Source of the DNA: Candidatus Pyrohabitans jungbluthii
Lineage (GTDB): Archaea > Hydrothermarchaeota > Hydrothermarchaeia > Hydrothermarchaeales > BMS3B
Assembly: GCA_002010065.2 (NCBI GenBank)
Contig: MTMD02000005.1
Span: 22,180-86,179, forward strand
Length of the DNA: 64,000 nucleotides
Direction: 5' to 3'
Notes under the pieces: generated by a model
Database searches by the model: none
What the model was told of the DNA's origin: nothing
Seen by the model: only the letters and a program-made list of their open reading frames with translations
Translations under genes and position numbers: made by a program
Shown here: positions 1-64,000 of the stretch, one piece after another
How the letters are laid out: each line of letters opens with the position of its first letter
Numbering within the stretch: the stretch's first letter is position 1

Positions 1-89
1 AGAAGGGCAGGTTCAGGGAGGAGACGACGCTTAAGCTTGAACTTCTTGAGAAGGTGTTGAGGTTGAAGGTAGACCAGGGCAACTCCTAA
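1..89 (+). CDS. C-terminal end of an unidentified protein, cut by the window start
   Basis: The third frame is open from the window edge to a TAA at 87-89 and encodes about 28 charged residues rich in Lys, Glu and Leu, probably helical. The other two forward frames stop earlier. Too little is visible to name a family. It is followed by about 110 bases without a gene before the next promoter. Confidence 0.45.
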   Translation, partial: KGRFREETTLKLELLEKVLRLKVDQGNS

Positions 90-201
90 TACGACTACAT
101 ATAAAGACATTTTGTTGGAGAGGGCAGAATGTTTTCTGCAGAGCCCGTTATACTCCCTCGGTGAACTCACTCAACCTCAGATTCGCAAACCCCAGGGCAA
201 C

Positions 202-209
202 ATATTTAT
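202..209 (+). promoter_or_regulatory. TATA box for the 579-residue radical SAM gene
   Basis: ATATTTAT is centred about 28 bp upstream of the ATG at 234, so transcription should start at or next to the start codon. No Shine-Dalgarno sequence precedes the ATG. This fits a leaderless archaeal mRNA. Confidence 0.55.
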
Positions 210-233
210 TCCCCCTCTGCATCTCTTTAAGCT

Positions 234-1973
234 ATGGCAGCGATGGAAGAGGACCACCTGGAGTTCCAGCTGAAACAGGTTAACCCTGAGGAGACGCTGG
301 AGGAGCAGTTTGTTAGAAACAAGCAGACCTACCTGTTCTACAAGTTAGCGTGGATACAGGAATTCTTTGATAAAAAGAAGCTCGCACAGGAGCTGGCTTT
401 TCTGGTTATGATGATATACATCTACGACTTTATAGACCGCCTTGGCATGCGCTTCGCTGATCGAATTCTCAACTTCCTGTCCTTTACAGGCTGGCCACTG
501 GACAAGTTCCGCTCCCTTATGGGACTCAACCTTGAAGCCAAGATAGCCATGGCTGTTGCGCTTGAGTATCCCGAGAAAACCCAGGAGGAGCAGGAGAAGA
601 TTGTAGAGCTGGTAACCACCGCCTACTCATGGCTCGGTTTGGCGAGGGAGCAGGAGTGGGACATTGCTCGCGTTGTAAAGCAGAAGCGATGGCTGTACTC
701 GCTTCTCAACTCAGAGCCGGAGCAGAAGCGCCGCGAGCTCATTGAGAAGCTGCGCGAGGAGGGAGGAAAGCGAGTAGAGCTCAACCTTGTGAACATCGGC
801 ATAGTGCCCACCGAGCTATGCCCCAACAGGTGCCGCTTCTGCTTGGCGGCGTGGAAGGCGAGTTGCGAGGAGAGGATAGGGCGAAGCATAAGCGAAGAGG
901 AGTTTGAGGTTATAGCGGACGAGGTTATAAACTTCGCCGACGAGCACTCGCTCATCGTTACGGTAACCGGCGGCGAGCCGTTCTTAGAGCTGGAACGTGT
1001 GCTCTACCTAGTGAAGCATGCACGCTCTCGCTTGGATATAACCACCAGCGCCTACTGGGCTCGCGATATTGGCAAAGCTAGGGAGATCTTGGCAAAGCTG
1101 CGCGATGCCGCGAAGGAAAACCGCAATGAGAACTTCAAGTTCACGTTGCAGGTTAGCCTGGACGCCTTCCATCAGGAGGTGTTCTTTGAGAAGGGCGAGT
1201 TTGTGCAGAACGTGCCCATAGAGTGCATAATTAACCTGCTGAAGCTGACGCAGGAGGAGTTCCCGGAGATTGAGGTGGTGCTTCTTACCAAGCTTACATC
1301 CTACGAGGATCCCCTTGCAAGGCTCATAAAGCTGCTGGAGAAGCAGGGGATGAAGGTCAAGCTTACGCGAAAGGTGACTCAGCCCGGGGTGACTGTGAGC
1401 CTCCTGGACGAGGAGCGCAATCTCGTAGCGAAGCCTGCGCTGCTCAAGGCTTACCTCGAGTTTGAGGGTACTGAGGGCAAGCCGGTGCTTATCTTCTACA
1501 CTGTCGTGGAGAGCATGGGCAAGGCCTCAGCGCTGGACGCCTTCGAGTTTCCTGGATTCAGAGAGCAGGTGCAGGAGCTTCTCAAGGGCAAGAGTGAGAT
1601 TAAGCTTCCGCTTATAGGCCTCGAGGTGAGCGACGACGGCAACGTTTACCCTGGGGCACATTCCCTCTACGCGTGGAGCGCTGGCAACCTCCTCGAAGAG
1701 GGATTAGAGGATATATATGAGCGCCTGAGCTATGACCCTCTCATAATCGCCCTCGCCGAAGCACCAGAGAAGATTTTCGCAATAGCAAAGGAGGTGGAGG
1801 GCGAACGTATTGACGTGATTGCCGTGAAGGAGTCCTCACCTTTAGCGGCGGCGTACAAGATTTTAGAAGCCCCCTGGATGCGCCTGTATATCACGCGACG
1901 CCTTCTCGGTGAGCCTCAGGATAAGGCACAGGAGGAGTACCAGAAATACAAGGAGGAGTACCGCCCAGAATAA
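234..1973 (+). CDS. Radical SAM protein with a long N-terminal helical domain
   Basis: A 579-residue protein. About 190 N-terminal residues are charged and helical with no family I recognise. The radical SAM core then begins with CPNRCRFC (Cys196, Cys200, Cys203, the CX3CX2C cluster that binds the 4Fe-4S and SAM), followed by a TVTGGEP motif near residue 245. The C-terminal part contains a SPASM-like VSDDGNVYPG stretch but lacks the auxiliary-cluster cysteines. Reaction and substrate are unknown. The start at 234 suits the TATA box 28 bp upstream; a second Met lies at codon 4. It sits just upstream of a Cys-peptide and SPASM radical SAM locus, but a 108-bp AT-rich gap and a new TATA box separate them, so a shared role is only inferred. 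Confidence 0.8.
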   Translation: MAAMEEDHLEFQLKQVNPEETLEEQFVRNKQTYLFYKLAWIQEFFDKKKLAQELAFLVMMIYIYDFIDRLGMRFADRILNFLSFTGWPLDKFRSLMGLNLEAKIAMAVALEYPEKTQEEQEKIVELVTTAYSWLGLAREQEWDIARVVKQKRWLYSLLNSEPEQKRRELIEKLREEGGKRVELNLVNIGIVPTELCPNRCRFCLAAWKASCEERIGRSISEEEFEVIADEVINFADEHSLIVTVTGGEPFLELERVLYLVKHARSRLDITTSAYWARDIGKAREILAKLRDAAKENRNENFKFTLQVSLDAFHQEVFFEKGEFVQNVPIECIINLLKLTQEEFPEIEVVLLTKLTSYEDPLARLIKLLEKQGMKVKLTRKVTQPGVTVSLLDEERNLVAKPALLKAYLEFEGTEGKPVLIFYTVVESMGKASALDAFEFPGFREQVQELLKGKSEIKLPLIGLEVSDDGNVYPGAHSLYAWSAGNLLEEGLEDIYERLSYDPLIIALAEAPEKIFAIAKEVEGERIDVIAVKESSPLAAAYKILEAPWMRLYITRRLLGEPQDKAQEEYQKYKEEYRPE

Positions 1974-2039
1974 TAAAATTATTCTATTTTGTATTACTAT
2001 TTCCTAAATTTCCCCATTTCAATACGTAATGGCACAAAG

Positions 2040-2049
2040 TTATAAATAT
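2040..2049 (+). promoter_or_regulatory. Strong TATA box for the Cys-peptide gene
   Basis: TTATAAATAT lies 33-42 bp before the ATG at 2082, placing the transcript start near 2070. The short leader carries AGGGTGATT, a good Shine-Dalgarno sequence, 2071-2079. The preceding 60 bases are AT-rich. Confidence 0.6.
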
Positions 2050-2081
2050 CCCACAGAATCAAAAATAGTCAGGGTGATTAA

Positions 2082-2150
2082 ATGAAAATCGTGAAGAAGG
2101 AGAAGAAAGTCGCATATGCGACCTGCAAGTGTCACAAGAGCTGCATGTAG
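2082..2150 (+). CDS. 22-residue Cys-rich peptide, candidate RiPP precursor
   Basis: ATG to TAG encodes a basic 13-residue head (MKIVKKEKKVAYA) and a compact tail, TCKCHKSCM, with three cysteines (CXCX3C). It has its own TATA box (2040-2049) and Shine-Dalgarno (AGGGTG), and a T-rich terminator directly after the stop. The layout of a short leader with a Cys core, close to a radical SAM enzyme having a PqqD-like domain and a SPASM domain, is that of ribosomally made, post-translationally modified peptides such as sactipeptides and SCIFF. That parallel is established for families; the assignment here is inference. It could instead be a small metal-binding peptide. Confidence 0.6.
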   Translation: MKIVKKEKKVAYATCKCHKSCM

Positions 2151-2151
2151 C

Positions 2152-2169
2152 TCTTTTTCTTTTATTTTT
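2152..2169 (+). terminator. T-rich terminator after the Cys-peptide gene
   Basis: Directly after the TAG come runs T5, T4 and T5 within 18 bases, typical of archaeal intrinsic termination. It would let the peptide be made in excess over the downstream enzyme genes by partial read-through. Confidence 0.45.
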
Positions 2170-2180
2170 GAGGTGATGGC

Positions 2181-2321
2181 ATGGACTTAACCGAAGAGAT
2201 TCGAGCGAGAGTGTGCAAGCGCTGCGACTTCTACAAAGAGGGTGAAACTCTAGAGTGCGCCGCCTTTAAGACGGCAAAGCGCTTGGTTGAGCAGGGCAGG
2301 ATTAGTTTGGACGAGATATAA
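2181..2321 (+). CDS. 46-residue Cys-containing small protein
   Basis: The ATG at 2181 is preceded by GAGGTGAT at good spacing and the frame ends at TAA 2319-2321. The product carries VCKRCDFY and LECAAF, so CXXC plus a third cysteine, then a Lys/Arg helix and an acidic end. It is the shape of a small zinc or Fe-S knuckle, not of a signal peptide. It stops 13 bp before the start of the SPASM radical SAM gene and probably shares its transcript. It could be a second substrate, a carrier or chaperone for the peptide, or an unrelated small metalloprotein. I do not recognise a family. Confidence 0.6.
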   Translation: MDLTEEIRARVCKRCDFYKEGETLECAAFKTAKRLVEQGRISLDEI

Positions 2322-2334
2322 ACTGCGCATTGCC

Positions 2335-3516
2335 ATGTACCCCAGACTTAAGAACTGTGTGCTTCGCGCAGGCGAGGGCTATTTTCTTTACAACTACGTT
2401 GAGGATGAGGTTTACGAGCTTGACCTCGAAGCGATGGAGCTGCTGCGCCGCTTCACAGGGAAAAACAGCCTCGAAGCTCTTGCCCGTGAATTTGGAGAGA
2501 AAGAGGTAAGGGAGGCGGTGGAGTACCTTCTGAGCGAGGGGTGCCTCGTTGATGAGCGTTGCGAGGATGCGCCGCAAAGCTTCGCCGTCGAGGGCTTTAC
2601 ACCATCGCTGCGCTACCTCCAGCTTCACATCACAGAGCGGTGCAACTTAGCATGCAGGCACTGCTACCTGGGCGAGAAGTCGCAGGTTGATCTGCCCAAG
2701 GAGCTGGCGTTTAAGGCTGTGGAGGAGTTCTCCAGCTTTGGATGGAAGCTTTTAATCACAGGGGGCGAGCCCCTGCTTTCCCCATACTTCTGGAAGCTGG
2801 CAAGCTTCGCTTCTCGCCAAGGGGTACGCGTGGTGGTGCTCACCAACGGCACGCTTGTCAGCGAAGCTACGGCGAAGAAGCTGGCTGAGCATGTGCATGA
2901 GGTGCAGATTAGTTTAGACGGCATTAAGCGTGGGCATGAAGTGCTACGTGGAGAGGGAAGTTTCGCCAAAGCTGTGCGCGGAATAAGGGCGGCGAGCAAA
3001 TATATGAGGGTGAGTGTTGCTACCATGATTCACCGGGAGAATCTAAAAGAATTCCCGCAGCTTGAGAAGCTTGTTAAAAGCCTGGGTGTAGAGGAGTGGA
3101 GCCTGGATGTACCCTCGCCGAAGGGGAGTCTGCTGGAAAATACAGAGCTTCTTCCACCCCGCGAAGAGGCGGCGCGGATATACTCGAGGTACGGCTTCTC
3201 CTCAGGCGTGCATGAGGGCAGCGCCGACTATGCGTGCGGCGCTCATCTGTGTTCAGTCAATGTCAAGGGCGAGGTGACGAAGTGCGGATTCTTTGAGCGC
3301 GGAGTGGGCAACCTTGCAGAAATTTCACTTAAGGAGGGCTGGGAGAGGATAGTTGAGAACTACCTGCCAAAGCTGAGCGAACTCGCTTGTGCAGGTTGCA
3401 AATACCTCAGCGCCTGCAGGGGCGGGTGCAGATTCAGGGCGCTAAGCGAGGGAGACTTTTGGGGCAAAGATAGCTTTCTATGCCTTCTCCACTCAAAGAT
3501 GCACAGTCTTCAGTGA
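2335..3516 (+). CDS. PqqD-like/radical SAM/SPASM peptide-modifying enzyme
   Basis: A 393-residue enzyme. Residues 1-80 resemble the PqqD-like peptide-recognition fold (a short beta region, then helices around LEAMELLRRF and AVEYLLSEG). The radical SAM core starts with ERCNLACRHC (Cys103, Cys107, Cys110) and has ITGGEPLL near residue 142. The C-terminus has a full SPASM pattern: a Cys pair around VKGEVTKCG, then CAGCKYLSACRGGC (CX2CX5CX3C) and a final Cys in FLCLLH, enough for auxiliary 4Fe-4S clusters. Enzymes of this build crosslink or modify small peptides. I chose ATG 2335: the frame also opens upstream at TTG 2287, but that would lie inside the 46-residue gene. Its stop overlaps the convergent CpXC gene by 7 bp. 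Substrate is inferred to be the Cys peptide at 2082. Confidence 0.85.
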   Translation: MYPRLKNCVLRAGEGYFLYNYVEDEVYELDLEAMELLRRFTGKNSLEALAREFGEKEVREAVEYLLSEGCLVDERCEDAPQSFAVEGFTPSLRYLQLHITERCNLACRHCYLGEKSQVDLPKELAFKAVEEFSSFGWKLLITGGEPLLSPYFWKLASFASRQGVRVVVLTNGTLVSEATAKKLAEHVHEVQISLDGIKRGHEVLRGEGSFAKAVRGIRAASKYMRVSVATMIHRENLKEFPQLEKLVKSLGVEEWSLDVPSPKGSLLENTELLPPREEAARIYSRYGFSSGVHEGSADYACGAHLCSVNVKGEVTKCGFFERGVGNLAEISLKEGWERIVENYLPKLSELACAGCKYLSACRGGCRFRALSEGDFWGKDSFLCLLHSKMHSLQ

Positions 3517-3890
3517 CCCCTCATAGCCACTGCTTTCTTAAACTCTTCCCAGCCTATGGCAACATCTAACGTATACCCCTCCCCTGCCATTGCCTTCATC
3601 ATGTTCATAACCTTCTCTCTGAGTTTTTCCTTCCCAAGCTCTTCCACCTCCTCATGCTCCTCCGGGAAGTAGTAAACCATGAGCCTCTCCCCCATGTCGT
3701 GGTAAAGCAGGGGAATTTCATAGCGATTGAGCTTTCCGCACCTCTCACAGGCAGCGATATTGAGTTCCTGTTTGAAGAGTTTACCCTTCAGCTCCGGGTC
3801 GAGGGTGACATTTACGCTGTGGTAAAGCGCAGCCTCAACCTCGCTCCCGCACCACCCGCATTTCAGTTTGTAAACCCCAACCTGAGTCAT
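3510..3890 (-). CDS. CpXC-domain zinc protein
   Basis: A 126-residue protein with two Cys pairs, LKCGWCG and AACERCG, separated by a beta-rich stretch, and a NVTLDPELK segment and PLLYHDMG segment typical of the CpXC family. The cysteines probably bind zinc. Function of the family is not known. The ATG is preceded by a GGGAGG-type site and a TATA box at 3928-3937. It converges on the SPASM radical SAM gene with a 7-bp overlap of the ends. The link with that locus is positional only. Confidence 0.7.
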   Translation of the reverse strand: MTQVGVYKLKCGWCGSEVEAALYHSVNVTLDPELKGKLFKQELNIAACERCGKLNRYEIPLLYHDMGERLMVYYFPEEHEEVEELGKEKLREKVMNMMKAMAGEGYTLDVAIGWEEFKKAVAMRGH

Positions 3891-3927
3891 ATCTCAGCCT
3901 CCCATAGCTATATGTTATTGGTGCTTG

Positions 3928-3937
3928 CTTATATAAA
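3928..3937 (-). promoter_or_regulatory. TATA box for the CpXC gene
   Basis: Read on the minus strand, TTTATATAAG lies about 40-48 bp upstream of the ATG at 3890, with a purine-rich ribosome site between them. Confidence 0.5.
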
Positions 3938-3998
3938 ATTTTAAAAGGAGTCCATCACAACAACTGGCCCTTAAAAGGCATGAGAAAAACAAAGAGGA

Positions 3999-5618
3999 TT
4001 AAAACTCCGGCATTGACGGCATCTCTGATTTCTCACCTTCCTTCTCCTTCTCAAGCTTGCTTGCAGCGATTATGTCGTCTATTCGCAGTATCATCACCGC
4101 GACCTCGCTCGCTGATGAGATCGCCTGCGTTTTGACGCACACCGGCGTTATAAGCCCTGCCTCGAAAGTGTCCTTGAGCTCGCCAGTGGTTACGTCGTAG
4201 CCGTAGTCAGGGCCCTTCTCGTGGGCTTTTCTCAGTTCTACCAGCACGTCGATGGGGTCAAGGCCGGCGTTCTCCGCCAGAGCGCGGGGTATTGCTTCAA
4301 TGGCGTCCGCAAACGCTTCTATTGCAAGCTGCTCGCGCCCGCCCACTGTAACAGCGTAATCCCTCAGCCTGAGTGCCACCTCCACCTCGGGTGCACCTGC
4401 TCCAGCTACAACTTTGCCTGCGCGTATCGCCGCGGCTACAACGCCTATCGCATCCTCAATGGCGCGCTCCGCCTCGTTCACGACGTGCTCAGTACCGCCT
4501 CGCACAAGTATTGTAACCGCCTTTGGATCCTTGCAGTCCCGCACGAATACCATCTCATCGTCGCCTATCTTAACTTCCTCTACCACACCTGCGTAGCCTA
4601 AATCAGCACTGCTCAAGTCCTCAAGGCTTGAGACTATCTTCGCTCCCGTGGCCTTAGCCAGCTTCTTCATATCGCTCTCCTTAACCCTGCGCACAGCAAA
4701 AATGCCCTCCTTGGCAAGGAAGTGCTGGGCTAGGTCGTCTATACCCTTCTGGCACAGCACAACATTAGCTCCGCTCGCTTTAATCTTCTCCACCATGCTG
4801 CGGAGCATGCGCTCCTCTTCGTCCATAAACGCCTGAAGCTGGTCGGGAGCGGTTATGTTGATTTTCGCATCCACCTCCGTCTTCTTAACTTCCAGCGCAG
4901 ACTTTATCAGTGCAATCTTAGCCTCCTTCACCGAGCGGGGCATTCCAGCATGCACCTTCTCCTTGTCCAGAACAATGCCATTCACCAGCTGGGTATCCTC
5001 TATACCACCGCCCGCCTTCTTCTCTATCTTTATTAAATCCCTGTCAACTACGCTATCCTCGCGCACCTTCTGCACAGCTTCTACGACTATGCTTGCAAGG
5101 TGCTCCTTCGCCTTCTCTGCCCCCTTGCCAGTCATCGCCATTATAGCAACCTTCTTCAGCATTTCCGCGTCGTCGGGAGAAATCTCGTGTGCCATTTCAT
5201 TGAGAATCTCCCTCGCCTTTTCAGCGGCCATGCGGTAACCCCTTGCAATAAGCGTCGCATGAACTTCCTGGTCAAGGAGCTCTTCTGCACGTTTTAGAAG
5301 TTCGCCCGCAAGCACCACCGCGGTGGTTGTGCCGTCGCCAACCTCGCTCTCCTGGGTTTTGGCGATCTCCACTATCATCTTGCCCACAGGGTGCTCTATG
5401 TCCATCTCTTTGAGTATCGTCACGCCGTCGTTGGTTATTGTGACATCGCCTAGGCTATCGACGAGCATCTTGTCCATTCCTCTCGGCCCGAGGGTGGTTC
5501 TCAGTGTCTCAGCTATTATCCTCGCTACCATTATGTTTGTGCGCCTCGCTTCACTACCACGGGTACGCTGCGTACCCTCCTTGAGTATCAGTACAGGCTG
5601 CCCTCCCATTGTTGCCAT
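3999..5618 (-). CDS. thsA: Thermosome (group II chaperonin) subunit
   Basis: ATP-driven protein-folding chaperonin that forms double rings in the cytoplasm. Seen: [12 protein letters not shown] and [10 protein letters not shown] (apical/equatorial nucleotide site), [16 protein letters not shown] (ATP binding), and [16 protein letters not shown] near the C-terminus. The C-terminal tail is short and acidic, without the Gly-Met repeat seen in some thermosomes. The frame opens at 5642, but I prefer ATG 5618: GGAGGTG at 5634-5628 gives a clear ribosome site 9 bases ahead and the product then begins [10 protein letters not shown] as in relatives (539 residues). Upstream is AT-rich and probably holds the promoter. 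One chaperonin gene is visible here; others may lie elsewhere. Confidence 0.95.
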
Positions 5619-5717
5619 CACATCAAACACCTCCATCTCCATTATAATAAATAATGGTTAGAAAAATATTAACGGGGTGGTTTTTATTTTTTGCGCTCCC
5701 CTCGCAAGGTTATTCCT

Positions 5718-6914
5718 TCAAACCTTTATTTTTTCATACTTTAGGAGGTAGGCGAGGATGAGCCCTATGATGAATGCCCATGCTAAGTTGCTCATAAGCG
5801 TAATACCCAGCATCACCAGGGGCACGTAGAACTCCCTCTTTCCTTTTAAGTCCTTTATCATCGTCATAAGCTCTGCGCCTGCGATGAAAAGGAGCACGCC
5901 TAAGATTGAGAAGGGCAGAAGCTTTATTATCTCTATTGAGCTTTCTCCGAAGAGTATAGCAACGCCAAGGAAGAAGCTTCCTATTATTATGTTGTTCCCC
6001 GCGGTGCGTGCCCCGAAGCGGTAGTGCGCGGCTAAGCCACCTGCGCCATGGCACATGGGCATGCCCTTTAACAGGAAGGAGCCGATGTTTGCTAACCCCT
6101 GACTTATGGAGAGAGCCCTGTAGGTTACTCTGTTTGCCCTACCGCCGAAGTAGCTCTTCGCCAGGTCGTGCTGGGCGATTACCGCATTGCCGAGGGTCAT
6201 GGGAATCTGGGGGAGCACCAGAAGGAAGAAGGCGGTAACAAAATCGTCAACGCTCGGCATGCCCTCGAGAAAAATTGGCCTGGGGAGGTGCACGCCGAGA
6301 GCCACGTGGGGGGTTTCAAAGGCCAAGCCTACCAGGAAACCCCCAATCACTATTATAAGAGCAGCCGGCGCACGTCTGTTCTCAAGGAGGAGGTATGCCA
6401 CCGCTAAGCTTGCCACCCCCAGCAGGAAGTAGACGCTTACATCGCCTATACCAAGCTCAGCTAGCTTAAACTGGTAGCTTGGAACAACCTCTGAGCTTGG
6501 GGGCGCCTTTATGAATTCCAGGCCACGGATAAGTAGCAGCGTGCCCACGCTGAGCTGCACCCCTCTGACGACGGTCTTGGGAACATACCGGCTGAGTTCT
6601 ATTAAACCCGTGGCTCCGAGAAACAGCAAGATAGCACCCACGAGGAGGGCGGCGGCGTAGATTATGTTAGGAGTTATCATGGCATAGTTTGCTATTGCGT
6701 AGGCGCCGATAACCTTCATGGGCTGCACCGGCGTAGGCACGCGGTAGTAGGCTCCAGCGAGGATGTAAAAAAGCCCCACCATGAAGAACAGGCCTACAGC
6801 GCTCACGCCATTGAGAAGGATCATTCCCAGGGCGAGAGGTAGAAGCGTGCCTAGGTCGCCAAGTGAACCTGCAGCTTCCATCCTGTCAAACCTGTAATGC
6901 TTGCCTATCTGCAT
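5718..6914 (-). CDS. MOT1-type molybdate/sulfate permease
   Basis: A 398-residue integral membrane protein of the SulP-related MOT1 group. Diagnostic motifs are AGSLGDLGTLLPLALG near the N-terminus and VPTPVQPMKVIGA, both conserved in MOT1 molybdate transporters; about ten hydrophobic segments follow, with a second conserved block at PQIPMTLGNAVIA and MCHGAGGLAAHY. It would import molybdate or a related oxyanion. It lies next to Tfx and the TupABC genes, which strengthens a metal-oxyanion role over sulfate. AT-rich DNA directly upstream of the ATG (TTATAACTTT about 6935) can serve as the promoter of a leaderless mRNA. Confidence 0.85.
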   Translation of the reverse strand: MQIGKHYRFDRMEAAGSLGDLGTLLPLALGMILLNGVSAVGLFFMVGLFYILAGAYYRVPTPVQPMKVIGAYAIANYAMITPNIIYAAALLVGAILLFLGATGLIELSRYVPKTVVRGVQLSVGTLLLIRGLEFIKAPPSSEVVPSYQFKLAELGIGDVSVYFLLGVASLAVAYLLLENRRAPAALIIVIGGFLVGLAFETPHVALGVHLPRPIFLEGMPSVDDFVTAFFLLVLPQIPMTLGNAVIAQHDLAKSYFGGRANRVTYRALSISQGLANIGSFLLKGMPMCHGAGGLAAHYRFGARTAGNNIIIGSFFLGVAILFGESSIEIIKLLPFSILGVLLFIAGAELMTMIKDLKGKREFYVPLVMLGITLMSNLAWAFIIGLILAYLLKYEKIKV

Positions 6915-7028
6915 CTTAAGAATAAAAAGTTATAACAATAAAAAATTAATTTATTATATTTAAAATCAATTATCCTTGATATTTCGATTATTTAAGTGCC
7001 CAGCGTTTCAAAATCTGCTCAGAGGTAT

Positions 7029-7355
7029 TTACAATTTGAGCTTTTTCAGGACATTCTCAATTTCCCCATATGTGGCGTCGCCCTGAATGGCAACCTCCCG
7101 CCCTACTATCAGTGCCGGAAGCTGCTCAACACCGAGCTTTTCAGCCCTGCGCAGGTTGCGAGGAAAGTGGTATACTATAAGTTTGTTGCCATGCAGGTCT
7201 TCGAAAACGCTCATGGTGTTTACCCACTTTCGTCCAGTCTTTTCTTCCAGCGCCTGCATCAACGCCTTCTCAAACTCCTCACTCTCATTTGGAAATTCAA
7301 CGCCACAGCAGCCATCTGGCACAGGCAGGGATTTTCTGAGGAACTCTATTATCAT
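7029..7355 (-). CDS. Small thioredoxin-fold protein
   Basis: A 108-residue protein with a thioredoxin/glutaredoxin-like pattern: N-terminal beta-strand, a GCCGVEF double cysteine at residues 16-17, and QLPALIVGREVAIQGD, which matches the cis-Pro strand-turn of the fold (Pro in LPAL). The vicinal cysteines differ from the usual CXXC. It starts 7 bases after the Tfx stop codon, with a GGAGTGA ribosome site inside the end of tfx, so the two are cotranscribed. A redox or thiol-transfer role is inferred; partner unknown. Confidence 0.6.
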   Translation of the reverse strand: MIIEFLRKSLPVPDGCCGVEFPNESEEFEKALMQALEEKTGRKWVNTMSVFEDLHGNKLIVYHFPRNLRRAEKLGVEQLPALIVGREVAIQGDATYGEIENVLKKLKL

Positions 7356-7362
7356 ATCTATC

Positions 7363-7800
7363 TCACTCCACTATGACTCTCCCACTTCTCAGAATGCTGA
7401 CCCCTATTTTACCAACGATGCGATTTCCCTGAATCCTGCTTCCCGCGTGCCTGCGCAACATGCCTATAAGCGAGGTCTTGTTGTGCACCACCTTTATGCC
7501 ATGGCGGTCTGCGATGCGGAGAATCTTCTCAGGCGCGGTGAAAAGCTCTTCGCCCTCCTCCAGGAGCACCCTCACCGGCGAGAGCCTTTCAAAGGCAATG
7601 ATGGTGCGCCTCGCCTTCTCCACATTCTCCCTGGCGCGCTTCTCGAGTATTGCCACGTTCTCCCGCGTTGTTCCCAGAAGCTCTGCAATCTCGCGCTGCT
7701 TGTAACCTTTAGCGCGCAGCTCCAGGATTTTAAGCTGCTTCTCCGTCAGGAAGCCGTTGTAGCGGGTCAAGCTACCACCTGCCGTTAAATCTGTGAGCAT
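7363..7800 (-). CDS. tfx: Tfx-family DNA-binding regulator
   Basis: A 145-residue protein. Residues about 17-70 are the Tfx/LuxR-like helix-turn-helix (FLTEKQLKILELRAKGY, then REIAELLGTTRENVAILEK and RARENVEKAR), followed by the family's C-terminal domain. In Methanothermobacter, Tfx binds the promoter of a molybdenum enzyme operon; here the gene lies between a MOT1 permease and a TupABC transporter, so a Mo/W-responsive role is a good inference. A TATA box (ATATTTATTT, about 7812-7803) directly abuts the ATG at 7800, which would put the transcript start inside the frame. The true start may therefore be TTG 7770, preceded by AGGTGGT. A GTAA/TTAC inverted motif at 7801-7822 overlaps this promoter. 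Confidence 0.8.
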   Translation of the reverse strand: MLTDLTAGGSLTRYNGFLTEKQLKILELRAKGYKQREIAELLGTTRENVAILEKRARENVEKARRTIIAFERLSPVRVLLEEGEELFTAPEKILRIADRHGIKVVHNKTSLIGMLRRHAGSRIQGNRIVGKIGVSILRSGRVIVE

Positions 7801-7822
7801 GTAAATAAATATTTCCGCTTAC
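7801..7822. promoter_or_regulatory. Candidate operator over the tfx promoter
   Basis: GTAA at 7801 and TTAC ending at 7822 form an inverted pair around the tfx TATA box. A similar but tighter pair stands at 7955-7972 before tupA. Binding by Tfx itself is inferred. Confidence 0.3.
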
Positions 7823-7954
7823 ATCTCCGGTGCAGCATCGCTCTCTGCCCATCTTTTTTTCTGAAAGAGTAAACAGATTATATTACGTCCAACCAAATAT
7901 TTAAGTGGTGGAGGGTCAAGCTGATAGATAAAGTATATGGATTTATGAGTATAC

Positions 7955-7972
7955 GTAAACATTTTTGCTTAC
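7955..7972. promoter_or_regulatory. Inverted repeat upstream of tupA
   Basis: GTAAACATTTTTGCTTAC is an imperfect palindrome (GTAAxCA..TGxTTAC) ending about 24 bp before the tupA TATA box, the position expected for an archaeal activator. Flanks read CGTAAAC and GCTTACAA, close to the motif beside tfx. Confidence 0.35.
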
Positions 7973-7994
7973 AATTCCAAAATATTTGCACAAC

Positions 7995-8004
7995 TTTTAT
8001 ATAA
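7995..8004 (+). promoter_or_regulatory. TATA box of the tupABC operon
   Basis: TTTTATATAA lies about 43-52 bp upstream of the ATG at 8047. The leader ends with CAGGAGGTG, a strong ribosome site 5-12 bases before the start. Confidence 0.6.
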
Positions 8005-8046
8005 TGGGTTATCTTTCTACGTTACAAAATTTTCAGGAGGTGTAGT

Positions 8047-9033
8047 ATGAAGTTGAAGCTGCTCGGAGTGTTTTTTGTGCTTTTTCTCCTCACGCTGAAC
8101 CTTGGATGCACCGCCAAGGAGGAGGCCAAAGCGCCTTCGGAGGGTGCAGCGGCACAGGAGGCACAGGCGTCTAAGGAAATGCCTAAGCTGGTCCTCGCCA
8201 CGACGACCAGCACCTACAACTCAGGCTTGCTCGAGGTGCTCAACACAGAGTTTCAGAAGAAGTACGGTGTACTTGTGGAGGTGCACGCCGTCGGCACGGG
8301 CGCAGCTATACGCATGGCGCGGGACGGTGAGGTCGACGTTGTGCTTGTGCACGCCCGCGGCAAGGAGGACAAGTTCCTTGAGGATGGCTACGGCATCAAC
8401 CGGCGCAATGTGATGTACAACGATTTTATCATTGTAGGACCCAAAAGCGACCCAGCTGGCATTCGCGGCATGAAGAGCGCAGCGGAGGCTTTCAAGAAGA
8501 TAGCCAAAGCCCAGGCGAAGTTCGTCTCCCGCGGAGACAACTCGGGCACGCATGCAAAGGAGCAGACTATCTGGAAGCTCGCCGGCATTACCCCAAGCGG
8601 CGACTGGTACGAGCAGACCGGGCAGGGAATGGGCAAGACGCTAACTATAGCCAGTGAAAAGCAGGCTTACACCCTAACCGACAGGGGCACCTTCCTCGCC
8701 TACAAGGGCAAGCTCGATTTGGAAGTGCTCGTGGAGGGCCCAGTGAAGGGCGGCGATCCCACGCTTTCGAACCCCTACGCGGTTATCGCCGTGAATCCCA
8801 AAAAGTATCCTGACCGCAACTACGAGCTGGCGATGCTGTACATAGGCTTCCTTACCTCACCAGAGGGGCAGAAGCTTATCGCTGAGTACAGGAAGAACGG
8901 AGAGCAGCTTTTCTATCCTGACGCTCTCGTGGATAGGGAGAACTACAATCAGTACCTGCCCGTGACCATTCACGGGCTATACGACGAGCAGGGTGAGCCG
9001 TACACCGGCGTTACGCTACCACCAAAGGGCTGA
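8047..9033 (+). CDS. tupA: Tungstate/molybdate ABC transporter, substrate-binding lipoprotein
   Basis: A 328-residue binding protein with a lipoprotein signal (hydrophobic h-region, then LNLGC with Cys21) and an Ala/Glu-rich linker. TupA family motifs are all present: LATTTSTYNSGLL, AVGTGAAIRMARDGEVDVVL, VMYNDFIIVGP, SRGDNSGTHAKE and YTLTDRGTFLAY. The Thr-Thr-Ser-Thr and Ser-Arg-Gly-Asp stretches form the oxyanion site in this family. It captures tungstate (or molybdate) outside the cell and hands it to TupB. First gene of tupABC, with its own TATA box and strong ribosome site. TupA-type proteins usually prefer tungstate; exact specificity cannot be read from sequence. Confidence 0.93.
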   Translation: MKLKLLGVFFVLFLLTLNLGCTAKEEAKAPSEGAAAQEAQASKEMPKLVLATTTSTYNSGLLEVLNTEFQKKYGVLVEVHAVGTGAAIRMARDGEVDVVLVHARGKEDKFLEDGYGINRRNVMYNDFIIVGPKSDPAGIRGMKSAAEAFKKIAKAQAKFVSRGDNSGTHAKEQTIWKLAGITPSGDWYEQTGQGMGKTLTIASEKQAYTLTDRGTFLAYKGKLDLEVLVEGPVKGGDPTLSNPYAVIAVNPKKYPDRNYELAMLYIGFLTSPEGQKLIAEYRKNGEQLFYPDALVDRENYNQYLPVTIHGLYDEQGEPYTGVTLPPKG

Positions 9034-9103
9034 GGCTTCTCAGCTCGCTTTCCTTTTTTCCATCAACGTTATTTTTATACTGGCTCACTGTGAGGGTGCT
9101 CTC

Positions 9104-9841
9104 ATGGAATACCTCGTAGAGGGGATTCTTCGTGCGGTAACGCTCATCCTCACCCTCGACCCCTACGTGATAAGCGTCGCCAAGGTTCAGATTATAGTCT
9201 CTACCAGCGCCGTTATACTAGCCTCTGCCACAGCAGTGCCAATTGCAGTGCTCTTCAGCTTCAGAAACTTCCCATTTAAGAACTTCCTTCTCACACTGAT
9301 AAACACAGGCATGGGTTTGCCGCCGGTAGTAGTGGGCCTGGTGGTGTTTGTGTTCTTCATGCGCCGCGGTCCCCTCGGCTTTCTGGATTTGGTTTATACC
9401 AGGGAGATAATGGTCATTGCGCAGTACCTCCTCGCTTTTCCCATAATACTCGGCGTGAGTATTGCTGCTATCAACGCCGTACCTAAGAGCATACGTGAGA
9501 CCGCCTATACCCTCGGGGCGCGGGATCGCGAAGTGGCACTGGTGGTGATTAAGGAAGCTGCCTTTGGAATAATCACAGGCATACTCGCGGGCGCTGGCAG
9601 AGTATTCGCCGAGGTGGGCGCTATTCTTACAGTTGGCGGAAACATCGCCTACGATATAGCCACGCCTGAGGGTATAATCCACGTCTCAAAGACGCGCACT
9701 CTCTCTACGGCTATCCCCCTTGAGACCAGCCAGGGAGATATAGCCGCTGCCATAGCGTTTGGGCTTATTCTTTTAACCATAACCTTCATCCTCAACCTTC
9801 TGGTGAGCTTCCTGCGCAGGAGGGCGAGTATTGAGGCGTAG
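9104..9841 (+). CDS. tupB: Tungstate ABC transporter permease
   Basis: A 245-residue membrane permease with about five to six transmembrane segments and the cytoplasmic EAA-like loop typical of ABC importers, here ETAYTLGARDREVALVVIKEA. The sequence TGMGLPPVVVGLVVF is characteristic of TupB. The frame extends to 8993, but ATG 9104 is chosen because GAGGGTG precedes it at 6-base spacing and the product starts just before the first membrane segment. It lies 70 bp after tupA and overlaps tupC by 11 bp. Confidence 0.92.
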   Translation: MEYLVEGILRAVTLILTLDPYVISVAKVQIIVSTSAVILASATAVPIAVLFSFRNFPFKNFLLTLINTGMGLPPVVVGLVVFVFFMRRGPLGFLDLVYTREIMVIAQYLLAFPIILGVSIAAINAVPKSIRETAYTLGARDREVALVVIKEAAFGIITGILAGAGRVFAEVGAILTVGGNIAYDIATPEGIIHVSKTRTLSTAIPLETSQGDIAAAIAFGLILLTITFILNLLVSFLRRRASIEA

Positions 9842-10928
9842 CATTGTGCGCCTGGAAAACATAAGTAAGCACTTCTCTGGCAGAGAAGTGCTGAGCAGGA
9901 TAAACCTTGAGATAAGGGAGGGGGAGCTTCTAACCCTACTCGGACCAAGCGGCGCAGGCAAGACGACACTCATGCGCATTATCAACCTCTTCACCAAGCC
10001 AAGCGAGGGGAAGCTCTACTTCCGCGACAGGGAGGTAACCCGCCTGAGTGGCGACGCCCTGCTTGAGGTAAGGCGCAGCATGGTGATGGTATTTCAGAAG
10101 CCGGTGATGTTCTCGGGCAGCGTGTTTGACAATGTCGCCTATGGGTTGAGAATAAGGGGCTATTCCAGGGCAGAGATTGAGCGCAGGGTTAAAGAGGCGC
10201 TTCGCCTTGTTGGTCTGGAAGGTTACGAGGAGCGCAACGCCCGTACATTGTCTGGGGGCGAAGCCCAGCGCGTAGCCTTTGCTCGTGCAGTTGTGATTCA
10301 ACCTGAGCTTCTTTTGCTGGACGAGCCCACCACCAGCTTGGACCCGATAAGCGAAGCCAGGGTGCACAGCATAATAAGGAAGATAAAGGAGCTTGGGATA
10401 AGTGTGGTGCTCACCACGCACAAGCAGCATGAGGCTATCGCTTTGGGTGACCGTGTGGCGGTGCTCAAAGATGGCAAGCTCCAGCAGGTGGGCACCCCCC
10501 AAGAGGTTATATACACACCAAAAACACGCTTCGTCGCAGAATTTACGGGCATGGTGAACATCTACGATGGTGTTGTTGAGGAAGTGGGCAGCACCCACTG
10601 CACCGTCAGGGTGGGCGAGGTTGCTCTGATGATGCACGCCTTTGAGGCTTCTCGCGGGGAGCGCATCTGCATAGGCATACGCCCCGAGGAGGTTATGCTT
10701 CTTCGCACCGACGTGCCCCTGAACCCAAGACACAAAAACGTCCTTACCGGTGTGGTAAGCGAGATTTCACCTCAGGGCAGCGCCATGCTGAGACTGCGCA
10801 TTGCCAGCGGAGGCTTTGAGGTGAGCGCCGACGTGCCCAGGCACGTGGCTGAGAAGATGAGCATCCGCAAGGGCGGCGAGGTGCTCTTCTCTCTTAAAAC
10901 CTCCTGTTTGCGCAGGCTTGAGGAGTAG
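9831..10928 (+). CDS. tupC: Tungstate ABC transporter ATP-binding protein
   Basis: A 365-residue ATPase. Walker A is LLGPSGAGKTT, the Q-loop lies at MVFQKPVMF, signature LSGGEAQRVAFARA, Walker B LLLLDEPTTSLD and an H-loop at TTHKQHEA. Residues about 245-355 form two TOBE-like beta repeats, as in oxyanion transporters, probably for regulation by bound oxyanion. It starts at TTG 9831, preceded by GGAGGG at 6-base spacing and overlapping the end of tupB, which indicates translational coupling. It energises TupB. Confidence 0.92.
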   Translation: MRRSIVRLENISKHFSGREVLSRINLEIREGELLTLLGPSGAGKTTLMRIINLFTKPSEGKLYFRDREVTRLSGDALLEVRRSMVMVFQKPVMFSGSVFDNVAYGLRIRGYSRAEIERRVKEALRLVGLEGYEERNARTLSGGEAQRVAFARAVVIQPELLLLDEPTTSLDPISEARVHSIIRKIKELGISVVLTTHKQHEAIALGDRVAVLKDGKLQQVGTPQEVIYTPKTRFVAEFTGMVNIYDGVVEEVGSTHCTVRVGEVALMMHAFEASRGERICIGIRPEEVMLLRTDVPLNPRHKNVLTGVVSEISPQGSAMLRLRIASGGFEVSADVPRHVAEKMSIRKGGEVLFSLKTSCLRRLEE

Positions 10929-10997
10929 CTATATTAGTTTTAGGTCAGAATCAGTTAGCAGCATTGCTCCTCCTTCTAATGGAGTAAAATGGTAATG

Positions 10998-11075
10998 GTT
11001 CACGGATATACGAAGCTCTGAGCGCAGCGAAGGGTTTTGGGTGAGCAATAGCCAACCGCATAGTTGCTGTTAGGT
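10998..11075 (-). repeat. attC-like structured repeat, copy A
   Basis: On the minus strand this begins with ACCTAAC, which fits the integron core RYYYAAC and contains the TAA stop of the preceding DUF2075 gene. It continues AGCAACTATGCGGTTGG and CTATTGCTCACC, and ends near CGTATATCC. AGCAA/TTGCT and TATGCG/CGTATA can pair. It aligns over about 70 bases with copy B at 12992-13075, where the paired bases differ but pairing is kept. The far core (GTTRRRY) is not recognisable in this copy. Single-stranded DNA recombination site or structured RNA are both possible. Confidence 0.5.
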
Positions 11076-12968
11076 GACGTAATCATTATATATCTTATTT
11101 AATAATTCAGCCGTTTCTTTATCTTCACAGATAATGTAAGTACCTTTTATTCCTCTTGTCAAAAATATCCTATATCTATTCTTTAAAAGAAACAGCGCTT
11201 TTTCTTTTGCTTCTTTGTTTCCATTTTTCGCCTGAGAGAATAAATCTTTTAAACTTGGCTTTCCAATATTATCTTCACAATTGTCTCCGACTTCCCATTT
11301 GTTGTTTCTAATAACATAATCTCTGCCCCAAATTATGCCAGCATAATCAGTTTCAAAGCCTTGGCATCCGTAAATCGAGGCACATTTGTCAAGTTTGTTG
11401 GATTCCCCTCGTACCCAAAAAGGAACATAGTCCCTTTTAGGATCCATCAACCAATAAATTTTTTTGTTAAAATTTTTATAGATGTTTAAACCGGAGTAAA
11501 GTGGGTATCCTATTCTTAAATTTTTTATTGAAGAATGATTTTGAAAATCTCCTGGCGATTCTGTAAATGCTGCGATTAATGCAACTTTATTGTTTATTGC
11601 TTTGCTTTTCAGTGCATTATACATTTCATCAAAATCTGTAAATACCCTAAAATCATAGTTTTTCTTCCATGGGTCCACTAAGTCTTTGTTAATATTCACG
11701 GGACCAGTGATTAATTTTTCTACAAAAGCATGATAAGTCTCGCCGCCCTGAACCCTGTAAAATCCTTTCAGATACCTTTCTTTTACATACTTCCCTTGTT
11801 TTTGTGCTTCGTATTTAAAGTTTTCCGTAGTTCCTTCTTCTTCAGCATTAAGAATTTGTCCTTCATCGTAGAAAAAGACTGTAATTCTTCCTCTTTGAAC
11901 AGCATAGGTAATGTTTCTTTTGGTCATTCTTTGTGCCTCGTCATAAATTACAAGATCAAAGCTTCCATTAAAATTTTGTTCTGCAACTCCTCTAAATCTA
12001 GCTCTGGGTCCTACTGAATAAAATTTAATTGGGTTTGATAAGCCTCTTTGTATAGAATCAAAAATCTCTCTTATAGAGTTTATCAATCTATTATTGCGAT
12101 AAGCTAAAATTGTTTGATATTTTAAAGAAAGAGCGGAAAGCATAAGATGAATAGCAACTAAAGTTTTCCCGGAACCTGGAGCTCCTTGTACCAAATAAAT
12201 AATATCTTTTTTACCATTTCTTAAGTCTGCAATTATCTCTTCTATGAGCTTTAATTGTTCCTCCGATAATCCCCATCCATTTTGTGCTAAAGTTTCATAG
12301 CTTCTTTGTTTTATTTCCTCAAAGTGGTTTTTTATTGAATCAAAAAGTTGTTTGTTCTGAATATAAGTGCCATTTAAAAATTTTTCAATTGTCTTATTAT
12401 CCAGTGATGTTTTTAAACAACCTATTATAAATCGTTGGAATTGAACAGTATCATTTTTAAAGAAAACATTACCATTAAAGTTGATATTAATATTGTTTTT
12501 ATCAGCATTGTAAAATAATACACATCCTGAAAAGTTAAAATTTTTAGATTCTGAATGAGAAAATCTCAATTTACCTATGTAATTTTCCAACTGATATTCA
12601 GGATGACTTGAAATTCCTATATTACTCCGAACCAAAAAGTCTGTTACCTTATTAGCAAATGTCCATCCTTTCAACTCCGCAACAATAACCGCGGGATTAC
12701 CATTACTATTAGCACCAAATATCAATAAATCAATACGTTCATTACTAAAAGGCAAACGATATTCAAAGGTTACATCAAAATCAAGTAAGTTTTGATTGTT
12801 AAACACTTGTTTGAGGTATGCAATTGAAGATTTCCAAGCATTAATTTGTTGTATATCGGCATCCTCTCCATAAACATTCCAAAATCCATTTTTAAATGTA
12901 CTCAACAAGTCATCATCATTTTTTTGTATAAAATCTCTTATTTTACCAACATATATTTGATTTTTCAT
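11070..12968 (-). CDS. Nuclease-DUF2075 helicase-like protein of a defence island
   Basis: A 632-residue protein, AT-rich gene. The N-terminal part shows a PD-(D/E)XK nuclease pattern: ERIDLLIFG (Asp80) and VIVAELKGW (Glu98, Lys100). The second half is a DUF2075 P-loop NTPase/helicase-like domain: QGAPGSGKTL (Walker A, 262-269), VIYDEAQRMT (DEAQ 343-346), then GCQGFETDYAG and RIFLTRGIKGT, which match superfamily 1 helicase-like C-terminal motifs. It lies downstream of an OLD-family nuclease gene on the same strand, a pairing like the two Gabija proteins although GajB is UvrD-like, not DUF2075. The 23-base leader contains TGGGGG. Its stop codon lies inside attC-like copy A, and copy B ends just ahead of its leader, so it resembles a gene cassette. 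Function in phage defence is inferred. Confidence 0.8.
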   Translation of the reverse strand: MKNQIYVGKIRDFIQKNDDDLLSTFKNGFWNVYGEDADIQQINAWKSSIAYLKQVFNNQNLLDFDVTFEYRLPFSNERIDLLIFGANSNGNPAVIVAELKGWTFANKVTDFLVRSNIGISSHPEYQLENYIGKLRFSHSESKNFNFSGCVLFYNADKNNININFNGNVFFKNDTVQFQRFIIGCLKTSLDNKTIEKFLNGTYIQNKQLFDSIKNHFEEIKQRSYETLAQNGWGLSEEQLKLIEEIIADLRNGKKDIIYLVQGAPGSGKTLVAIHLMLSALSLKYQTILAYRNNRLINSIREIFDSIQRGLSNPIKFYSVGPRARFRGVAEQNFNGSFDLVIYDEAQRMTKRNITYAVQRGRITVFFYDEGQILNAEEEGTTENFKYEAQKQGKYVKERYLKGFYRVQGGETYHAFVEKLITGPVNINKDLVDPWKKNYDFRVFTDFDEMYNALKSKAINNKVALIAAFTESPGDFQNHSSIKNLRIGYPLYSGLNIYKNFNKKIYWLMDPKRDYVPFWVRGESNKLDKCASIYGCQGFETDYAGIIWGRDYVIRNNKWEVGDNCEDNIGKPSLKDLFSQAKNGNKEAKEKALFLLKNRYRIFLTRGIKGTYIICEDKETAELLNKIYNDYVT

Positions 12969-12991
12969 TTCCTATTCCCCCAGATTATGTT

Positions 12992-13075
12992 GCCTAACAT
13001 TCCGGGGATATGTGAAGTTCGCCCGATAGGGCAAATTTTGGTGAGTGATAGCGAACCACATACTCACTGTTGTCC
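12992..13075 (-). repeat. attC-like structured repeat, copy B
   Basis: Minus strand: GGACAAC, then AGTGAGTATGTGGTTCGC, ATCACTCACC, a TTTGCCC-TATC-GGGCGAA hairpin, CACATATCC, and finally GTTAGGC (12998-12992), which fits the integron core GTTRRRY. GTGAG/CTCAC and TATGTG/CACATA can pair. Compared with copy A the stems carry compensating changes around a shared TATGYGGTTSGCTAT segment. It ends 23 bases before the ATG of the DUF2075 gene. It starts about 65 bases after the OLD stop. Confidence 0.5.
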
Positions 13076-13140
13076 GAGTGCGTTGACACCGAAGCGAAGC
13101 GGAGAGTTCGGCTCGATGGTGATATGTCTATCAATCTACA

Positions 13141-14820
13141 TCATTTTAACTCTTCCTGTAGTGGAAAAACATTTTGGTCTTCAATAAAATCTTGCTTTAT
13201 CTCATTTATAAATTCTGGAATGTAATCGGGGAACTCATCAATAATCTTCTTAACAATATATCTATGTTTTTGAGCTTTTCTCAAACCCAACTCTTCAGAT
13301 TCTCTTTTAAACTCCTCATATCTATTATTAAGCCCGTTACTTTGGCAGTATTTCTCGAAATCCATTTTTGTTGCTGTCTCAAAGTTATTGTTAAATATTA
13401 ACAATTTCTGCCCAAATCTGCCGTTTATGAGCTTAAATACTTTGCTATCTTCGATTTTTTCAATATTGTCAACTGAAATATCAAAACATTCTGCAATAGT
13501 TTCATTGTTTCTTTTATTTGAAGATTTATCTATATCATTATCAAAAACAACTAACATTGGAATATTAAATTTGTAGAACAATCTCCAATATTTTGGTATC
13601 TGAGGCTTCCCTACAACCCCTATGACAGATATGCCTCTTTTATTTATATCAATCCCTGCTTTAGTTAATAAAAGAGGAAAGCATAATTCTTCTGTATCTC
13701 CTTCAACTAATATAATTTTCTTTGCAAAAAATGCTTCTTTTAACCTTTCGTTGGATGTAAGAGCATAAAAGTCGGTGATGTTTTCTACTGTAGATTTCCC
13801 TGCGGCACCAGTTTCATTTGAAAATTTGACTAAATCATTTTTAGAAACTTGTATTATCTTTGTACCTTTTTCTTTTGTTTTGTAAACAAGAGCTATATTT
13901 TCAAAATGCTCTGTTTCAATAAATGTTGATGAATGGGTCGTAATCATTATTTGTATATTTGAATTTCTAACTATTTCTTTGAAAATTTTAAGCAAGTGTC
14001 TTCTTGCTTGTGGATGCATATAAATTTCAGGTTCTTCAATGATCAACAAACCTTGAGCTTCATTTTTAAAATTTTTGGCATAAGCTCTCAATAGAGAGAG
14101 AATAATAAGGTTTCTGCTACCTTCACCTAATTCTTCAATATCAATATCGTAATCATCACCCAAGATTTTATCATTTGTAAGGATGTTAATGGTTTTGAAG
14201 TAATTTAATGGAGAAAACGGCTTGAAATCAACTTTTAATTTATATGATGAATCTGCTTGCATTTCCTCAAATAATACGCAGAAATCTTCTTTAAATTGTT
14301 TAAATTCGTCAATTTTTTCTAGAATTTCCATAACTTCGTTAAATTTACTTTCTAATTCTTCTGTTAAATTTCTTTTTCTAACGAGTTTATTAAATGAGTG
14401 CGCAATTTTCCCCATCAAAGCCCATTTATTAAATGAAAGTGTTTGAGGAATACCTCTTTCAGCTGAAAGATAATTACAAGGGAAGTCTTCTTTTATATTG
14501 CTCTGATTTGACCTAATTGGATTTCCATTTTCATCAAAGTATTTAGGCCAGCCTTTTTGGCTGTTAAATTCAACTCTTCTGCCATTATCAAACTTAATGG
14601 TTATTTCAATTGGATTGTTAGTATTCCTCATATAAAAATCTATTGAATCAATATTTTTACCCCACCATCCTTCTCCTAAAATATTATTAATAGCTCTAAC
14701 TATATTCGATTTACCAGCATTATTAGCTCCAACTAAAACCATCAGTCCGCTCTCGGGAAACCAGAATTCTAAATCTTTAATTGAACGAAAGTTTTTTATA
14801 TGAACTTTTTTAATTTTCAT
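13141..14820 (-). CDS. OLD-family ATPase/TOPRIM nuclease
   Basis: A 559-residue protein of the overcoming-lysogenisation-defect family. ATPase half: GANNAGKSN (Walker A, 31-39), LGEGSRNLI (signature-like, 231-239), LLIIEEPEIYMHP (Walker B, 258 on) and TTHSST (His296). TOPRIM half: ILVEGDTEEL (Glu373) and VVFDNDID (Asp427/Asp429), the metal-binding acidic residues. Such proteins, including GajA of Gabija, cleave DNA in response to phage. Size and paired neighbour fit a Gabija-like unit. The gene is clearly more AT-rich than the core genes. Its ATG overlaps by 11 bases the end of an HsdS remnant, suggesting it arrived joined to a type I restriction locus. Confidence 0.88.
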   Translation of the reverse strand: MKIKKVHIKNFRSIKDLEFWFPESGLMVLVGANNAGKSNIVRAINNILGEGWWGKNIDSIDFYMRNTNNPIEITIKFDNGRRVEFNSQKGWPKYFDENGNPIRSNQSNIKEDFPCNYLSAERGIPQTLSFNKWALMGKIAHSFNKLVRKRNLTEELESKFNEVMEILEKIDEFKQFKEDFCVLFEEMQADSSYKLKVDFKPFSPLNYFKTINILTNDKILGDDYDIDIEELGEGSRNLIILSLLRAYAKNFKNEAQGLLIIEEPEIYMHPQARRHLLKIFKEIVRNSNIQIMITTHSSTFIETEHFENIALVYKTKEKGTKIIQVSKNDLVKFSNETGAAGKSTVENITDFYALTSNERLKEAFFAKKIILVEGDTEELCFPLLLTKAGIDINKRGISVIGVVGKPQIPKYWRLFYKFNIPMLVVFDNDIDKSSNKRNNETIAECFDISVDNIEKIEDSKVFKLINGRFGQKLLIFNNNFETATKMDFEKYCQSNGLNNRYEEFKRESEELGLRKAQKHRYIVKKIIDEFPDYIPEFINEIKQDFIEDQNVFPLQEELK

Positions 14821-15071
14821 GGCTAAACCCCCCGTTCAGGATGATTTTCTTCATCTCTTCAAGTTGAGTTATTTGGTTCTGGATTTTCTCATTTAGGGTT
14901 TTGATTTTTTCATAAACACCGTCAAGGTAATTTGCTATTTCTTTTTGCTTTTCAAGGTTTATTTGGTTGTTGTGGAAGGGGGATTTTTACTAATAAAAGC
15001 TTTTTATTGGATATTCCAATCTGCCCGATCCATTTTGTAGCTTCCTTCCTACCACCTCCCGACATCCGAAT
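14810..15071 (-). pseudogene. hsdS: Remnant of a type I restriction specificity subunit
   Basis: Minus-strand translation gives two pieces in different frames. The first reads GGGRKEATKWIGQIGI and then KKLLLVKIPLP. The second reads PFHNNQINLEKQKEIANYL, YEKIKTLNEKIQNQI and QLEEMKKIIL, ending at TAA 14812-14810. This is the C-terminal end of HsdS: the last target-recognition strand and the conserved coiled-coil spacer. A frameshift lies around the CCCCC run near 14982, and everything upstream (most of the protein, hsdM and hsdR) is missing. So this is a decayed fragment left at the edge of the AT-rich island. Confidence 0.75.
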
Positions 15072-15115
15072 TTAATGACTTTTGATATCACTTAAATCTT
15101 TCGCAGTGGTTTGGG

Positions 15116-15952
15116 TCAAAAGCCGCCGAATAGACTGTAAACCTCAGCCAAAAGCCACACCAGCAGCGCCGCGAAGAATACTGCGGGAAGCGCCGGGTAG
15201 GCTTTTTTAGCACTCTTCAGTGTGAAGCGCAGGAAGACGAGCATGGCTATGGCAGCTGAGAAGATAGCGGCGATTCCCCAGGCTAAGCCAAGCTCTGCGT
15301 AGCTCGCCGCAGCCACGGAGGAGGCGAAGAGCAGGTCGCCGAAGCCCAGAACAAGGCGATTTTCATCAGCAACGCCCACATCCACCCCGAAGGGTACGCC
15401 CGCTTTTTCTAACTGAGACGCAAGCTTGGGTATGGCTTGCTTTCTTAGTACATAGTAGTAGTCCAGCATGGCAAGCAGAGCCAAGCCGAGCACAAGCGCC
15501 CCGAGGCTGAGGTAGCTTGCCAGCGTGGCACCCGCTACGCCAGAGAAGCAAACGAGCTGCAGATTTCTCATCCACGGTTTAAGCTTTTTGGGAGCGGCAA
15601 AGGGCAGGAGCAGGGCTACAAGCAACACCAACAGGAAGAGAAGGCTCGGCGCAGGAAGTAGCGCCTCAAGCATTGAGAGCAGTATGAGGATTATTAGAGC
15701 GTAGCTGAAGTAGGCTGAGGCGAGAACCGCAAACTTGACCATTTTCAAGAATGCGCGAGAGCGGAAGAGGATGAGGTAGAGGTTAAGCGCAAGGATGAAG
15801 AGCACAGGCATGGCAAGAGCATAGCCGAAGCCAGCATTCGCCTGCGTCTCCGCCTCGCCCACGCTGGGAGTGAGGAGGAGCTCATGCTGGTACAGCAGCG
15901 CTGCAGCGCCGGAGAGAAGGAGGAAGAATATTATGAGCGCTTCGCTTCTCAT
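15116..15952 (-). CDS. Presenilin-like intramembrane aspartyl protease
   Basis: A 278-residue polytopic membrane protein, about eight to nine segments. The three signatures of the presenilin/signal-peptide-peptidase archaeal homologues are visible: AMLDYYYVL (catalytic Asp164), VLGFGDLLFA (catalytic Asp216 in the GxGD motif) and AYPALPAVF (PAL motif, about 263). It would cut transmembrane peptides inside the membrane. Its ATG overlaps the 3' end of dapF by 4 bases, so it is translated from the same mRNA. The usual GLGD is GFGD here, a mild change. Confidence 0.85.
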   Translation of the reverse strand: MRSEALIIFFLLLSGAAALLYQHELLLTPSVGEAETQANAGFGYALAMPVLFILALNLYLILFRSRAFLKMVKFAVLASAYFSYALIILILLSMLEALLPAPSLLFLLVLLVALLLPFAAPKKLKPWMRNLQLVCFSGVAGATLASYLSLGALVLGLALLAMLDYYYVLRKQAIPKLASQLEKAGVPFGVDVGVADENRLVLGFGDLLFASSVAAASYAELGLAWGIAAIFSAAIAMLVFLRFTLKSAKKAYPALPAVFFAALLVWLLAEVYSLFGGF

Positions 15953-16815
15953 TCTTCGAATATCTCCTCGGTCTCACCCCTAAAGACGCGCTTCGCGGGG
16001 CCACGCATTCGCAGGTTGACCACCTCTCCGTCTTCCACCTCGACTTCAACGTAGAGCGTGCCACCGCGGGCGCGTATCTCTATTGGCTTCTCCGGCGAAG
16101 CCTCGCCCAGGAGCACTGCGATGGCGCCGCATGCGGTTATACCCGTGCCGCACGCTAAGGTCTCGCCCTCCACGCCGCGCTCATAGGTGCGCACCGCGAA
16201 GAGGTTCTCTCCCAGCTTCTCCACGAAGTTGACGTTCGTGCCCTGAGGGAAAGCCTCATGGAAGCGCAGCGCCCTGCCTAAGCGGAGAACGTCTACATTG
16301 GCAAGGTCGTGCACAAATACAACGGCGTGAGGCACGCCAGTGTTTACAGCGCTCACCTCAAGCTCCTCTCCGGCTACGCGTAGCTTCTGCTTTATAAACC
16401 TCCCTTCCCCCAGCGCAGGTATCTCTTTTCGCAAAAATCGCGGCAAGCCCATCTCAACCCGCACTTCCTTGGCGATGCCGTCGCTGGGGTAAACCTCGAC
16501 ATTGAGCACTCCTGCGAGGGTCTCTATGCGCATCTTCTCCCGCTTAACTATTCCAAAGTCGTAGAGATGCTTTGCAAAGCAGCGCATGCCATTGCCGCAC
16601 ATCTCAGCCTCGCTGCCGTCGCTGTTGAAGTATCTGAAGCGCGCGTCTGCTTTATCGGAGCGCTCCACAAGCAGCAACCCATCGCCGCCCACGCCGAAGT
16701 GACGGTGGCACAGCTTCCTCGCCAGCTCAGGCTTTGTCTTTTCTTCGATCTCGCCACGCAGGTTCTCCACTAGAACAAAGTCGTTGCCCGCGCCGTGATA
16801 CTTGTAGAATTTCAT
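15949..16815 (-). CDS. dapF: Diaminopimelate epimerase
   Basis: A 288-residue enzyme that interconverts LL- and meso-diaminopimelate in lysine synthesis. Both active-site cysteines are in conserved contexts: SEAEMCGNGMRCFAKH and TLACGTGITACGA. The N-terminus HGAGNDFVLVE is also typical. GGAGGCAAGG precedes the ATG by 2 bases or so. No other lysine-pathway genes are near; the downstream partner is a presenilin-like protease. It is divergent from glpA across an 81-bp AT-rich gap. Confidence 0.95.
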   Translation of the reverse strand: MKFYKYHGAGNDFVLVENLRGEIEEKTKPELARKLCHRHFGVGGDGLLLVERSDKADARFRYFNSDGSEAEMCGNGMRCFAKHLYDFGIVKREKMRIETLAGVLNVEVYPSDGIAKEVRVEMGLPRFLRKEIPALGEGRFIKQKLRVAGEELEVSAVNTGVPHAVVFVHDLANVDVLRLGRALRFHEAFPQGTNVNFVEKLGENLFAVRTYERGVEGETLACGTGITACGAIAVLLGEASPEKPIEIRARGGTLYVEVEVEDGEVVNLRMRGPAKRVFRGETEEIFEE

Positions 16816-16860
16816 GGCCTTGCCTCCAGTTTACTGTGTATGGTTATTGTTATGGCTAAA

Positions 16861-16872
16861 ATTATATTTATA
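16861..16872 (+). promoter_or_regulatory. TATA box of the glpAB operon
   Basis: ATTATATTTATA stands 25-36 bp before the ATG at 16897, predicting a nearly leaderless mRNA. There is no Shine-Dalgarno sequence ahead of the ATG. Confidence 0.55.
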
Positions 16873-16896
16873 GCATCCTCTCATTAATGTAATATA

Positions 16897-18447
16897 ATGG
16901 GCTCCCGGTATGAAGTATGCATTATAGGTGGGGGGATAACCGGTGCTGGCATTGCCAGAGACCTAGCAATGAGAGGTGTGGATGTAATCCTTCTGGAGCG
17001 AGGTGACCTGTCTACAGGCTCCACCGGCAGGAGCCACGGCTTACTGCACAGCGGGGGGAGGTATGTGGTCACTGACATAGATAGCGCAAGGCAGTGCGCC
17101 TCCGAGAATGAGATTTTGAGGAAAGTTGCCGGGAGCTTTATCCATGCCACGGGCGGGCTGTTCGTTTCTCTTAAGGGTGACGATGACTCCTACTTGGAAA
17201 GATTCCTGCAGGGGTGCAGGAGCGCTGGAGTGAAGGCGAGTGAGATATCGCCGGAGGAGGCTCTAAAGCTTGAGCCAAACCTGAGCAGTAGCGTAGAGGC
17301 TGCGGTGGAGGTGAACGACGCTGTTGCTGACCCCTTTATGCTCACTGTTGCAAACGCGTACGCCGCTCGCGAAGAGGGTGCTGAGATTGAGACCTACGCA
17401 AGAGTGGTGGAGATCGACGGTGAGAGGGTGGGTTACCTGCAAAATCACAGAAGGCACACGATAAAGGCAGAGGTCATAATAAACGCCTCTGGCGTTTGGG
17501 CTGGCGAAGTTGCGAAGCTTGCTGGGAAAAAGATTGAGGTTAAGGCTTACAAGGGCACCATTCTGGTCTATCAGGGTAGAGCGGTGCAGAGGGTGGTAAA
17601 CCACCTCCGCCTGCCTTCGCAGGGCGACATCCTTCTCCCCCACCAGAGCACCACCCTGGTGGGCACCACCCTTATGCCAGAGGCAAAGCTTGAGAAGTTC
17701 CTAATTGAGAGAGAAGAAGTGGAGCTTCTTAAGAGGGAAGGCGCAGCCAAGGTTCCCCTCCTTCGTAAGATGAGGCTTTTAAGGGCTTACGCGGGCTTGA
17801 GACCAATAGTGGGCGAGTGGAAAGAGAGAGGTTATGCGCTTATCGAAGATGGAAACTTCATCACCATCACCGGGGGTAAGTTCACCATATTTCGATTAAT
17901 GGCAGAGCGCGCGAGCGACGCCGCTTGCAGAATGCTTGGTGTTAGGGCGAGGTGCCTCACAGCGAAAGAGCCGATTATTGAGGAAGGCGAGGATGAGAAG
18001 CTGAAGGCGAAACTTGGGGAGCGCACTATGGGGAGGCTTTATAAGAAGTACGGAGCGCTTACGCAGAAGCTTTCGCTCTACGCAGGGAAAAAGAAGGTCA
18101 CCTGCCTGTGCGAGGGAGTCAGCGAGGGCGAAGTGATTTTCTCGGCGAAAGAGCTTTTCTGTAAAAATATTCGCGACATAAGGCGGCGCACAAGGCTGGG
18201 AATGGGCTTCTGCCAGGGCAGGAGGTGCACCCTTGAAGCGGCTCTCGCCCTTTTCTCAGAGGGCATAATTTCTCCAGAGGAGGCGCAGATGCAGATCATA
18301 AACAGCTTAAGAGAGAGGTGGAAGGGGTTAATGCCTGTGATGGAGGAATCCTTAAAGGAGGCAAAGCTTACTGAAGCGACGTACGCATGCGCCGGCAACT
18401 ACGATAAGATTAAAAAGCACATCTCTGGGCTGGTGAGTTTCCTTTGA
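16897..18447 (+). CDS. glpA: Anaerobic glycerol-3-phosphate dehydrogenase, FAD subunit
   Basis: A 516-residue flavoprotein. FAD-binding IIGGGITGAGIARDLAMRG starts near residue 9; STGRSHGLLHSGGRYV is the conserved G3P-dehydrogenase segment; a second dinucleotide motif is NFITITGGKFT. The C-terminus has a BFD-like 2Fe-2S domain, CLCEGVSEGE and FCQGRRCTLEAA (four Cys). It oxidises glycerol-3-phosphate to dihydroxyacetone phosphate, with electrons passed on through GlpB. GlpC and a glycerol kinase are not visible nearby. In archaea this route would serve glycerol use and not lipid synthesis. First gene of a four-gene run with overlapping ends (glpA-glpB-HAD-DHH). Confidence 0.9.
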   Translation: MGSRYEVCIIGGGITGAGIARDLAMRGVDVILLERGDLSTGSTGRSHGLLHSGGRYVVTDIDSARQCASENEILRKVAGSFIHATGGLFVSLKGDDDSYLERFLQGCRSAGVKASEISPEEALKLEPNLSSSVEAAVEVNDAVADPFMLTVANAYAAREEGAEIETYARVVEIDGERVGYLQNHRRHTIKAEVIINASGVWAGEVAKLAGKKIEVKAYKGTILVYQGRAVQRVVNHLRLPSQGDILLPHQSTTLVGTTLMPEAKLEKFLIEREEVELLKREGAAKVPLLRKMRLLRAYAGLRPIVGEWKERGYALIEDGNFITITGGKFTIFRLMAERASDAACRMLGVRARCLTAKEPIIEEGEDEKLKAKLGERTMGRLYKKYGALTQKLSLYAGKKKVTCLCEGVSEGEVIFSAKELFCKNIRDIRRRTRLGMGFCQGRRCTLEAALALFSEGIISPEEAQMQIINSLRERWKGLMPVMEESLKEAKLTEATYACAGNYDKIKKHISGLVSFL

Positions 18448-19499
18448 AGCTGGTGGTTATAGGCTCGGGCATCGCTGGCATCGTAGCTGCGCTGAGAGCA
18501 GCATCTCTAAAAAGGGAAGTGCTCCTGGTATCTCAGGGCAAGAGTGCCACTTCTCGTTCGCTGGGCGTGGTGGACGTGCTGGGTTATCTCAATGGAGAGG
18601 AAGTTAAAAGCCCTGAAGAGGGGATAAAGACGCTCGCCGAGACGAAGGAGGAGCATCCATACTCTCTGCTGGGGTTTAAAAAGGTGGCAGAAAGCCTGAA
18701 TTTCTTTAAAAGCATGGCAGAGAAGGCTGGCATTCCCTTCAAAGGCAGTATTGAGAAGAACATCCATGTGGCGACGCAGTTCGGTACCGTCAAGCCTACT
18801 TGCCTCGCCCTAGACGAAGTCTACAATGCCAGGGTTGAGGAGTGGCACACCAGGGCTGTGGCTATCGCCGGGAAGGAGGAGAGGAATTTCAATCCCGGCT
18901 TTGTCGCCGCATCCCTGGCAGAGCTCCTACCGAAGCTTGGAATTGCTCAGCCAGCGAGAATTTCAGGCAGCGAGCATGGCGACCTCGTGATTAAACCTCT
19001 AGAGCAGATTGCACCGGGGGAAAAGGCTTATGCCCTGCCCATTCTGGGAGACGGCAGCTTTATTGCGCAGAGGCTTCTGGAGCATGCTGTAAAGCTCGGG
19101 GTAAAGGTGGTGGAGGACAGGATTGACAGAGCGAGGGTTGAGGGAGGTGAGGTAAAGGAGGTAATGGGAAAAGAGAGCTATAAGGGTGATGCCTTTATTC
19201 TTGCCACCGGTGACTGGGTGGGAGGCGGTCTCTCAGGGTTAAAGGAAAAGGTGTTTGGACTGGAGCTACTCAGGGTTGAGGGGAAGCTTGTAAGGAAGAC
19301 GCCTTTTCCGGAGAAGGGGCACCCTTACTCCAGGGTGGGCGTTAAGGTCGATGAAAGTCTCAGCCCATTTTATAGAGGGGAAAAAATATCCAATTTAAAG
19401 GTGGCAGGTGCGCTGCTGGGAGGCTATGACTACTGCACTGAGAAGAGTGGCTGGGGCGTGGCTATCGCAAGTGCATACGTGGCAGGAGGTATGGAATGA
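18444..19499 (+). CDS. glpB: Anaerobic glycerol-3-phosphate dehydrogenase subunit B
   Basis: A 351-residue flavoprotein of the GlpB type: KLVVIGSGIAGIVAALRAA (nucleotide-binding), SRSLGVVDVLGY, and a C-terminal LLGGYDYCTEKSGWG. It starts at TTG 18444, sharing 4 bases with the glpA stop (TTGA), so translation is coupled. It forms the electron-transfer partner of GlpA. The membrane anchor GlpC is absent here, so the final electron acceptor is not shown. Confidence 0.85.
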   Translation: MKLVVIGSGIAGIVAALRAASLKREVLLVSQGKSATSRSLGVVDVLGYLNGEEVKSPEEGIKTLAETKEEHPYSLLGFKKVAESLNFFKSMAEKAGIPFKGSIEKNIHVATQFGTVKPTCLALDEVYNARVEEWHTRAVAIAGKEERNFNPGFVAASLAELLPKLGIAQPARISGSEHGDLVIKPLEQIAPGEKAYALPILGDGSFIAQRLLEHAVKLGVKVVEDRIDRARVEGGEVKEVMGKESYKGDAFILATGDWVGGGLSGLKEKVFGLELLRVEGKLVRKTPFPEKGHPYSRVGVKVDESLSPFYRGEKISNLKVAGALLGGYDYCTEKSGWGVAIASAYVAGGME

Positions 19500-20269
19500 A
19501 GGACTATAAGGGCTACATATTTGACATGGACGGCGTGGTTTATCGAGGAAACACGCTTATTCCGGGGGCGGTGGAGACACTGGAGTCTCTAAAAAGGAGA
19601 GGCAAAAGGCTTGTGTTTGTGAGCAACAACTCCACAAGGGCGAGGGACGACTACGCGGAGAGGATTAGAGAGATGGGGCTGCCCATAGAAATGGATGAAG
19701 TAATCCCGGCCACCTATGCCACAGCTCGCTTTCTTGCAGATAACTATACGGAGAAGAGGATATTCGTGGTGGGTGCCCTGGGGCTGATAAAGGAGCTTCT
19801 CAGGGCAGAGCTTACGTTGGTGGATACCCCTGAAAAGGCGGACATCCTCGTTACAGGCTCAGACCCGGCGATTAACTACCAGAAGCTGAGCCAGGCGACC
19901 TCGCTATTGCTCAAAGGCAAGCTGTGGGTTACTACCAACACTGACAAGCTGTACCCAGCGGAGGATAGGATAATCCCCGGCACTGGCGCGGTGGTGGGGG
20001 CGCTGCAGTACATCACAGGCAGGGCTCCGGATGTGGTAATCGGTAAGCCCTCAAGGCACATAATGGAGCAGGCACTTAAAGCTCTTGGCGTTGAGAGAGA
20101 GGATTGCCTTATGGTTGGGGACATTATTGAGAGCGACGTTCTGGCAGGGAAGAATGCTGGAATAGATACCGCTCTCGTCCTCACAGGGGTAACAAGCCGT
20201 GAGGATGTGGAAAGGTCGGAAATAAAGCCTGATTATGTGCTGAATAGCATAAAAGACCTGGAGGGGTGA
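19496..20269 (+). CDS. HAD-superfamily phosphatase (class IIA, NagD-like)
   Basis: A 257-residue phosphatase. Nucleophile motif YIFDMDGVVYRG (Asp10, Asp12), motif II VFVSNNSTRA, Lys in VIGKPS and metal-binding MVGDIIESDV. The class IIA cap lies between motifs II and III. The gene overlaps glpB by ATGA, so it is cotranslated with the glycerol-3-phosphate dehydrogenase. A glycerol-phosphate phosphatase or a phosphoglycolate phosphatase are the likeliest activities; the operon favours the former, which is inference. Confidence 0.85.
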   Translation: MKDYKGYIFDMDGVVYRGNTLIPGAVETLESLKRRGKRLVFVSNNSTRARDDYAERIREMGLPIEMDEVIPATYATARFLADNYTEKRIFVVGALGLIKELLRAELTLVDTPEKADILVTGSDPAINYQKLSQATSLLLKGKLWVTTNTDKLYPAEDRIIPGTGAVVGALQYITGRAPDVVIGKPSRHIMEQALKALGVEREDCLMVGDIIESDVLAGKNAGIDTALVLTGVTSREDVERSEIKPDYVLNSIKDLEG

Positions 20270-21501
20270 AGGTGCTAAGGGAGTTTATAGGGGATGAGCT
20301 CATAAAAGCATTGGAAAGGGCAAAAGAAGGGATTTGCTCAGTGGAGTTCAGGGATGTAGTAATTGTACATCACAACGACGCCGACGGGATATGCGCGGGT
20401 ACAATTCTTTACAAATCCTTCTCTGCCTTGGGAATGAAGCCAGGGATGGTGTGCATTGAGAAGGTTCACCCAGCGATAATAGAGAAGATTCACGCCAGGG
20501 AAGATTCCCTTATTGTTTACACAGACCTGGGAGGTTTAGCGGGGGATATAATCAGAGATATGGATGCAGGAAGAAACTTGGTTTTAATTCTAGACCATCA
20601 TCCAGCAAAGGAGGTAAGTGGAGAGAAAATTCTGGTAATAGACTCGGAGCTTTTCGGGGTCAGCGGCGATGTTTTCATCTCAGCCTCCACTCTCACCTAC
20701 CTCTTCTGCAGGTATATTACTGATTCAGAGATAGAGGGCTGCGCCACCCTAGCTGTGGTGGGCTCAGTTGGAGACTACCACGACAGGAGCGGCGGTATTC
20801 TGGGCTATGACCGCTATGCACTGGAGCAGGCTATAGACGCTGGTGAGGCGAAGATTAAGATTGATGACAGCAGGGAGAGGTATTTCCTTAATAAGTTTAA
20901 CGAGTTCGCCGACGTTGTGGCAGACTACCTTACCACCCTTGGCTCAGTTGGATACTATGAGGGAGGCTATAAACTGGGCATGGAGGCAGCTCTGCATGGG
21001 TTTTCAGATGAGGTAATAAAGCGAGCCAACGAGCTGAAAAGGCTGAAAGATGAGAAGTTTAAGCGGAAGATTGAGGAGCTGAAAAATGGGGGAATTCGGA
21101 AGGAAAAGCATGTGCAGTGGTTCCACGTGGGCAGGGATTTCATGCCCATGGGGGTTAAGGTTATAGGGCTTTTCTGCCATGGGATTAAGGATATGAGCTT
21201 TATCGACGAGGATAAGTTTGTAGCAGGTTTTCAGGATTTTATACCAGAGCTGCCAGACTTGGGGAGAATAGACTGGGAGGGTGTGAAGGTTAGCTTCAGG
21301 GCTCCTGCGCCTCTGGAGAGGAAAGTTCTCTCGGGAGAGGTGCCTGGATTAGATATAACCCTGCCCAGAGCTACAGAACGCGTGGGAGGCACAGCCGACG
21401 CAAGCCACCGCATAGCTGCTGCTTCGCTGATAGATAAAGACAGGGAAGAGGAGCTTATCCGCGAGTGGGAGGCGATTATGGAGGAGCTTAGCTCCACCTA
21501 A
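20266..21501 (+). CDS. DHH-family phosphoesterase (archaeal RecJ-like)
   Basis: A 411-residue protein with DHH motifs: VHHNDADGICAG (motif I), YTDLGG (II) and LILDHHPAKE (III), then SVGDYHDRSG (IV), and a C-terminal DHHA1 region ending GGTADASHRIAAASL with its glycine-rich GG. Such proteins hydrolyse single-stranded nucleic acid or small phosphodiesters. It begins at GTG 20266, overlapping the HAD gene by 4 bases. A functional link with glycerol metabolism is not obvious; this may be shared transcription only. Confidence 0.8.
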   Translation: MKVLREFIGDELIKALERAKEGICSVEFRDVVIVHHNDADGICAGTILYKSFSALGMKPGMVCIEKVHPAIIEKIHAREDSLIVYTDLGGLAGDIIRDMDAGRNLVLILDHHPAKEVSGEKILVIDSELFGVSGDVFISASTLTYLFCRYITDSEIEGCATLAVVGSVGDYHDRSGGILGYDRYALEQAIDAGEAKIKIDDSRERYFLNKFNEFADVVADYLTTLGSVGYYEGGYKLGMEAALHGFSDEVIKRANELKRLKDEKFKRKIEELKNGGIRKEKHVQWFHVGRDFMPMGVKVIGLFCHGIKDMSFIDEDKFVAGFQDFIPELPDLGRIDWEGVKVSFRAPAPLERKVLSGEVPGLDITLPRATERVGGTADASHRIAAASLIDKDREEELIREWEAIMEELSST

Positions 21502-21586
21502 CCCGCCTTCCCTATTCTCAGCGCATCAGTTCACCGCCAAGCTTAGGCCCATGTTGCCAACGGGACGGCTAGCTACATTTTATACT

Positions 21587-22057
21587 TCATTTAATTGCTA
21601 GGCACTTAACCCCCTCTCCGCCGAGCATGAGCTGCCTGAGCTTCTTCTCACAGTAGTCCACCCACGGCGAAAGATGCGCCACCACCACTTCCACATTTTG
21701 GTGGTTTATAGTGCCTTGCTTCTGTCTGTGCAGGCAGGTAAGAAGCTCCTGGTATGCTTTCATTGCAGCCTCAACCTCACCGCACGCTTCGTAGAGGCGA
21801 GCCGCATGCATGTAGCAGTTCGTTGCCAGGTCTACCATGAACATTGCCAGCTCATGACGATGGCTGCGGATATTCTCATAAACCGTGAGGTAGCTGTCGC
21901 CGGCGAGCTGATAAAACACCGCTGCAAGCGCATGCCCTTCCACTTCGCAAGCGCGCTCCATGAAGCTCTTAGCCAGCTCAATCACCGCACCTAAGCCAAG
22001 GCGCATCGCAGCCTCAAGCGCTTCATAGCCTCTTGCCAGTTCCGCGTCTACATCCAT
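21587..22057 (-). CDS. Helical protein of unknown function
   Basis: About 156 residues, almost wholly alpha-helical with repeated Ala/Leu spacing and aromatic-Ala pairs (YQLAGDSYLTVYEN, YMHAARLYEACGEVEAAMKAYQELL), which suggests TPR-like helical hairpins. The frame opens at 22075, but a TATA-like AGATATTTAA lies only 5-15 bases ahead of that codon. I chose ATG 22057, about 25-30 bp from the box, giving MDVDAELARGYEALEA. It is divergent from an ArsR-type regulator with a palindrome between them, so the regulator may control it. Confidence 0.5.
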   Translation of the reverse strand: MDVDAELARGYEALEAAMRLGLGAVIELAKSFMERACEVEGHALAAVFYQLAGDSYLTVYENIRSHRHELAMFMVDLATNCYMHAARLYEACGEVEAAMKAYQELLTCLHRQKQGTINHQNVEVVVAHLSPWVDYCEKKLRQLMLGGEGVKCLAIK

Positions 22058-22099
22058 GCCCTCACATCTACCCAAAGGCTTAAATATCTGACGATTCTA

Positions 22100-22113
22100 T
22101 TAACATATGTTAA
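22100..22113. promoter_or_regulatory. Perfect palindrome in the arsR-like promoter
   Basis: TTAACATATGTTAA is a 14-bp perfect dyad about 25 bp downstream of the TATA box CTTAAATATC (22079-22088), over the predicted transcript start. It suits autorepression by the adjacent ArsR-type protein and could also affect the divergent gene. Confidence 0.5.
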
Positions 22114-22118
22114 CCAAA

Positions 22119-22685
22119 ATGGCAACAATAAAGGACATCTTCGGTGTGCTCAGAAGCAAAACCAGGAGGGAAATCCTCAGGTTACTCCTGAAGAAGGAGA
22201 TGCACCTCTCAGGCATAGCTCGCGAGCTTGGCATCTCAGTACCTCAAGCATCGAAGCACTGCAGGCTGCTGGAGGAGAAGGGTTTAATAGAGCGCAGAAC
22301 CTTCGGCAGGACAAATGTACTAAGAGCGAAGCCAGAGAGAATATACGAGCTTCTAGAGTACTTCGCAGAGGAGGTGAGCGTAGAGGTGCCGGCAGGAACG
22401 AATGTGCTCGACGCTCTGAAGCAGGTGGCAAATGTACAGGTGGAGCGCGTGGGCGCTCGCGGCTTTGTGGTGAGCATAGACGGAGAGGAGGGCTACTACA
22501 TCTATGAGGTCAACGGCAGGCTTCCAGACGTGCCAATGCACGAGTTCACGCTGAGCGAAGATGTCACCGTGGAGCTCAAGAAGATTGTAAACGTGCCAAA
22601 GAAGCGGATGAAAATTAGGGTTAAGAGGGGGTATCCCTCGCCGAGGGAGGGCGTGCTCAAATCACAAGGCTCACATTCTCCTTGA
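22119..22685 (+). CDS. ArsR-type winged-helix regulator with a C-terminal DUF4430-like domain
   Basis: About 188 residues. The N-terminal 75 residues form an ArsR winged helix (IFGVLRSKTRREILRLLL, HLSGIARELGISVPQASKHC, LLEEKGLIERRTFGRTN). Residues about 90-160 read EVPAGTNVLDALKQVANVQ and VSIDGEEGYYIYEVNGR, a pattern like the DUF4430/transcobalamin-type ubiquitin-like fold, unusual in a regulator and possibly a ligand sensor. The frame also has an ATG at 22107, but TATA position favours ATG 22119. A 14-bp palindrome covers the transcript start. Its 3' end overlaps a convergent Lrp-type gene by 29 bases. Confidence 0.75.
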   Translation: MATIKDIFGVLRSKTRREILRLLLKKEMHLSGIARELGISVPQASKHCRLLEEKGLIERRTFGRTNVLRAKPERIYELLEYFAEEVSVEVPAGTNVLDALKQVANVQVERVGARGFVVSIDGEEGYYIYEVNGRLPDVPMHEFTLSEDVTVELKKIVNVPKKRMKIRVKRGYPSPREGVLKSQGSHSP

Positions 22686-23097
22686 GGCATTCGAAAACCA
22701 CGCTGGCGCGAACCTCGTTTATGCCTGAGATTCTCGAAATCCTCTTTTCCACTATCTCCTTCAGCTTTGCGATGCTCTCGGTGCGTATCTTTGCAACTAT
22801 GTCGTACTCCCCCAGAGTGGTGTAAACCTCGGTGACGTCTTCCACATCTGCAATCTCCCTTGCTATCGCAGCGCTGTCCGAGATGCTGCATCTTATGTTG
22901 AGTATACAGGTTATTGGCTTGCCCATAGCCTCTTGGCTAATAAGCACTGTGAAAGCCTTAATTGTGCCTTTTTCCAGCTTTTTTATGCGTTTGTGCACAG
23001 CCACGTCGGAAATTTTGGTTTTCTTGGCTATCTCTTTATAAGAGGTGCGGGAGTTCTTCATCAGCATCTCCAGGATTTTCCTATCCACATCATCCAT
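22657..23097 (-). CDS. Lrp/AsnC-family regulator
   Basis: About 146 residues: an N-terminal helix-turn-helix (DDVDRKILEMLMKNSRTS, EIAKKTKISDVAVHKRIKKLE) and a C-terminal RAM ligand-binding domain (EDVTEVYTTLGEYDIVAKI, ISRISGINEVRASVVFE). Such proteins respond to amino acids or other small metabolites. The frame starts at GTG 23106; I prefer ATG 23097. A TATA-like element (minus strand, 23177-23167) stands about 70 bp upstream. It is divergent from nrdD and could share regulation with it. Confidence 0.85.
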   Translation of the reverse strand: MDDVDRKILEMLMKNSRTSYKEIAKKTKISDVAVHKRIKKLEKGTIKAFTVLISQEAMGKPITCILNIRCSISDSAAIAREIADVEDVTEVYTTLGEYDIVAKIRTESIAKLKEIVEKRISRISGINEVRASVVFECLKENVSLVI

Positions 23098-23211
23098 CGC
23101 TAACACCAGTTTGCGATTCTAACCTCATAGTCTAAGGGGTGAGCGTTTATAGCTATTGAGTTAGTACATATAAATATCTTTTGCTGTATGGTTAAGAAAA
23201 CTCTTTCGAAA

Positions 23212-23220
23212 CATTTATAT
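23212..23220 (+). promoter_or_regulatory. Probable TATA box for nrdD
   Basis: CATTTATAT sits about 70-78 bp ahead of the ATG at 23290. The intervening leader is AT-rich and ends GGGGTTGAGC. An opposite TATA-like element at 23167-23177 probably serves the divergent Lrp gene. Confidence 0.4.
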
Positions 23221-23289
23221 GCGTTGTAAACCACGTATCTATTAATCTTAAAACCTCTGATAATTAGAAATCCAAATGTGGGGTTGAGC

Positions 23290-25332
23290 ATGGGCGTGAC
23301 AGGTACCCGGATTCGTGTTGTCAAAGCTTCAGGTGAGATGGAGGCATTTGACCCTAACATGGTTACCAACGACTGTGTAGACGCCGGGATAGATTTCTGG
23401 ACCGCTGTGGAAGTGGCCCAGGAGGTTGCCAAGCGAATAAGGGATGGGGTCTCTACCAGAGAGATTCAGCAGGAGACGCTCCGGGTGCTCTATGCAATGA
23501 ATCCAGAAGCTGCGGAGCGCTACAAGCGCTACCACAGCATGTATGTTCGTACATCTCGCAATACCATCGAAGCCTTCGACAGGAAGAAAATTGTGGAGTC
23601 ACTCATCCGCGAGACCTCCCTGCCCAGAGAAATAGCTGAGAACATAGCGAAGGAGGCTGAGGCGGAGCTGCGCAGGCTTAAGCTGGAGTTTATCTCCGCC
23701 CCGTTGATACGCGAGGTGGTGAATGTAAAGCTCCTTGAGCATGGTTTCGAGGAGGCACGAGCTAGCTATACCCGCCTTGGAATGCCTGTCTACGACGCCT
23801 CTCGCTTAGTTGAGGGCGAGGCGAAGAGTGCAGAGGCGGTGCACCGCGCCATGGCTGCCAACGTGCTTAAGGAGTTTGCACTTCTGAAGGTTCTTCCTCT
23901 AACCCTTGCGGACGCTCATATGAAGGGTGACCTTCACATCCACGCCCTTGAGGCTTTCGCAACGAAAGCGAGCGCCTTTGCCCATGACCTCCGCCCCTAC
24001 CTCATCGCTGGCATTAAGGGCGGGAGCAGCGCAACCCCGCCAGCGGAGCATGCGGTAGAGGCGGTGCTCACCGCAATAAACGCGCTCCGCCATGGAGAGG
24101 GGAGCTTTTCAACCTCGCAGTGCCTGGACTACATAAACGTGTGGCTTGCTCCTTATATAAGCGGAATGGGCAGCGCAGAAATAGCGCGAGTCGCCAGAAT
24201 GTTGATTTACGAGGTTTCACAGCTTAGCAATGGGGAGCACGCCTACGAGCTGGGCGTTGAATACGGCATACCCGAGTTTCTTGCCTCTGAGCCAGCGACG
24301 CTTCCTGGTGGTGACGTGGGCGACGCTGTCTATGCAGACTTTGAGGAGGAAGCACGCGCCCTTGCTCTTGCCATTGCAGAAGCCTTCGCATCGGGAGACC
24401 ACTTAGCCAAGCCCTTCCTCTGTCCCAAGGTGTACTTCAGGCTGCGTAAAGAGTATGAGGAAAAAGAAGGCTACGACGCATACCTGCGCGCTGCCCACCT
24501 AGCAGCTTCGAGGGGAGCGAGTCATTGCTTTGCGGCTCCTCACGAAGGAGAGCTTCAGATCGCAAACTACACATTTCCAGGCGAGGAGGTGCTGCACCAG
24601 CTGAGCGCAGGCATGCTCCAGGTGGTCACCCTCAATCTCCCCAGAATAGCCTACCAGAGCGAAGGCAGAGAGAGAAAGCTTTTTGAGCTTCTTGAAGAGA
24701 GGGTAAAGCTTGCCATAGATGCGCTTCTTTTAAAGAAGGAGGTTATAGACCGCCGCGTTATGGCTGGGATGCTGCCCATGCTCTCTGAGAATTATGCTAC
24801 GGCGAGGCTTCTTCTCGGCGTGGGCTACGTTGGGCTGAATGAGATGCTCACCGCTTACCTTGACAAAGAGCTTCACGATGGCGAGGCGGCAAAGCTCGGG
24901 GAGCGCGTGGTGAGGTATATGCACGCCCTTGTGGAGCAGTTCAGCCGAGATACAGGGCTAAGCTTTGTGCTCACACAAGCAATAGACGAGAACCCGGCAA
25001 TGAGGCTGGCGAAGCTCGACCATGGCATGTTTGCGGACAGGCTTATAGCAAGAGGTGATAGGCAGGAGGGGAGCGTTTACTATACCCATGCTTCCTGGGT
25101 AAGAGCAGATGCTGAGCTTCCTATCCACCAGCGGCTGAGTATAGAGGGCGAGTTTCATCCTCTCTGCAAAGGTGGTGCAGTTTCCCGAATACTAATAAGC
25201 GAAGCTTTGCCAGAGGTGACAGCGCTGATGGAGCTTTCGCGGAAAGTAGCGGAGCACACCAAGCTGCGCTTCTGGAGCTATTCCCATGAGGGCGACACGG
25301 GCGCAGGTTGCGGCTCTGCCGCAGGGAGGTGA
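23290..25332 (+). CDS. nrdD: Anaerobic ribonucleoside-triphosphate reductase homologue lacking the glycyl-radical end
   Basis: About 680 residues, archaeal NrdD type. Two N-terminal ATP-cone-like regions (KASGEMEAFDPNMV and SRNTIEAFDRKKIV) precede the catalytic barrel, recognisable at LADAHMKGDLHIHAL, LDYINVWLAPYI, SAGMLQVVTLNLPRIAY and LSFVLTQA. nrdG follows 7 bases later, as expected. Odd: the protein ends with FWSYSHEGDTGAGCGSAAGR. The zinc-ribbon with paired CXXC and the glycyl-radical motif RxxGY that normally close NrdD are missing, and neither other forward frame supplies them. Start: ATG 23290 preferred over GTG 23278. Either a degenerate or special form, or a truncated gene whose radical domain is elsewhere. 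Confidence 0.8.
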   Translation: MGVTGTRIRVVKASGEMEAFDPNMVTNDCVDAGIDFWTAVEVAQEVAKRIRDGVSTREIQQETLRVLYAMNPEAAERYKRYHSMYVRTSRNTIEAFDRKKIVESLIRETSLPREIAENIAKEAEAELRRLKLEFISAPLIREVVNVKLLEHGFEEARASYTRLGMPVYDASRLVEGEAKSAEAVHRAMAANVLKEFALLKVLPLTLADAHMKGDLHIHALEAFATKASAFAHDLRPYLIAGIKGGSSATPPAEHAVEAVLTAINALRHGEGSFSTSQCLDYINVWLAPYISGMGSAEIARVARMLIYEVSQLSNGEHAYELGVEYGIPEFLASEPATLPGGDVGDAVYADFEEEARALALAIAEAFASGDHLAKPFLCPKVYFRLRKEYEEKEGYDAYLRAAHLAASRGASHCFAAPHEGELQIANYTFPGEEVLHQLSAGMLQVVTLNLPRIAYQSEGRERKLFELLEERVKLAIDALLLKKEVIDRRVMAGMLPMLSENYATARLLLGVGYVGLNEMLTAYLDKELHDGEAAKLGERVVRYMHALVEQFSRDTGLSFVLTQAIDENPAMRLAKLDHGMFADRLIARGDRQEGSVYYTHASWVRADAELPIHQRLSIEGEFHPLCKGGAVSRILISEALPEVTALMELSRKVAEHTKLRFWSYSHEGDTGAGCGSAAGR

Positions 25333-25339
25333 GGGTGAG

Positions 25340-26023
25340 ATGGAACTGGTGTTCTCACACATAGAGCACCTTTCAACCACCGCCTATCCCGGCAAGCCCT
25401 GCACAGTTGTGCACACTCATGGATGCCCCCTGGGGTGCTTCTACTGCGCAGCAGAGGATGCTAATGCTAAGAAGACGGAGACGCAGAAGCTTGTGAAGCT
25501 TTTCGAGGAGGGGAAAGAGCTGATAGATGCTGTAGCTATTGCGGGATGCGAACCTCTTATGCAGTCAGCCTCTTTAGAGCTTGCAGCGCAGCTTAAGGAG
25601 AGGGGGTTTGATATAAAGCTCCACACCACGGGCTACTATCCAAGTGCACTGGAGAGTGTGGTTGAAGAAAGGCTTGCGGATGTCGTGGAGATGGACATAA
25701 AGGCGCCTCTGGATACTGAAAAGTATGCGATGGTAACCGGGAGAGGCGACGCGGTTGACAGGATTTTTCAGTCCCTTGATGTGCTCTCTTCCTCGCAGGT
25801 GCGCTGCCAGGTTACAACAACTCTCGCACCCCCTGTATTCTCCCACGAGGATCTCCCTGAACTTGTTCATGTCCTCTCCTGCTATGGCTTCAAAAAGCTG
25901 AGAGTGAAAAACTACCCTGGCGAAGGAGTGGTAGAACCATGGCTTCTGCATTCGCATGGGGAAGCGCTTCTCAGCAGAGGCGTGGCAGAATGCTTCGCCG
26001 GGAGGTGGTCGGATAGTAATTGA
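25340..26023 (+). CDS. nrdG: Radical SAM glycyl-radical activating enzyme
   Basis: About 227 residues, NrdG/PflA type. HTHGCPLGCFYC holds the CX3CX2C cluster (Cys29, Cys33, Cys36); VAIAGCEPLMQ takes the place of the usual GGEP, with Cys for the second Gly. It should create the glycyl radical on the partner reductase; the partner directly upstream seems to lack that glycine. GAGGTGAGGGTGAG just upstream gives a strong ribosome site at ATG 25340. The 3' end overlaps a PIN-like gene. Confidence 0.85.
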   Translation: MELVFSHIEHLSTTAYPGKPCTVVHTHGCPLGCFYCAAEDANAKKTETQKLVKLFEEGKELIDAVAIAGCEPLMQSASLELAAQLKERGFDIKLHTTGYYPSALESVVEERLADVVEMDIKAPLDTEKYAMVTGRGDAVDRIFQSLDVLSSSQVRCQVTTTLAPPVFSHEDLPELVHVLSCYGFKKLRVKNYPGEGVVEPWLLHSHGEALLSRGVAECFAGRWSDSN

Positions 26024-26339
26024 CATTCTCCTCGATGTCAACATCCCGAAGCGGGTGAAAAAGCTCAACCACGGTACGCGGGTGTTGCACATCGGCGATG
26101 TAGATACCCACATGAGCGACGAGGAAATCCTCCACCTATTAGCCAAGCTGCGCTGCATAATTGTCACCCATGACCGCGAGTTAGCTATGCGAGCGGCGAA
26201 GAAGCACCACGTTCTTTTTATCAAAAATTCCCTCCCGGCGGAAAATATAGTGCGCTGCCTTGAGAAGCACCGCAGGCTTTTGCGCAGGGCGAGCATCTTT
26301 TGCGAGGGGCGCGAGGATTGCGATTCGTGCCCGTCTTAA
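26019..26339 (+). CDS. PIN-like (DUF5615/Mut7-C type) protein
   Basis: About 106 residues: DILLDVNIPKRVKKLN, GDVDTHMSDEEILHLLAK and IIVTHDRELAMRA match the PIN-like DUF5615 core with its acidic residues (D in LLDVN, D/E in SDEEI, D in THDRE). The end is Cys-rich, IFCEGREDCDSCPS. In frame there is no ATG, GTG or TTG after 25956; a strong GGAGGTGG at 26001-26008 points to ATT 26019 or ATA 26013 as a rare start, overlapping the nrdG stop. Such proteins are RNases, often toxins. No antitoxin is visible, and position after nrdG suggests cotranscription. Confidence 0.55.
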   Translation: MDILLDVNIPKRVKKLNHGTRVLHIGDVDTHMSDEEILHLLAKLRCIIVTHDRELAMRAAKKHHVLFIKNSLPAENIVRCLEKHRRLLRRASIFCEGREDCDSCPS

Positions 26340-26440
26340 AACAATATGTTTCGATTGCAGAGACGCTGCTGAAATATGGTTGTGATGCCAATAGTTACAA
26401 GAAATGAGAAACACTTCAGGTGGATAGAGGAGATCACAGG

Positions 26441-26965
26441 TTATCCAAAAAACCTCTCCTCATACCTCGCCTTCGCCCTTTCAAGCTCTGCAAGTGCCTC
26501 TTCCCGGGGCTGCCAGTCCTCCACCACTATTTCTCTACCCTCCAGCTCCCGGTAGCGGGCGAAGAAGTGCTCCACCTCGCGCAGAAGGTGCGGAGGCACG
26601 TCTTCAAGCTCCGCCATGTGCTGAAGCTGCGGATCCCTAGCCGCCACCCCGAGAAGCTTGGGGTCTCGCCTTCGCTGCGCCTTTACCTCGAGCATTCCCA
26701 GAACCCGAGCCTCCACCACTATCCCAGGATAAAGCGCCTCTTGGCACAGCACCAGGATATCTAAAGGTGAGGAGTCCTCGCACCAGGTGCGAGGGATGAA
26801 GCCGTAGTTCGCTGGCGAAGCGAAAGAAGTGAAGCTCACCCGGGATAGCTTTATAACCCCAAGCTCAAAATCGTACTCGTACTTCGCCTTTGTGCCGCGG
26901 GGCACCTCTATCACAGCGAGCACATCGCCATGCTTTGGCTGCGCTTTAAGATGGAGCAGGTTCAT
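26441..26965 (-). CDS. ppa: Family I inorganic pyrophosphatase
   Basis: About 174 residues. Signature elements of soluble pyrophosphatase: VIEVPRGTKAKYEYD (active-site Lys and Glu), SFASPANYGFIPRTW, and DSSPLDILVL (metal-binding Asp cluster). The family has PADYGFIP and GDPLDVLV, so one aspartate of each motif is replaced here (N and S), which deserves caution about activity. The frame opens at 27028, but TATA (TTTATATTAC, about 26996) points to a leaderless ATG 26965, MNLLHLKAQ. It hydrolyses pyrophosphate to phosphate. Confidence 0.8.
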   Translation of the reverse strand: MNLLHLKAQPKHGDVLAVIEVPRGTKAKYEYDFELGVIKLSRVSFTSFASPANYGFIPRTWCEDSSPLDILVLCQEALYPGIVVEARVLGMLEVKAQRRRDPKLLGVAARDPQLQHMAELEDVPPHLLREVEHFFARYRELEGREIVVEDWQPREEALAELERAKARYEERFFG

Positions 26966-26997
26966 TGAATTAGGTAGGTAGCTTTGGTAATATAAAT

Positions 26998-28089
26998 CTA
27001 CTTCGCCACCCCTGTCTTCTCTAGGCATATCTCAAAGTCCTTCTTGCTTGGGTTCTGATCCTCTAAGATGGTGTAGCGTGAGGGTCTTATGTTCTTCGCG
27101 TACATCAGCGCTTCCAGCATCTGCTTCTTTGTGAGACCTATCTCCCTAGCGGTAGTGGGGGCAAGGATCTTCTCTAGGGAGTACTTCAGAAGCTCCCAGT
27201 CACCCTCGCCATAGTAGTGCTGATGCATGTACTCCATAATTATCGTGCCTATCCCCACCTGCTCCCCGTGGGTGCCCCTCCCGTAACCCAAGTAATCTAA
27301 TGCGTGGCTGAACTTGTGGGCAGAGCCGGAGACCGGGCGAGAGGTGCCATACATGTTTATGGCGAGCCCGCCGAGGATAAGCCCCCTCACCAGAAGCTTG
27401 AGATACTTGGCGTCCCTGAAGTCCAGCTCATCTGCGCTCTTAAGCAGAAGCATCGCAGGCATGGAGGAGATACTCGCCACTATTTCGTCGTAGTCCTCGT
27501 CTATCTTCTCCACCCCGAGAAGCCAGTCCTTCACCTCCACCAAATTGGAGATCAAATCCCCATAGCCTGAGCGGAGGAGTCTGACAGGGCTGTTCCTGAT
27601 AATCTCCAGGTCGGCGATAATGGACACAGGAGAGGCGGCTTTGATTGAGATTGGCATCCCTTTCTCCTTGAAGCTCGCCAGGGGTGAAGCTATGCCGTCA
27701 TGGGCGGCGTTGGTGGGAATACTTATAAGCAGAGCGTTTGAGTGGAAGGCCACCACCTTCGCTACGTCAAGCACCTTGCCTCCGCCCACCCCTAATACGG
27801 CGTCATACTCGCCAAGGTCGCCTCTAATCTCCTGCTCAATTTTTTTCGCAGTTACCCTTGAGGCGGTTTTAACAATAAATTTCTTGGATTTACACTCGTC
27901 GCTGGTGCAGATAAGCTCCTCCACCTTCTTACCAGCGATTTCATTTGTCCTGGGTCCAGTTACAATTACCACATTTCTCAAATCATACCTGCCAACCAGC
28001 TTTGAAACATGGTTTAAGGCTTCTCTGTGTATCCTTACATCCACGGGCAGGAGTATCTGCTTGAAGTGTTTCAATATCATGGCCATCAC
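26998..28089 (-). CDS. egsA: sn-Glycerol-1-phosphate dehydrogenase
   Basis: A 363-residue enzyme making sn-glycerol-1-phosphate from dihydroxyacetone phosphate, the backbone of archaeal lipids. Seen: VLGVGGGKVLDVAK (NAD-binding), SIPTNAAHDGIASP, and zinc ligands around SGSAHKFSHAL and GTHGEQVGIG. The Asp in the AAHDG segment and these His residues are the metal site in the family. Its start overlaps the upstream CDP-alcohol transferase gene by 4 bases, so both lipid genes are cotranslated. Confidence 0.95.
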   Translation of the reverse strand: MMAMILKHFKQILLPVDVRIHREALNHVSKLVGRYDLRNVVIVTGPRTNEIAGKKVEELICTSDECKSKKFIVKTASRVTAKKIEQEIRGDLGEYDAVLGVGGGKVLDVAKVVAFHSNALLISIPTNAAHDGIASPLASFKEKGMPISIKAASPVSIIADLEIIRNSPVRLLRSGYGDLISNLVEVKDWLLGVEKIDEDYDEIVASISSMPAMLLLKSADELDFRDAKYLKLLVRGLILGGLAINMYGTSRPVSGSAHKFSHALDYLGYGRGTHGEQVGIGTIIMEYMHQHYYGEGDWELLKYSLEKILAPTTAREIGLTKKQMLEALMYAKNIRPSRYTILEDQNPSKKDFEICLEKTGVAK

Positions 28090-28652
28090 ATCTGTCTCAT
28101 TGAATAAATCATCCTGTGGAAAGCTGTAAGGAATCCGAGGGCAGCGAGGAAGACCAGGAGGTAGTACACCTCACCTATAAGCAAACCTATTATTATGGCC
28201 AGGATTCTGAAGTCCCTCGTGGCTATTCCAACTTTACATTCCGCGCCAACTGCTTCGGCCATTATCCTGGTCACGCTAACCAGGAAGGTACCCACAATCG
28301 CTAGGCTTCCAGCCAGCCAGTACTCCGCGGGGTTAAAGGCGATCAGAGCGATTATTAAAGCTGCGTCTACAAATCTGTCCAGCACCCTGTCAAGGTAAGC
28401 TCCCTTCTTTGTTACCCTGCTGGAGAGCCTCGCCAGGTCGCCGTCGGTGCAGTCCAGAATCTGAGATACCAGAAGCACCACCACGCCTGCGATTATGCTC
28501 TGAGTGGCTATAAGGTAGGCGGCGTAGAATCCCAGGAGTGTTGCTATAATAGTTACCATGTTCGGTGTCAGTGGCGTTCGCATCAGCAGCTTTGCAATGG
28601 GTATAGAAAATCGCCTGTAAATGTAGTGAGTAAGTGGATATTTCAACTCCAT
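28086..28652 (-). CDS. CDP-alcohol phosphatidyltransferase
   Basis: A 188-residue membrane enzyme with about six segments and the full family motif, seen as DCTDGDLARLSSRV then GAYLDRVLDR (DGxxAR..G...D...D). It joins a CDP-activated donor with an alcohol acceptor. The next gene is G1P dehydrogenase, and a divergent sugar-phosphate nucleotidyltransferase and, at 48.9 kb, inositol-1-phosphate synthase exist, so archaetidylinositol-phosphate synthase or the di-inositol-phosphate-phosphate synthase are the leading guesses. Sequence alone does not choose between them. Confidence 0.85.
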   Translation of the reverse strand: MELKYPLTHYIYRRFSIPIAKLLMRTPLTPNMVTIIATLLGFYAAYLIATQSIIAGVVVLLVSQILDCTDGDLARLSSRVTKKGAYLDRVLDRFVDAALIIALIAFNPAEYWLAGSLAIVGTFLVSVTRIMAEAVGAECKVGIATRDFRILAIIIGLLIGEVYYLLVFLAALGFLTAFHRMIYSMRQM

Positions 28653-28820
28653 TTTAAACGACCTGATAATCCCTTTTTAAGTATTTTTTATTGTAACTCA
28701 GCCTTACTGCATAAATTCCCACCAAAGGCTGATTAAGCAAATCCCACCTCTCTTTTGATAGAATTTTAATCACAAGAAATATTATTGTAGTTCAATATTG
28801 TCATTTAGAGGGGTAAAACG

Positions 28821-29573
28821 ATGAAGGCGGTTATCCTTGCAGCGGGCATGGGTAGCAGGCTTGGTGAGTTTACCAGAGATAAACCAAAGACTCTGCTGCT
28901 GGTGAGAGGCAAGCCGCTGATATTCCACATCTTGGGGAGCCTCTCCACTAATGGGATAGAAGAAGTGATAATAATAACTGGCTACGAAGATGAAAAGATT
29001 AGAGAGGAGGTGAGAGACGGCTCTGCGTGGGGACTAAAGGTAAGATACGTTAACAACCCCCGCTATGATTCAACAAACAATATCTACAGCCTTCGCCTGG
29101 CGGAGAAGGAGGTGGCATCACAGGGATTTTTGATTGTGAATTCGGACGTCTTCTTTCATCCCGAGATTTTAAGGAGGCTTCTTGAGGCTAAAAATAGTGG
29201 GATTACCCTTATGGTGGATGTTGAAAAGAGTCTGGGGGAAGAGGAGATGAAGGTAGTAGCCCGGGAGGAGCGTATTACAGATATCGGGAAGGGGCTACTC
29301 CCCAGAGATGCGGATGGGGAATATATAGGTCTTGCGCGTATTGATTCTGAGTTTACCTCCATATTTTTTGATGCTATTAAGGAAGTGCTACGCGACCAGG
29401 GGGCAGGGGTTTTCTACGAGGAGGCTTTTAAAAGACTTATAGAGAAGGGTTTCCCAATAAAATACAGCACGACCGGTGGGTATCCATGGATAGAGATTGA
29501 CACCCCACAGGACCTGAGAACTGCCGAGGCTGACATAGCACCAGAGATAGAAAAGGGGCGTGTTGACCTATAA
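28821..29573 (+). CDS. NTP-transferase, possibly inositol-1-phosphate cytidylyltransferase
   Basis: A 250-residue nucleotidyltransferase: KAVILAAGMGSRLGEFT (nucleotide-binding), DKPKTLLLVRGKPL (catalytic Lys), NSDVFF (metal-binding Asp) and EIDTPQDL near the end. Short, single-domain, like the IPCT half of archaeal IPCT/DIPPS proteins. It is divergent from the CDP-alcohol transferase gene, across 168 bp. CDP-inositol formation is a reasonable inference; other sugar or phosphocholine-like acceptors are possible. Confidence 0.75.
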   Translation: MKAVILAAGMGSRLGEFTRDKPKTLLLVRGKPLIFHILGSLSTNGIEEVIIITGYEDEKIREEVRDGSAWGLKVRYVNNPRYDSTNNIYSLRLAEKEVASQGFLIVNSDVFFHPEILRRLLEAKNSGITLMVDVEKSLGEEEMKVVAREERITDIGKGLLPRDADGEYIGLARIDSEFTSIFFDAIKEVLRDQGAGVFYEEAFKRLIEKGFPIKYSTTGGYPWIEIDTPQDLRTAEADIAPEIEKGRVDL

Positions 29574-29648
29574 GATTCCTATAAGGGCTAAATCTTCGAG
29601 ATACGCCCTTTCAAAGCTTTTATTATATGGACAATCAACACGATTTAC

Positions 29649-29774
29649 ATGCTGAGGAGATTTTTCATTCTTCTGCTTCTAGTAGGTGCTGTGCATGCCC
29701 AAGAAGTGCGCTTCTCTGGGTGGAGTATCATCACGAAGTTTGCGCTTAGCTTCTATAACCCTGTAAGGGGGTGA
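29649..29774 (+). pseudogene. Truncated copy of the neighbouring surface-protein gene
   Basis: A 41-residue frame with a good signal peptide (RRFFILLLLVGAVHA) and then EVRFSGWSII and KFALSFYNPVRG before a TGA. The FALSFYNP stretch matches FVLSFYDP in the protein encoded just downstream, at both residue and base level. A TATA box (TTTTATTATATGG, 29617-29629) directly upstream would still transcribe it. It looks like a duplicate reduced by deletion. Confidence 0.5.
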
Positions 29775-29933
29775 GTTCTCTCCATAGGCGGCGATAGTTA
29801 TGTGGTAGCGAGGAGTAAAAGCTCTATACGGCCCCACATTGTGATTTTAATCTCATTAGCAGCTGTGCATCTTCGGGATAAACAGGTAAATTTAATACTT
29901 AATAACTCCAAGTTTTACTATAGGTGGATGTTT

Positions 29934-31076
29934 ATGAGAAGAGAGATATTGGCGTTTATTCTGGTCCTTTTACCTTTTAATGCTGCAGCAGAGGAATCTC
30001 TTCTGAAGTTCTATTCCTGGGACCCTGCTACAAAGACGCCTCGCATTTTAGAGGGGGAGGAGATAGACATTTCAGGCGAACAGGGCACCTACTACTTTAT
30101 CAACCCTCCTCTTAGGGTGGATGCAAACAGGGACGGCGATACCCTGGATGAAGAAGATTATGTGCTCTACAATGCGCTGTACATTATCAACTCCTCATAC
30201 GCTGAGTTTGTGCTTAGCTTCTACGATCCCAGCGAGGCAGAGACAATAAATGTAAGGGGAAAAGAGTATCTGCTCATATACTCAAACCCATACCAGCAGC
30301 AGTTCCGCTATGCAGAGAGGTACCATTACCTCACTCTGCCCCGGAAGGGAAGTATCCTCTCTAGGGAGGCTACACCATTCCCACAGGACGCCAACCTTAA
30401 GGTCGAGTATGTTAACCCCACCGTCAGCCTGGGCAATGTGATTGGAACTCTCGCTTTCTTTGTAGGCAATAATTACCATTCCTCTGTCAGCATCTTTGAG
30501 GGAAGGTTCCCCAAGGATATAACTTCGGAGCTTAAAGACCCATTTAAGAAGTACAAGATATATGTGGTTGAGGCAGATTCTACGCACGCGAAGCTTGTCA
30601 TAGTGAAAAGGGGCGAGGAAAACGCTGTCTGGGTGAAGAATGGTGATACAGATGTGCTGGGCTACAGCAGGGTGGCGGCCTTCACCCTGAAATATGGGGG
30701 CAGAGGTGAGGGGGGACCATCACTGGGCAATGACGCCAAATACTTTATCCACTTTCGCGGCGAAGCTTTCAAGCTCACTCAGGGTTGCGTGGATATAGAG
30801 GGCACCTTATACGAGCTTTGCTACGATGGTGTGAGGAAGCTAAGCATAAGGCTCAGAGAGGAGTTTGCAGTGCCACCAGAGCCTAAGCCCGAGGAGACAC
30901 AGGCTCCAATAACAACGTCTCCACTAGAGACTACTCCAGCGCCCACCCAGCCACCAGCTACAGAAAAACCAGAAGAAGAAAAGAAAGGTGTGTGTGGACC
31001 TACTCTGCTTGCGCTGCTCGCCCTAATTCCCCTGCTCAGGCGCCCCTCATTCGCCTCTTGTACTCCTCCAGCTTAG
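29934..31076 (+). CDS. Secreted surface protein with a CGP-CTERM-like anchor
   Basis: About 380 residues. N-terminal signal peptide (RREILAFILVLLPFNAAA), a beta-rich extracellular part with repeated Tyr and Asp, including an RVDANRDGDTLDEEDY stretch like a calcium-binding loop, then a Pro/Thr/Glu linker and GVCGPTLLALLALIPLLRRP. The last element fits the CGP-CTERM sorting signal known from Thermococcales surface proteins (Cys-Gly-Pro, hydrophobic helix, basic end), although 11 more residues follow. ATG 29934 is preferred over upstream codons: AGGTGG ends 6 bases before it. Its end overlaps purE by 41 bases, convergent. S-layer or cell-surface role inferred. Confidence 0.7.
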   Translation: MRREILAFILVLLPFNAAAEESLLKFYSWDPATKTPRILEGEEIDISGEQGTYYFINPPLRVDANRDGDTLDEEDYVLYNALYIINSSYAEFVLSFYDPSEAETINVRGKEYLLIYSNPYQQQFRYAERYHYLTLPRKGSILSREATPFPQDANLKVEYVNPTVSLGNVIGTLAFFVGNNYHSSVSIFEGRFPKDITSELKDPFKKYKIYVVEADSTHAKLVIVKRGEENAVWVKNGDTDVLGYSRVAAFTLKYGGRGEGGPSLGNDAKYFIHFRGEAFKLTQGCVDIEGTLYELCYDGVRKLSIRLREEFAVPPEPKPEETQAPITTSPLETTPAPTQPPATEKPEEEKKGVCGPTLLALLALIPLLRRPSFASCTPPA

Positions 31077-31476
31077 CTCTGAGTTCTGAATCCTTGAGGG
31101 CAAGAATCTCAATAGCTAAGAGTGCCGCATTTTTAGCGTTGTCTATGCCCACAGTAGCAACCGGCACGCCAGGTGGTAGCTGGGCAATTGCAAGCAGCGC
31201 ATCTAAGCCGAGAAGCTTCACCTCCCGTGGTACGCCTATCACAGGCTTTATTGTGTGGCTTGCTATTACTCCGGGTAGCGCGGCGCTTAAGCCAGCGATG
31301 GCGATGAAAACCTCGCAGTCATCTCGTTCTGCAATCGCCTTAACCTTTTCCGGCGTGCGATGAGCGCTTGCTACGTGCACTTCGCAAGCAACGCCGAACT
31401 CCTTTAAGACAGCCTCAGCCTTCTCCGCGAGTTCGCGGTCAGACTCGCTTCCTATAACCACAATCACCTTGCTCAT
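31036..31476 (-). CDS. purE: N5-carboxyaminoimidazole ribonucleotide mutase
   Basis: A 146-residue PurE: VIGSESDRELAEKA (GSxSD), VASAHRTPEKV, IAIAGLSAALPGVIAS and VGIDNAKNAALLA, all in conserved spacing. It rearranges N5-CAIR to CAIR in purine synthesis. No purK is adjacent. It follows the SDR gene by 9 bases on the same strand, so both may share an mRNA. Confidence 0.93.
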   Translation of the reverse strand: MSKVIVVIGSESDRELAEKAEAVLKEFGVACEVHVASAHRTPEKVKAIAERDDCEVFIAIAGLSAALPGVIASHTIKPVIGVPREVKLLGLDALLAIAQLPPGVPVATVGIDNAKNAALLAIEILALKDSELRAKLEEYKRRMRGA

Positions 31477-31485
31477 CTCATCACC

Positions 31486-32190
31486 TCAATAAACCTCTAA
31501 GCACGAGCCATAGTCAAGCTTTACCTCACCTTTGCACAGCGCCACTATTGCAGAGGCAACCTCCTCTGGAGAGCGCAGCTTTGAGAAGTCGTCCTCAGGG
31601 TAGAGGGAGCGGTACATCGCTGTATCCGTACCTCCTGGACAGACGGCATAAACTTTAACTTTTGGTGAGACCTCGTACGCGAGGGCTTCGGTTAAGCCAA
31701 GTACGGCGAACTTGCTGGCGCAGTAGGCGCTGAGCTCAGGGAAGCCCATCTTTCCCATGCCGGAGGAGACGTTTACTATGATGCCGCCCCTCTCCAGCAT
31801 GCCGCTGCGCAGCGCTTCGCGGCAGCACAGGAATACGCCCTTTACATTCGTCGCCATTATGTTATCAAACTCCTTCTCATCTGTATCTATTAGTCGCTTT
31901 CGTATCGCCACGCCGGCGTTGTTTATCAGTATCTCTACCCTGCCAAGCTCACTGGCGGCTGCGAACATAGCTTTAACCTGAGCAACGCTGCGAACGTCAG
32001 TGGGTACCGTCAGCGCCTCGCCGCCTTCGTGGGAGATTTCATCTGCCACGCGCTCAAGCTCGCTTCTCGTGCGCGAGGCAAGCACCACCTTGACGCCTTC
32101 CTGTGCGAGGAGCTTGGCTGTGGCAGCGCCTATCCCACGTCCTGCACCTGTGACCACTGCAACCTTTCCCTTGAGCTGCATCTTTCCCAT
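31486..32190 (-). CDS. Short-chain dehydrogenase/reductase
   Basis: A 234-residue classical SDR: VVTGAGRGIGAATAKLLA (NAD(P) loop), ILINNAGVA, IVNVSSGMGKM (catalytic Ser) and SAYCASKFAVLG (YxxxK). An Arg follows the first strand (LASRTRSE), which usually favours NADPH. Substrate cannot be assigned; 3-oxoacyl reductase-like. TATA (TTTATTTAAAT, 32218-32208) about 25 bp upstream of the ATG predicts a leaderless mRNA. Confidence 0.88.
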   Translation of the reverse strand: MGKMQLKGKVAVVTGAGRGIGAATAKLLAQEGVKVVLASRTRSELERVADEISHEGGEALTVPTDVRSVAQVKAMFAAASELGRVEILINNAGVAIRKRLIDTDEKEFDNIMATNVKGVFLCCREALRSGMLERGGIIVNVSSGMGKMGFPELSAYCASKFAVLGLTEALAYEVSPKVKVYAVCPGGTDTAMYRSLYPEDDFSKLRSPEEVASAIVALCKGEVKLDYGSCLEVY

Positions 32191-32261
32191 GTTCCTTTGC
32201 AGGCCGATTTAAATAAAGGTTGTGGAAATACTTATTTATCCTCATAAGCAGAGGCAGAGGC

Positions 32262-34187
32262 ATGTTCGAGATAAAGTATAAAGACGGTGCAGGAAGAGCA
32301 GGTGTGTTCGAAGTTCATGGCAAAAAGCTGGAGACGCCTTACCTCTTCCCTGTAATAAATCCCAAGCGTCAGGTGCTTGATGTAAAGGAGATTGAGAGGC
32401 TTGGCTTTAATGGCATAATCACCAACTCCTACATAATCTACCGCGATCCTGCGCTGAGACAGCGTGCTTTAGAGCGAGGAATCCACGCTCTTATTGGCTT
32501 TGACGGTGTGGTGATGACCGACTCGGGCTCCTTCCAACTATACCAGTATGGCAGGGTTGAGGTCTCTCCCAGTGAGATAGTGCATTTCCAGGATGAGATA
32601 GGCGTGGACATAGGTGTGATTCTTGACATTCCTACACCTCCAGATGTGGGCTATGAGCGTGCGGAGCGGGAGCTTGAGGAGACACTGACCCGTGCCAAGG
32701 AGGCGGCTAGGCTTAGCAGAAAAATGCTCCTCGCAGGCACAGTGCAGGGCTCCACCTATGCTGAGCTAAGGGAGCGCGCAGCTTCAGGAATAGCAGCGCT
32801 GGGTTTCGACGTGCATGCAATAGGGGGCGTGGTTCCCCTCATGGAGGAGTACCGCTTCGCCGACCTCGCAAGGGTAATCCTCCATGCGAAGCTTAAGCTG
32901 GGGCATGCGAAGCCGGTGCATCTATTTGGTGCTGGGCATCCCATAGTATTTGCCTTCGCCTCGCTCTTGGGATGCGACCTCTTTGACAGCGCCTCCTATG
33001 CCCTCTACGCCAGGGATGGGCGCTACATCACCGCGAGGGGTACGTATAAGCTTGAGGAGCTTCACGAACTTCCCTGCTCGTGTGAGGTTTGTGCAGAGCA
33101 CTCTGCAAGGGAGCTTAAGGGCTTAGAGGCAGAAGAACGCGAACAGCTGCTGGCGAAGCACAACCTCATCGCCTGCCTGGAGGAGATAAAACGCGTGAGG
33201 CAGGCGATATACGAGGGCTCGCTGTGGGAGCTTGTGGAGCAGCGAGCGAGGGCGCATCCAGCATTGCTCGAGGCGCTGCGTGTCCTTAAGGGCTATTCGC
33301 CCCAGCTTGAACGCCTGGAGCCCGTGACAAAGCGCTCAGCCTTTTTCTACTCAGGCATGGAATCACTCTCGCGTCCGGCAGTGGCGAGGCACATTGAGAG
33401 GCTTTCCTGGATTGAGCGCGTGGGTAAAGAGCTTGTGCTTTTGCCCGACTGCGAGAAGCCGTACTCGCGCACCTATCGCTTGGCGAGCAGTGAGCGCTAC
33501 CACGTATGCATAGCCTCGCCGGTCTTTGGGATAATCCCCCTGGAGATTGAGGAGACGTACCCCTTAACCCAGCATGAGGGTGTTGCTACGCTTGACAGGG
33601 AGCAGCTAGCCTTCATGCGTCGTGTTATAGCTGAGTACGCTCAGCGTTTTACAAAGGTGCATTACCACACTAGCTTGGAATTTCTGGGCATCGAAGGCGA
33701 AGCTTTCGACGAAGTTTCGCAATTTCGCTTTGCTGGCGGGGAGGAGCTTAAGCTGCGAGCCCTCGCTGATTACCAGCTTGGCAAGGGCGCGGGCGAGGTG
33801 CTATTCGCTGGCGCCAGGGCAGAGTACTCCAGGCGTACCGGCAGAATAAGGCGCGCTTTTGTTGATGGCGAACTAGTAGCGACGCTGCGCGCCAGCGACG
33901 GTATAGTTGTGCCGACCATAGCTGGAGCAGAGCGCCTGCTTCGCCTTCGCTACCCGCGATGCCGTGTCGTCGTTGCAGAAGAAGCCAGGCAATTCGCAAA
34001 AGAGGGTAAGAGCGTTTTTGCGAAGTTCGTTGTAGATTGCGACCCCGAGATAAGGGCTATGCAGGAAGTTGTTGTGGTGGATGAAAGCGATGAGCTTTTA
34101 GCCACGGGCACATCGCTGCTGAGCGCCGAGGAAATGCTGGAGTTTGAGCGTGGGATAGCTGTAAAGCCGAGGCACAGGAGGCGTTAG
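32262..34187 (+). CDS. tgtA: Archaeosine tRNA-guanine transglycosylase
   Basis: About 641 residues. It exchanges guanine 15 of archaeal tRNA for preQ0, the first step to archaeosine. Seen: VVMTDSGSFQLYQYG (catalytic Asp and base pocket), GVILDIPTPPD (second Asp), ALGFDVHAIGGVVPL, and the zinc site CSCEVC with His downstream. The C-terminal part ends in a PUA domain (VVVDESDELLATGTSLLSA). The frame opens at 32220, but TATA CTTATTTATC (32230-32239) and GAGGCAGAGG place the start at ATG 32262. Full length for the archaeal enzyme. Confidence 0.95.
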   Translation: MFEIKYKDGAGRAGVFEVHGKKLETPYLFPVINPKRQVLDVKEIERLGFNGIITNSYIIYRDPALRQRALERGIHALIGFDGVVMTDSGSFQLYQYGRVEVSPSEIVHFQDEIGVDIGVILDIPTPPDVGYERAERELEETLTRAKEAARLSRKMLLAGTVQGSTYAELRERAASGIAALGFDVHAIGGVVPLMEEYRFADLARVILHAKLKLGHAKPVHLFGAGHPIVFAFASLLGCDLFDSASYALYARDGRYITARGTYKLEELHELPCSCEVCAEHSARELKGLEAEEREQLLAKHNLIACLEEIKRVRQAIYEGSLWELVEQRARAHPALLEALRVLKGYSPQLERLEPVTKRSAFFYSGMESLSRPAVARHIERLSWIERVGKELVLLPDCEKPYSRTYRLASSERYHVCIASPVFGIIPLEIEETYPLTQHEGVATLDREQLAFMRRVIAEYAQRFTKVHYHTSLEFLGIEGEAFDEVSQFRFAGGEELKLRALADYQLGKGAGEVLFAGARAEYSRRTGRIRRAFVDGELVATLRASDGIVVPTIAGAERLLRLRYPRCRVVVAEEARQFAKEGKSVFAKFVVDCDPEIRAMQEVVVVDESDELLATGTSLLSAEEMLEFERGIAVKPRHRRR

Positions 34188-34188
34188 C

Positions 34189-34965
34189 TTGAAGGCTGCG
34201 CGGGTGCTTCGCGAGGCACTGGCGCTTCTCCGCGCGGAGCCCAAGCTTTTCGTACCCCGAATCGCCACTACCTTCATCTATACCGCCTTTCTGCTCTACC
34301 TCAGCAAGGTGCTCTATGAAGTTGTGCTCATGCTTCAGCGTGGCGAAGTGGCTGGAATAAAAGCCCTCGCTCTGCCTTTAGTAGCCAGCCTCCCCGCTAT
34401 TCTCGCGGTGGATATGCTCACCTATGGCATGTACGCCTCACTGGCGGCGCAACATAGGCGTGGTGAGGTCTCCCTTATTCTTGCGCTGAGGCAAGCGCTC
34501 TCGCGGTGGCGAAGCCTCCTGGCGATAGGCGTCGCTGCCCTGCTCTTCGTAGCCTGCGTTTTCCTTATCAGCTCTCTAACCCTAGCCGGCTTCATGTACA
34601 CCCGCTCTGCCCTCTTCGCACTGGTAACCCTGGGGATATCCTTACTTGGCGTTGTGGTTTTTGCGCTGCTCTTCTTCTTTGCCGTGCCGGTGACTGTGCT
34701 CGAGGGCAGGAGCTTTCTCGCCACAATGGAAAGAAGCGCCTCTCTTGGAGTGAGGCGAAGCAGCGAGGTGGTGGCACTGAACCTGTTCTTCATGCTCCTC
34801 ATATTCATAACCATGCTCATAGGCATGGCCACGCAGTTCAGGGGCAAGGCTTTTGCTGCGGGAGTTGTGCTATTCTTAATTGGAAGGCTGATTCAGGCGG
34901 TGGTTTACACCTACATGAGTGTGGTCGCGCCTACGGCTTACCTGCTGGAGGAAGAGGATGGTTGA
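34189..34965 (+). CDS. Polytopic membrane protein of unknown function
   Basis: A 258-residue protein with about six membrane segments. The N-terminus REALALLRAEPKLFVPRI and the pattern of a paired 3-TM repeat resemble archaeal DUF7544/DUF7847-type proteins (SLALRSASLGVRRSSEVV is the second conserved loop). No function is known. It starts at TTG 34189, one base after the tgtA stop, and overlaps the XPF-type gene by 8 bases, so it belongs to the tgtA-xpf operon. Confidence 0.6.
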   Translation: MKAARVLREALALLRAEPKLFVPRIATTFIYTAFLLYLSKVLYEVVLMLQRGEVAGIKALALPLVASLPAILAVDMLTYGMYASLAAQHRRGEVSLILALRQALSRWRSLLAIGVAALLFVACVFLISSLTLAGFMYTRSALFALVTLGISLLGVVVFALLFFFAVPVTVLEGRSFLATMERSASLGVRRSSEVVALNLFFMLLIFITMLIGMATQFRGKAFAAGVVLFLIGRLIQAVVYTYMSVVAPTAYLLEEEDG

Positions 34966-35626
34966 GGTAATTGCGGATGTTCGCGAGCAGGCTTCGCAGG
35001 TGCCTGTACTGCTCCAGGAGCTAGGGGCTAAGGTAAAACTGCGCAGCCTTACTGTCGCCGACTATGTGGTGAGTGAGCGCGTTGGCATAGAGCGCAAGTC
35101 AGCGCGAGACTATCTGTCGTCGCTTTTTTCTGGCAGGCTTTTCGACCAGGCGAGCAGGCTGAGTGAGGCTTATGAAAAGCCGGTGATACTCATCGAAGGC
35201 TACTTAGAGGAGGAGCTCGACTGGTTCAATAACTTCTCTGCCATATGGGGTAGCCTCTTTTCGCTTAGCCTCGACATGGGCGTAACGGTACTTCAGGCAA
35301 AAGACCAGGCGTCTGTGGCTAGGGCGATTCTCACCCTTGCAAGGAGGGAGCAGGAGGAGCGGCGCTCAAAGCCGAGGATTAGAGCTAAGCCCAGAATGCT
35401 GAGCATGGATGAAAAACAGGTGTTCTTGGTGAGCGGGCTGCCTAGCGTTGGTACAGAGCTCGCAGAGCGCCTGCTCGCCCATTTCCGTACGCCGCGAAGA
35501 GTTTTCGCCGCAAAGGAAAGGGAGCTGGTGAAGGTGCCGGGGATAGGCAGGAAAAAGGCTCGCAGCATAGCGAGGGTACTCGACTCAGAGTTCCGCTCTT
35601 TTAAGCAGGCTTCGCTGGAGGAGTGA
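34958..35626 (+). CDS. XPF/Hef-type structure-specific endonuclease
   Basis: About 222 residues: an ERCC4 nuclease domain (VIADVREQ, then VGIERKSARDYLSSL with the ERKxxxD motif) and a C-terminal helix-hairpin-helix pair (LPSVGTELAERLLAHF and VKVPGIGRKKARSIARV). It is the short form without the helicase part of Hef. It would cut branched DNA in repair, normally as a dimer with PCNA. GGAGGAAGAGG precedes ATG 34958. Confidence 0.9.
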   Translation: MVEVIADVREQASQVPVLLQELGAKVKLRSLTVADYVVSERVGIERKSARDYLSSLFSGRLFDQASRLSEAYEKPVILIEGYLEEELDWFNNFSAIWGSLFSLSLDMGVTVLQAKDQASVARAILTLARREQEERRSKPRIRAKPRMLSMDEKQVFLVSGLPSVGTELAERLLAHFRTPRRVFAAKERELVKVPGIGRKKARSIARVLDSEFRSFKQASLEE

Positions 35627-36072
35627 GCTTGCCGAGGGATGAGGTGCATGTCATTGTGGGCGTGGTTGTGCTTATCCCAGTGCTGCACCTTGCTTGGGAG
35701 CGCCTCTCCCCCAGTGATGTGCTCCTTTTTACCCTCGCCTACCTGTTCAGTCTGCTGTGGCTTTCCCCTGACTTGGACCTGGATAAGGGCTCCAGAAGCA
35801 TGCGTCGCTGGGGCATACTTGCGGCGATATGGGTGCCCTACGCAAAACTAATGCGCCATCGCGGGCTGAGCCACAGCCTTTTTGCGGGTTTCGTCACGAG
35901 GCTTGCCTACCTGGCGGTGTTTCTCCTGCCCGTCATCTCTCTCATTGATCGTGGGCTTAACCTTAATCTCAGCGCCGCAAGCGTGGGTGTTTTTGTTCTA
36001 GGGATGTGGGTTCCCCATGCTCTCCACGTGCTCCTCGACAGGCTCGACGAAGCTCTCGGAGGAAGGCTCTAG
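35623..36072 (+). CDS. Metal-binding-motif membrane protein (DUF2227/DUF457-like)
   Basis: A 149-residue protein with about four membrane segments and polar motifs typical of metal-dependent YdjM-like proteins: LWLSPDLDLDKGS and MRHRGLSHSLFAG, plus VPHALHVLLDRLDE. His and Asp residues could bind a metal in the membrane; function unknown. GTG 35623 overlaps the xpf stop by 4 bases. Converges with a PLD gene and overlaps it by 4 bases. Confidence 0.65.
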   Translation: MSLPRDEVHVIVGVVVLIPVLHLAWERLSPSDVLLFTLAYLFSLLWLSPDLDLDKGSRSMRRWGILAAIWVPYAKLMRHRGLSHSLFAGFVTRLAYLAVFLLPVISLIDRGLNLNLSAASVGVFVLGMWVPHALHVLLDRLDEALGGRL

Positions 36073-37274
36073 CGGCGGCTGCGCAGCCTAATCGCTAAAG
36101 CTAGGAGTAGTACTGCAAGCACTGCAAAAATCGCCAGGTTCTGTTTGCTTCTATCATCCCCGCTCCTCTCCCAGTCCTCTAAGAAAAGTTTCTCGAAATA
36201 GCGCGCTGGCGAGCCGTAGATTATCACATTCACCTCGCGGTTCTTCTTGGGCGAGTGCTCATTCCAGTTCATGCTTCCCAGCATCACAGCTTTGCCGTCG
36301 ACCACCATGCCCTTGAGGTGGTACTTCTTGATTTTGTTATTTGTCTTAGCGAGGCGTGCCTCAAGCGGGAGGTTCTCTCTCTGCGCGATCTCATTCACAT
36401 AGCGAACGGTGCGCAGGTTGCTCCTAGGGTCATCTTCCTTCACATGGTACCAGGTGGAGTCCAGAAGTATCTTTACCTCCACACCACGACGAGCCGCATT
36501 TATCGCCTCCTCTAGGAAGAGATTGGGCGTTGTAGCAGGCGAGCCCTCCTTTGTTTTGCCCCAGTAGGTGTATATGTAGAATTGCTCTATGTAGATAGAG
36601 CGGTTCGCACTTCTAAGCAGGGCAAGCGTGGCGTCTATCGCATTCTCAGGGGCAATAACCGCAACCACAGGGAAATTGCCCATGAAGCTCCTTCCGGTAA
36701 AGCGGGCTTTCGTCTCGCTCATGGCTAAGTCAGCGCCTTCCTTGCCTTGGTATCTCACGCTTTGCCTGAGGTCTGCGAAGAAAATCTCTGCGAGAAATCT
36801 TGATAGCTCCTCGCTTGCAAGGATAGCGCCCCACCCACGGTTGCCCTTCCCATACACTGGAAACCCGCTGTCACCAAAATTTTCAGTGGTTATCAGAACG
36901 CTTGCATTGTCTGCAATGGCGTACTTAGCATGGTTAAACCTCAGCTTGCCGTCGTAAAGATAGACCTCTGCCCCATTCGCGGCAAGCGTGCTGAGAAGCA
37001 TGCGCTCCTTCTCCGGCATACCTCCGGCTGGTGCCTTGTCAACCATAACCACGACCTGGGTGCCCTCTTCAAGTTCCCTGAGCAGCGCCCCCGCTATCTC
37101 TTCGCTGGTGAATGTGTAAACGTTAATATAGAGCGAGGTGTTTGAAGAGTCTATGAAGCTGGTAAGTGTGGCAAGCGCTGACTCTGGCGAGGAGAATGCT
37201 GTAACCTGTGTGGCGGTGAATTCCGTTGAGTATGCGCATGGGAGCAGGAGTAGTATGAGGAGTATGTATCTCAT
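36069..37274 (-). CDS. Exported two-domain phospholipase D-like protein
   Basis: A 401-residue protein with an N-terminal signal peptide, two PLD (HKD) domains and a C-terminal membrane anchor followed by RLRSRR. First HKD: FNHAKYAIADNASVL (His, Lys, Asp) with TTENFGDSGF; second: YHLKGMVVDGKAVMLGSMNWNEHS. The catalytic domains should face outside. PLD-fold enzymes act as nucleases or phospholipid-processing enzymes; substrate unknown here. ATG at 37274 follows an AT-rich stretch. Confidence 0.8.
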   Translation of the reverse strand: MRYILLILLLLPCAYSTEFTATQVTAFSSPESALATLTSFIDSSNTSLYINVYTFTSEEIAGALLRELEEGTQVVVMVDKAPAGGMPEKERMLLSTLAANGAEVYLYDGKLRFNHAKYAIADNASVLITTENFGDSGFPVYGKGNRGWGAILASEELSRFLAEIFFADLRQSVRYQGKEGADLAMSETKARFTGRSFMGNFPVVAVIAPENAIDATLALLRSANRSIYIEQFYIYTYWGKTKEGSPATTPNLFLEEAINAARRGVEVKILLDSTWYHVKEDDPRSNLRTVRYVNEIAQRENLPLEARLAKTNNKIKKYHLKGMVVDGKAVMLGSMNWNEHSPKKNREVNVIIYGSPARYFEKLFLEDWERSGDDRSKQNLAIFAVLAVLLLALAIRLRSRR

Positions 37275-37363
37275 TGTCTAAAGTATTTCAATACTCGATA
37301 AAAAGGTTCACCCATCAAAAGAATTAAAAATTTTGACGCCTATATAAGAGAAGGTTGCCCCGC

Positions 37364-39046
37364 ATGAAAGATGCGAACTTTAAGCTCTGGAAAGATGTTG
37401 TAGAAAACCTGGATGAGGCTGTGCATGTAATCAACAGAGATTTTAAGATAGTCCTCGCCAACCGTAGGCTCGCTGAACTTGTGGGTCTGCAGAAGGAGGA
37501 AATAACAGGAAAGAAGCTTTTTGAGCTTTTTCCTGCAGAGAAGGGGGTTGAGAGGGAGTACTTAGAGGTTTTTAACTCGGGAGAGGGATTGCGAACCACC
37601 GAAAGAATGGTATTTGGAGGTAAAGAGTACTACATGAGGACAACAAAGCTCCCTCTTGACCTGAAGGGTGAGAGGCTTGTTTTAACAATTATTCGCGATG
37701 TAACTGATGAAGAACTCGCCAAAAAGGAAATATTGAAACTTAAAAACTTTAGTGATAGTATTTTTGAGAGTATATCCACTGGAATAATGGTCCTCGACAG
37801 AGATTTTAAGATAAGGGCTATGAATGCATACCAAGTGGAGCACATGCGCAGGTTTGGAAAGCTTAATATAAATCGTGAGGAGGTAATCGGGAAGCATTTC
37901 AGTGAGATAAGCACGCTGCTAGAGGAGGAGCATCGCGGCGAAAGCTTCAGGGAGCTTTTCAGACGTGTGCTGGAGCAAGGCGAGGTTATAAAGATTTACA
38001 ACCATGAGCATCGCTCAAAGGCAGGGGCTACAGTTTATCTAAACTTTACGCTTCAGCCCTTGAGAGGAGCAGGCGGTGAAATAGAGGGGGTAGTACTTCT
38101 CAGTGAGGATGCCACCGAAAAAGCTATGCTGGAGCAGGAGGTTGAGCAGAGCAGGGACTTTCTCAAGAGAATACTTGAAAGCCTAGGTCAGGGTGTCGTC
38201 GTTGTAGACCGGGAATTCAGGATTTTAATGTGCAATACAGCCTACACTGAGATGGCTGGGCTAAGCAGGGAAGAGATTATTGGAAAGAAGTGTTATGAGG
38301 TTGCTCACCTCCGGCAATGGTCATGCGCAGAGGAAAGGGAACTCTGTCCTGCTGTTGAGGTTTTTTCAACCGGAAAGCCCGTAAAGGTTGTGCATGAGCA
38401 TCGCAGAAAAGACGGGAGTAGCTATTACGCTGAGGTAAACGCGTATCCTCTGAGAAACGATAGGGGTGAAGTGGTTCAGGTTATAGAGATGGTAAACGAC
38501 ATAACAGAGAGATACGAGCTTGAAAAGAAGCTGAGGGAGACGAGGGACTTCCTTAACAATATTGTAAAAAGCTCCGGGGATGCAATAGTAGCAACCGACT
38601 TGGAGGGCAGGATAACCTTCTGGAGCCAGGGAGCAGAGAATTTGTTTGGCTACAAAGCGAAGGAAATGCTGGGTGGGAGCATATACGACCTATATCCTGA
38701 GGAGTTTAAGGTTAAGAGGAAGAGAATGGAGGAGTTCCTCCTAGAGTATCCTGAAAATGCAATAAGAAACTACAGGATGAAGATTTACAAAAAGGACGGT
38801 AAACTTGTGGATATAAGCCTCTCCCTTTCTCTGCTAAAGGATGCAAAGGGCGAGCCCATCGGCATGGTTGGTATATCCAAAGATATAACCAGAGAAGTTA
38901 AGGCTGAAGAGGAACTGAAGCGAAAGATACGTGAGCTTGAGGACTTCTACAACATGGCGATTGGAAGGGAAATAAAGATGATAGAACTCAAAAATGAGAT
39001 TGAGAGGCTGCGTGAGGAGATTCGCAGGTTGCGAGGCGAAGCGTGA
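37364..39046 (+). CDS. Soluble sensor protein with four PAS domains
   Basis: About 560 residues with no kinase domain. Four PAS repeats start near residues 10, 130, 265 and 390 (each with a VVDREFRI or VINRDFKI type strand and a [11 protein letters not shown] or [12 protein letters not shown] helix), and end in coiled coil [19 protein letters not shown]. The third PAS contains [19 protein letters not shown], a Cys pattern that suggests a redox cofactor or disulfide switch. TATA CCTATATAAG (37338-37347) fits ATG 37364. It overlaps the next kinase gene by one base, and probably feeds it signals. Confidence 0.8.
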
Positions 39047-40533
39047 TGCTCAAATTTCTGAGAGAGCTCACTGCGACAATAAAAACTCATAGGCTGAGTA
39101 TTGCAATAGGTGTAAGTGGTTGGCTCCTGCTCATCCTCTATCTCACCTATGAATACAAAGCCATGGCTGGTCTCCGGGGGCTTATTGCTCACCTCACAAG
39201 AATTGACCCCATATTTCTCACATTTCACATTATGATTTTCCTCGCCCCGGTGGTTTCAACAGCTTTCGCCTACCTAGTGAGCAAAAAGATTGAGCTTGAA
39301 GCTGAGCTCAGAAAACACACAGAAGAGCTGATAAAGATAGTCGAGGAGAGAACAACGCAACTTAGGCACTACTCGGAGCATCTGAAGGAGCTTGTGGATG
39401 AGCGCACCGCTGAGCTTCGCGCCATTCTTGTTGCCTCGATGGATGCGGTGATAAATTTCAGCAGCAGGGGCGAGATTCTGATGTGGAGTCGAGGAGCAGA
39501 AGATATCCTCGGCTATAGTGAAGCTGAGGTTGCCGGTGAAGCCTTTGAGAATCTCTTTCCCCCGGAGATTAGGGAGGAGCTAAGGGAACTCATCAAAAAG
39601 GCGAGAATTGAGGGATTTGCAAGGCAGGGAGAACTCAAGATGCGCAGAAAAGACGGAAGCGTTATCGATGTAGAGATGACCTTGACATCCCTGGGTAAGC
39701 TGGGATTCACCGCAATAGTGCGCGACATTACCCAGAGGAAACAATATGAGGAGATGCTCAAGCGCAGCCGGGATGCGTACTTCAATATGCTCCAAGACTT
39801 GGAGAAGGCACATGAGGAACTAAAGTTTGCCTATAATGAGCTTCGGGAGATAGACAGGATTAAAACCGACATAATATCCAATGTAAGCCATGAACTAAAG
39901 ACGCCGCTAACTGTGGCGAGGGGATTTATAGAGCTTGCTATGGGCGAGGCAAATGATAATGTAAAGGGATACCTCAAGAAGGCTGCAGAGGCTCTCGACA
40001 GGCAGAGCCACATAATAGATGACCTGGTGAAGGTTGCAGAGATACACAGGGGTGAAATATCGCTTAATTTCGAAGTGGCCGATATTGAGAATATTATATG
40101 GGAGGTAGTGGAGAGGAAGGAAGATATGGCGGCACGCCACAGGGTTAGAATATATGTGGAGCTTGATAACGGTCTGCCTCCTGTTAAGGTTGACGTCAGC
40201 GGCATTAAGCATGTGCTCAACAACCTACTGGACAATGCGATAAAGTTCAACCGCATAGGGGGGGAGGTGAAGGTAAAGGTAACCAATCCGAAGAGTGGTG
40301 GCTATATAGTAATCTGCATTGAGGACACCGGCATAGGTATAGAAAAGCAGCACCTTGAGAAGATATTCGAGCCTCTGTATCAAGTGGACTCCTCCACCAC
40401 GAGGCGCTACCCAGGCACGGGTATGGGCTTAGCCCTAGCAAAGCGCATGGTGGAACTGCACGGCGGAAGCATATGGGCAGAAAGCGAGCCGGGGAAGGGG
40501 AGCAAGTTCTGCTTTACCCTGCCCGTTGAATAA
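39046..40533 (+). CDS. Membrane PAS-histidine kinase
   Basis: About 495 residues: two N-terminal membrane segments, a coiled coil, one PAS domain ([19 protein letters not shown]), HisKA with [12 protein letters not shown] (phospho-acceptor His) and an ATPase domain ([33 protein letters not shown]). Its ATG overlaps the TGA of the PAS protein (TGATG), so both form a sensory unit. No response regulator gene is adjacent, common for archaeal kinases of this kind. Confidence 0.88.
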
Positions 40534-40680
40534 TCAGTGCAGCTTTACTGAGAGGTGCACTAGGAATGCGGCGAAAAGGGCGAGGAGTAGCGCTTTGATA
40601 AGGTCGCCGGAGAATAGCCTCTCCACGGCTATGGTCATGAGCGCAATCGCAGCCAGCTTGATAATATGCTCAAGCTTCAT
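40534..40680 (-). CDS. 48-residue membrane protein of the cytochrome b operon
   Basis: ATG at 40680 overlaps the stop of the subunit IV-like gene by 4 bases; TGA is at 40536-40534. The product begins MKLEHIIKLAAIALMTIAVE, then LIKALLLALFAAFLVHLSV, so two helices or one long one. It is translationally coupled to a cytochrome b module and may be a small subunit of that complex, as PetG/PetL/PetN are. No family recognised. Confidence 0.55.
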   Translation of the reverse strand: MKLEHIIKLAAIALMTIAVERLFSGDLIKALLLALFAAFLVHLSVKLH

Positions 40681-41108
40681 GTTAGTAGCTCAGCGTAACT
40701 GGTTATGTCTGCGGTGTAGGCATAGTAGGCAAGGTAGAGGAGGAGCAGCACGAAAGCAATGCCTGCAATGCTCCAAGCACGCCTTTTCAGGGGGTGCTCT
40801 GCCTCTTCCTCGCCCCTGTCTATAAAGGGGAGAAGTAGTATTACCAGGAGGATAACCACTGGCAGAGCTACAGCCATGCTCTGGTTGGGGGAGATGTTGC
40901 TATCCCAGAAGGCGAGGAAGCCGAAGAGGGGTGAGAGGTACCACTGCGGCTCTATCGCGGTGATTTCACCCACTTTTGCCTCTTCACCAAGAGGTGCAGG
41001 AAAGTAGGCTGCGAGCAGAAGGAGCACACCCAGCACAAAGCTGGCGACACCTAACTCGCGGACCACCTGGTAGGGGAAGAATGGTATCCTTAGCTCCTGC
41101 TTTTTCAT
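40677..41108 (-). CDS. petD: Cytochrome b6f subunit IV-like protein
   Basis: About 143 residues, three membrane helices, corresponding to the C-terminal part of cytochrome b: IPFFPYQVVREL, APLGEEAKVGEITAIEPQWY and LSPLFGFL. The Qo-site motif that reads PEWY in most relatives is PQWY here, so the proton-handling Glu is replaced by Gln. The start is taken at ATG 41108, with GTGAGGTG spaced 7 bases ahead; a GTG at 41117 is an alternative. Together with the b6-like gene upstream it makes a split cytochrome b. Confidence 0.85.
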   Translation of the reverse strand: MKKQELRIPFFPYQVVRELGVASFVLGVLLLLAAYFPAPLGEEAKVGEITAIEPQWYLSPLFGFLAFWDSNISPNQSMAVALPVVILLVILLLPFIDRGEEEAEHPLKRRAWSIAGIAFVLLLLYLAYYAYTADITSYAELLT

Positions 41109-41118
41109 CCTCAACACC

Positions 41119-41778
41119 TCACATGTAGCTCGCTATCCCCTGCCTCCTCACCATGAGGAAATGGATAATCATCAGGGTAAAGGCAGCCATGGGTATGAGG
41201 AAGACATGCAGGAAGTATAGCCTCGTAAGAGTCTCTCCGGTTATCGCCACCTCGCCAAGAAAAACCCTCACCACCCATGCGCCTGCGAAGGGCAGCGATG
41301 CAGGGGCGAGCACCACAACGCTGGTGGCGCCGTAGCTTGCAACGTCCCAGCGCAGGGCATAGCCGCTGAACCCAAAGGTGAAGGTAAGTAAGAGCAGAGC
41401 CACGCCCACTAGCCAGTTCAGCTCCCTAGGCTTGCGGTAGGCGCCCATGAAGTACACCCTGAGCATGTGCAGGAGCACTGCCGCAATCATAACGTTGCCA
41501 GCCCAGTAGTGAAGGCTCCTAACAAGGGAGCCCAGAGGCACTTCATAAGTTATCACCCTCACGCTCTCATACGCGAAGGCTGCATCTGGCAGGTAGTACC
41601 TTGCGAGAGCTATTCCGGTGACCACCTCTACGAGGAAGGCGAGGAAGGCTACGCCACCAAGGCAGTAGACGGGGTTGGCAGCCTGTTTTGGCACCATTTT
41701 GCGCAAAGCACGCTCTATATCGCTGCGAATTCCAAGCCTCTCGTCCAGCCAGTCTATTAGCTTAGTGGTGAGGCTCAT
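41119..41778 (-). CDS. petB: Cytochrome b6-like protein
   Basis: A 219-residue four-helix haem protein. Haem ligands His90, His104, His191 and His206 keep the b6 spacing (14 and 15 apart), in RSLHYWAGN, LLHMLRVY, FLHVFLIP and IIHFLMVRRQG. Cys39 in NPVYCLGGV corresponds to the Cys of cytochrome b6 that holds the extra haem c(n). It is the quinol/quinone-binding half of a b6f-like or bc-like complex in the cell membrane. Neither a Rieske protein nor a cytochrome c or f gene is found in the operon. It overlaps the gene before it by 4 bases. Confidence 0.9.
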   Translation of the reverse strand: MSLTTKLIDWLDERLGIRSDIERALRKMVPKQAANPVYCLGGVAFLAFLVEVVTGIALARYYLPDAAFAYESVRVITYEVPLGSLVRSLHYWAGNVMIAAVLLHMLRVYFMGAYRKPRELNWLVGVALLLLTFTFGFSGYALRWDVASYGATSVVVLAPASLPFAGAWVVRVFLGEVAITGETLTRLYFLHVFLIPMAAFTLMIIHFLMVRRQGIASYM

Positions 41779-42110
41779 TGCCCACCCCCCGAGATGTACT
41801 TCAGTAGCAAAGCCAAGCTGCTAACCGCAATGGCTGCGATCGCGATGAGCGCGGTGCCCTTAATAAACCCCTTCTCGCTGGAAATGATCCCCACCCTGCT
41901 CCTCCTCTCGAGGATATCAGTGAGAAGCTCGCCCAGAAGCTCGTACCTCACTAGGTACAGCACAACTCCTAGGAGCAGAAAGGCAGCACCCAGGTAGGTA
42001 CCCACAAGCTTTGGCTCCCCACCGATGAGAGCCTCCCTCATCGCAGCAAGGGATAGCAGGATTACCGCAAGGGAAAGCGGCACGAGGGTGGAAATGCGTA
42101 CCATGCCCAT
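41775..42110 (-). CDS. Three-helix membrane protein of the cytochrome b operon
   Basis: About 111 residues with three hydrophobic segments (STLVPLSLAVILLSLAAM, YLGAAFLLLGVVLYLV, ALIAIAAIAVSSLALLL) and a basic loop. No haem, Cys or Rieske motif. I chose ATG 42110 just after the stop of the preceding gene; ATG 42131 would overlap it. The 4-base overlap with the b6-like gene implies coupled translation. Perhaps a subunit that replaces the usual electron-acceptor part; function unknown. Confidence 0.6.
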   Translation of the reverse strand: MGMVRISTLVPLSLAVILLSLAAMREALIGGEPKLVGTYLGAAFLLLGVVLYLVRYELLGELLTDILERRSRVGIISSEKGFIKGTALIAIAAIAVSSLALLLKYISGGGQ

Positions 42111-42111
42111 T

Positions 42112-42279
42112 TCAACCACCGAGCTTTTCAAATATGTAGTCGAGCAGGAGGACTAAGAAAATCGCGGCAAAACTCAGCGCAAAGCTCAGAGGTTCGCCAA
42201 GCGCATAGTCGCGCGAGGGCACCGCAGAAGGTATTGCTAAGAGAGGAGCAGCGGCTACCAAAGCATTCGTTTTTTCCAT
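42112..42279 (-). CDS. 55-residue membrane protein, first gene of the cytochrome b operon
   Basis: ATG 42279 to TGA 42112. It begins MEKTNALVAAAPLLAIPSAV, then a polar part SRDYALGEPL and a second hydrophobic stretch FALSFAAIFLVLLLDYIF. Two short helices, or a signal peptide and anchor. TATA (TTTATATACC) lies 30-40 bp upstream, so it opens the operon. No family recognised. Confidence 0.5.
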   Translation of the reverse strand: MEKTNALVAAAPLLAIPSAVPSRDYALGEPLSFALSFAAIFLVLLLDYIFEKLGG

Positions 42280-42308
42280 CATTCCGGATTAAAGATTGCC
42301 CCCCTGTG

Positions 42309-42318
42309 GTATATAAAG
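42309..42318 (-). promoter_or_regulatory. TATA box of the cytochrome b operon
   Basis: Minus strand TTTATATACC, 30-39 bp upstream of ATG 42279. The region between citramalate synthase (ending 42352) and this operon is otherwise featureless. Confidence 0.5.
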
Positions 42319-42351
42319 GTTCAGTTTTTCCATGTATGCTGGAAGAAACCA

Positions 42352-43950
42352 TCATTCAGTTTCTGGCATATTGCTAGAAAAATTGGCAAGCCCCTCCTGC
42401 TCTTTCATAAGCTTGTACTCAATGCTGTCCGCGAGCGCTATCCAGCTTGCCTCGATGATGTTCTCAGACACGCCTACGGTGCCCCAGCTATGCTTGCCGT
42501 CGCTGCTCTCTATGAGCACGCGCACCTTTGCTCCTGTGCCCTCGTGGGTGTCGAGCACGCGCACCTTATAATCTGTGAGGTATACCTGCTTAAGCACAGG
42601 GTAGAACTTCTCCAGCGCCTTGCGCAGCGCATTATCTAAAGCGTTAACAGGGCCATTTCCTTCTGCAGCCGTGTGCTCATACTTATCGCGAACCCTCACC
42701 TTCACCGTCGCCTCGGAGCGAATCCGCTCGCGTTCGGTGCTCACAATTACGCGGAAGCCTTCCAGCTCAAAGAAGGGCTTTGTTAGGCCAAGGGCGCGCT
42801 TCATGAGCAGCTCAAAACTCGCTTCGGCGCCTTCGAATTGATATCCCTGCTTCTCCATCTCCTTGAGCTTCTGGAGTATGAGCTTTACTTCGGGTGAGTC
42901 CTTCTCTAAGGCAATACCGTACTCCTTAGCTTTAACGTAGATGTTTGTCCTACCCGAGAGCTCAGACACCAGAAAGCGCCGCACGTTACCCACGCTCTCC
43001 GGATCAACGTGCTCATATGTGCGCGGGGCCTTGTAGACCGCATCCACGTGAATCCCCGCCTTATGGGCGAAGGCGGAGCTACCCACGTAGGGCAAGTTGT
43101 GCTGATGCGGAAGATTGGCGATCTCACTCACAAAGCGCGAGACCTCCGTGAGCTTTTGCAGCTGCTCATCGCTTATGCAGTCTATGCCAAGCTTCAGCTT
43201 GAGGTTGGGGATTATGGAGCAGAGGTTAGCGTTACCACAGCGCTCGCCATAGCCGTTTATAGTGCCTTGAACCTGCACCGCGCCCATTCTCACGGCGATA
43301 ATCGAGTTTGCCACTGCGGTGTCAGCGTCGTTATGTGCATGTATCCCCAAAGGCGTTGTAACCTTGCTTTTAACCTCCTTTATAATTTCCATGGTCTCGA
43401 AGGGTAAGGTTCCGCCGTTGGTGTCGCAGAGCACTAAGCAATCAACCCTCGCCTCCTCAGCGGCGCGTAGCGTGGCAAGGGCATACTCTGGGTTGCCCTT
43501 ATAGGCATCGAAGAAGTGCTCCGCGTCGAAGAAGACCTCCAACCCATGATCCTTGAGAAATTCCACGCTCTCGGTAATCATCGCCAGGTTTTCCTCAAGC
43601 TCAACCTTGAGCGCTGCCTTCACGTGCAGGTCCCAGCTCTTCCCGAAGATGGTCACAGTATTAACGCCGCTATCCACAAGAGCACGGAGGTTCACATCCT
43701 TAGAAGCGCTCACCTTAGCCCTGCGAGTGCTGCCAAAAGCTACAAGGCGAGCGTTGCTGAGCTCAAGCTTCCTCGCCTTCTCGAAGAATTCAGCATCTTT
43801 GGGGTTCGAGCCCGGCCACCCGCCCTCGATGTAGTGTATACCAAGCTCGTCCAGCTTTGCGGCAATGCGAAGCTTGTCCTCTACTGAGAAGGAGATGTGC
43901 TCTGACTGCGTACCGTCTCGCAGAGTGGTGTCGTAGAGCTTCACCTGCAT
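42352..43950 (-). CDS. cimA: (R)-citramalate synthase
   Basis: About 532 residues. [13 protein letters not shown] (metal and substrate site), [34 protein letters not shown] and [15 protein letters not shown] are the conserved HMGL-like motifs of the TIGR00977-type citramalate synthases, which make citramalate from pyruvate and acetyl-CoA for isoleucine synthesis. The GWPGSNPKD form separates it from isopropylmalate and homocitrate synthases. A C-terminal regulatory LeuA-like domain is present. ATG 43950 is chosen over TTG 43959. This is the type best known from bacteria, though found in some archaea. Confidence 0.92.
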
Positions 43951-44019
43951 CGCTCGCAACCCCTATGGCGCTGGACACGTCATACCCATGAGATAACAAT
44001 TACAAGCAAAACAATAACT

Positions 44020-44208
44020 CTACCTGTTGCCCGAAATCTTCATCGCAAGCACAAAAAAGGCGAAGCCCAGCAGAAAGAGCACTGAAAACTGGGAGATGTC
44101 ATCATTTAAAAGGTAGTGCACAGAGAAGAGTATGCACGCGAATCCAAATACTCCGTTTATCAGTGCAGGCTTAAAGGAGCCAACCCTGTAAAGCTGCACG
44201 GGTCGCAA
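44020..44208 (-). CDS. Small two-helix membrane protein
   Basis: 62 residues: a polar N-terminus, then GVFGFACILFSVHYLL and VLFLLGFAFFVLAM with a basic tail. It starts at TTG 44208 with GGGAGG just ahead, supported by a TATA element at 44249-44260 which also serves the divergent flippase-like gene. Unknown function. Confidence 0.5.
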   Translation of the reverse strand: MRPVQLYRVGSFKPALINGVFGFACILFSVHYLLNDDISQFSVLFLLGFAFFVLAMKISGNR

Positions 44209-44248
44209 AATTCCTCCCTCTATATCTATTCCTGATTTTACTGGCAGG

Positions 44249-44260
44249 TATATTTAAATC
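44249..44260. promoter_or_regulatory. Shared divergent TATA element
   Basis: TATATTTAAATC reads as a TATA box in both directions. It lies about 26-37 bp before ATG 44286 on the plus strand and about 41-52 bp before TTG 44208 on the minus strand. Confidence 0.45.
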
Positions 44261-44285
44261 TTTTGATTTGAGATTATGTGTGCGT

Positions 44286-45293
44286 ATGAAGAGATTGAAG
44301 CTCAATCTGCTGGTTCTTATACTTGTAACACTCCTCCTTGTGGGTGCAGCCGGGAAGATAAGCTGGCGTGAGGCATTAGCTCTCGCTTCAGGGGCGAGAT
44401 ATGAATTTATCGCTGCTGCCGTTGGCATAACCATTGCAAGATTTCTGCTCTGGAGCTTAAAATGGCTGCTACTAATAAGACCTTTGGCAAAGGGTGTGCG
44501 TTTCTCGCGGATTTTTGTGATTCTGCTTGCAGGCTTATTTGTGAGCACCTCAACGCCTGGAGCCAATGTTGGTGGCGAGCCCCTTCGCGCCTACTACCTT
44601 GCTAAAGAGGCTAGAATCAAGAAGAGCGCCGCAATGGCAACGGTGATGATGGACAAGGCGGGAAACTACACTGCCTTCTTCATCTTTTCCCTAGCTTCGA
44701 TCTTCCTGCTCTGGCTCTTCCTCGAGATACCCCCAGCGCTCAAGTTCCTTGGAGAGGTGCTTCTCTTCATCATCGCTCTTGCCGCTCTCTCCTCCACCTA
44801 CCTGAGGCGAAGCGAAGCCGCTCAAGCGAAGGTCCTCCGCTTTGTGTATCATCTTCCTCCCCTTGAGATGCTCAGGAGGAGGTTCAGCAGCTACGCAGCC
44901 TTTGAGAGCTTCGTGTCTAGCAGGTTTGAGCTGTTTCTGCGCACATTAAGAGAGCTGTCAACGCAGCGGCGCGCGCTCGTGGCAAACCTGCTGCTCTCTT
45001 TTGCTATCTGGCTGACCTCTTACATAAAAACCTACCTAGTATTCCTGGCGCTTGGGGTTAACGCCTCTCTGCTTCTTGTTACTGCGGTGAAAACCGTGGC
45101 AATCCTAGTAGGTATGGCGAGCTTTTTGCCAGGTGGCATGGGCGCAACAGAGGCGACAATGGTGGCGCTTTTCGCAGGCGCGGGCATAGAGGGCAGTGTA
45201 GCCCTTGCTGGAATACTGCTCTCACGCGCAATTTACTACTTCTTCGCCCTTGGCTTGGGCTACGCATGCCTCCTCTGCCTCAGGCTTCACTAG
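44286..45293 (+). CDS. Flippase-like/LPG-synthetase-type membrane protein (AglD/UPF0104)
   Basis: About 335 residues, eight or nine membrane segments. Family marks: RFLLWSLKWLLLIRP, STSTPGANVGGEPLRAYYL (the conserved PGxxGGE-x-R loop), KSAAMATVMMDK, and FLPGGMGATEATMVALF. These proteins move or modify lipid-linked sugars or aminoacyl lipids. ATG 44286 fits a leaderless start from the TATA at 44249. Its stop codon lies in a long hairpin with the next gene's start. Confidence 0.8.
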   Translation: MKRLKLNLLVLILVTLLLVGAAGKISWREALALASGARYEFIAAAVGITIARFLLWSLKWLLLIRPLAKGVRFSRIFVILLAGLFVSTSTPGANVGGEPLRAYYLAKEARIKKSAAMATVMMDKAGNYTAFFIFSLASIFLLWLFLEIPPALKFLGEVLLFIIALAALSSTYLRRSEAAQAKVLRFVYHLPPLEMLRRRFSSYAAFESFVSSRFELFLRTLRELSTQRRALVANLLLSFAIWLTSYIKTYLVFLALGVNASLLLVTAVKTVAILVGMASFLPGGMGATEATMVALFAGAGIEGSVALAGILLSRAIYYFFALGLGYACLLCLRLH

Positions 45294-45342
45294 GCTTAGT
45301 TGCATGCGTTAAGTTTTGCGCTTAACGCATGGTCAAGCCTAG
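45290..45342. promoter_or_regulatory. Long bipartite hairpin over a stop/start junction
   Basis: CTAGGCTT (45290-45297) pairs with AAGCCTAG (45335-45342), and CATGCGTTAAG (45303-45313) with CTTAACGCATG (45321-45331), around the loop TTTTGCG, with AGTTG/GTC as an internal bulge. So 19 bp pair in all. It includes the TAG of the flippase-like gene and the ATG (45329) of the nucleotidyltransferase gene, so in RNA it would hide that start codon; as DNA it could be an operator. Confidence 0.6.
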
Positions 45343-46330
45343 GCTGCGTGACTTCCTCATAACCCGCGAAGGCATGATATTTGCGGTTGTGAGTTATGCT
45401 CATCCTCCGGGACGCTACTTAGCCTTCCTGCGCTACTACCCCTGTGAGCATGGGGAGCGACGCCGCTCAGGTAAGGGCTACTGCAAGGTCGCTTCGACGA
45501 CGCGGTCCTTCGAATACCTTCAGGAGCGCTACCCGGGGTACATATTCACCCACGCTGGGGCACGCCTTCAGGCGGTGCCTTCCTCGAGGGTGGAGGAGGT
45601 GCTAACTCCAAGGGAAAGGCTGGCGGAGATAGCAGAGGAGCCAACAGATGCACTCGAAGAAAAGGCTGCACAGCTTGCGGAGATTTTTTCCAGTGTGGTG
45701 CCTGCGAGCAAGCTGGGTGTAACCGGCTCGCTGCTCGCGGGCTTGCATTTACCCACGTCGGACATAGACTTTGTTATTTACGGGACGGAGAACCATCGCA
45801 GGGCGAGAGAGCTTCTTGCGGAGCTCATTGAAAATGAGAACTCTGGCATACGAGAGCTTAACATTGAGGAATGGCGTCAGGCGTATGAGAAGCGCTTTCC
45901 CGGTCACAAAACGCTGAGCTTTGAGGATTTCCTATGGCATGAGCGGCGGAAGTTTCACAAGGCTAGCGTGGCTGGCACCGCCTTCGACCTGCTGCTGGTG
46001 CGGGAGAGGTGCGCTGTGAGCTGGGGAGAGGAGAGCTACACCCGCCTCGGCCTCACTACGGTGAGCTGCGTTGTGGAGGACGCCTCCCTCGCATTTGACT
46101 ACCCGGCTCGCTACGCTGTGAGCTGCGACGATGCTGGCATTGAAGAAATTGTAGCTTACACTCACACCTACGCGGGGCAGGCGATGGAGGGGGAGCGCAT
46201 CCTGGCGAGGGGCTACCTGGAGGAGGTAAGATCGCGGAGGAGAAGCTACCTGCGCCTCGTCGTTGGCACAACGCGTGAGGCTGCGGGGGAGTACATCAAG
46301 GTTATAAACGCGCCTCCAGCCAGGCGATAA
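45329..46330 (+). CDS. Pol-beta-type nucleotidyltransferase-domain protein
   Basis: A 333-residue archaeal protein. The N-terminal 90 residues (KPRLRDFLITREGMIFAVVS) form a conserved domain that handles a small beta-sheet; residues about 125-200 contain VTGSLLAGLHLPTSDIDFVIYG, the GS..DxD nucleotidyltransferase motif. The family is conserved in archaea with no proven substrate. The ATG is buried in the 45290-45342 hairpin. The 3' end overlaps the esterase gene by 29 bases, convergent. Confidence 0.7.
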   Translation: MVKPRLRDFLITREGMIFAVVSYAHPPGRYLAFLRYYPCEHGERRRSGKGYCKVASTTRSFEYLQERYPGYIFTHAGARLQAVPSSRVEEVLTPRERLAEIAEEPTDALEEKAAQLAEIFSSVVPASKLGVTGSLLAGLHLPTSDIDFVIYGTENHRRARELLAELIENENSGIRELNIEEWRQAYEKRFPGHKTLSFEDFLWHERRKFHKASVAGTAFDLLLVRERCAVSWGEESYTRLGLTTVSCVVEDASLAFDYPARYAVSCDDAGIEEIVAYTHTYAGQAMEGERILARGYLEEVRSRRRSYLRLVVGTTREAAGEYIKVINAPPARR

Positions 46331-46994
46331 CCTTCTTCCTGAGCTCAGGTGAAGCGCTAAGCATCTCTGTGCCGTGCCCTGCATTGCTAAGCCTCTCAAA
46401 CACCTTCTCGCCTTTTACAAGGGAGTATAGCTGCTCAGCCGACGAGAAGGCGTAGGCATCTTCTTCGCTGGCGGCGAAGAGGACAGAGCGCGAATACCGC
46501 GCTGCTGCGTCGTCAGTAACCACACCGCGGTAGTTCAGGCCAGGAGATAGGAGCACCACGGTCTTAATTTCGCTATCTTCCGCAGCGTAGCGCAGGGCTA
46601 TGTTCGCACCTATGCTTGCCCCTACTATGCCTATCCTGCCCGGCTTTACCCCCATGCCAAGGAGGTACTCCTTCGCCGCTTTCACGTCCAGAACCATGGT
46701 GTTGAAATCGCTTGCAGAAAAGCTCCGCCAGTCTCCTGAGCTGCTTCCATGTCCGCGGAGGTCAATCGCTATAACAGAAAAGCCGCGCTTCTGAAGCTCC
46801 TGTGCAAAGGCAGTGTAATCCCCGCGGTTCCTCCCCAGCATGTGGAGCAGTATAACCCCTCGCTCTCCTCCAGGATAGTAGGTGGCAGCTATCTTGGCTC
46901 CATCTTCTGTGGCCAGGGTAACCTCCTCTTTCACGCCGCCACCTGTACATGCAGTGAGGAGGAGAAGCACCGCAATGAGCAAAAACCACCTCAT
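46302..46994 (-). CDS. Alpha/beta-hydrolase lipoprotein
   Basis: About 230 residues with a lipobox signal (FLLIAVLLLLTAC, Cys16) and an alpha/beta-hydrolase fold: VILLHMLGRN, IDLRGHGSSSG, IVGASIGANIAL (nucleophile Ser), and His in SNAGHGTE. Asp is likely in ASEEDAYAF. A secreted or membrane-tethered esterase or peptidase-like enzyme. The frame opens at 47051 but ATG 46994 gives the signal peptide and fits a TATA-like TTTTATTATG about 25-30 bp upstream. Confidence 0.8.
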   Translation of the reverse strand: MRWFLLIAVLLLLTACTGGGVKEEVTLATEDGAKIAATYYPGGERGVILLHMLGRNRGDYTAFAQELQKRGFSVIAIDLRGHGSSSGDWRSFSASDFNTMVLDVKAAKEYLLGMGVKPGRIGIVGASIGANIALRYAAEDSEIKTVVLLSPGLNYRGVVTDDAAARYSRSVLFAASEEDAYAFSSAEQLYSLVKGEKVFERLSNAGHGTEMLSASPELRKKVIAWLEARL

Positions 46995-47025
46995 ACGTAA
47001 ACATTGCCCTAGGAACATAATAAAA

Positions 47026-47334
47026 TTAGCGCTGGCTCTCAAGCTTCTCAATCAGTGAGCGCAGGTAGGCGATGCCCTCCTCCAGAAGCTTCTCCCCTTT
47101 CTCGGTAATGCGGTAGTACTTCTTGTTTTCGCTTCGCCTCGCCTCAACGTAGCCCTCGCTTTCCAGGCGATAAAGCACAACATAAGGCGTTACCAGCGCC
47201 GGTGAGATTCCAAACCTCTCCTTAAGCAGAGGCTTTATCTCATAAGCATAAAGCTCCCGCTCCTTCAGGAGCCGGAGTATGTAGAGCCAGAGCACTTCCT
47301 TTGTTGTCTTATCTCTCAGACGGCGCAGAGGCAT
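47026..47334 (-). CDS. PadR-family regulator
   Basis: A 102-residue winged-helix protein: WLYILRLLKERELYAYEIK, ALVTPYVVLYRLESEGYVE and KKYYRITEKGEKLLEEGIAYL, the PadR pattern. It lies 31 bp ahead of the lipoprotein gene on the same strand, so that gene may be its target. Ligand unknown. Confidence 0.85.
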   Translation of the reverse strand: MPLRRLRDKTTKEVLWLYILRLLKERELYAYEIKPLLKERFGISPALVTPYVVLYRLESEGYVEARRSENKKYYRITEKGEKLLEEGIAYLRSLIEKLESQR

Positions 47335-47354
47335 GAGTAACTATTGACACGGGG

Positions 47355-48821
47355 CTATAAATTTGTATCCACATCTTTTGGTAGCCTGACGTAGAATACA
47401 CAACCCCTTGGTGAGTTGTCTTCCACCCACACCTCGCCTCGGTGAAGCTCTACGATGCGCTTTACTATGGCTAAGCCTAAGCCTGTGCCCCTAACCCCCC
47501 GCTTCTCCTTCCTTGTGAATCTCTCAAAAACCGCCTTTTTGAACTCATCGGGTATCCCAGGGCCAAAATCTTTAACCGCAACTAAGTAGCTATTACCTTT
47601 ATCCCTGACCTCTATCACTACCTTTTTGCCATCGCTGGCGTACTTGGCGGCATTAGTAAGAAGGTTGAGGAACACATGCTCTATTATCGTCGAAGCCTTT
47701 ATTGGCAGTTCTTTTTTAAAATTGAGCTCTACATTCATGCCTTTCTCTTCAAGCAGGGGCTTAGTTTCAGCCACGGCGCGCTGTATTACTTCGGCGAGGT
47801 TGAGCGGCGTGAACTCTAAGCTTTTACTTGAATCAAGTTTTGCCAGTATAGAGGCGTCCTCAACTATTTGAATTAATCTATCAACGCTCCGCTTTATTGC
47901 CTCGAGGTCTTCTTTCTCTTCCTCAGTATGCGCCTCCTCTTCCAGAAGCTCTACGAAGTTCTTTGCAACGCCCGCAGGGTTAAGTATGTCGTGGCGCAAT
48001 ATATCAAGGAAAAGGTCCTTCATCCGGTTGCTCTGCTCTAGCTGTGCCGCGTAGCTGCGCAGCTTCTTCTCTGCAAGCACCCTCTCCGTGACGTCACGAT
48101 AAAGCTCAATTATCTGTTCCACCTCACCCTCGCCGTTGAACACCGGGTAGGCAAACACCTCAAAGTATCTCATTTTTCCCTCTGCATCCTCCACTTCCAT
48201 CAGGAGGCTCACCGGCGCGCGGGTGGTTATCACTTCCTCCATGAGACAGGAACCGTGGGTGGCACAGATGTTTATCTTGTCCCTAGGGATGTCGCTGCAA
48301 GTCTTCCCTATGAGCTCTTCACGGCTGAGCCCTATTAGCCTCTCAAAGGTCCTGTTCACCTCTCTTATTTTGAACTCCATGTCTATCGCTACAAGTGCCT
48401 CCTGAATGCTGTCCATCAGGAGTCGCAGGTAATCCTTTGTCTTTTCAATCTCTCTGGTTCGCTCCTCAACCTTTCTCTCCAGATTTTCCGCATACTCTCG
48501 AAGCTTTTCATGCAACTCCTTCTGCTCCCTGAAGCTGTATTCGCTGAGATGCATCACTATCAGCACAAAGATTGCGCCAAGGAGGAAGATCAGTGCCCCA
48601 ATAAAAGTTTCACTGATGTACTCCAAGCCCATGACAACCTCATGGAGGTAAAGGACATAGCTGAGCAGAAAAAGCACTATAAGAATCCCGGCTGCCTTCC
48701 ATAACTTTTCGTATCGGCTTTCCTTGAGGTGGCCGGGTATTCGGGCATACTTCATCGCTGCTGCTACCATGAACAGAGTGCCCGATACGACAAGCAGCAG
48801 GGGTAGGAGTTCTACGCTCAT
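47355..48821 (-). CDS. Membrane PAS-histidine kinase with Cys-containing PAS
   Basis: A 488-residue kinase: three N-terminal membrane segments, coiled coil, a PAS domain (MEFKIREVNRTFERLIGLS), HisKA with LRHDILNPAG (RHD type) and an ATPase domain (FLNLLTNAAKY, KDFGPGIPDE, RGTGLGLAIVKRIV). The PAS carries CSDIPRDKINICATHGSC, three Cys as in the 37.4-kb PAS protein, suggesting redox sensing. TATA (GCTTATATATCG, about 48866-48855) precedes the ATG. No receiver-domain gene is next to it. Confidence 0.88.
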   Translation of the reverse strand: MSVELLPLLLVVSGTLFMVAAAMKYARIPGHLKESRYEKLWKAAGILIVLFLLSYVLYLHEVVMGLEYISETFIGALIFLLGAIFVLIVMHLSEYSFREQKELHEKLREYAENLERKVEERTREIEKTKDYLRLLMDSIQEALVAIDMEFKIREVNRTFERLIGLSREELIGKTCSDIPRDKINICATHGSCLMEEVITTRAPVSLLMEVEDAEGKMRYFEVFAYPVFNGEGEVEQIIELYRDVTERVLAEKKLRSYAAQLEQSNRMKDLFLDILRHDILNPAGVAKNFVELLEEEAHTEEEKEDLEAIKRSVDRLIQIVEDASILAKLDSSKSLEFTPLNLAEVIQRAVAETKPLLEEKGMNVELNFKKELPIKASTIIEHVFLNLLTNAAKYASDGKKVVIEVRDKGNSYLVAVKDFGPGIPDEFKKAVFERFTRKEKRGVRGTGLGLAIVKRIVELHRGEVWVEDNSPRGCVFYVRLPKDVDTNL

Positions 48822-48916
48822 CCTAGCAGTTAGCTGTAGGTTGTCGATATATAAGCACTATTTTATAATCATAAAATACTTATACTATTTTACATATATA
48901 AAGTACTGGTGAGCAC

Positions 48917-49987
48917 ATGGGAAAGGTGAGAGTAGCTATAATCGGCGTAGGCAACTGCGCCTCGTCGCTGGTGCAGGGAGTGGAGTACTATAAGAACGCT
49001 AATGAAGACGAGAACATCCCTGGCTTGATGCACGTAAAGCTGGGTGACTATCACATCCGTGACATAGAATTCACCGCAGCCTTTGACATAGATAAGAACA
49101 AGGTGGGCAAGGATTTGAGCGAGGCGATTTTTGCCGAGCCGAATAACACTATAAAGTTCGCCGACGTACCCAACTTGGGCGTGGAAGTTATGCGGGGCAT
49201 GACTCACGACGGTGTGGGGAAGTATTTAAGCGAGAAGATAGAGAAGCATCCCTCGCCCACCGTCGACGTAGCTGGTGTACTTGAGGAAACCAACACAGAC
49301 GTGGTTGTGAATTACCTCCCTGTGGGCAGCGAGTTCGCCACAAAGTGGTATGTAGAGCAGGCGCTAAAGGCGGGTTGCGCCTTTGTGAACTGCATTCCCG
49401 TATTTATAGCGCGAGAGCAGCGATGGCAGGAGGTTTTTAAGAAAGCGGGGGTGCCCATAATAGGCGATGACATCAAGAGTCAGGTCGGCGCCACCATAGT
49501 GCACCGCACCCTTGCGAACCTCTTCAAGGCGCGTGGAGTTAAGCTTGAGCGCACCATGCAGCTCAACGTGGGAGGCAACACCGACTTCTACAACATGCTG
49601 GAGCGTGAGCGCTTGGAGAGCAAGAAGATTTCAAAAACCAGCGCGGTTACGTCAATGCTGGACTACGACATAGGCGAAGACAATGTGCACATTGGTCCGA
49701 GTGACTACGTTGCATGGCTAACCGACAGAAAATGGGCATACATCCGCTTAGAGGGGCGAAGCTTCGGCGACGTACCGCTCAACATAGAGCTGAAGCTTGA
49801 GGTGTGGGACTCCCCTAATAGCGCGGGCGTTGTGATAGACGCTGTAAGGTGTGCGAAGATTGCACTTGACAGAGGCGAAGCGGGAGCGCTTGAAGCGCCT
49901 TCAGCTTACTTCATGAAGTCCCCGCCTGCTCAGTATCCTGACGACGTAGCCAGAGAGATGGTAGAATCATGGATTCGCGGCGCATAG
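48917..49987 (+). CDS. ino1: myo-Inositol-1-phosphate synthase
   Basis: A 356-residue NAD-dependent enzyme converting glucose-6-phosphate to inositol-1-phosphate. [20 protein letters not shown] (NAD-binding), [45 protein letters not shown] and [12 protein letters not shown] are typical of archaeal/mycobacterial-type IPS. TATA ACATATATAAAG (48892-48903) and GGTGAG give its start. Product may go to inositol lipids or to di-myo-inositol phosphate, a heat-stress solute; the cytidylyltransferase-like gene at 28.8 kb fits either. Confidence 0.95.
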
Positions 49988-50320
49988 CTATATAACATTT
50001 AAAGAGCGAAGCACCACGCTCAGGATGATAATTACAACCAGGATGTACAGCACCTTGCGCGTGTCTAAGCTGGAGAAGAACTCCCTCAGCTTGGAAGCTA
50101 TGCCTTTCTCAGGTGCTCTGCCCGCGAGTTGCTTGTACTCTGCCTTGAAAGGTTCGTATATCCACTTCTCTGGCTCCTTGCCTCGCGACTCCTTGTACAC
50201 CACCAAGCCAGGGCACGCGTGGTTCTCAGGCAAGCGATGCTCTGCACAGAACTTGCCGCCGCAGAACTTGCAGGTGAATGGCATACTCTCACTGGCGCCG
50301 CAGTAGCTGCACTTTGCCAC
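49988..50320 (-). CDS. AN1-type zinc-finger membrane protein
   Basis: A 110-residue protein. The N-terminal 40 residues have the AN1 zinc pattern (CSYCG, FTCKFCGGKFCAEHR, NHACPG). A basic middle and a C-terminal membrane segment (VLYILVVIIILSVVL) follow, so the finger faces the cytoplasm. GTG start at 50320 shares a base with the hisE stop (TAGTG). Role unknown; AN1 fingers bind proteins or nucleic acid. Confidence 0.8.
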   Translation of the reverse strand: MAKCSYCGASESMPFTCKFCGGKFCAEHRLPENHACPGLVVYKESRGKEPEKWIYEPFKAEYKQLAGRAPEKGIASKLREFFSSLDTRKVLYILVVIIILSVVLRSLNVI

Positions 50321-50604
50321 TACCTACGCCTCCTCTCCAGCTCTGCATATACTTCTGAAAGCTCGACACCTTTTGCGGCGAGGAGCACCATGAGGTGGAA
50401 GATCAGGTCTGCGCTCTCATAGATGAGCTCCTCTTTTCCGCCGCTTTTTGAGGCGAGGATTACTTCTATCGCCTCTTCGCCCACCTTTTCCAGAATCTTA
50501 TCCTCACCCTTGGCAAAGAGCGAGGCTACATAGCTTTCAGGCGGGGGATTTTCCTTTCTCTGCTTTATGACCTCAAATACCTCGTCAAGCACAGAACAGC
50601 TCAT
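50320..50604 (-). CDS. hisE: Phosphoribosyl-ATP pyrophosphatase
   Basis: A 94-residue all-alpha NTP-pyrophosphohydrolase: LDEVFEVIKQRKENPPPESY, EKVGEEAIEVILA and YESADLIFHLMVLL (EExxE and ExxD metal-binding residues). It carries out the second step of histidine synthesis. It is single-domain, without hisI, and overlaps its neighbours on both sides (4 bases and 1 base), so the three genes form an operon. Confidence 0.93.
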   Translation of the reverse strand: MSCSVLDEVFEVIKQRKENPPPESYVASLFAKGEDKILEKVGEEAIEVILASKSGGKEELIYESADLIFHLMVLLAAKGVELSEVYAELERRRR

Positions 50605-51386
50605 TTTCGCTTTCCTCCGACTATGTCTGCGACGATTCCATGTTCTGTCTCCTCGGCGATTTTGATGTCGTCTATGCTCCGCAACCCCTGCGCTCGAGCG
50701 GTGCGCTCCAGCCCGAGCTCAATATCGCGGCTGAGCACTATTATGTACGCGTCTATCTCCTCTATGCCCAGCTTTTTCGCCGCAAGGGCGCGGTGATGTC
50801 CATCCACGAGTATAAGGCGCTCGCCGGTCTTTATCACCACCACGGGCTCAGCTAAACCCCGCTTCAGCTCATACTCGCGTCCGCGAAACTCGTCAGGGTG
50901 AACCTTCGCCTGCGTTGGAATAAGCTCAGAAATTTTCACCCTTCCCAGGCGCACTATGCTTTTAACTCCGTAGAGCTTTTCCAGCGAATCCTGAAGCTTC
51001 TTCACCTTTCCAGGGGTTGCCCGCTCGATGTGGGAGCGTATTACGTCGGTTATTGTTACTATGCCTATAAGCTTCATTTCGCGGTCGACCACAGGCAGGC
51101 GGGAAAAGCCTCGCCTGAACATAACCCGGGCTGCGTCTATAAGCCTGGTATCCGGAAAAGTTACGGTCACGTCTTTTGTCATTACATCGCGCACGTACTT
51201 GCCCCCTTCGCGGAGCACCATATCGCGAGTGGTGATGATTCCTATGATGTTTCCATTCTCCACCACGGGGAAGCCGTCGTGATTTGTCTCCCGCATCAGC
51301 TTTTTAACCTCTTCCAGCGTCTGGTCTGGTGAAACGGTGATAACATTGGTGGACATGTAATCTTTTACCTTCTGGTTGGCGCTCAT
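50601..51386 (-). CDS. CBS-pair protein with a ParB/SerK-like domain
   Basis: A 261-residue protein. Two CBS motifs (VKDYMSTNVITVSPDQTL and VRDVMTKDVTVTFPDTRL, each followed by GIITTRD or GIVTITD) are joined to a ParB-like domain containing ILVDGHHRALAAKKLG. The DGHHR motif is that of the free-serine kinase SerK from Thermococcus and related ParB-fold enzymes, so a small-molecule kinase is possible, controlled by adenosyl ligands on the CBS pair. It is the first gene of the operon with hisE. Confidence 0.8.
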   Translation of the reverse strand: MSANQKVKDYMSTNVITVSPDQTLEEVKKLMRETNHDGFPVVENGNIIGIITTRDMVLREGGKYVRDVMTKDVTVTFPDTRLIDAARVMFRRGFSRLPVVDREMKLIGIVTITDVIRSHIERATPGKVKKLQDSLEKLYGVKSIVRLGRVKISELIPTQAKVHPDEFRGREYELKRGLAEPVVVIKTGERLILVDGHHRALAAKKLGIEEIDAYIIVLSRDIELGLERTARAQGLRSIDDIKIAEETEHGIVADIVGGKRK

Positions 51387-51424
51387 CGGTACTTAAATTA
51401 ACCTGGCTCAACATAAGTGTTTCC

Positions 51425-51667
51425 ATGGCGAAGCGCATCCTCGACGAGCTGAAGTGGCATCCTGCGAAGAGTTTAAGTGAGGTGGAGATTACCTATGTGC
51501 ACCGCTCGCCGAGAGGGGATGAGGTTACCATTTCAGGCGAGGAGATAATTGCTCTGGAGAAGAGCTTCTTCGTAGTGCACCGCGGTGGGCAAGAAACCAG
51601 AATACCCTACCACCGGATTAAAGAGATACGCCGTGGCGATGAGGTGCTTTACCGGAAGCGGGGCTAA
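51425..51667 (+). CDS. UPF0248/DUF504 protein
   Basis: An 80-residue archaeal protein: ILDELKWHPAKSLSEVEITYVH, FFVVHRGGQETRIPYHRIKEI. DUF504 members occur widely in archaea; some are proposed to act in RNA processing but function is unproven. TATA-like CTTAAATTAA (51393-51402) is 23-32 bp upstream. It converges on the prenyl transferase gene with 4 overlapping bases. Confidence 0.8.
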   Translation: MAKRILDELKWHPAKSLSEVEITYVHRSPRGDEVTISGEEIIALEKSFFVVHRGGQETRIPYHRIKEIRRGDEVLYRKRG

Positions 51668-52695
51668 GCGTACCACTCCAGACTCTCCGCAACGTAGTCT
51701 ATAAAGCTGGCGAAAACCTCCTTCACCTCCCCGCTGAGCGAGGTTTTTTCTATTTCCGCCTTCGCCCTTGCGGCATGCTGCCGCGCGATGCGCTTTGCTT
51801 CATCGAGGGCGCCGCAGCTTCGCACGAGTTCTTTAACCCTCTCAACCTCCGCTTCTCCAGCGCTTCGCGAGGCGAGTATTCTGCGAAGCTCCTCCCGTTC
51901 TTCACCCTCTGCAAGCTTCATGGCTAAGGCGATGTGCAGGGGCTTCTTCCCCCGGAGCACATCTCTTCCCGGCTCGCGTCCATACTGCTCCCTCGTGGCG
52001 AAGGTGCCAATGATGTCGTCCTGTATATCGAAGGCATAGCCTATCTCAGCGCCTGCCTTCTCCAGATGTTCGCGCTCTTCTTTCCCTGCCTCCGCAAGAG
52101 CAGCGCCGGCGAGCAGCGTCAGCCTGAACAGTGAGGGTGCGCGCCTGCTCGCCATGGCATACCACTCCTCCACACTCGGTTCTACGTGCTCAAAGTACGC
52201 ATCAAGCACCTGGCTTTCGTTAACCTCGCGATAAGCGCGCGCAAACAGGCGGCGAAGCTCCTCCGATTTTGGGATATCTTCAAGTGCTTCAAGCGCCATT
52301 GCGTAGAGCATGTTGCCCGCGAATATCGCCGCTGCCTCGCCGAAGCCCTCGCCCAGGTCAAAGAGGCGGTGAAAAGCCCTGCCCCCGCGGCGCTCCTCGT
52401 CTCTATCCACAAGGTCGTCGTGAACTAGTATCGCATGGCGGTATAACTCAAGCGCCAACCCGAGCGTCCTGGCATATGCATCCATCTCACCCTTAAAACC
52501 AGTGTAAACAAGAAGCGCACTCGTGGTCGCGAGCCGCCTCCCCTTCCTGAGCACATACCCCTCCAGATTTTCGTACACCCTGCCCATAAAGGGGTGGTAC
52601 CTTGTCGCCTCCTCCCTTGCGCGGGAAAAGTACCGCCTTACCTCGCTTTCAATTAAAGCATCGTACTCGTCCAGTATCTCATCGCTCATCTCCAC
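51664..52695 (-). CDS. idsA: Geranylgeranyl/farnesyl diphosphate synthase
   Basis: A 343-residue all-helical prenyltransferase making the C15-C20 isoprenoid diphosphates of archaeal lipids. First Asp-rich motif: LVHDDLVDRDEERRGG (DDxxD). Second: FDIQDDIIGTF. Two substitutions upstream of the first motif, which set chain length, cannot be read reliably. The gene starts one base into the stop of a nuclease-like gene and runs convergent to DUF504. Confidence 0.92.
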   Translation of the reverse strand: MEMSDEILDEYDALIESEVRRYFSRAREEATRYHPFMGRVYENLEGYVLRKGRRLATTSALLVYTGFKGEMDAYARTLGLALELYRHAILVHDDLVDRDEERRGGRAFHRLFDLGEGFGEAAAIFAGNMLYAMALEALEDIPKSEELRRLFARAYREVNESQVLDAYFEHVEPSVEEWYAMASRRAPSLFRLTLLAGAALAEAGKEEREHLEKAGAEIGYAFDIQDDIIGTFATREQYGREPGRDVLRGKKPLHIALAMKLAEGEEREELRRILASRSAGEAEVERVKELVRSCGALDEAKRIARQHAARAKAEIEKTSLSGEVKEVFASFIDYVAESLEWYA

Positions 52696-53036
52696 TACCT
52701 CAGCCTTACCTCTTCGAAGTACACCCTTCCAGAGGCTACAATCTCTTTAATCCTGCCCTGCCTCCTCGAAAGTTTTGAATTTGCTGACTTGAACTCTATG
52801 AAAATTATCCTGTCATCCTCGAATTGTACACCATCGATGGGCGTGCCCAGAAACCGGAAGTTCTCGGGGTTGTAGGGATACTCCTTGAGAAAGGGCAGAA
52901 ACTGCTCGTATATCCTGCCGTGTCGCGAAGCCAAGCTCTTGCGCAGTGAAAGCTCTCGCCTCGCTGCGCTGCGATAGTGCAGCAGAAGCAGAAGCTCAAT
53001 CAAGGCTATGACTGCGAGCAGCGTGGTGATGTCCAT
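52695..53036 (-). CDS. Membrane-anchored Holliday-junction-resolvase-like nuclease
   Basis: A 113-residue protein: an N-terminal membrane segment (TTLLAVIALIELLLLLHY), a basic linker, then a PD-(D/E)XK core: FLGTPIDGVQF (Asp) and RIIFIEFKSANSKLS (ExK). It matches the Endonuc_Holl group (PF10107). Its substrate is not known. The 1-base overlap with the prenyl transferase gene implies cotranslation, with no clear functional reason. Confidence 0.75.
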   Translation of the reverse strand: MDITTLLAVIALIELLLLLHYRSAARRELSLRKSLASRHGRIYEQFLPFLKEYPYNPENFRFLGTPIDGVQFEDDRIIFIEFKSANSKLSRRQGRIKEIVASGRVYFEEVRLR

Positions 53037-53081
53037 GCGAGAGTCTTAGCATTCGCCGGTGTAATATACTTTCCGGGAGGG

Positions 53082-53624
53082 CTACACCACACCCAGCCGC
53101 AGAATCCTTATTCCAAGTATCACAAGAATTAAGCCTGAGATTCTCCTGAGAACTTTTGGATTTGAATATCTATTGAGGAGAATTCCGCCCAGGAGGGTGG
53201 AAAGGAAGCCAGCCACGACTGAAAGGAGCACGGGCAATAGCGTGCGGTGCTCAATTCCTATATTCACCTCGTTGGGGGTGTGGAGCAGGGAGTAAATTAA
53301 AGCGATCGCAAACCCAACCTTCACAACCTCTCCGGGTCTTATACCTGCGCTTATTCCGAGGAACTCCAGCCCGAGGGTTATTAACAGCAGCGCAGAGAAG
53401 AGGTAGAAGTGGGGAAATAGGGCGTTTCTCATAATCTCCGCGAAAGCCGCCGTTAGCAGCGACAGCACGGCTACTGCGAGATAGACCAGAGATACTGCAT
53501 AAAACTTCCTCTTCAGGGTGGCGGCAATGCTTATGCAGCCCGCACCGGAGAATACTGTAACTCCGAAAACTAATGCCAGCTTTAAGTCAGCTATGATGCC
53601 TGTGGTAAGAGCGGCGAGGAGCAC
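53082..53624 (-). CDS. Polytopic membrane protein, start uncertain
   Basis: About 180 residues from GTG 53624, five or six membrane segments (VVKVGFAIALIYSLLH, LLSVVAGFLSTLLGGILL). No family recognised. The frame stays open upstream with a convincing hydrophobic stretch, LYRLFLIAASPVFDGVLLAAL, but has no ATG, GTG or TTG before a stop at 53681. So either the start is GTG 53624 or the original N-terminus has been damaged. A TATA box lies at about 53748-53760, and two near-identical 18-bp repeats lie between. Confidence 0.55.
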   Translation of the reverse strand: MLLAALTTGIIADLKLALVFGVTVFSGAGCISIAATLKRKFYAVSLVYLAVAVLSLLTAAFAEIMRNALFPHFYLFSALLLITLGLEFLGISAGIRPGEVVKVGFAIALIYSLLHTPNEVNIGIEHRTLLPVLLSVVAGFLSTLLGGILLNRYSNPKVLRRISGLILVILGIRILRLGVV

Positions 53625-53665
53625 CCCATCGAATACCGGGGATGCGGCTATGAGGAAAAGCCTGT

Positions 53666-53718
53666 AAAGTCCCGCTGATCACCTTCCAGTGTGGCTATTG
53701 AAAGTCCAGCTGACCACC
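53666..53718. repeat. Two 18-bp direct repeats, 35 bp apart
   Basis: AAAGTCCCGCTGATCACC (53666-53683) and AAAGTCCAGCTGACCACC (53701-53718) differ at two positions. They lie between the TATA box and GTG of the membrane-protein gene. A tandem operator or a small duplication that broke the gene start are both possible. Confidence 0.5.
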
Positions 53719-53763
53719 CACCATAATGCACCCCGAGTTAAGCTTCTGGTTTTAAATAATCCT

Positions 53764-54087
53764 CTAATGGCAGGATGAGCATCCACTGCCGCAGGCGCTC
53801 TCCGCGTAGGGGTTGTGAATCGCAAATCCAGCGCCGTAAGGGGTTTCCACGTAGTCTATTTCTGAATCTGCGAGGTAGGCCTCAACAGCCTCGCTTATGA
53901 ATATCCTTATCCCGTTGCTTTCTATCTCCTTCTCGTCCTCTTCTGCTTCCTTGGCGAGGCTCAAGCCATAGCTCGGGCCACTGCAGCCTACGCCGGTGAT
54001 GTATATCTTAATTCCGTAGTCTTCCTTGCCCTCTTCCTTGAGAATCTTCTTCAGTTCTTCGGCAGCTCTTTCGGTTATCTTCACCAT
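53764..54087 (-). CDS. A-type Fe-S carrier (HesB/IscA family)
   Basis: A 107-residue protein: VKITERAAEELKKILKEE at the start, GVGCSGPSYGLSL with the first Cys, and a C-terminal ESACGSGCSSCH with three more. In IscA the pattern is one Cys plus CxC; here CGSGCSSC is expanded. Fe-S cluster assembly or carriage is likely. It starts at ATG 54087 with a GGTGG site and is divergent from the dehydratase gene. Confidence 0.8.
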   Translation of the reverse strand: MVKITERAAEELKKILKEEGKEDYGIKIYITGVGCSGPSYGLSLAKEAEEDEKEIESNGIRIFISEAVEAYLADSEIDYVETPYGAGFAIHNPYAESACGSGCSSCH

Positions 54088-54180
54088 TTTACCACCTTTC
54101 TCCTTCGCCCATGCATTGCCATCTTAAAGGATTATAAAAAATTGTTCTTCTTGATACCCTCGCCGCTCGCTAAGAGGAAG

Positions 54181-55317
54181 ATGCACCTTACCAAAGAGGA
54201 GGAGCGCCTTCTAGCAGGCGAAGGCGGTGAAGCGTTGAGAAAGGCGATGGAGATTCTCCTTACTTTGGGGGAGATGAACAACGCAGAGAGGCTCATACCC
54301 ATAACCAGCGCTCAGGTCTCAGGGGTTTCCTACAAAACCATAGGCGACGCCGGCTTAGAGTTTCTGCGCGATATGGCAGAGAGCGGAGCTAAGGTTAAGG
54401 TGCTCACGACGCTCAACCCGGCAGGTGCCCCGGTGGAGGCGGCTCACGAACTCGGCTTTCCAGAGGAGTTTATCAGAAAGCAGAGGGAGATTCTTCGCGC
54501 GTATGAAAGCATGGGGATACTCGTCTCCTGCACCTGCACCCCCTACTATGTGGGCAACCTGCCGCGCTTTGGTGAGCACATCGCCTGGGCGGAGTCGAGC
54601 AGTGTTATCTACGCCAACTCTGTAATAGGCGCGCGCACCAACCGCGAGAGCGCCATCTCAGCGCTGGCGGCGGCGCTTGTGGGCAAGGTACCCGAATACG
54701 GGCTTCATCTCTCTGAAAACAGACAGGGAAGCTTCAGGGTGGAGATAAAAACAAAGCTTGAAAGCAGTACCGACTACGCAGCTCTGGGCTACTACGTGGG
54801 AAGGAATTACAAGGGCATACCAGTCTTCGCGGGAGCTTCACCGCAGGGCGAGGATTTAAAAGCCCTCGGCGCTGCCCTTGCTACTGGCGCAATTTCTATG
54901 TTCCACTTCGCAGGGGCTACGCCGGAGTATCGCGAGGAGAAGCTCGAGAAGATAGAGGTGGGTGAGGAGGAGCTTCGCGAGGCGTGGGAAGAGCTCAACA
55001 CCTGCGAGGAGCCGGATATAGTAACCATAGGCTGTCCTCACGCGAGTTTGAAAGAGGTGCTCGCCGTAGCAAAGCTTAACCCTCGCAGAGAGGTGTGGAT
55101 TTTCACCTCGAGGCAAGTGAAGGAGCTTGCTGAACGCTACATCAAAAATGAGAATATTAAGATCATCGCCGATACCTGCATGGTGGTTGCTCCCTTAGAA
55201 GAGCTGGGCATCAAATGCATAGGCGTCAACTCCGCCAAGGCCGCCTTCTATTCGGCCAACCTCTCAAAAATAAGCGTGAGATTCGACTCCATTGAGAATC
55301 TCTTGAGAGAGGAGTAA
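54181..55317 (+). CDS. Aconitase X-type dehydratase, large subunit (phosphomevalonate dehydratase)
   Basis: About 378 residues of the AcnX/DUF521 large subunit: MHLTKEEERLLAGEGGEALR, LIPITSAQVSGVSYKTIGD, SCTCTPYYVG (Cys of the Fe-S site), GARTNRESAISALAAAL and TIGCPHASLKEV and ADTCMVV (other Cys). In archaea this protein with its small subunit makes trans-anhydromevalonate 5-phosphate in the modified mevalonate route. The small subunit gene is not in the window. The frame opens at 54142, but TATA ATTATAAAAA (54130-54139) and AGAGGAAG indicate ATG 54181. Fits the prenyl synthase and G1P dehydrogenase also found here. Confidence 0.88.
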   Translation: MHLTKEEERLLAGEGGEALRKAMEILLTLGEMNNAERLIPITSAQVSGVSYKTIGDAGLEFLRDMAESGAKVKVLTTLNPAGAPVEAAHELGFPEEFIRKQREILRAYESMGILVSCTCTPYYVGNLPRFGEHIAWAESSSVIYANSVIGARTNRESAISALAAALVGKVPEYGLHLSENRQGSFRVEIKTKLESSTDYAALGYYVGRNYKGIPVFAGASPQGEDLKALGAALATGAISMFHFAGATPEYREEKLEKIEVGEEELREAWEELNTCEEPDIVTIGCPHASLKEVLAVAKLNPRREVWIFTSRQVKELAERYIKNENIKIIADTCMVVAPLEELGIKCIGVNSAKAAFYSANLSKISVRFDSIENLLREE

Positions 55318-55688
55318 ATGGCTTGCTCGGGGTTAGCGGCGAAGTAAAAGAGGTGCGCCCCGCAGGAGCAGTCGCTGGAGCCGAAGCCGAGCACAGGTAC
55401 CTGTGCCCCCTGAAGGTTGCGAAGCACCTGTGCGAGAGCGCACTCACACTTATTCTCAGAGATTATGCTGAACACGGCAATCAACGTCGCAACCTCGAGG
55501 AGGTAGTCTATGTGCCAGTGCTTGCGCTTCTCACCGCGAAGATGCCTGGCAATGCGCTTTTCCAGGCTGAGCATGGCTGAGCCCACATACGCGTAGTATC
55601 CCGGAGTAAAGTGAAAGCTTCCCAGCCTACCTACCACTATTCTCTCGGCATGCCTGAGCCTGAGCAGGAGCACATAGCAGCCCTTCAT
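55248..55688 (-). CDS. DUF123 (GIY-YIG-like) protein
   Basis: A 146-residue protein: GCYVLLLRLRHAERIVVGRL, FTPGYYAYVGSAM and HWHIDYLLE match DUF123, a relative of GIY-YIG nucleases. The YAYVG (in place of YIG) and the IDYLL His/Asp motif are typical. The C-terminal SMESNLTLIFERLAE extends into the convergent dehydratase gene by 70 bases, an unusually long overlap. TATA GATTATAAG (about 55708-55716) gives a leaderless start at ATG 55688. Confidence 0.8.
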   Translation of the reverse strand: MKGCYVLLLRLRHAERIVVGRLGSFHFTPGYYAYVGSAMLSLEKRIARHLRGEKRKHWHIDYLLEVATLIAVFSIISENKCECALAQVLRNLQGAQVPVLGFGSSDCSCGAHLFYFAANPEQAIYSSLKRFSMESNLTLIFERLAE

Positions 55689-55889
55689 AACAACTTCACT
55701 TATAATCTAAAATATTAAGATTTATACCTGTGGTATTTCAGCTTTTTAAAAAATGGTTTCGCGATTTATAGAAGTAAAAGTTATATACTTTAAAAACCAA
55801 GAGTGGAATGAAAAGTACCTATAAATTATATCTAATTAAGTTATGGATGTTTAGGAAGCGGTTTCATGAGCGTGGTGTGAGGTGTGCAT

Positions 55890-56468
55890 ATGGTAAAGGA
55901 GCACCTAAATTTAGATGAAAAGGACAGAGAAATTATTTCATTACTGGAGGAGAATCCTGAGCTCTCCCAGAGCGAGATTGCGGAGAGGGTTGGTATATCC
56001 CAGCCCAGCGTAGGGGTAAGGCTAAGAAAGCTGAAGAACAAGGGTGTAGTCTCCTTCTTAATAGGGATGAACTTCAAGCGCGTTGGGCTGTACTTAGCTA
56101 AGGTTGACGTGTGTGCAAAGAATACAGTGGAGATTTTGGATAGCTTCAAGGGGTGCCCATACTTCCTTAATGGTCTTATCGTCTCAGGCAGGAACAACCT
56201 TTGCCTATTTCTTGTGAGTGAGGACATCTCAACCATTGAAGCGATTGTGGACAAGCACCTGCGGGCAAATCCGAATGTAAGCAACGTGGAGATGAACGTG
56301 GTTATAACGCCCAGCGATGATCTGATATTTCCCGTGAAGATGAAGTTCGAAAGGCAGGAGTTTCCGCCTTGCGGCTCCACAGGTGAATGCCACGATTGCG
56401 CCTTTTACGAGTCGGAGCGCTGCCTGGGGTGTCCGATTACCGGGCACTATCGGGGCAAGTTCTGGTAG
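55890..56468 (+). CDS. Lrp-like winged-helix regulator with C-terminal Cys cluster
   Basis: About 192 residues. HTH: EKDREIISLLEENPELSQSE, IAERVGISQPSVGVRLRKLK. The middle part is an Lrp-type ligand domain (PYFLNGLIVSGRNNLCLFLV, NVSNVEMNVVITPSDD). The end has five Cys (CGSTGECHDCAF, CLGCPITGHYRG), a pattern in archaeal proteins that could bind a metal or Fe-S cluster. ATG 55890 follows GAGGTG by 5 bases; GTG 55884 is an alternative. About 200 bp upstream is AT-rich with no other gene. Confidence 0.8.
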   Translation: MVKEHLNLDEKDREIISLLEENPELSQSEIAERVGISQPSVGVRLRKLKNKGVVSFLIGMNFKRVGLYLAKVDVCAKNTVEILDSFKGCPYFLNGLIVSGRNNLCLFLVSEDISTIEAIVDKHLRANPNVSNVEMNVVITPSDDLIFPVKMKFERQEFPPCGSTGECHDCAFYESERCLGCPITGHYRGKFW

Positions 56469-57112
56469 TGTAGTTTGGCGTCGCAGGGCACGAAGCGGGA
56501 GATTATCTCCTGCGTTTTTTCAGCACTCTGCCTGAGATAATCCCGCTCAATTCCCTTTACGCCGCACAGCACCACCGTCGCCGCTCTTGTTGCGGCGGTT
56601 ATCTTGGTGGCGTCAGCATCGCGGTATGGGTAAATGGAGAGTATCTTCTCCTCGTCGCTTAGTACTATTTCACCTTTGGTGACAAGCTCCTTTCCGCCTA
56701 TTCCGACGAAGCTTTCGCCATTGGAGGTTCTTATAATGAGCTCACCTTTAACCTTACCCGCGTCGTACGCGCCCATGGGTATTAAGGTGAGCGCCGAGGC
56801 GAGGTTGTATGCATCCACGAGGTTGTTTATCTCCGGCAGAGGTTTGCCGGCTAATATTCTACGCACGAGTGCTTCAGAAGCGGGGCGAAGCTTCGTGGGG
56901 TCTATGCCTATGCGCCAGTAGAAGTCGCGATACGCTCTTACCACGGGGTTATCCTTCAGCGAGGCAAGGGTGTGCTTCTCTCTGATTTCCTTAAAAACCT
57001 CCTCCTTGAAGGCTGCAAACTCCTGCGAGGCGGGCTTAACTTCCAGATTGCTGAGGCGGAGCACCTCGACGCTAATGCCATACTTTTCTTTAAGTTCAGG
57101 TGAAATTTGCAT
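56447..57112 (-). CDS. B3/B4 (tRNA-editing-like) domain protein
   Basis: A 221-residue protein of the B3/B4 family, like the editing domain of phenylalanyl-tRNA synthetase beta: AYRDFYWRIGIDPTKLRPASEA, LVRRILAGKPLPEINNLVDA, ADATKITAATRAATVVLCGV and GIERDYLR. Free-standing members are suspected to hydrolyse mis-charged tRNA. It lies just downstream (on the minus strand) of tRNA-Glu(CTC), converges on the Lrp-like gene and overlaps it by 22 bases. Confidence 0.8.
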   Translation of the reverse strand: MQISPELKEKYGISVEVLRLSNLEVKPASQEFAAFKEEVFKEIREKHTLASLKDNPVVRAYRDFYWRIGIDPTKLRPASEALVRRILAGKPLPEINNLVDAYNLASALTLIPMGAYDAGKVKGELIIRTSNGESFVGIGGKELVTKGEIVLSDEEKILSIYPYRDADATKITAATRAATVVLCGVKGIERDYLRQSAEKTQEIISRFVPCDAKLHYQNLPR

Positions 57113-57148
57113 AATGCCTCCTCTGGATATGATGGGAAAAAATGGTAG

Positions 57149-57223
57149 TGCTCCGGTCGGGATTCGAACCCGAGTCGCGGGATCGAGAGTCCCGCATGAT
57201 TGGCCGGGCTACACTACCGGAGC
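57149..57223 (-). tRNA. tRNA-Glu (anticodon CTC)
   Basis: Complete cloverleaf on the minus strand: acceptor GCTCCGG/CCGGAGC, D-arm GTGTAGCCCGGCC, anticodon stem CGGGA/TCCCG with loop CTCTCGA (anticodon CTC), T-arm CGGGTTCGAATCCCG, discriminator A. CCA is not encoded. The last 29 bases reappear in part at 61621, 63794 and in tRNA-Glu(TTC) at 63946. Confidence 0.95.
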
Positions 57224-57273
57224 GAATCATCTACATTACCTGCTTTCACTTGGTAAATATTTCTTGAAGGACA

Positions 57274-58644
57274 ATGTGCGCAATCGCAGGAGGCTTCTCA
57301 ACAAGCGTTGCGAGGATGCTTGAGCTTCTTTACCACAGAGGCAGCGATGGCTATGGTGCTTTCGCTAGGGATGAGCTCTGCCTAGCCCATGCCCTGCATG
57401 CCACCCACTCCAGAGATGCCCAACCCATAGCGGGATGCTCCTCTCTGGTTGTGGTAGCTAATGGCGAGATTTACAATTACCGCGAACTCAGGGAGAGGTT
57501 GGCCTCGCATGAGTTTAAAACGCGAAGCGACTGTGAGTCGATTGTGCATGCGGTGGAGGAATACTACAGGGGCAACCTACAGGAAGCGGTGGCGAAAGCT
57601 CTTCCCCTTTTAGACGGCGAGTTCACCTTTGCGGTAAGCGATGGCGAGGTTATAGTCTTAGCGAGGGACTTTGCGGGTACTAAGCCGGTGTACTTCTCAA
57701 AGCTAAGCTTTGCTTCTGAGAAGAAGGCGCTCTGGGCTATAAGAGAGGAAGCTTTAAGCCTAAACCCGGGTGAGGTTGTCTCCCTAACTAAGCACAGCAT
57801 GAACCGAAGGCGGGTTAGGAGGTACACGCTTCGCAAAGTTGCTTACCCGGAGGCTGAGCTTGCAGAGGCGCTGGTGAGCGCCGTCAAAAAGCGTGCCAGG
57901 CATGTGGAGCGCTTTGGGATACTCTTCTCTGGCGGCGTAGATAGCGCCCTTATCGCATGTATATGCGCAAACCTGGGCTATGAGCCTAAGCTCTACGCCG
58001 TTGCTATGCCTGGCTCGCTGGACGAGAAGAGGCTGAAAATAGAGAAATTTCTTGGCTTGGAAGTAGTGTACAGGGAGATTGGGTATGAGGAGGTGGCAAG
58101 CGCAATAGACAAGGTGCTCTACGCAATTGAGGAGCCAGATGCGCTTAAGCTGAGCATCGCCATGCCTATTTACTTGGCGGCTGAGCTGGCGAAGGCTAAC
58201 GGAGAGAAGGTGCTCCTCACCGGGCAGGGTAGTGATGAGCTTTTCGCGGGTTACGCTAAGTATGCTGCGCTTAGCAAGGAGGAGCTAAACTTGGCTCTGC
58301 GTAGTGATTTTGAGAACCTGTACAGTGTAAACCTCGAACGGGACGATAAAGCGGCGATGGCAGCGCAGATAGAGCTTCTCCACCCTTACCTTGACCGCCG
58401 CGTAGTAGAGGAGGCACTTTCGCTTCCACCGGAGCTGAAGATTGCTCAAGGGATGCGTAAGTATATCCTGCGGAAAGTTGCCAAGAAGCTCGGGCTCCCT
58501 GAAACCATAGCAATGCGGGAGAAGAAGGCAGTACAGTACTCCACAGGCGTGGCGAAAGCGCTTAAGAAGTTTGCTCGTGCAGAAGGTAAAAAGCTGGGCG
58601 AATACGTGGAGGAGCGCTTCGCAGCCCTCTTTACTACCTCTTAA
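57274..58644 (+). CDS. asnB: Glutamine-dependent asparagine synthetase-like protein
   Basis: A 456-residue protein: N-terminal glutaminase with Cys2 (MCAIAGGF), ELLYHRGSDGYG, VVANGEIYNYRELRERL, then synthetase domain with ILFSGGVDSALIAC (PP-loop) and LLTGQGSDELFAGYAKYA. Makes asparagine from aspartate and glutamine. TATA GGTAAATATTTC about 57251-57262 gives a leaderless start. At 456 residues it is shorter than the bacterial enzyme but normal for archaeal types. The gene is next to tRNA-Glu. Confidence 0.88.
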   Translation: MCAIAGGFSTSVARMLELLYHRGSDGYGAFARDELCLAHALHATHSRDAQPIAGCSSLVVVANGEIYNYRELRERLASHEFKTRSDCESIVHAVEEYYRGNLQEAVAKALPLLDGEFTFAVSDGEVIVLARDFAGTKPVYFSKLSFASEKKALWAIREEALSLNPGEVVSLTKHSMNRRRVRRYTLRKVAYPEAELAEALVSAVKKRARHVERFGILFSGGVDSALIACICANLGYEPKLYAVAMPGSLDEKRLKIEKFLGLEVVYREIGYEEVASAIDKVLYAIEEPDALKLSIAMPIYLAAELAKANGEKVLLTGQGSDELFAGYAKYAALSKEELNLALRSDFENLYSVNLERDDKAAMAAQIELLHPYLDRRVVEEALSLPPELKIAQGMRKYILRKVAKKLGLPETIAMREKKAVQYSTGVAKALKKFARAEGKKLGEYVEERFAALFTTS

Positions 58645-58837
58645 GTTTGAAGTAAACCCCGCTCTCTTCTCTACGAAGCTTTACCCAGCCTTTCTCCTTC
58701 ATTTCAAGCAGGCGCCTTGCTACGAAGGTCTTGCTTTCGCCGGTGATTTTCGCTATCTCCTCGATGCTAAGCTCTTTTGGATAGACACTCTCAAGAATGT
58801 CCAGAATCAGCTTATCTCCTCTTCGCAATTTTCTCAC
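58634..58837 (-). CDS. Small winged-helix protein
   Basis: A 67-residue winged-helix DNA-binding domain: GDKLILDILESVYPKELSIEE, IAKITGESKTFVARRLLEM, EKGWVKLRREESG. Its ATG overlaps the stop of the PHP gene by 4 bases and its end overlaps the convergent asparagine synthetase gene by 11. No ligand domain; perhaps an accessory of the PHP enzyme. Confidence 0.65.
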   Translation of the reverse strand: MRKLRRGDKLILDILESVYPKELSIEEIAKITGESKTFVARRLLEMKEKGWVKLRREESGVYFKLKR

Positions 58838-60048
58838 CAGTTGTCCAGGCTGAGCTGGTTTTTCGCAGCCTTTCTCTTTTTTGCCTGTTTGGCAAAGATT
58901 ATCTCTCCGTACTTTCCACCCCCGCCCTCTATAATTTCAAAGTCCTGCACCCTGAAGCGGCGAATTAACTCAGCGATACCTTCGCCTCCAACCTTGGCAA
59001 TCTCCTCCGTATCCACGTCCACAAGCACGCGGATCTCACTCCCGAAGGCGAGCACCAGACTGCGCCACAAGCTCTGAACTCGGGAGGAGTAAACATTGCT
59101 CACCTTAAGAGCCTGGGCGATTATCTCCGCGAGGGGGGCGATTCTCAGGTAGGGTGGGCGATGCTCAGGGTGGTGTGGCTTATCCCAGGTGGCGATTTCC
59201 CGTATCCTGTCGCGAACGCCCTTCTTGATCCTGCCGCCGCACTGTATGCATCGCCATTTTAGCTTCTCAGCATCCTCAAGCTCGTAATGGGTGTAGCATT
59301 TAATGCACGCGGTGCGGTGGTACTTGCCAAGGCGCGGATCGAAGCCCACGTTCAGCACAACGCGATTCCCTTTCTGGCGAAGAAGAGCGCGCTTTATCTC
59401 TGTGAAGCTCACTTCGCTGAGCTTGAACCTGTTGAACTCCCTGCCCAGCTTGTTGGGCCACGGCGAGTGGGCGTCGCTGTTGGAGAGGAAGGTTATGTCT
59501 TGGAGTTCAGCTATGGTGTCAGCCAGCTCAGTGTCTGCACTCAGCCCCAGCTCAAGGAAGGCTATTTTAGCGCTGCCGTAGCACTCACGAAGAGAATCGT
59601 ACTCCTTGTAGATGCTCGTCCAGGGCACGAAGGCATGCGAAGGCCCCACAAGACCGCCCACATCGTTGACCATGTCCGCGATTTCCTCGCCCTTAAGCGT
59701 CAGATGAGGTCTGCCATCTTTTTCGATGTCCACGGAATACTTCCTGAACCTCCCTCTAAGCTCTTCCGCGGCAGAGAGTGAGGGGAGAATTATAAAGTGG
59801 TGTACCCTTCTCGCGTCCTCCACCTCCAGAGTAAGAATGAAGCGCGTGCCCCCGGAGAGAAAGATGCCCTCCTCCACCTCCTCCAGCGAGCGAATCTCAT
59901 CTAACCACGCAGGGTGGAGGGCATCTCCCGTTCCCACCAGGTGCAGACCTTTGAGGGGTGCCTGCTCCGCTATTGTAGCTATTCGCATATTGCTAGAGGT
60001 TGCACCCGAGAAGTGGCTGTGGATGTGGAGGTCGGCATTTATCTCCAA
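58834..60048 (-). CDS. PHP-domain phosphoesterase (TIGR00375 type)
   Basis: About 404 residues. NADLHIHSHFSGA (PHP motif I), GTGDALHP (II), ILTLEVEDARRVHHFIIL (III), and SNSDAHSPWPN (IV) form a trinuclear metal site; TACIKCYTHYEL and WRCIQCGGRI form a zinc ribbon. The frame opens at ATG 60111, but the family starts a few residues before the DLHIHS; TTG 60048, with GGTGATGG at 60058-60051 and a TATA TTTAAGTATT (60089-60080), fits better. Proposed role: DNA repair-linked phosphoesterase, unproven. Confidence 0.82.
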   Translation of the reverse strand: MEINADLHIHSHFSGATSSNMRIATIAEQAPLKGLHLVGTGDALHPAWLDEIRSLEEVEEGIFLSGGTRFILTLEVEDARRVHHFIILPSLSAAEELRGRFRKYSVDIEKDGRPHLTLKGEEIADMVNDVGGLVGPSHAFVPWTSIYKEYDSLRECYGSAKIAFLELGLSADTELADTIAELQDITFLSNSDAHSPWPNKLGREFNRFKLSEVSFTEIKRALLRQKGNRVVLNVGFDPRLGKYHRTACIKCYTHYELEDAEKLKWRCIQCGGRIKKGVRDRIREIATWDKPHHPEHRPPYLRIAPLAEIIAQALKVSNVYSSRVQSLWRSLVLAFGSEIRVLVDVDTEEIAKVGGEGIAELIRRFRVQDFEIIEGGGGKYGEIIFAKQAKKRKAAKNQLSLDNW

Positions 60049-60150
60049 ACCATCACCGGAATGTAGTTTATCGTGTGAATACTTAAAGTCTTTGCATAAC
60101 AAAAGATTCATATTGCAGCTTGAGGTTATTGATTATCAGGAGGATTAAGT

Positions 60151-61398
60151 GTGAGAAGGTTCATACCCCTCATTTTAGCGTTAGCGCTTTTTCCGGTCGC
60201 CTTCGCTGCGCAAACTGTTCAGGACTCTGGAATTATAATGAGCATCGAGGTCGAGTACGACTTTAAAAGCCCGGAGCACAGCATAGTTACCTTCACCTAT
60301 AAATTTACGAACCCGGAAAAGGAGGCAATCCCCCTAGACTATGCCTCCAGCTTCACCTTCTTCCGTGAGGGCTCCGAGATACTGGAGGTATACGACATCC
60401 CCAAGGGGAGCATTCAGTACAAGCTGAGCGAAGATAAAAGAGGGGTCACATTCTTTTTTGCCCGTACTTTTGCTCCTGGTGAGGAGTATGAGATAAAAAT
60501 AAAGGTAAACTCCCCGGAGACCACCGAGAAGGGTGATGGTGTGTGGAAGTTCAAGGACATCGAGGGCAACTTCTTTGACTGGCCAATCAATGGCATACGC
60601 GTTTCCTTTCTCCTCCCCGAGAGTCTGTTCAGAAGCTACAAGATAGTCAGGCTAGACCCGGGCGCCGAGCTGATATATGAAGACCAGAGGAAGGGTGCAG
60701 TTTGGGAGCGCAGAATTCTCTACCCAGGTGAGAGCTACCTCACCACAGCCGACTTCGCAGTTACCTGGAATACCCATGCAATTATTTTGACCCTTATCTT
60801 TGCAGCCCTTTTGGGCGCGGTTGCATATTTCTTTTATTCGGGTGGCCGCAGGAAGATAGTGATTCGCAGAGGTTTTATAAAGACTCTCCCTAACCATGCC
60901 GGCGAGAGTGACATAATAAGCAAGGTGGAGGAATTCATTAAGAGTGCCAAGAGCGAGGTGGCGATAACTTCGCCCTGGATATTCTATGTGGACTGGTTTA
61001 CCTCAAACATAAAGCAGCTCACAGATCGCGGAGTTAAGGTGAGGATAATAACCTGGCCTTGGTACGAGCGCAGGAAGGTGGGCGGGAGATGGGAGTACAT
61101 AGAGAATCGAAGGCAGAGCTTCGCCTTGGAGAGGTTTCTGGACATGTTTCCTCCTGGCACTGTGAAGCTGAATGAGAACCTCCACTCCAAGCTTGTCATC
61201 GTGGACAGAAAGAAGGTTATCGCTTCCTCAGCCAACCTGACGCAGACGGGCTTCTGGGAGAACTACGAGGCGGGGATATGGATAGAGGATGAGGAGGTGG
61301 CAAAGGCAGCGATGGAGTACTTTGAGAAGGTGTGGAACTCGAAGGATAGCGTCACCTTAACTAGGGAGTTTATGAGGGAGAAGGAGGGGAGGAGCTGA
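60151..61398 (+). CDS. Signal-anchored membrane PLD-like protein
   Basis: A 415-residue protein. Signal peptide (RRFIPLILALALFPVAFA), beta-rich extracellular domain of about 190 residues, one membrane segment (AIILTLIFAALLGAVAYFFY), then a cytoplasmic domain that ends with one PLD motif, LHSKLVIVDRKKVIASSANL. So, unlike the PLD gene at 36 kb, the catalytic part should be inside the cell. GTG 60151 preceded by CAGGAGG. A sensor coupled to a nuclease is an attractive but unproven reading. Confidence 0.75.
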   Translation: MRRFIPLILALALFPVAFAAQTVQDSGIIMSIEVEYDFKSPEHSIVTFTYKFTNPEKEAIPLDYASSFTFFREGSEILEVYDIPKGSIQYKLSEDKRGVTFFFARTFAPGEEYEIKIKVNSPETTEKGDGVWKFKDIEGNFFDWPINGIRVSFLLPESLFRSYKIVRLDPGAELIYEDQRKGAVWERRILYPGESYLTTADFAVTWNTHAIILTLIFAALLGAVAYFFYSGGRRKIVIRRGFIKTLPNHAGESDIISKVEEFIKSAKSEVAITSPWIFYVDWFTSNIKQLTDRGVKVRIITWPWYERRKVGGRWEYIENRRQSFALERFLDMFPPGTVKLNENLHSKLVIVDRKKVIASSANLTQTGFWENYEAGIWIEDEEVAKAAMEYFEKVWNSKDSVTLTREFMREKEGRS

Positions 61399-61439
61399 AT
61401 AACGCTTATTTATAATAAAAAGTTTTGAACAATGATAGA

Positions 61440-61510
61440 TAATGGTGAGGGGACTCGAACCCCTTCCTCCTGGTTGACGGCCAGGTATGCTACCCTTACA
61501 CCACACCCGG
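61440..61510 (-). pseudogene. Degenerate tRNA-Asp-like gene (anticodon GTC)
   Basis: Minus strand folds as a cloverleaf: D-arm GTGTAAGGGTAGCAT, anticodon stem CCTGG/CCAGG with loop CCGTCAA, T-arm AGGGGTTCGAGTCCCCT. Two flaws: base 33 is C instead of the invariant T, and only four acceptor pairs form (GGTG/CACC), with CCG facing ATT at the end. It may be a pseudogene whose 3' end was replaced by an insertion. It lies at the border to AT-rich DNA. Confidence 0.5.
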
Positions 61511-61519
61511 AATCAATAT

Positions 61520-61550
61520 GGTTCGAGTCCGAACCGGATTATACAATCCG
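61520..61550. repeat. Two adjacent hairpins with 4-base loops
   Basis: GGTTCG-AGTC-CGAACC (61520-61535) and CGGATT-ATAC-AATCCG (61535-61550) are perfect inverted repeats of 6 bp that share a base, followed by a T-rich run. Similar hairpins with 4-base loops recur at 63818-63940. Possible terminators or element ends. Confidence 0.4.
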
Positions 61551-61613
61551 CATTATTTTTATAAATTCTTTAATTACTAATAATTTAACATCTGTAACAA
61601 TTTCCATAGTAAG

Positions 61614-61646
61614 AAGGTGGTGCTCCGGTCGAGCACGCCTGAGCCA
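61614..61646. repeat. tRNA-Glu 3'-end fragment in an inverted repeat
   Basis: TGCTCCGGTCG (61621-61631) equals the last 11 bases of the two tRNA-Glu genes on the same strand. It lies in GGTGG...CCACC with TGCTC/GAGCA as inner stem. It may be an attachment-site scar. From here to 61779 I see no gene, only AT-rich DNA. Confidence 0.35.
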
Positions 61647-61779
61647 CCACAAAAGCCTATGTAGTTTTTAATTGCTTTTAATATATATAAACTTAGCGTT
61701 GAGTAAGTTAAATGACTTCACCTGATATACTGCTATTTTACCTTTGCGTAAAATTTATATTTAAAAATTTAATTTGTGT

Positions 61780-62571
61780 TTATGTTTTTCTTTTTCTATA
61801 ATTTAAATACCAATTAGCAATATTAGCAATAATTCCTAATATTGATACACCTATAGCAATTTTTGATAAAAAAGATGCCTCTGCGCTAGATGCTTTTATT
61901 GCTTTTAATTGTTTTTCGAGCAGAGAAATTTGTTTTTTACTGGAATTTACTTGTTCCTGAAGAAGATTAATTTGAGTTCTACTATTATTTACCTGTACAT
62001 TTAGTAATTCTAATTGTTCTCGCATTTTATCTAGTTTTGATTGTTCAATTATCAGTCGTTGTTTTTCGATTTCTGGTACAACACTAATAGTCACTTCATT
62101 ATTTTTAGTTGGGGTTATATAACCCAAAGTTACAAATTCACCTTCAGAACGTGAAAAACTTTGCAATTCTATTTTAACTACCTTAATTGTGTATTGACCC
62201 ACTTTTGAAATCGAAAAATCAATCCAATTACCATCTTTATAGTGCCACGTTGAATATGCATAAAATTTTTTCCTTTCACCTACTTTTATTTCATATATCT
62301 CAGTAAGAGAACCCATATGAGAAGTAATAAATTTATCAATAACATAACCGTCAGAGTCAATTAAATACGCTGTAGCAATGAGCTCACTTACAAAGAAACT
62401 AGACCCGCCTACATTCTCAATTTCTGCATTTATTCTAATTTTTTCATTCGGAGAATATATATTAGAGTCTGTCCAAATTCGCGCTAATCTTAGTGAATTT
62501 ATTTCTGAAGAAAATACATTTGAACTACATATTGTGAGGATTACAATCAAAGCAAATATTCGTTTCAGCAT
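61780..62571 (-). CDS. Exported protein with coiled coil and C-terminal membrane anchor
   Basis: About 263 residues from ATG 62571: signal peptide (LKRIFALIVILTICSSNVFS), a beta-sandwich-like domain (SPNEKIRINAEIENVGGSSF resembles an immunoglobulin-like/CARDB-type strand), a long coiled coil (QLELLNVQVNNSRTQINLL and next heptads), and a membrane helix with KRKT tail. The frame opens at 62775, but the start at 62571 gives a proper signal peptide and a TATA-like TTTATTAAAT about 25-30 bp upstream. AT-rich, unlike core genes. Function unknown. Confidence 0.6.
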   Translation of the reverse strand: MLKRIFALIVILTICSSNVFSSEINSLRLARIWTDSNIYSPNEKIRINAEIENVGGSSFFVSELIATAYLIDSDGYVIDKFITSHMGSLTEIYEIKVGERKKFYAYSTWHYKDGNWIDFSISKVGQYTIKVVKIELQSFSRSEGEFVTLGYITPTKNNEVTISVVPEIEKQRLIIEQSKLDKMREQLELLNVQVNNSRTQINLLQEQVNSSKKQISLLEKQLKAIKASSAEASFLSKIAIGVSILGIIANIANWYLNYRKRKT

Positions 62572-62739
62572 AGAATTTGATAAGGCTGTAAATTTAATAA
62601 ACTTTATGGTTTTGGGATAGCACAGTTTTTGAGAGGTAGAGAAAACCATAACAATAATATAAATATGATAAAGATAGGAAATGAACGATAAGTTTAATAT
62701 CATAGTGAATTGGATAATAAGAAATTCGGGGGATAAAAG

Positions 62740-63672
62740 ATGATTAATTTGGGGCTCTCTGCAAAATCTATCCATTCCATTCTTCAGAGAATGGATTGGG
62801 TTAAGATTTATAAAGAAGAGTTAATTATTCGTCTATTAGGCTTGGAAGAAGTAAAAAATGCCTTTCCTGAAAGAAGATTTATTAACCTAATAAAGCCACA
62901 ATTGGATATAATCTTCCCAAAAGAATTCTCAAAAAAGTCCAAGATAATGGATATTAGAGAATCAATTCGAAGATGGATGATAATTGCCAATCTTAAATCT
63001 TTCTCACTAATTAAAATTCTAGATCAAATACCAAAAGAATTATCAGAGTCAGCAGAAATATGTAGTAAATATTCAGATATTCCAATTGGGCCATTAGATT
63101 CGGAAACTGTTAGGCAAATGACACATGAAAAATTGAAAAAATGGCGAGAAGGTAACATTGCCTTATTTTATACCGGAGTGTCTATAACAAATTTATTAGG
63201 TATATTCGTATCCGAACTATTTTTTACAATTGAGGCAATGTGTAGAGCGATCTGTATTGGTAGTTGTCTCAATTTTGCTGTTAAATCAATCTTACCAGAT
63301 ATTACAATTCAGCATAACGAAATATTTAAAACTCTAAAATGGTTGGCCGATAATGAAAAAAACAGTGTAAATTGTAAACTATGCCCCATTAATAATGAAT
63401 GTAATATCAATGCTTATTCAAAAATAGCGGAAATATACGAATTATTTTATCATATGAGAGCTATAAAAGATTATAGGGCTGAATTTTATTTCAATACTGA
63501 ATTTAAAGAATTTTTGTTAAATGAATATATGATTCAGAGTTTTAAAGCAGCTTGTATCATTGATAACATTATGAACAAATTATTCCTAAATTATCTTACA
63601 TCTCCATTATCTTTAGCAGCACAAAAAAGAAGAAATATCAAAGATCTTATCAAAATCAAAAAGAAATTATAA
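62740..63672 (+). CDS. AT-rich orphan protein with a Cys cluster
   Basis: A 310-residue protein, mostly helical, Ile/Lys/Asn-rich. CKLCPINNEC (CX2CX5C) near residue 215 suggests a metal site; nothing else is recognisable. ATG 62740 follows GGGGGAT. It is divergent from the exported coiled-coil gene across 168 bp and lies between tRNA-Glu fragments at 61621 and 63794, so it is probably cargo of an integrated element. Confidence 0.6.
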   Translation: MINLGLSAKSIHSILQRMDWVKIYKEELIIRLLGLEEVKNAFPERRFINLIKPQLDIIFPKEFSKKSKIMDIRESIRRWMIIANLKSFSLIKILDQIPKELSESAEICSKYSDIPIGPLDSETVRQMTHEKLKKWREGNIALFYTGVSITNLLGIFVSELFFTIEAMCRAICIGSCLNFAVKSILPDITIQHNEIFKTLKWLADNEKNSVNCKLCPINNECNINAYSKIAEIYELFYHMRAIKDYRAEFYFNTEFKEFLLNEYMIQSFKAACIIDNIMNKLFLNYLTSPLSLAAQKRRNIKDLIKIKKKL

Positions 63673-63708
63673 TATCCATATTTAGTCGACCATTTAAAGG
63701 TGAGGTAG

Positions 63709-63793
63709 ATGGAGGAAATAATTCGTAAAATTCTTAAAGATTTTGTACCATATGAGCCAGAATCAGATTGTCTCTCCAAGTTTGTTAATATTT
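63709..63793 (+). pseudogene. Start of a gene cut by a tRNA-Glu fragment
   Basis: ATG 63709 has a strong ribosome site (AAGGTGAGG) and encodes MEEIIRKILKDFVPYEPESD and a few more residues before the reading frame enters the tRNA-Glu-like sequence at 63794. Beyond that the frame runs through hairpins and the tRNA gene and cannot be real. Probably a 5' gene fragment joined to an attachment site. Confidence 0.4.
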
Positions 63794-63810
63794 TGCTCCG
63801 GTCGGGATTC
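63794..63810 (+). repeat. tRNA-Glu 3'-end repeat (putative att site)
   Basis: TGCTCCGGTCGGGATTC is identical over 17 bases to the ends of both tRNA-Glu genes (57149 and 63946), same strand, and continues with GAAC after one extra base. No anticodon arm follows. This is the layout left by integration at a tRNA gene. Confidence 0.6.
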
Positions 63811-63817
63811 AGAACGC

Positions 63818-63940
63818 AACTGCAGTCAGTTGCATCAACATATTGTGGTATCTTACGATACCACCATGCTCCCACCGCATTTGCCATTATTTCCCTGTCG
63901 GGGCGGGGTATACCTAAGGGGAGGGGTATTCCCCTCCCCT
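63818..63940. repeat. Three perfect hairpins with 4-base loops
   Basis: Within about 120 bases: GCAACTG-CAGT-CAGTTGC, then GTGGTATC-TTAC-GATACCAC, then AGGGGAGGGG-TATT-CCCCTCCCCT. Stems of 7, 8 and 10 bp are perfect. They lie between the tRNA-Glu fragment at 63794 and the tRNA-Glu gene at 63946, downstream of the latter. Some could be terminators; the set is unexplained. Confidence 0.5.
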
Positions 63941-63945
63941 GGCAA

Positions 63946-64000
63946 TGCTCCGGTCGGGATTCGAACCCGAGTCGCCGGCTCGAAAGGCCGGCATGATTGG
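63946..64000 (-). tRNA. tRNA-Glu (anticodon TTC), 5' part beyond the window
   Basis: The minus strand shows the anticodon arm CCGGC/GCCGG with loop CTTTCGA (anticodon TTC), T-arm CGGGTTCGAATCCCG, acceptor 3' strand CCGGAGC and discriminator A. The D-arm and 5' acceptor strand lie past position 64000. Its 3' part is the same as in tRNA-Glu(CTC). Confidence 0.88.

What the first reader, a model, noticed from the sequence alone, without database searches (positions are those of the whole stretch)
2040..3516. Tiny Cys peptide beside a PqqD-like/SPASM radical SAM enzyme: candidate new archaeal RiPP locus
Seen: a 22-residue frame with its own TATA box, ribosome site and terminator, ending TCKCHKSCM, followed within 200 bp by a radical SAM enzyme with a PqqD-like N-terminus and a full SPASM Cys pattern (CX2CX5CX3C plus outer Cys). 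Known: this enzyme build modifies short precursor peptides (PqqE, AlbA, SCIFF and mycofactocin maturases). Inferred: the peptide is the substrate and its three Cys become thioether-linked or metal-binding. The precursor is exceptionally short.
Basis: partly seen in the sequence, partly recalled or inferred. Interest (0 to 1): 0.8.

Follow-up and report, generated by a model that had tools for sequence, protein, structure and literature searches.

The report
Tiny radical-SAM-linked, copper-associated peptide family
A 22-residue, cysteine-rich peptide gene next to a radical SAM enzyme in a deep-sea archaeon belongs to an unreported peptide family found in many archaea and bacteria; extra copies of the peptide gene sit beside copper pumps far more often than chance, which suggests a new way of making copper-handling peptides.

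Summary
The 22-aa frame (2082-2150) is a real protein gene: a sister genome's copy differs by 6 bases, all synonymous. It belongs to a family of 19-22-aa peptides, M.I+K..K....CKCxxSC(x), with no NCBIfam, Pfam or PHROGs model. The enzyme (2335-3516) has radical SAM and full SPASM motifs and an RRE-like N-terminal fold. Enzyme and peptide co-occur almost perfectly: 18 of 19 enzyme-bearing genomes versus 0 of 227 others in the Archaeoglobus phylum, and 72 of 80 versus 2 of 165 in Nitrospirota. The set also occurs in Hydrothermarchaeota (the host), Methanoperedens, Syntrophaceae and Actinobacteria.

Genomes often carry extra peptide copies away from the enzyme. These sit within 5 kb of a copper-type P1B-ATPase in 11 of 52 cases (0.8 expected), replicated in unexamined Nitrospirota genomes as 15 of 34 (0.4 expected). 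One archaeal locus is a contiguous CopA-CopZ-peptide-46aa-enzyme run.

Best reading: a new RiPP family in which one maturase serves several precursor copies, making a Cu(I)-binding thiol peptide. The chemistry and metal binding are inferred.

The parts
2040..2048 (+). TATA-like box TTATAAATA before the peptide gene
   Evidence: sequence; no expression data
2082..2150 (+). 22-aa precursor peptide MKIVKKEKKVAYATCKCHKSCM; basic leader-like N-terminus, core CKCHKSC(M)
   Evidence: homologues; synonymous substitutions; core counts
2151..2169 (+). T-rich stretch between the peptide gene and the ribosome site of the next gene (possible partial terminator)
   Evidence: sequence; also in the sister-genome copies L003 and L005
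2181..2321 (+). 46-aa conserved accessory protein (CxxCDFYKEG.xLECxA), third gene of the cassette
   Evidence: alignments; adjacent to the enzyme in 43 of 80 loci by pattern; apparently fused to the enzyme in L085; two-helix model pLDDT 90.5
2335..3516 (+). 393-aa RRE-like + radical SAM + SPASM peptide maturase
   Evidence: Pfam PF04055; motifs; model pLDDT 95.0, best matches SkfB and SuiB

Best explanation
This is the core cassette of an undescribed RiPP family. The enzyme at 2335-3516 binds the basic N-terminal half of a 20-22-aa precursor through its N-terminal RRE-like domain. With its radical SAM and SPASM clusters it then modifies the C-terminal core CKCxxSC, most likely by a cysteine cross-link or another change at the invariant Cys, Lys or Ser. 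The 46-aa Cys protein helps the enzyme. One enzyme also serves extra precursor copies encoded elsewhere. The finished peptide most likely binds Cu(I) through its cysteine thiolates (and the frequent His) and works with CopA/CopB-type copper ATPases, and in archaea also near cytochrome c maturation genes, as a small copper carrier or buffer. Shown: conservation as protein, enzyme-peptide co-occurrence, cassette anatomy, enrichment next to copper ATPases. Inferred: that the enzyme modifies the peptide, what the modification is, that the product binds copper.
For: Protein-level selection. Co-occurrence: 18/19 versus 0/227 genomes, Fisher 2e-26, and 72/80 versus 2/165, Fisher 5e-50; 38 of 40 further genomes chosen because they carry the enzyme have the peptide. 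In 77 copies the core is C-K-C-x-x-S-C with at most one exception per position, though part of the set was gathered with a motif pattern. Enzyme fold nearest to RiPP maturases SkfB (Z 27.9, 4.8 A, 330 residues) and SuiB (Z 26.5, 3.7 A, 367 residues, N-terminal domain included). Copper: stand-alone copies within 5 kb of a TIGR01511 ATPase 11/52 versus 0.78 expected (post hoc), replicated 15/34 versus 0.39 in 27 genomes not examined before. L219: Lrp-TRASH regulator, then a same-strand run CopA, HMA protein, peptide, 46-aa gene, enzyme, with CcmF and CcmH 2-4 kb on. Neighbouring ATPases carry CPC or CPH. Other neighbours: YHS and Met-rich proteins, DUF411, cupredoxin-like frames (by inspection).
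Against: No mass spectrum, metal titration or mutant exists. More than half of the stand-alone copies are not near a copper ATPase (some lie at contig ends), and copies beside the enzyme are not significantly enriched (2/29). The enrichment P values treat related genomes as independent. Most hosts are anaerobes where free copper should be scarce. Thioredoxin-like, CcmE/CcmF and FAD-protein neighbours would also fit a thiol-redox or haem role. In Asgard genomes the enzyme homologue comes with no peptide or only a weak match.
Confidence: 0.63

Rival explanations
1. The peptide is a RiPP of this enzyme, but its role is thiol-redox or haem handling in cytochrome c maturation; the copper link is indirect, because copper efflux and extracytoplasmic thiol chemistry are co-regulated.
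For: Stand-alone copies beside CcmE (4/52 versus 0.33 expected), CcmF and thioredoxin-like genes. CKCH resembles a shortened haem motif. Own-genome copy directly before CcmE.
Against: Only 29 of 51 peptide-bearing genomes have CcmE; most of the bacterial ones lack it. The copper-ATPase link is stronger and spans both domains. His in the core occurs in only 36 of 77 copies.
Confidence: 0.15
2. The peptide is only a scaffold: the enzyme starts synthesis of a small-molecule cofactor cut from its C-terminal residues, as PqqE and the mycofactocin maturase do.
For: Precursor length similar to PqqA; bacterial copies end exactly at the last Cys (37 of 77); enzyme of the PqqE/mycofactocin build; FAD proteins and ATP-grasp genes recur nearby.
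Against: Several precursor paralogues per genome, placed in different operons, are not expected for a scaffold. Conservation spans the whole CKCxxSC motif. No protease or other dedicated cofactor-pathway gene recurs in the neighbourhood clusters.
Confidence: 0.1
3. The 46-aa protein is the real substrate and the 22-aa peptide is an unmodified metal-binding micro-peptide or regulatory frame.
For: The 46-aa protein has invariant Cys and directly precedes the enzyme.
Against: The 46-aa region appears fused to the enzyme in L085, and Nitrospirae have a longer two-motif version, which fits a partner rather than a substrate. The peptide tracks the enzyme genome by genome even when unlinked. It lies downstream of the enzyme in bacteria, so it is not a leader frame.
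Confidence: 0.06
4. The product is a secreted antimicrobial or signalling peptide of sactipeptide type.
For: Best fold matches are maturases of such peptides (SkfB, SuiB).
Against: No exporter, immunity or protease gene recurs around the cassette. The core is invariant across two domains, whereas antimicrobial cores diversify.
Confidence: 0.03

Closest known systems
Sactipeptide and related RRE-radical SAM-SPASM maturases (SkfB, SuiB, CteB/SCIFF, AlbA)
   Same: Domain order, clusters and fold; Cys-containing short precursor beside the enzyme
   Different: Scores far below every curated NCBIfam equivalog (best 118.9 bits against a cut-off of 500); a 46-aa Cys partner protein; several precursor copies in other operons; no antimicrobial context
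PqqA/PqqE and the mycofactocin maturase
   Same: Very short precursor with a radical SAM-SPASM enzyme
   Different: Here the Cys core is conserved, precursors are multi-copy, and no cofactor-pathway genes were recognised around them
Copper-binding RiPPs: methanobactins, bufferins, oxazolins (PMC12452194, PMC3621798)
   Same: Cys-based modified peptides tied to copper handling
   Different: Those are modified by MNIO (DUF692) enzymes; here the enzyme is radical SAM, and archaea carry it
CopZ-type copper chaperones
   Same: Small soft-metal-ligand proteins encoded with CopA; L219 has both side by side
   Different: 20-22 aa without an HMA fold, and tied to a maturase

Membership tests
Radical SAM superfamily | CX3CX2C cluster motif in a radical SAM domain | tested here: met
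   PF04055 E=4e-22; C103, C107, C110 invariant in 60 sequences
SPASM subfamily | Seven-Cys pattern: C...GX4C, then CX2CX5CX3C, then C | tested here: met
   C301, C317, C352, C355, C361, C365 invariant; C383 and G312 at 90% or more
RRE/PqqD-containing peptide maturase | N-terminal winged-helix RRE fold before the radical SAM domain | tested here: met
   Model starts with four short strands then three helices; SuiB aligned over model residues 1-387, 367 residues, Z 26.5, 3.7 A. The N-terminal domain was not modelled alone.
RRE/PqqD-containing peptide maturase | Match to a Pfam PqqD profile by sequence | tested here: not met
   No PqqD match for N-terminal domains of seven family members at E<=1
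RiPP | Genetically encoded precursor that tracks its modifying enzyme | tested here: met
RiPP | Post-translational modification of the precursor | not testable with these tools
   needs mass spectrometry
Sactipeptide / ranthipeptide | Cys-to-carbon thioether made by the enzyme | not testable with these tools
   needs mass spectrometry or NMR
Known NCBIfam maturases (AhbD, NirJ, mycofactocin, SCIFF, PqqE, AlbA and others) | Score above the curated cut-off | tested here: not met
   All listed matches far below cut-off for four enzymes of the family
Methanobactin / bufferin | MNIO (DUF692) modifying enzyme in the cassette | tested here: not met
   The cassette's enzyme is radical SAM
Copper-binding peptide | Selective Cu(I) binding | not testable with these tools
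   Only genomic linkage was tested

The most novel reading that the evidence does not exclude
A radical-SAM-made copper peptide shared by archaea and bacteria: one maturase matures several near-identical precursors, each encoded in the operon of its client (copper exporter, cytochrome c maturation, oxidase), giving a modular Cu(I) carrier made by enzymes that work without oxygen, unlike the oxidative MNIO enzymes that make methanobactins and bufferins.
Probability: 0.42. Interest if true: 0.9.

Novelty: new variant of a known kind. Interest (0 to 1): 0.8.

Why it matters
This family would be a radical-SAM-made one, present in archaea and in deep-branching anaerobic bacteria, and would give a molecular answer to how such organisms handle Cu(I) with a 20-residue peptide. 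The precursors are so short that gene finders are likely to miss them. The family gives a simple motif (CKCxxSC at the C-terminus), a defined enzyme and a defined partner, so the chemistry is directly testable by co-expression.

Tried and rejected
Searches for an existing name: NCBIfam, Pfam and PHROGs gave nothing for the peptide or the 46-aa protein. Literature searches, including six versions of the core as letters, found no description; the library holds open-licence papers only. Chance frame: rejected by synonymous substitution and homologues. Leader or attenuator frame: rejected because in bacteria it lies downstream of the enzyme and stand-alone copies lie on either side of their neighbours. 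Cytochrome c maturation as the general function: weakened, since 22 of 51 peptide-bearing genomes lack CcmE at E<=1e-4. Plasmid carriage: no match in the plasmid collection. The 46-aa model gave no significant fold match.

Full report
Observation. The frame at 2082-2150 reads MKIVKKEKKVAYATCKCHKSCM. A TATA-like box (2040-2048) and a GGTGAT (2073-2078) precede it. The enzyme starts at ATG 2335 and stops at 3516 (393 aa).

Is the peptide real? A search of 61 genomes found it in 13, all in the window's phylum; with a profile, 13 of 23 genomes of the phylum. Named contigs from an enzyme search identify the group as Hydrothermarchaeota. The copy in sister genome G004 has six base differences and no amino-acid difference; over 17 copies, 44% of codon differences are synonymous in this frame and 9% and 6% in the other two forward frames. 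Invariant residues in the first 22 copies are M1, K5, K8, Y12, C17 and C21.

The family is wide. An enzyme profile found 80 loci in Methanoperedens, Archaeoglobus, Geoglobus, Asgard archaea, Nitrospirae, Deltaproteobacteria, Dehalococcoidia and Actinobacteria. A short frame ending C.C..[SG]C lies within about 700 bases in 39 of 80, upstream in Hydrothermarchaeota and Archaeoglobi, mostly downstream in Methanoperedens and bacteria. The 46-aa protein is recognisable next to the enzyme in 43 of 80, with C12, C15, F17 and C26 invariant in 21 sequences. It appears fused to the enzyme's N-terminus in a Desulfobacteria contig (L085), and Nitrospirae have a longer version with two such motifs. In 77 copies the core is C(76) K(76) C(77) x x S(76) C(77); the residue after CKC is His in 36 and Lys in 20 (part of this set was gathered with a motif pattern, so core conservation is somewhat circular there, but not in the Hydrothermarchaeota and profile hits).

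Co-occurrence. In 246 genomes of the Archaeoglobus phylum, 19 have the enzyme and 18 the peptide; all 18 are among the 19 (Fisher 2e-26). In 245 Nitrospirota genomes, 80 have the enzyme and 74 the peptide, 72 shared; G442 and G563 have only the peptide (Fisher 5e-50). Of 40 genomes chosen because they carry the enzyme, 38 have the peptide. Relatedness inflates these P values, but the near absence of peptide without enzyme is hard to explain otherwise. G014 (89% complete) has a peptide and no detected enzyme.

Enzyme. Pfam gives radical SAM only. The SPASM cysteines are conserved throughout. The model has pLDDT 95.0. Closest solved structures are SkfB (Z 27.9, 4.8 A, 330 residues) and SuiB bound to its precursor (Z 26.5, 3.7 A, 367 residues, model 1-387), then CteB, anSME and PqqE (by profile). 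The N-terminus has the strand-then-helix order of an RRE and is covered in the SuiB alignment, but no PqqD Pfam match was found. No curated NCBIfam equivalog is reached.

Extra copies and copper. Among 51 peptide-bearing genomes, 23 have two to four copies. Neighbours of stand-alone copies, clustered by similarity, are led by heavy-metal P-type ATPases (11 loci) and thioredoxin-like proteins (10), followed by geranylgeranyl-reductase-like FAD proteins (8); CcmE and CcmF-type proteins are found at 4 each. With genome-wide positions of copper ATPases (TIGR01511), 11 of 52 stand-alone copies lie within 5 kb against 0.78 expected (P 2e-10). That test was post hoc, so it was repeated on 34 stand-alone copies in 27 Nitrospirota genomes not looked at before: 15 against 0.39 expected (P 6e-21). 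The P values assume independent copies and uniform gene placement. CcmE shows 4 against 0.33. The ATPases examined carry CPC or CPH in the ion path, and several have the MS motif expected for copper types; one member (L185) may be of another metal type.

The clearest locus is L219 (an Archaeoglobus-phylum genome): an Lrp-family regulator with a TRASH domain, then on one strand a CPC-ATPase with an HMA domain, a separate HMA (CopZ-like) protein, the peptide (17 bases on), the 46-aa gene and the enzyme, with CcmF and CcmH about 2 to 4 kb further. L208, in a single-contig genome, places a stand-alone copy between a thioredoxin-like gene and a rhodanese, near DUF411 and Met-rich proteins. In the window's own genome the second copy (G000:C8) lies directly before CcmE.

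Mechanism. Shown: a conserved three-gene cassette, a peptide under protein-level selection, near-perfect co-occurrence, and linkage of extra copies to copper export. Inferred: the RRE-like domain binds the basic N-terminal half; the radical SAM/SPASM centre modifies the CKCxxSC core; the 46-aa protein assists; the product binds Cu(I). Sequence cannot tell a thioether from another change, nor whether the peptide carries, stores or senses copper. I put the precursor-maturase relation at about 0.9, a copper role at about 0.7, and a Cys cross-link at about 0.5.

Comparison with what is known. By build this is a radical SAM RiPP system. By apparent role it resembles methanobactins and bufferins, which are made by MNIO enzymes (PMC12452194). 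No description of the family was found in the open-licence literature or in the family libraries searched. I therefore call it a new variant of a known kind.

Noticed in passing
L219:50-487 (-): A CcmH-domain protein (PF03918, E=2e-18) next to CcmF in a genome of the Archaeoglobus phylum; a 2022 paper (PMC9084895) calls CcmH universally absent from archaeal genomes.
   Followed up: partly
window 234-1973 (+): A 579-aa radical SAM protein with no curated family lies just upstream of the cassette and is conserved there in five genomes of the same family (88-93% identity in close relatives, about 49% in genus g2), not in other families.
   Followed up: partly
L124:5186-6286, L125:5497-6525, L130:7210-8322, L132:1237-2364: A geranylgeranyl-reductase-like FAD protein recurs beside stand-alone peptide copies (8 loci); its role with the peptide is unknown.
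   Followed up: no
L072:6232-7146 and 7 other loci: An ATP-grasp-like protein (PF02655) recurs directly after the cassette in Syntrophaceae and related Deltaproteobacteria.
   Followed up: no
L122:9744-10361, L124:7132-7782, L208:7028-7639, L218:6886-7506: A UbiE-like methyltransferase recurs near stand-alone copies and near one enzyme locus in archaea.
   Followed up: no
L065, L068 (Asgard archaea): Enzyme homologues at 40-41% identity without a detectable peptide in the genome or 46-aa gene nearby: a different substrate or a divergent core.
   Followed up: no
L017:1501-1566 (G007): The copy beside the enzyme in genome G007 has a degenerate core (SCAQCHKGC) while its stand-alone copy keeps TCKCHKSC.
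   Followed up: no
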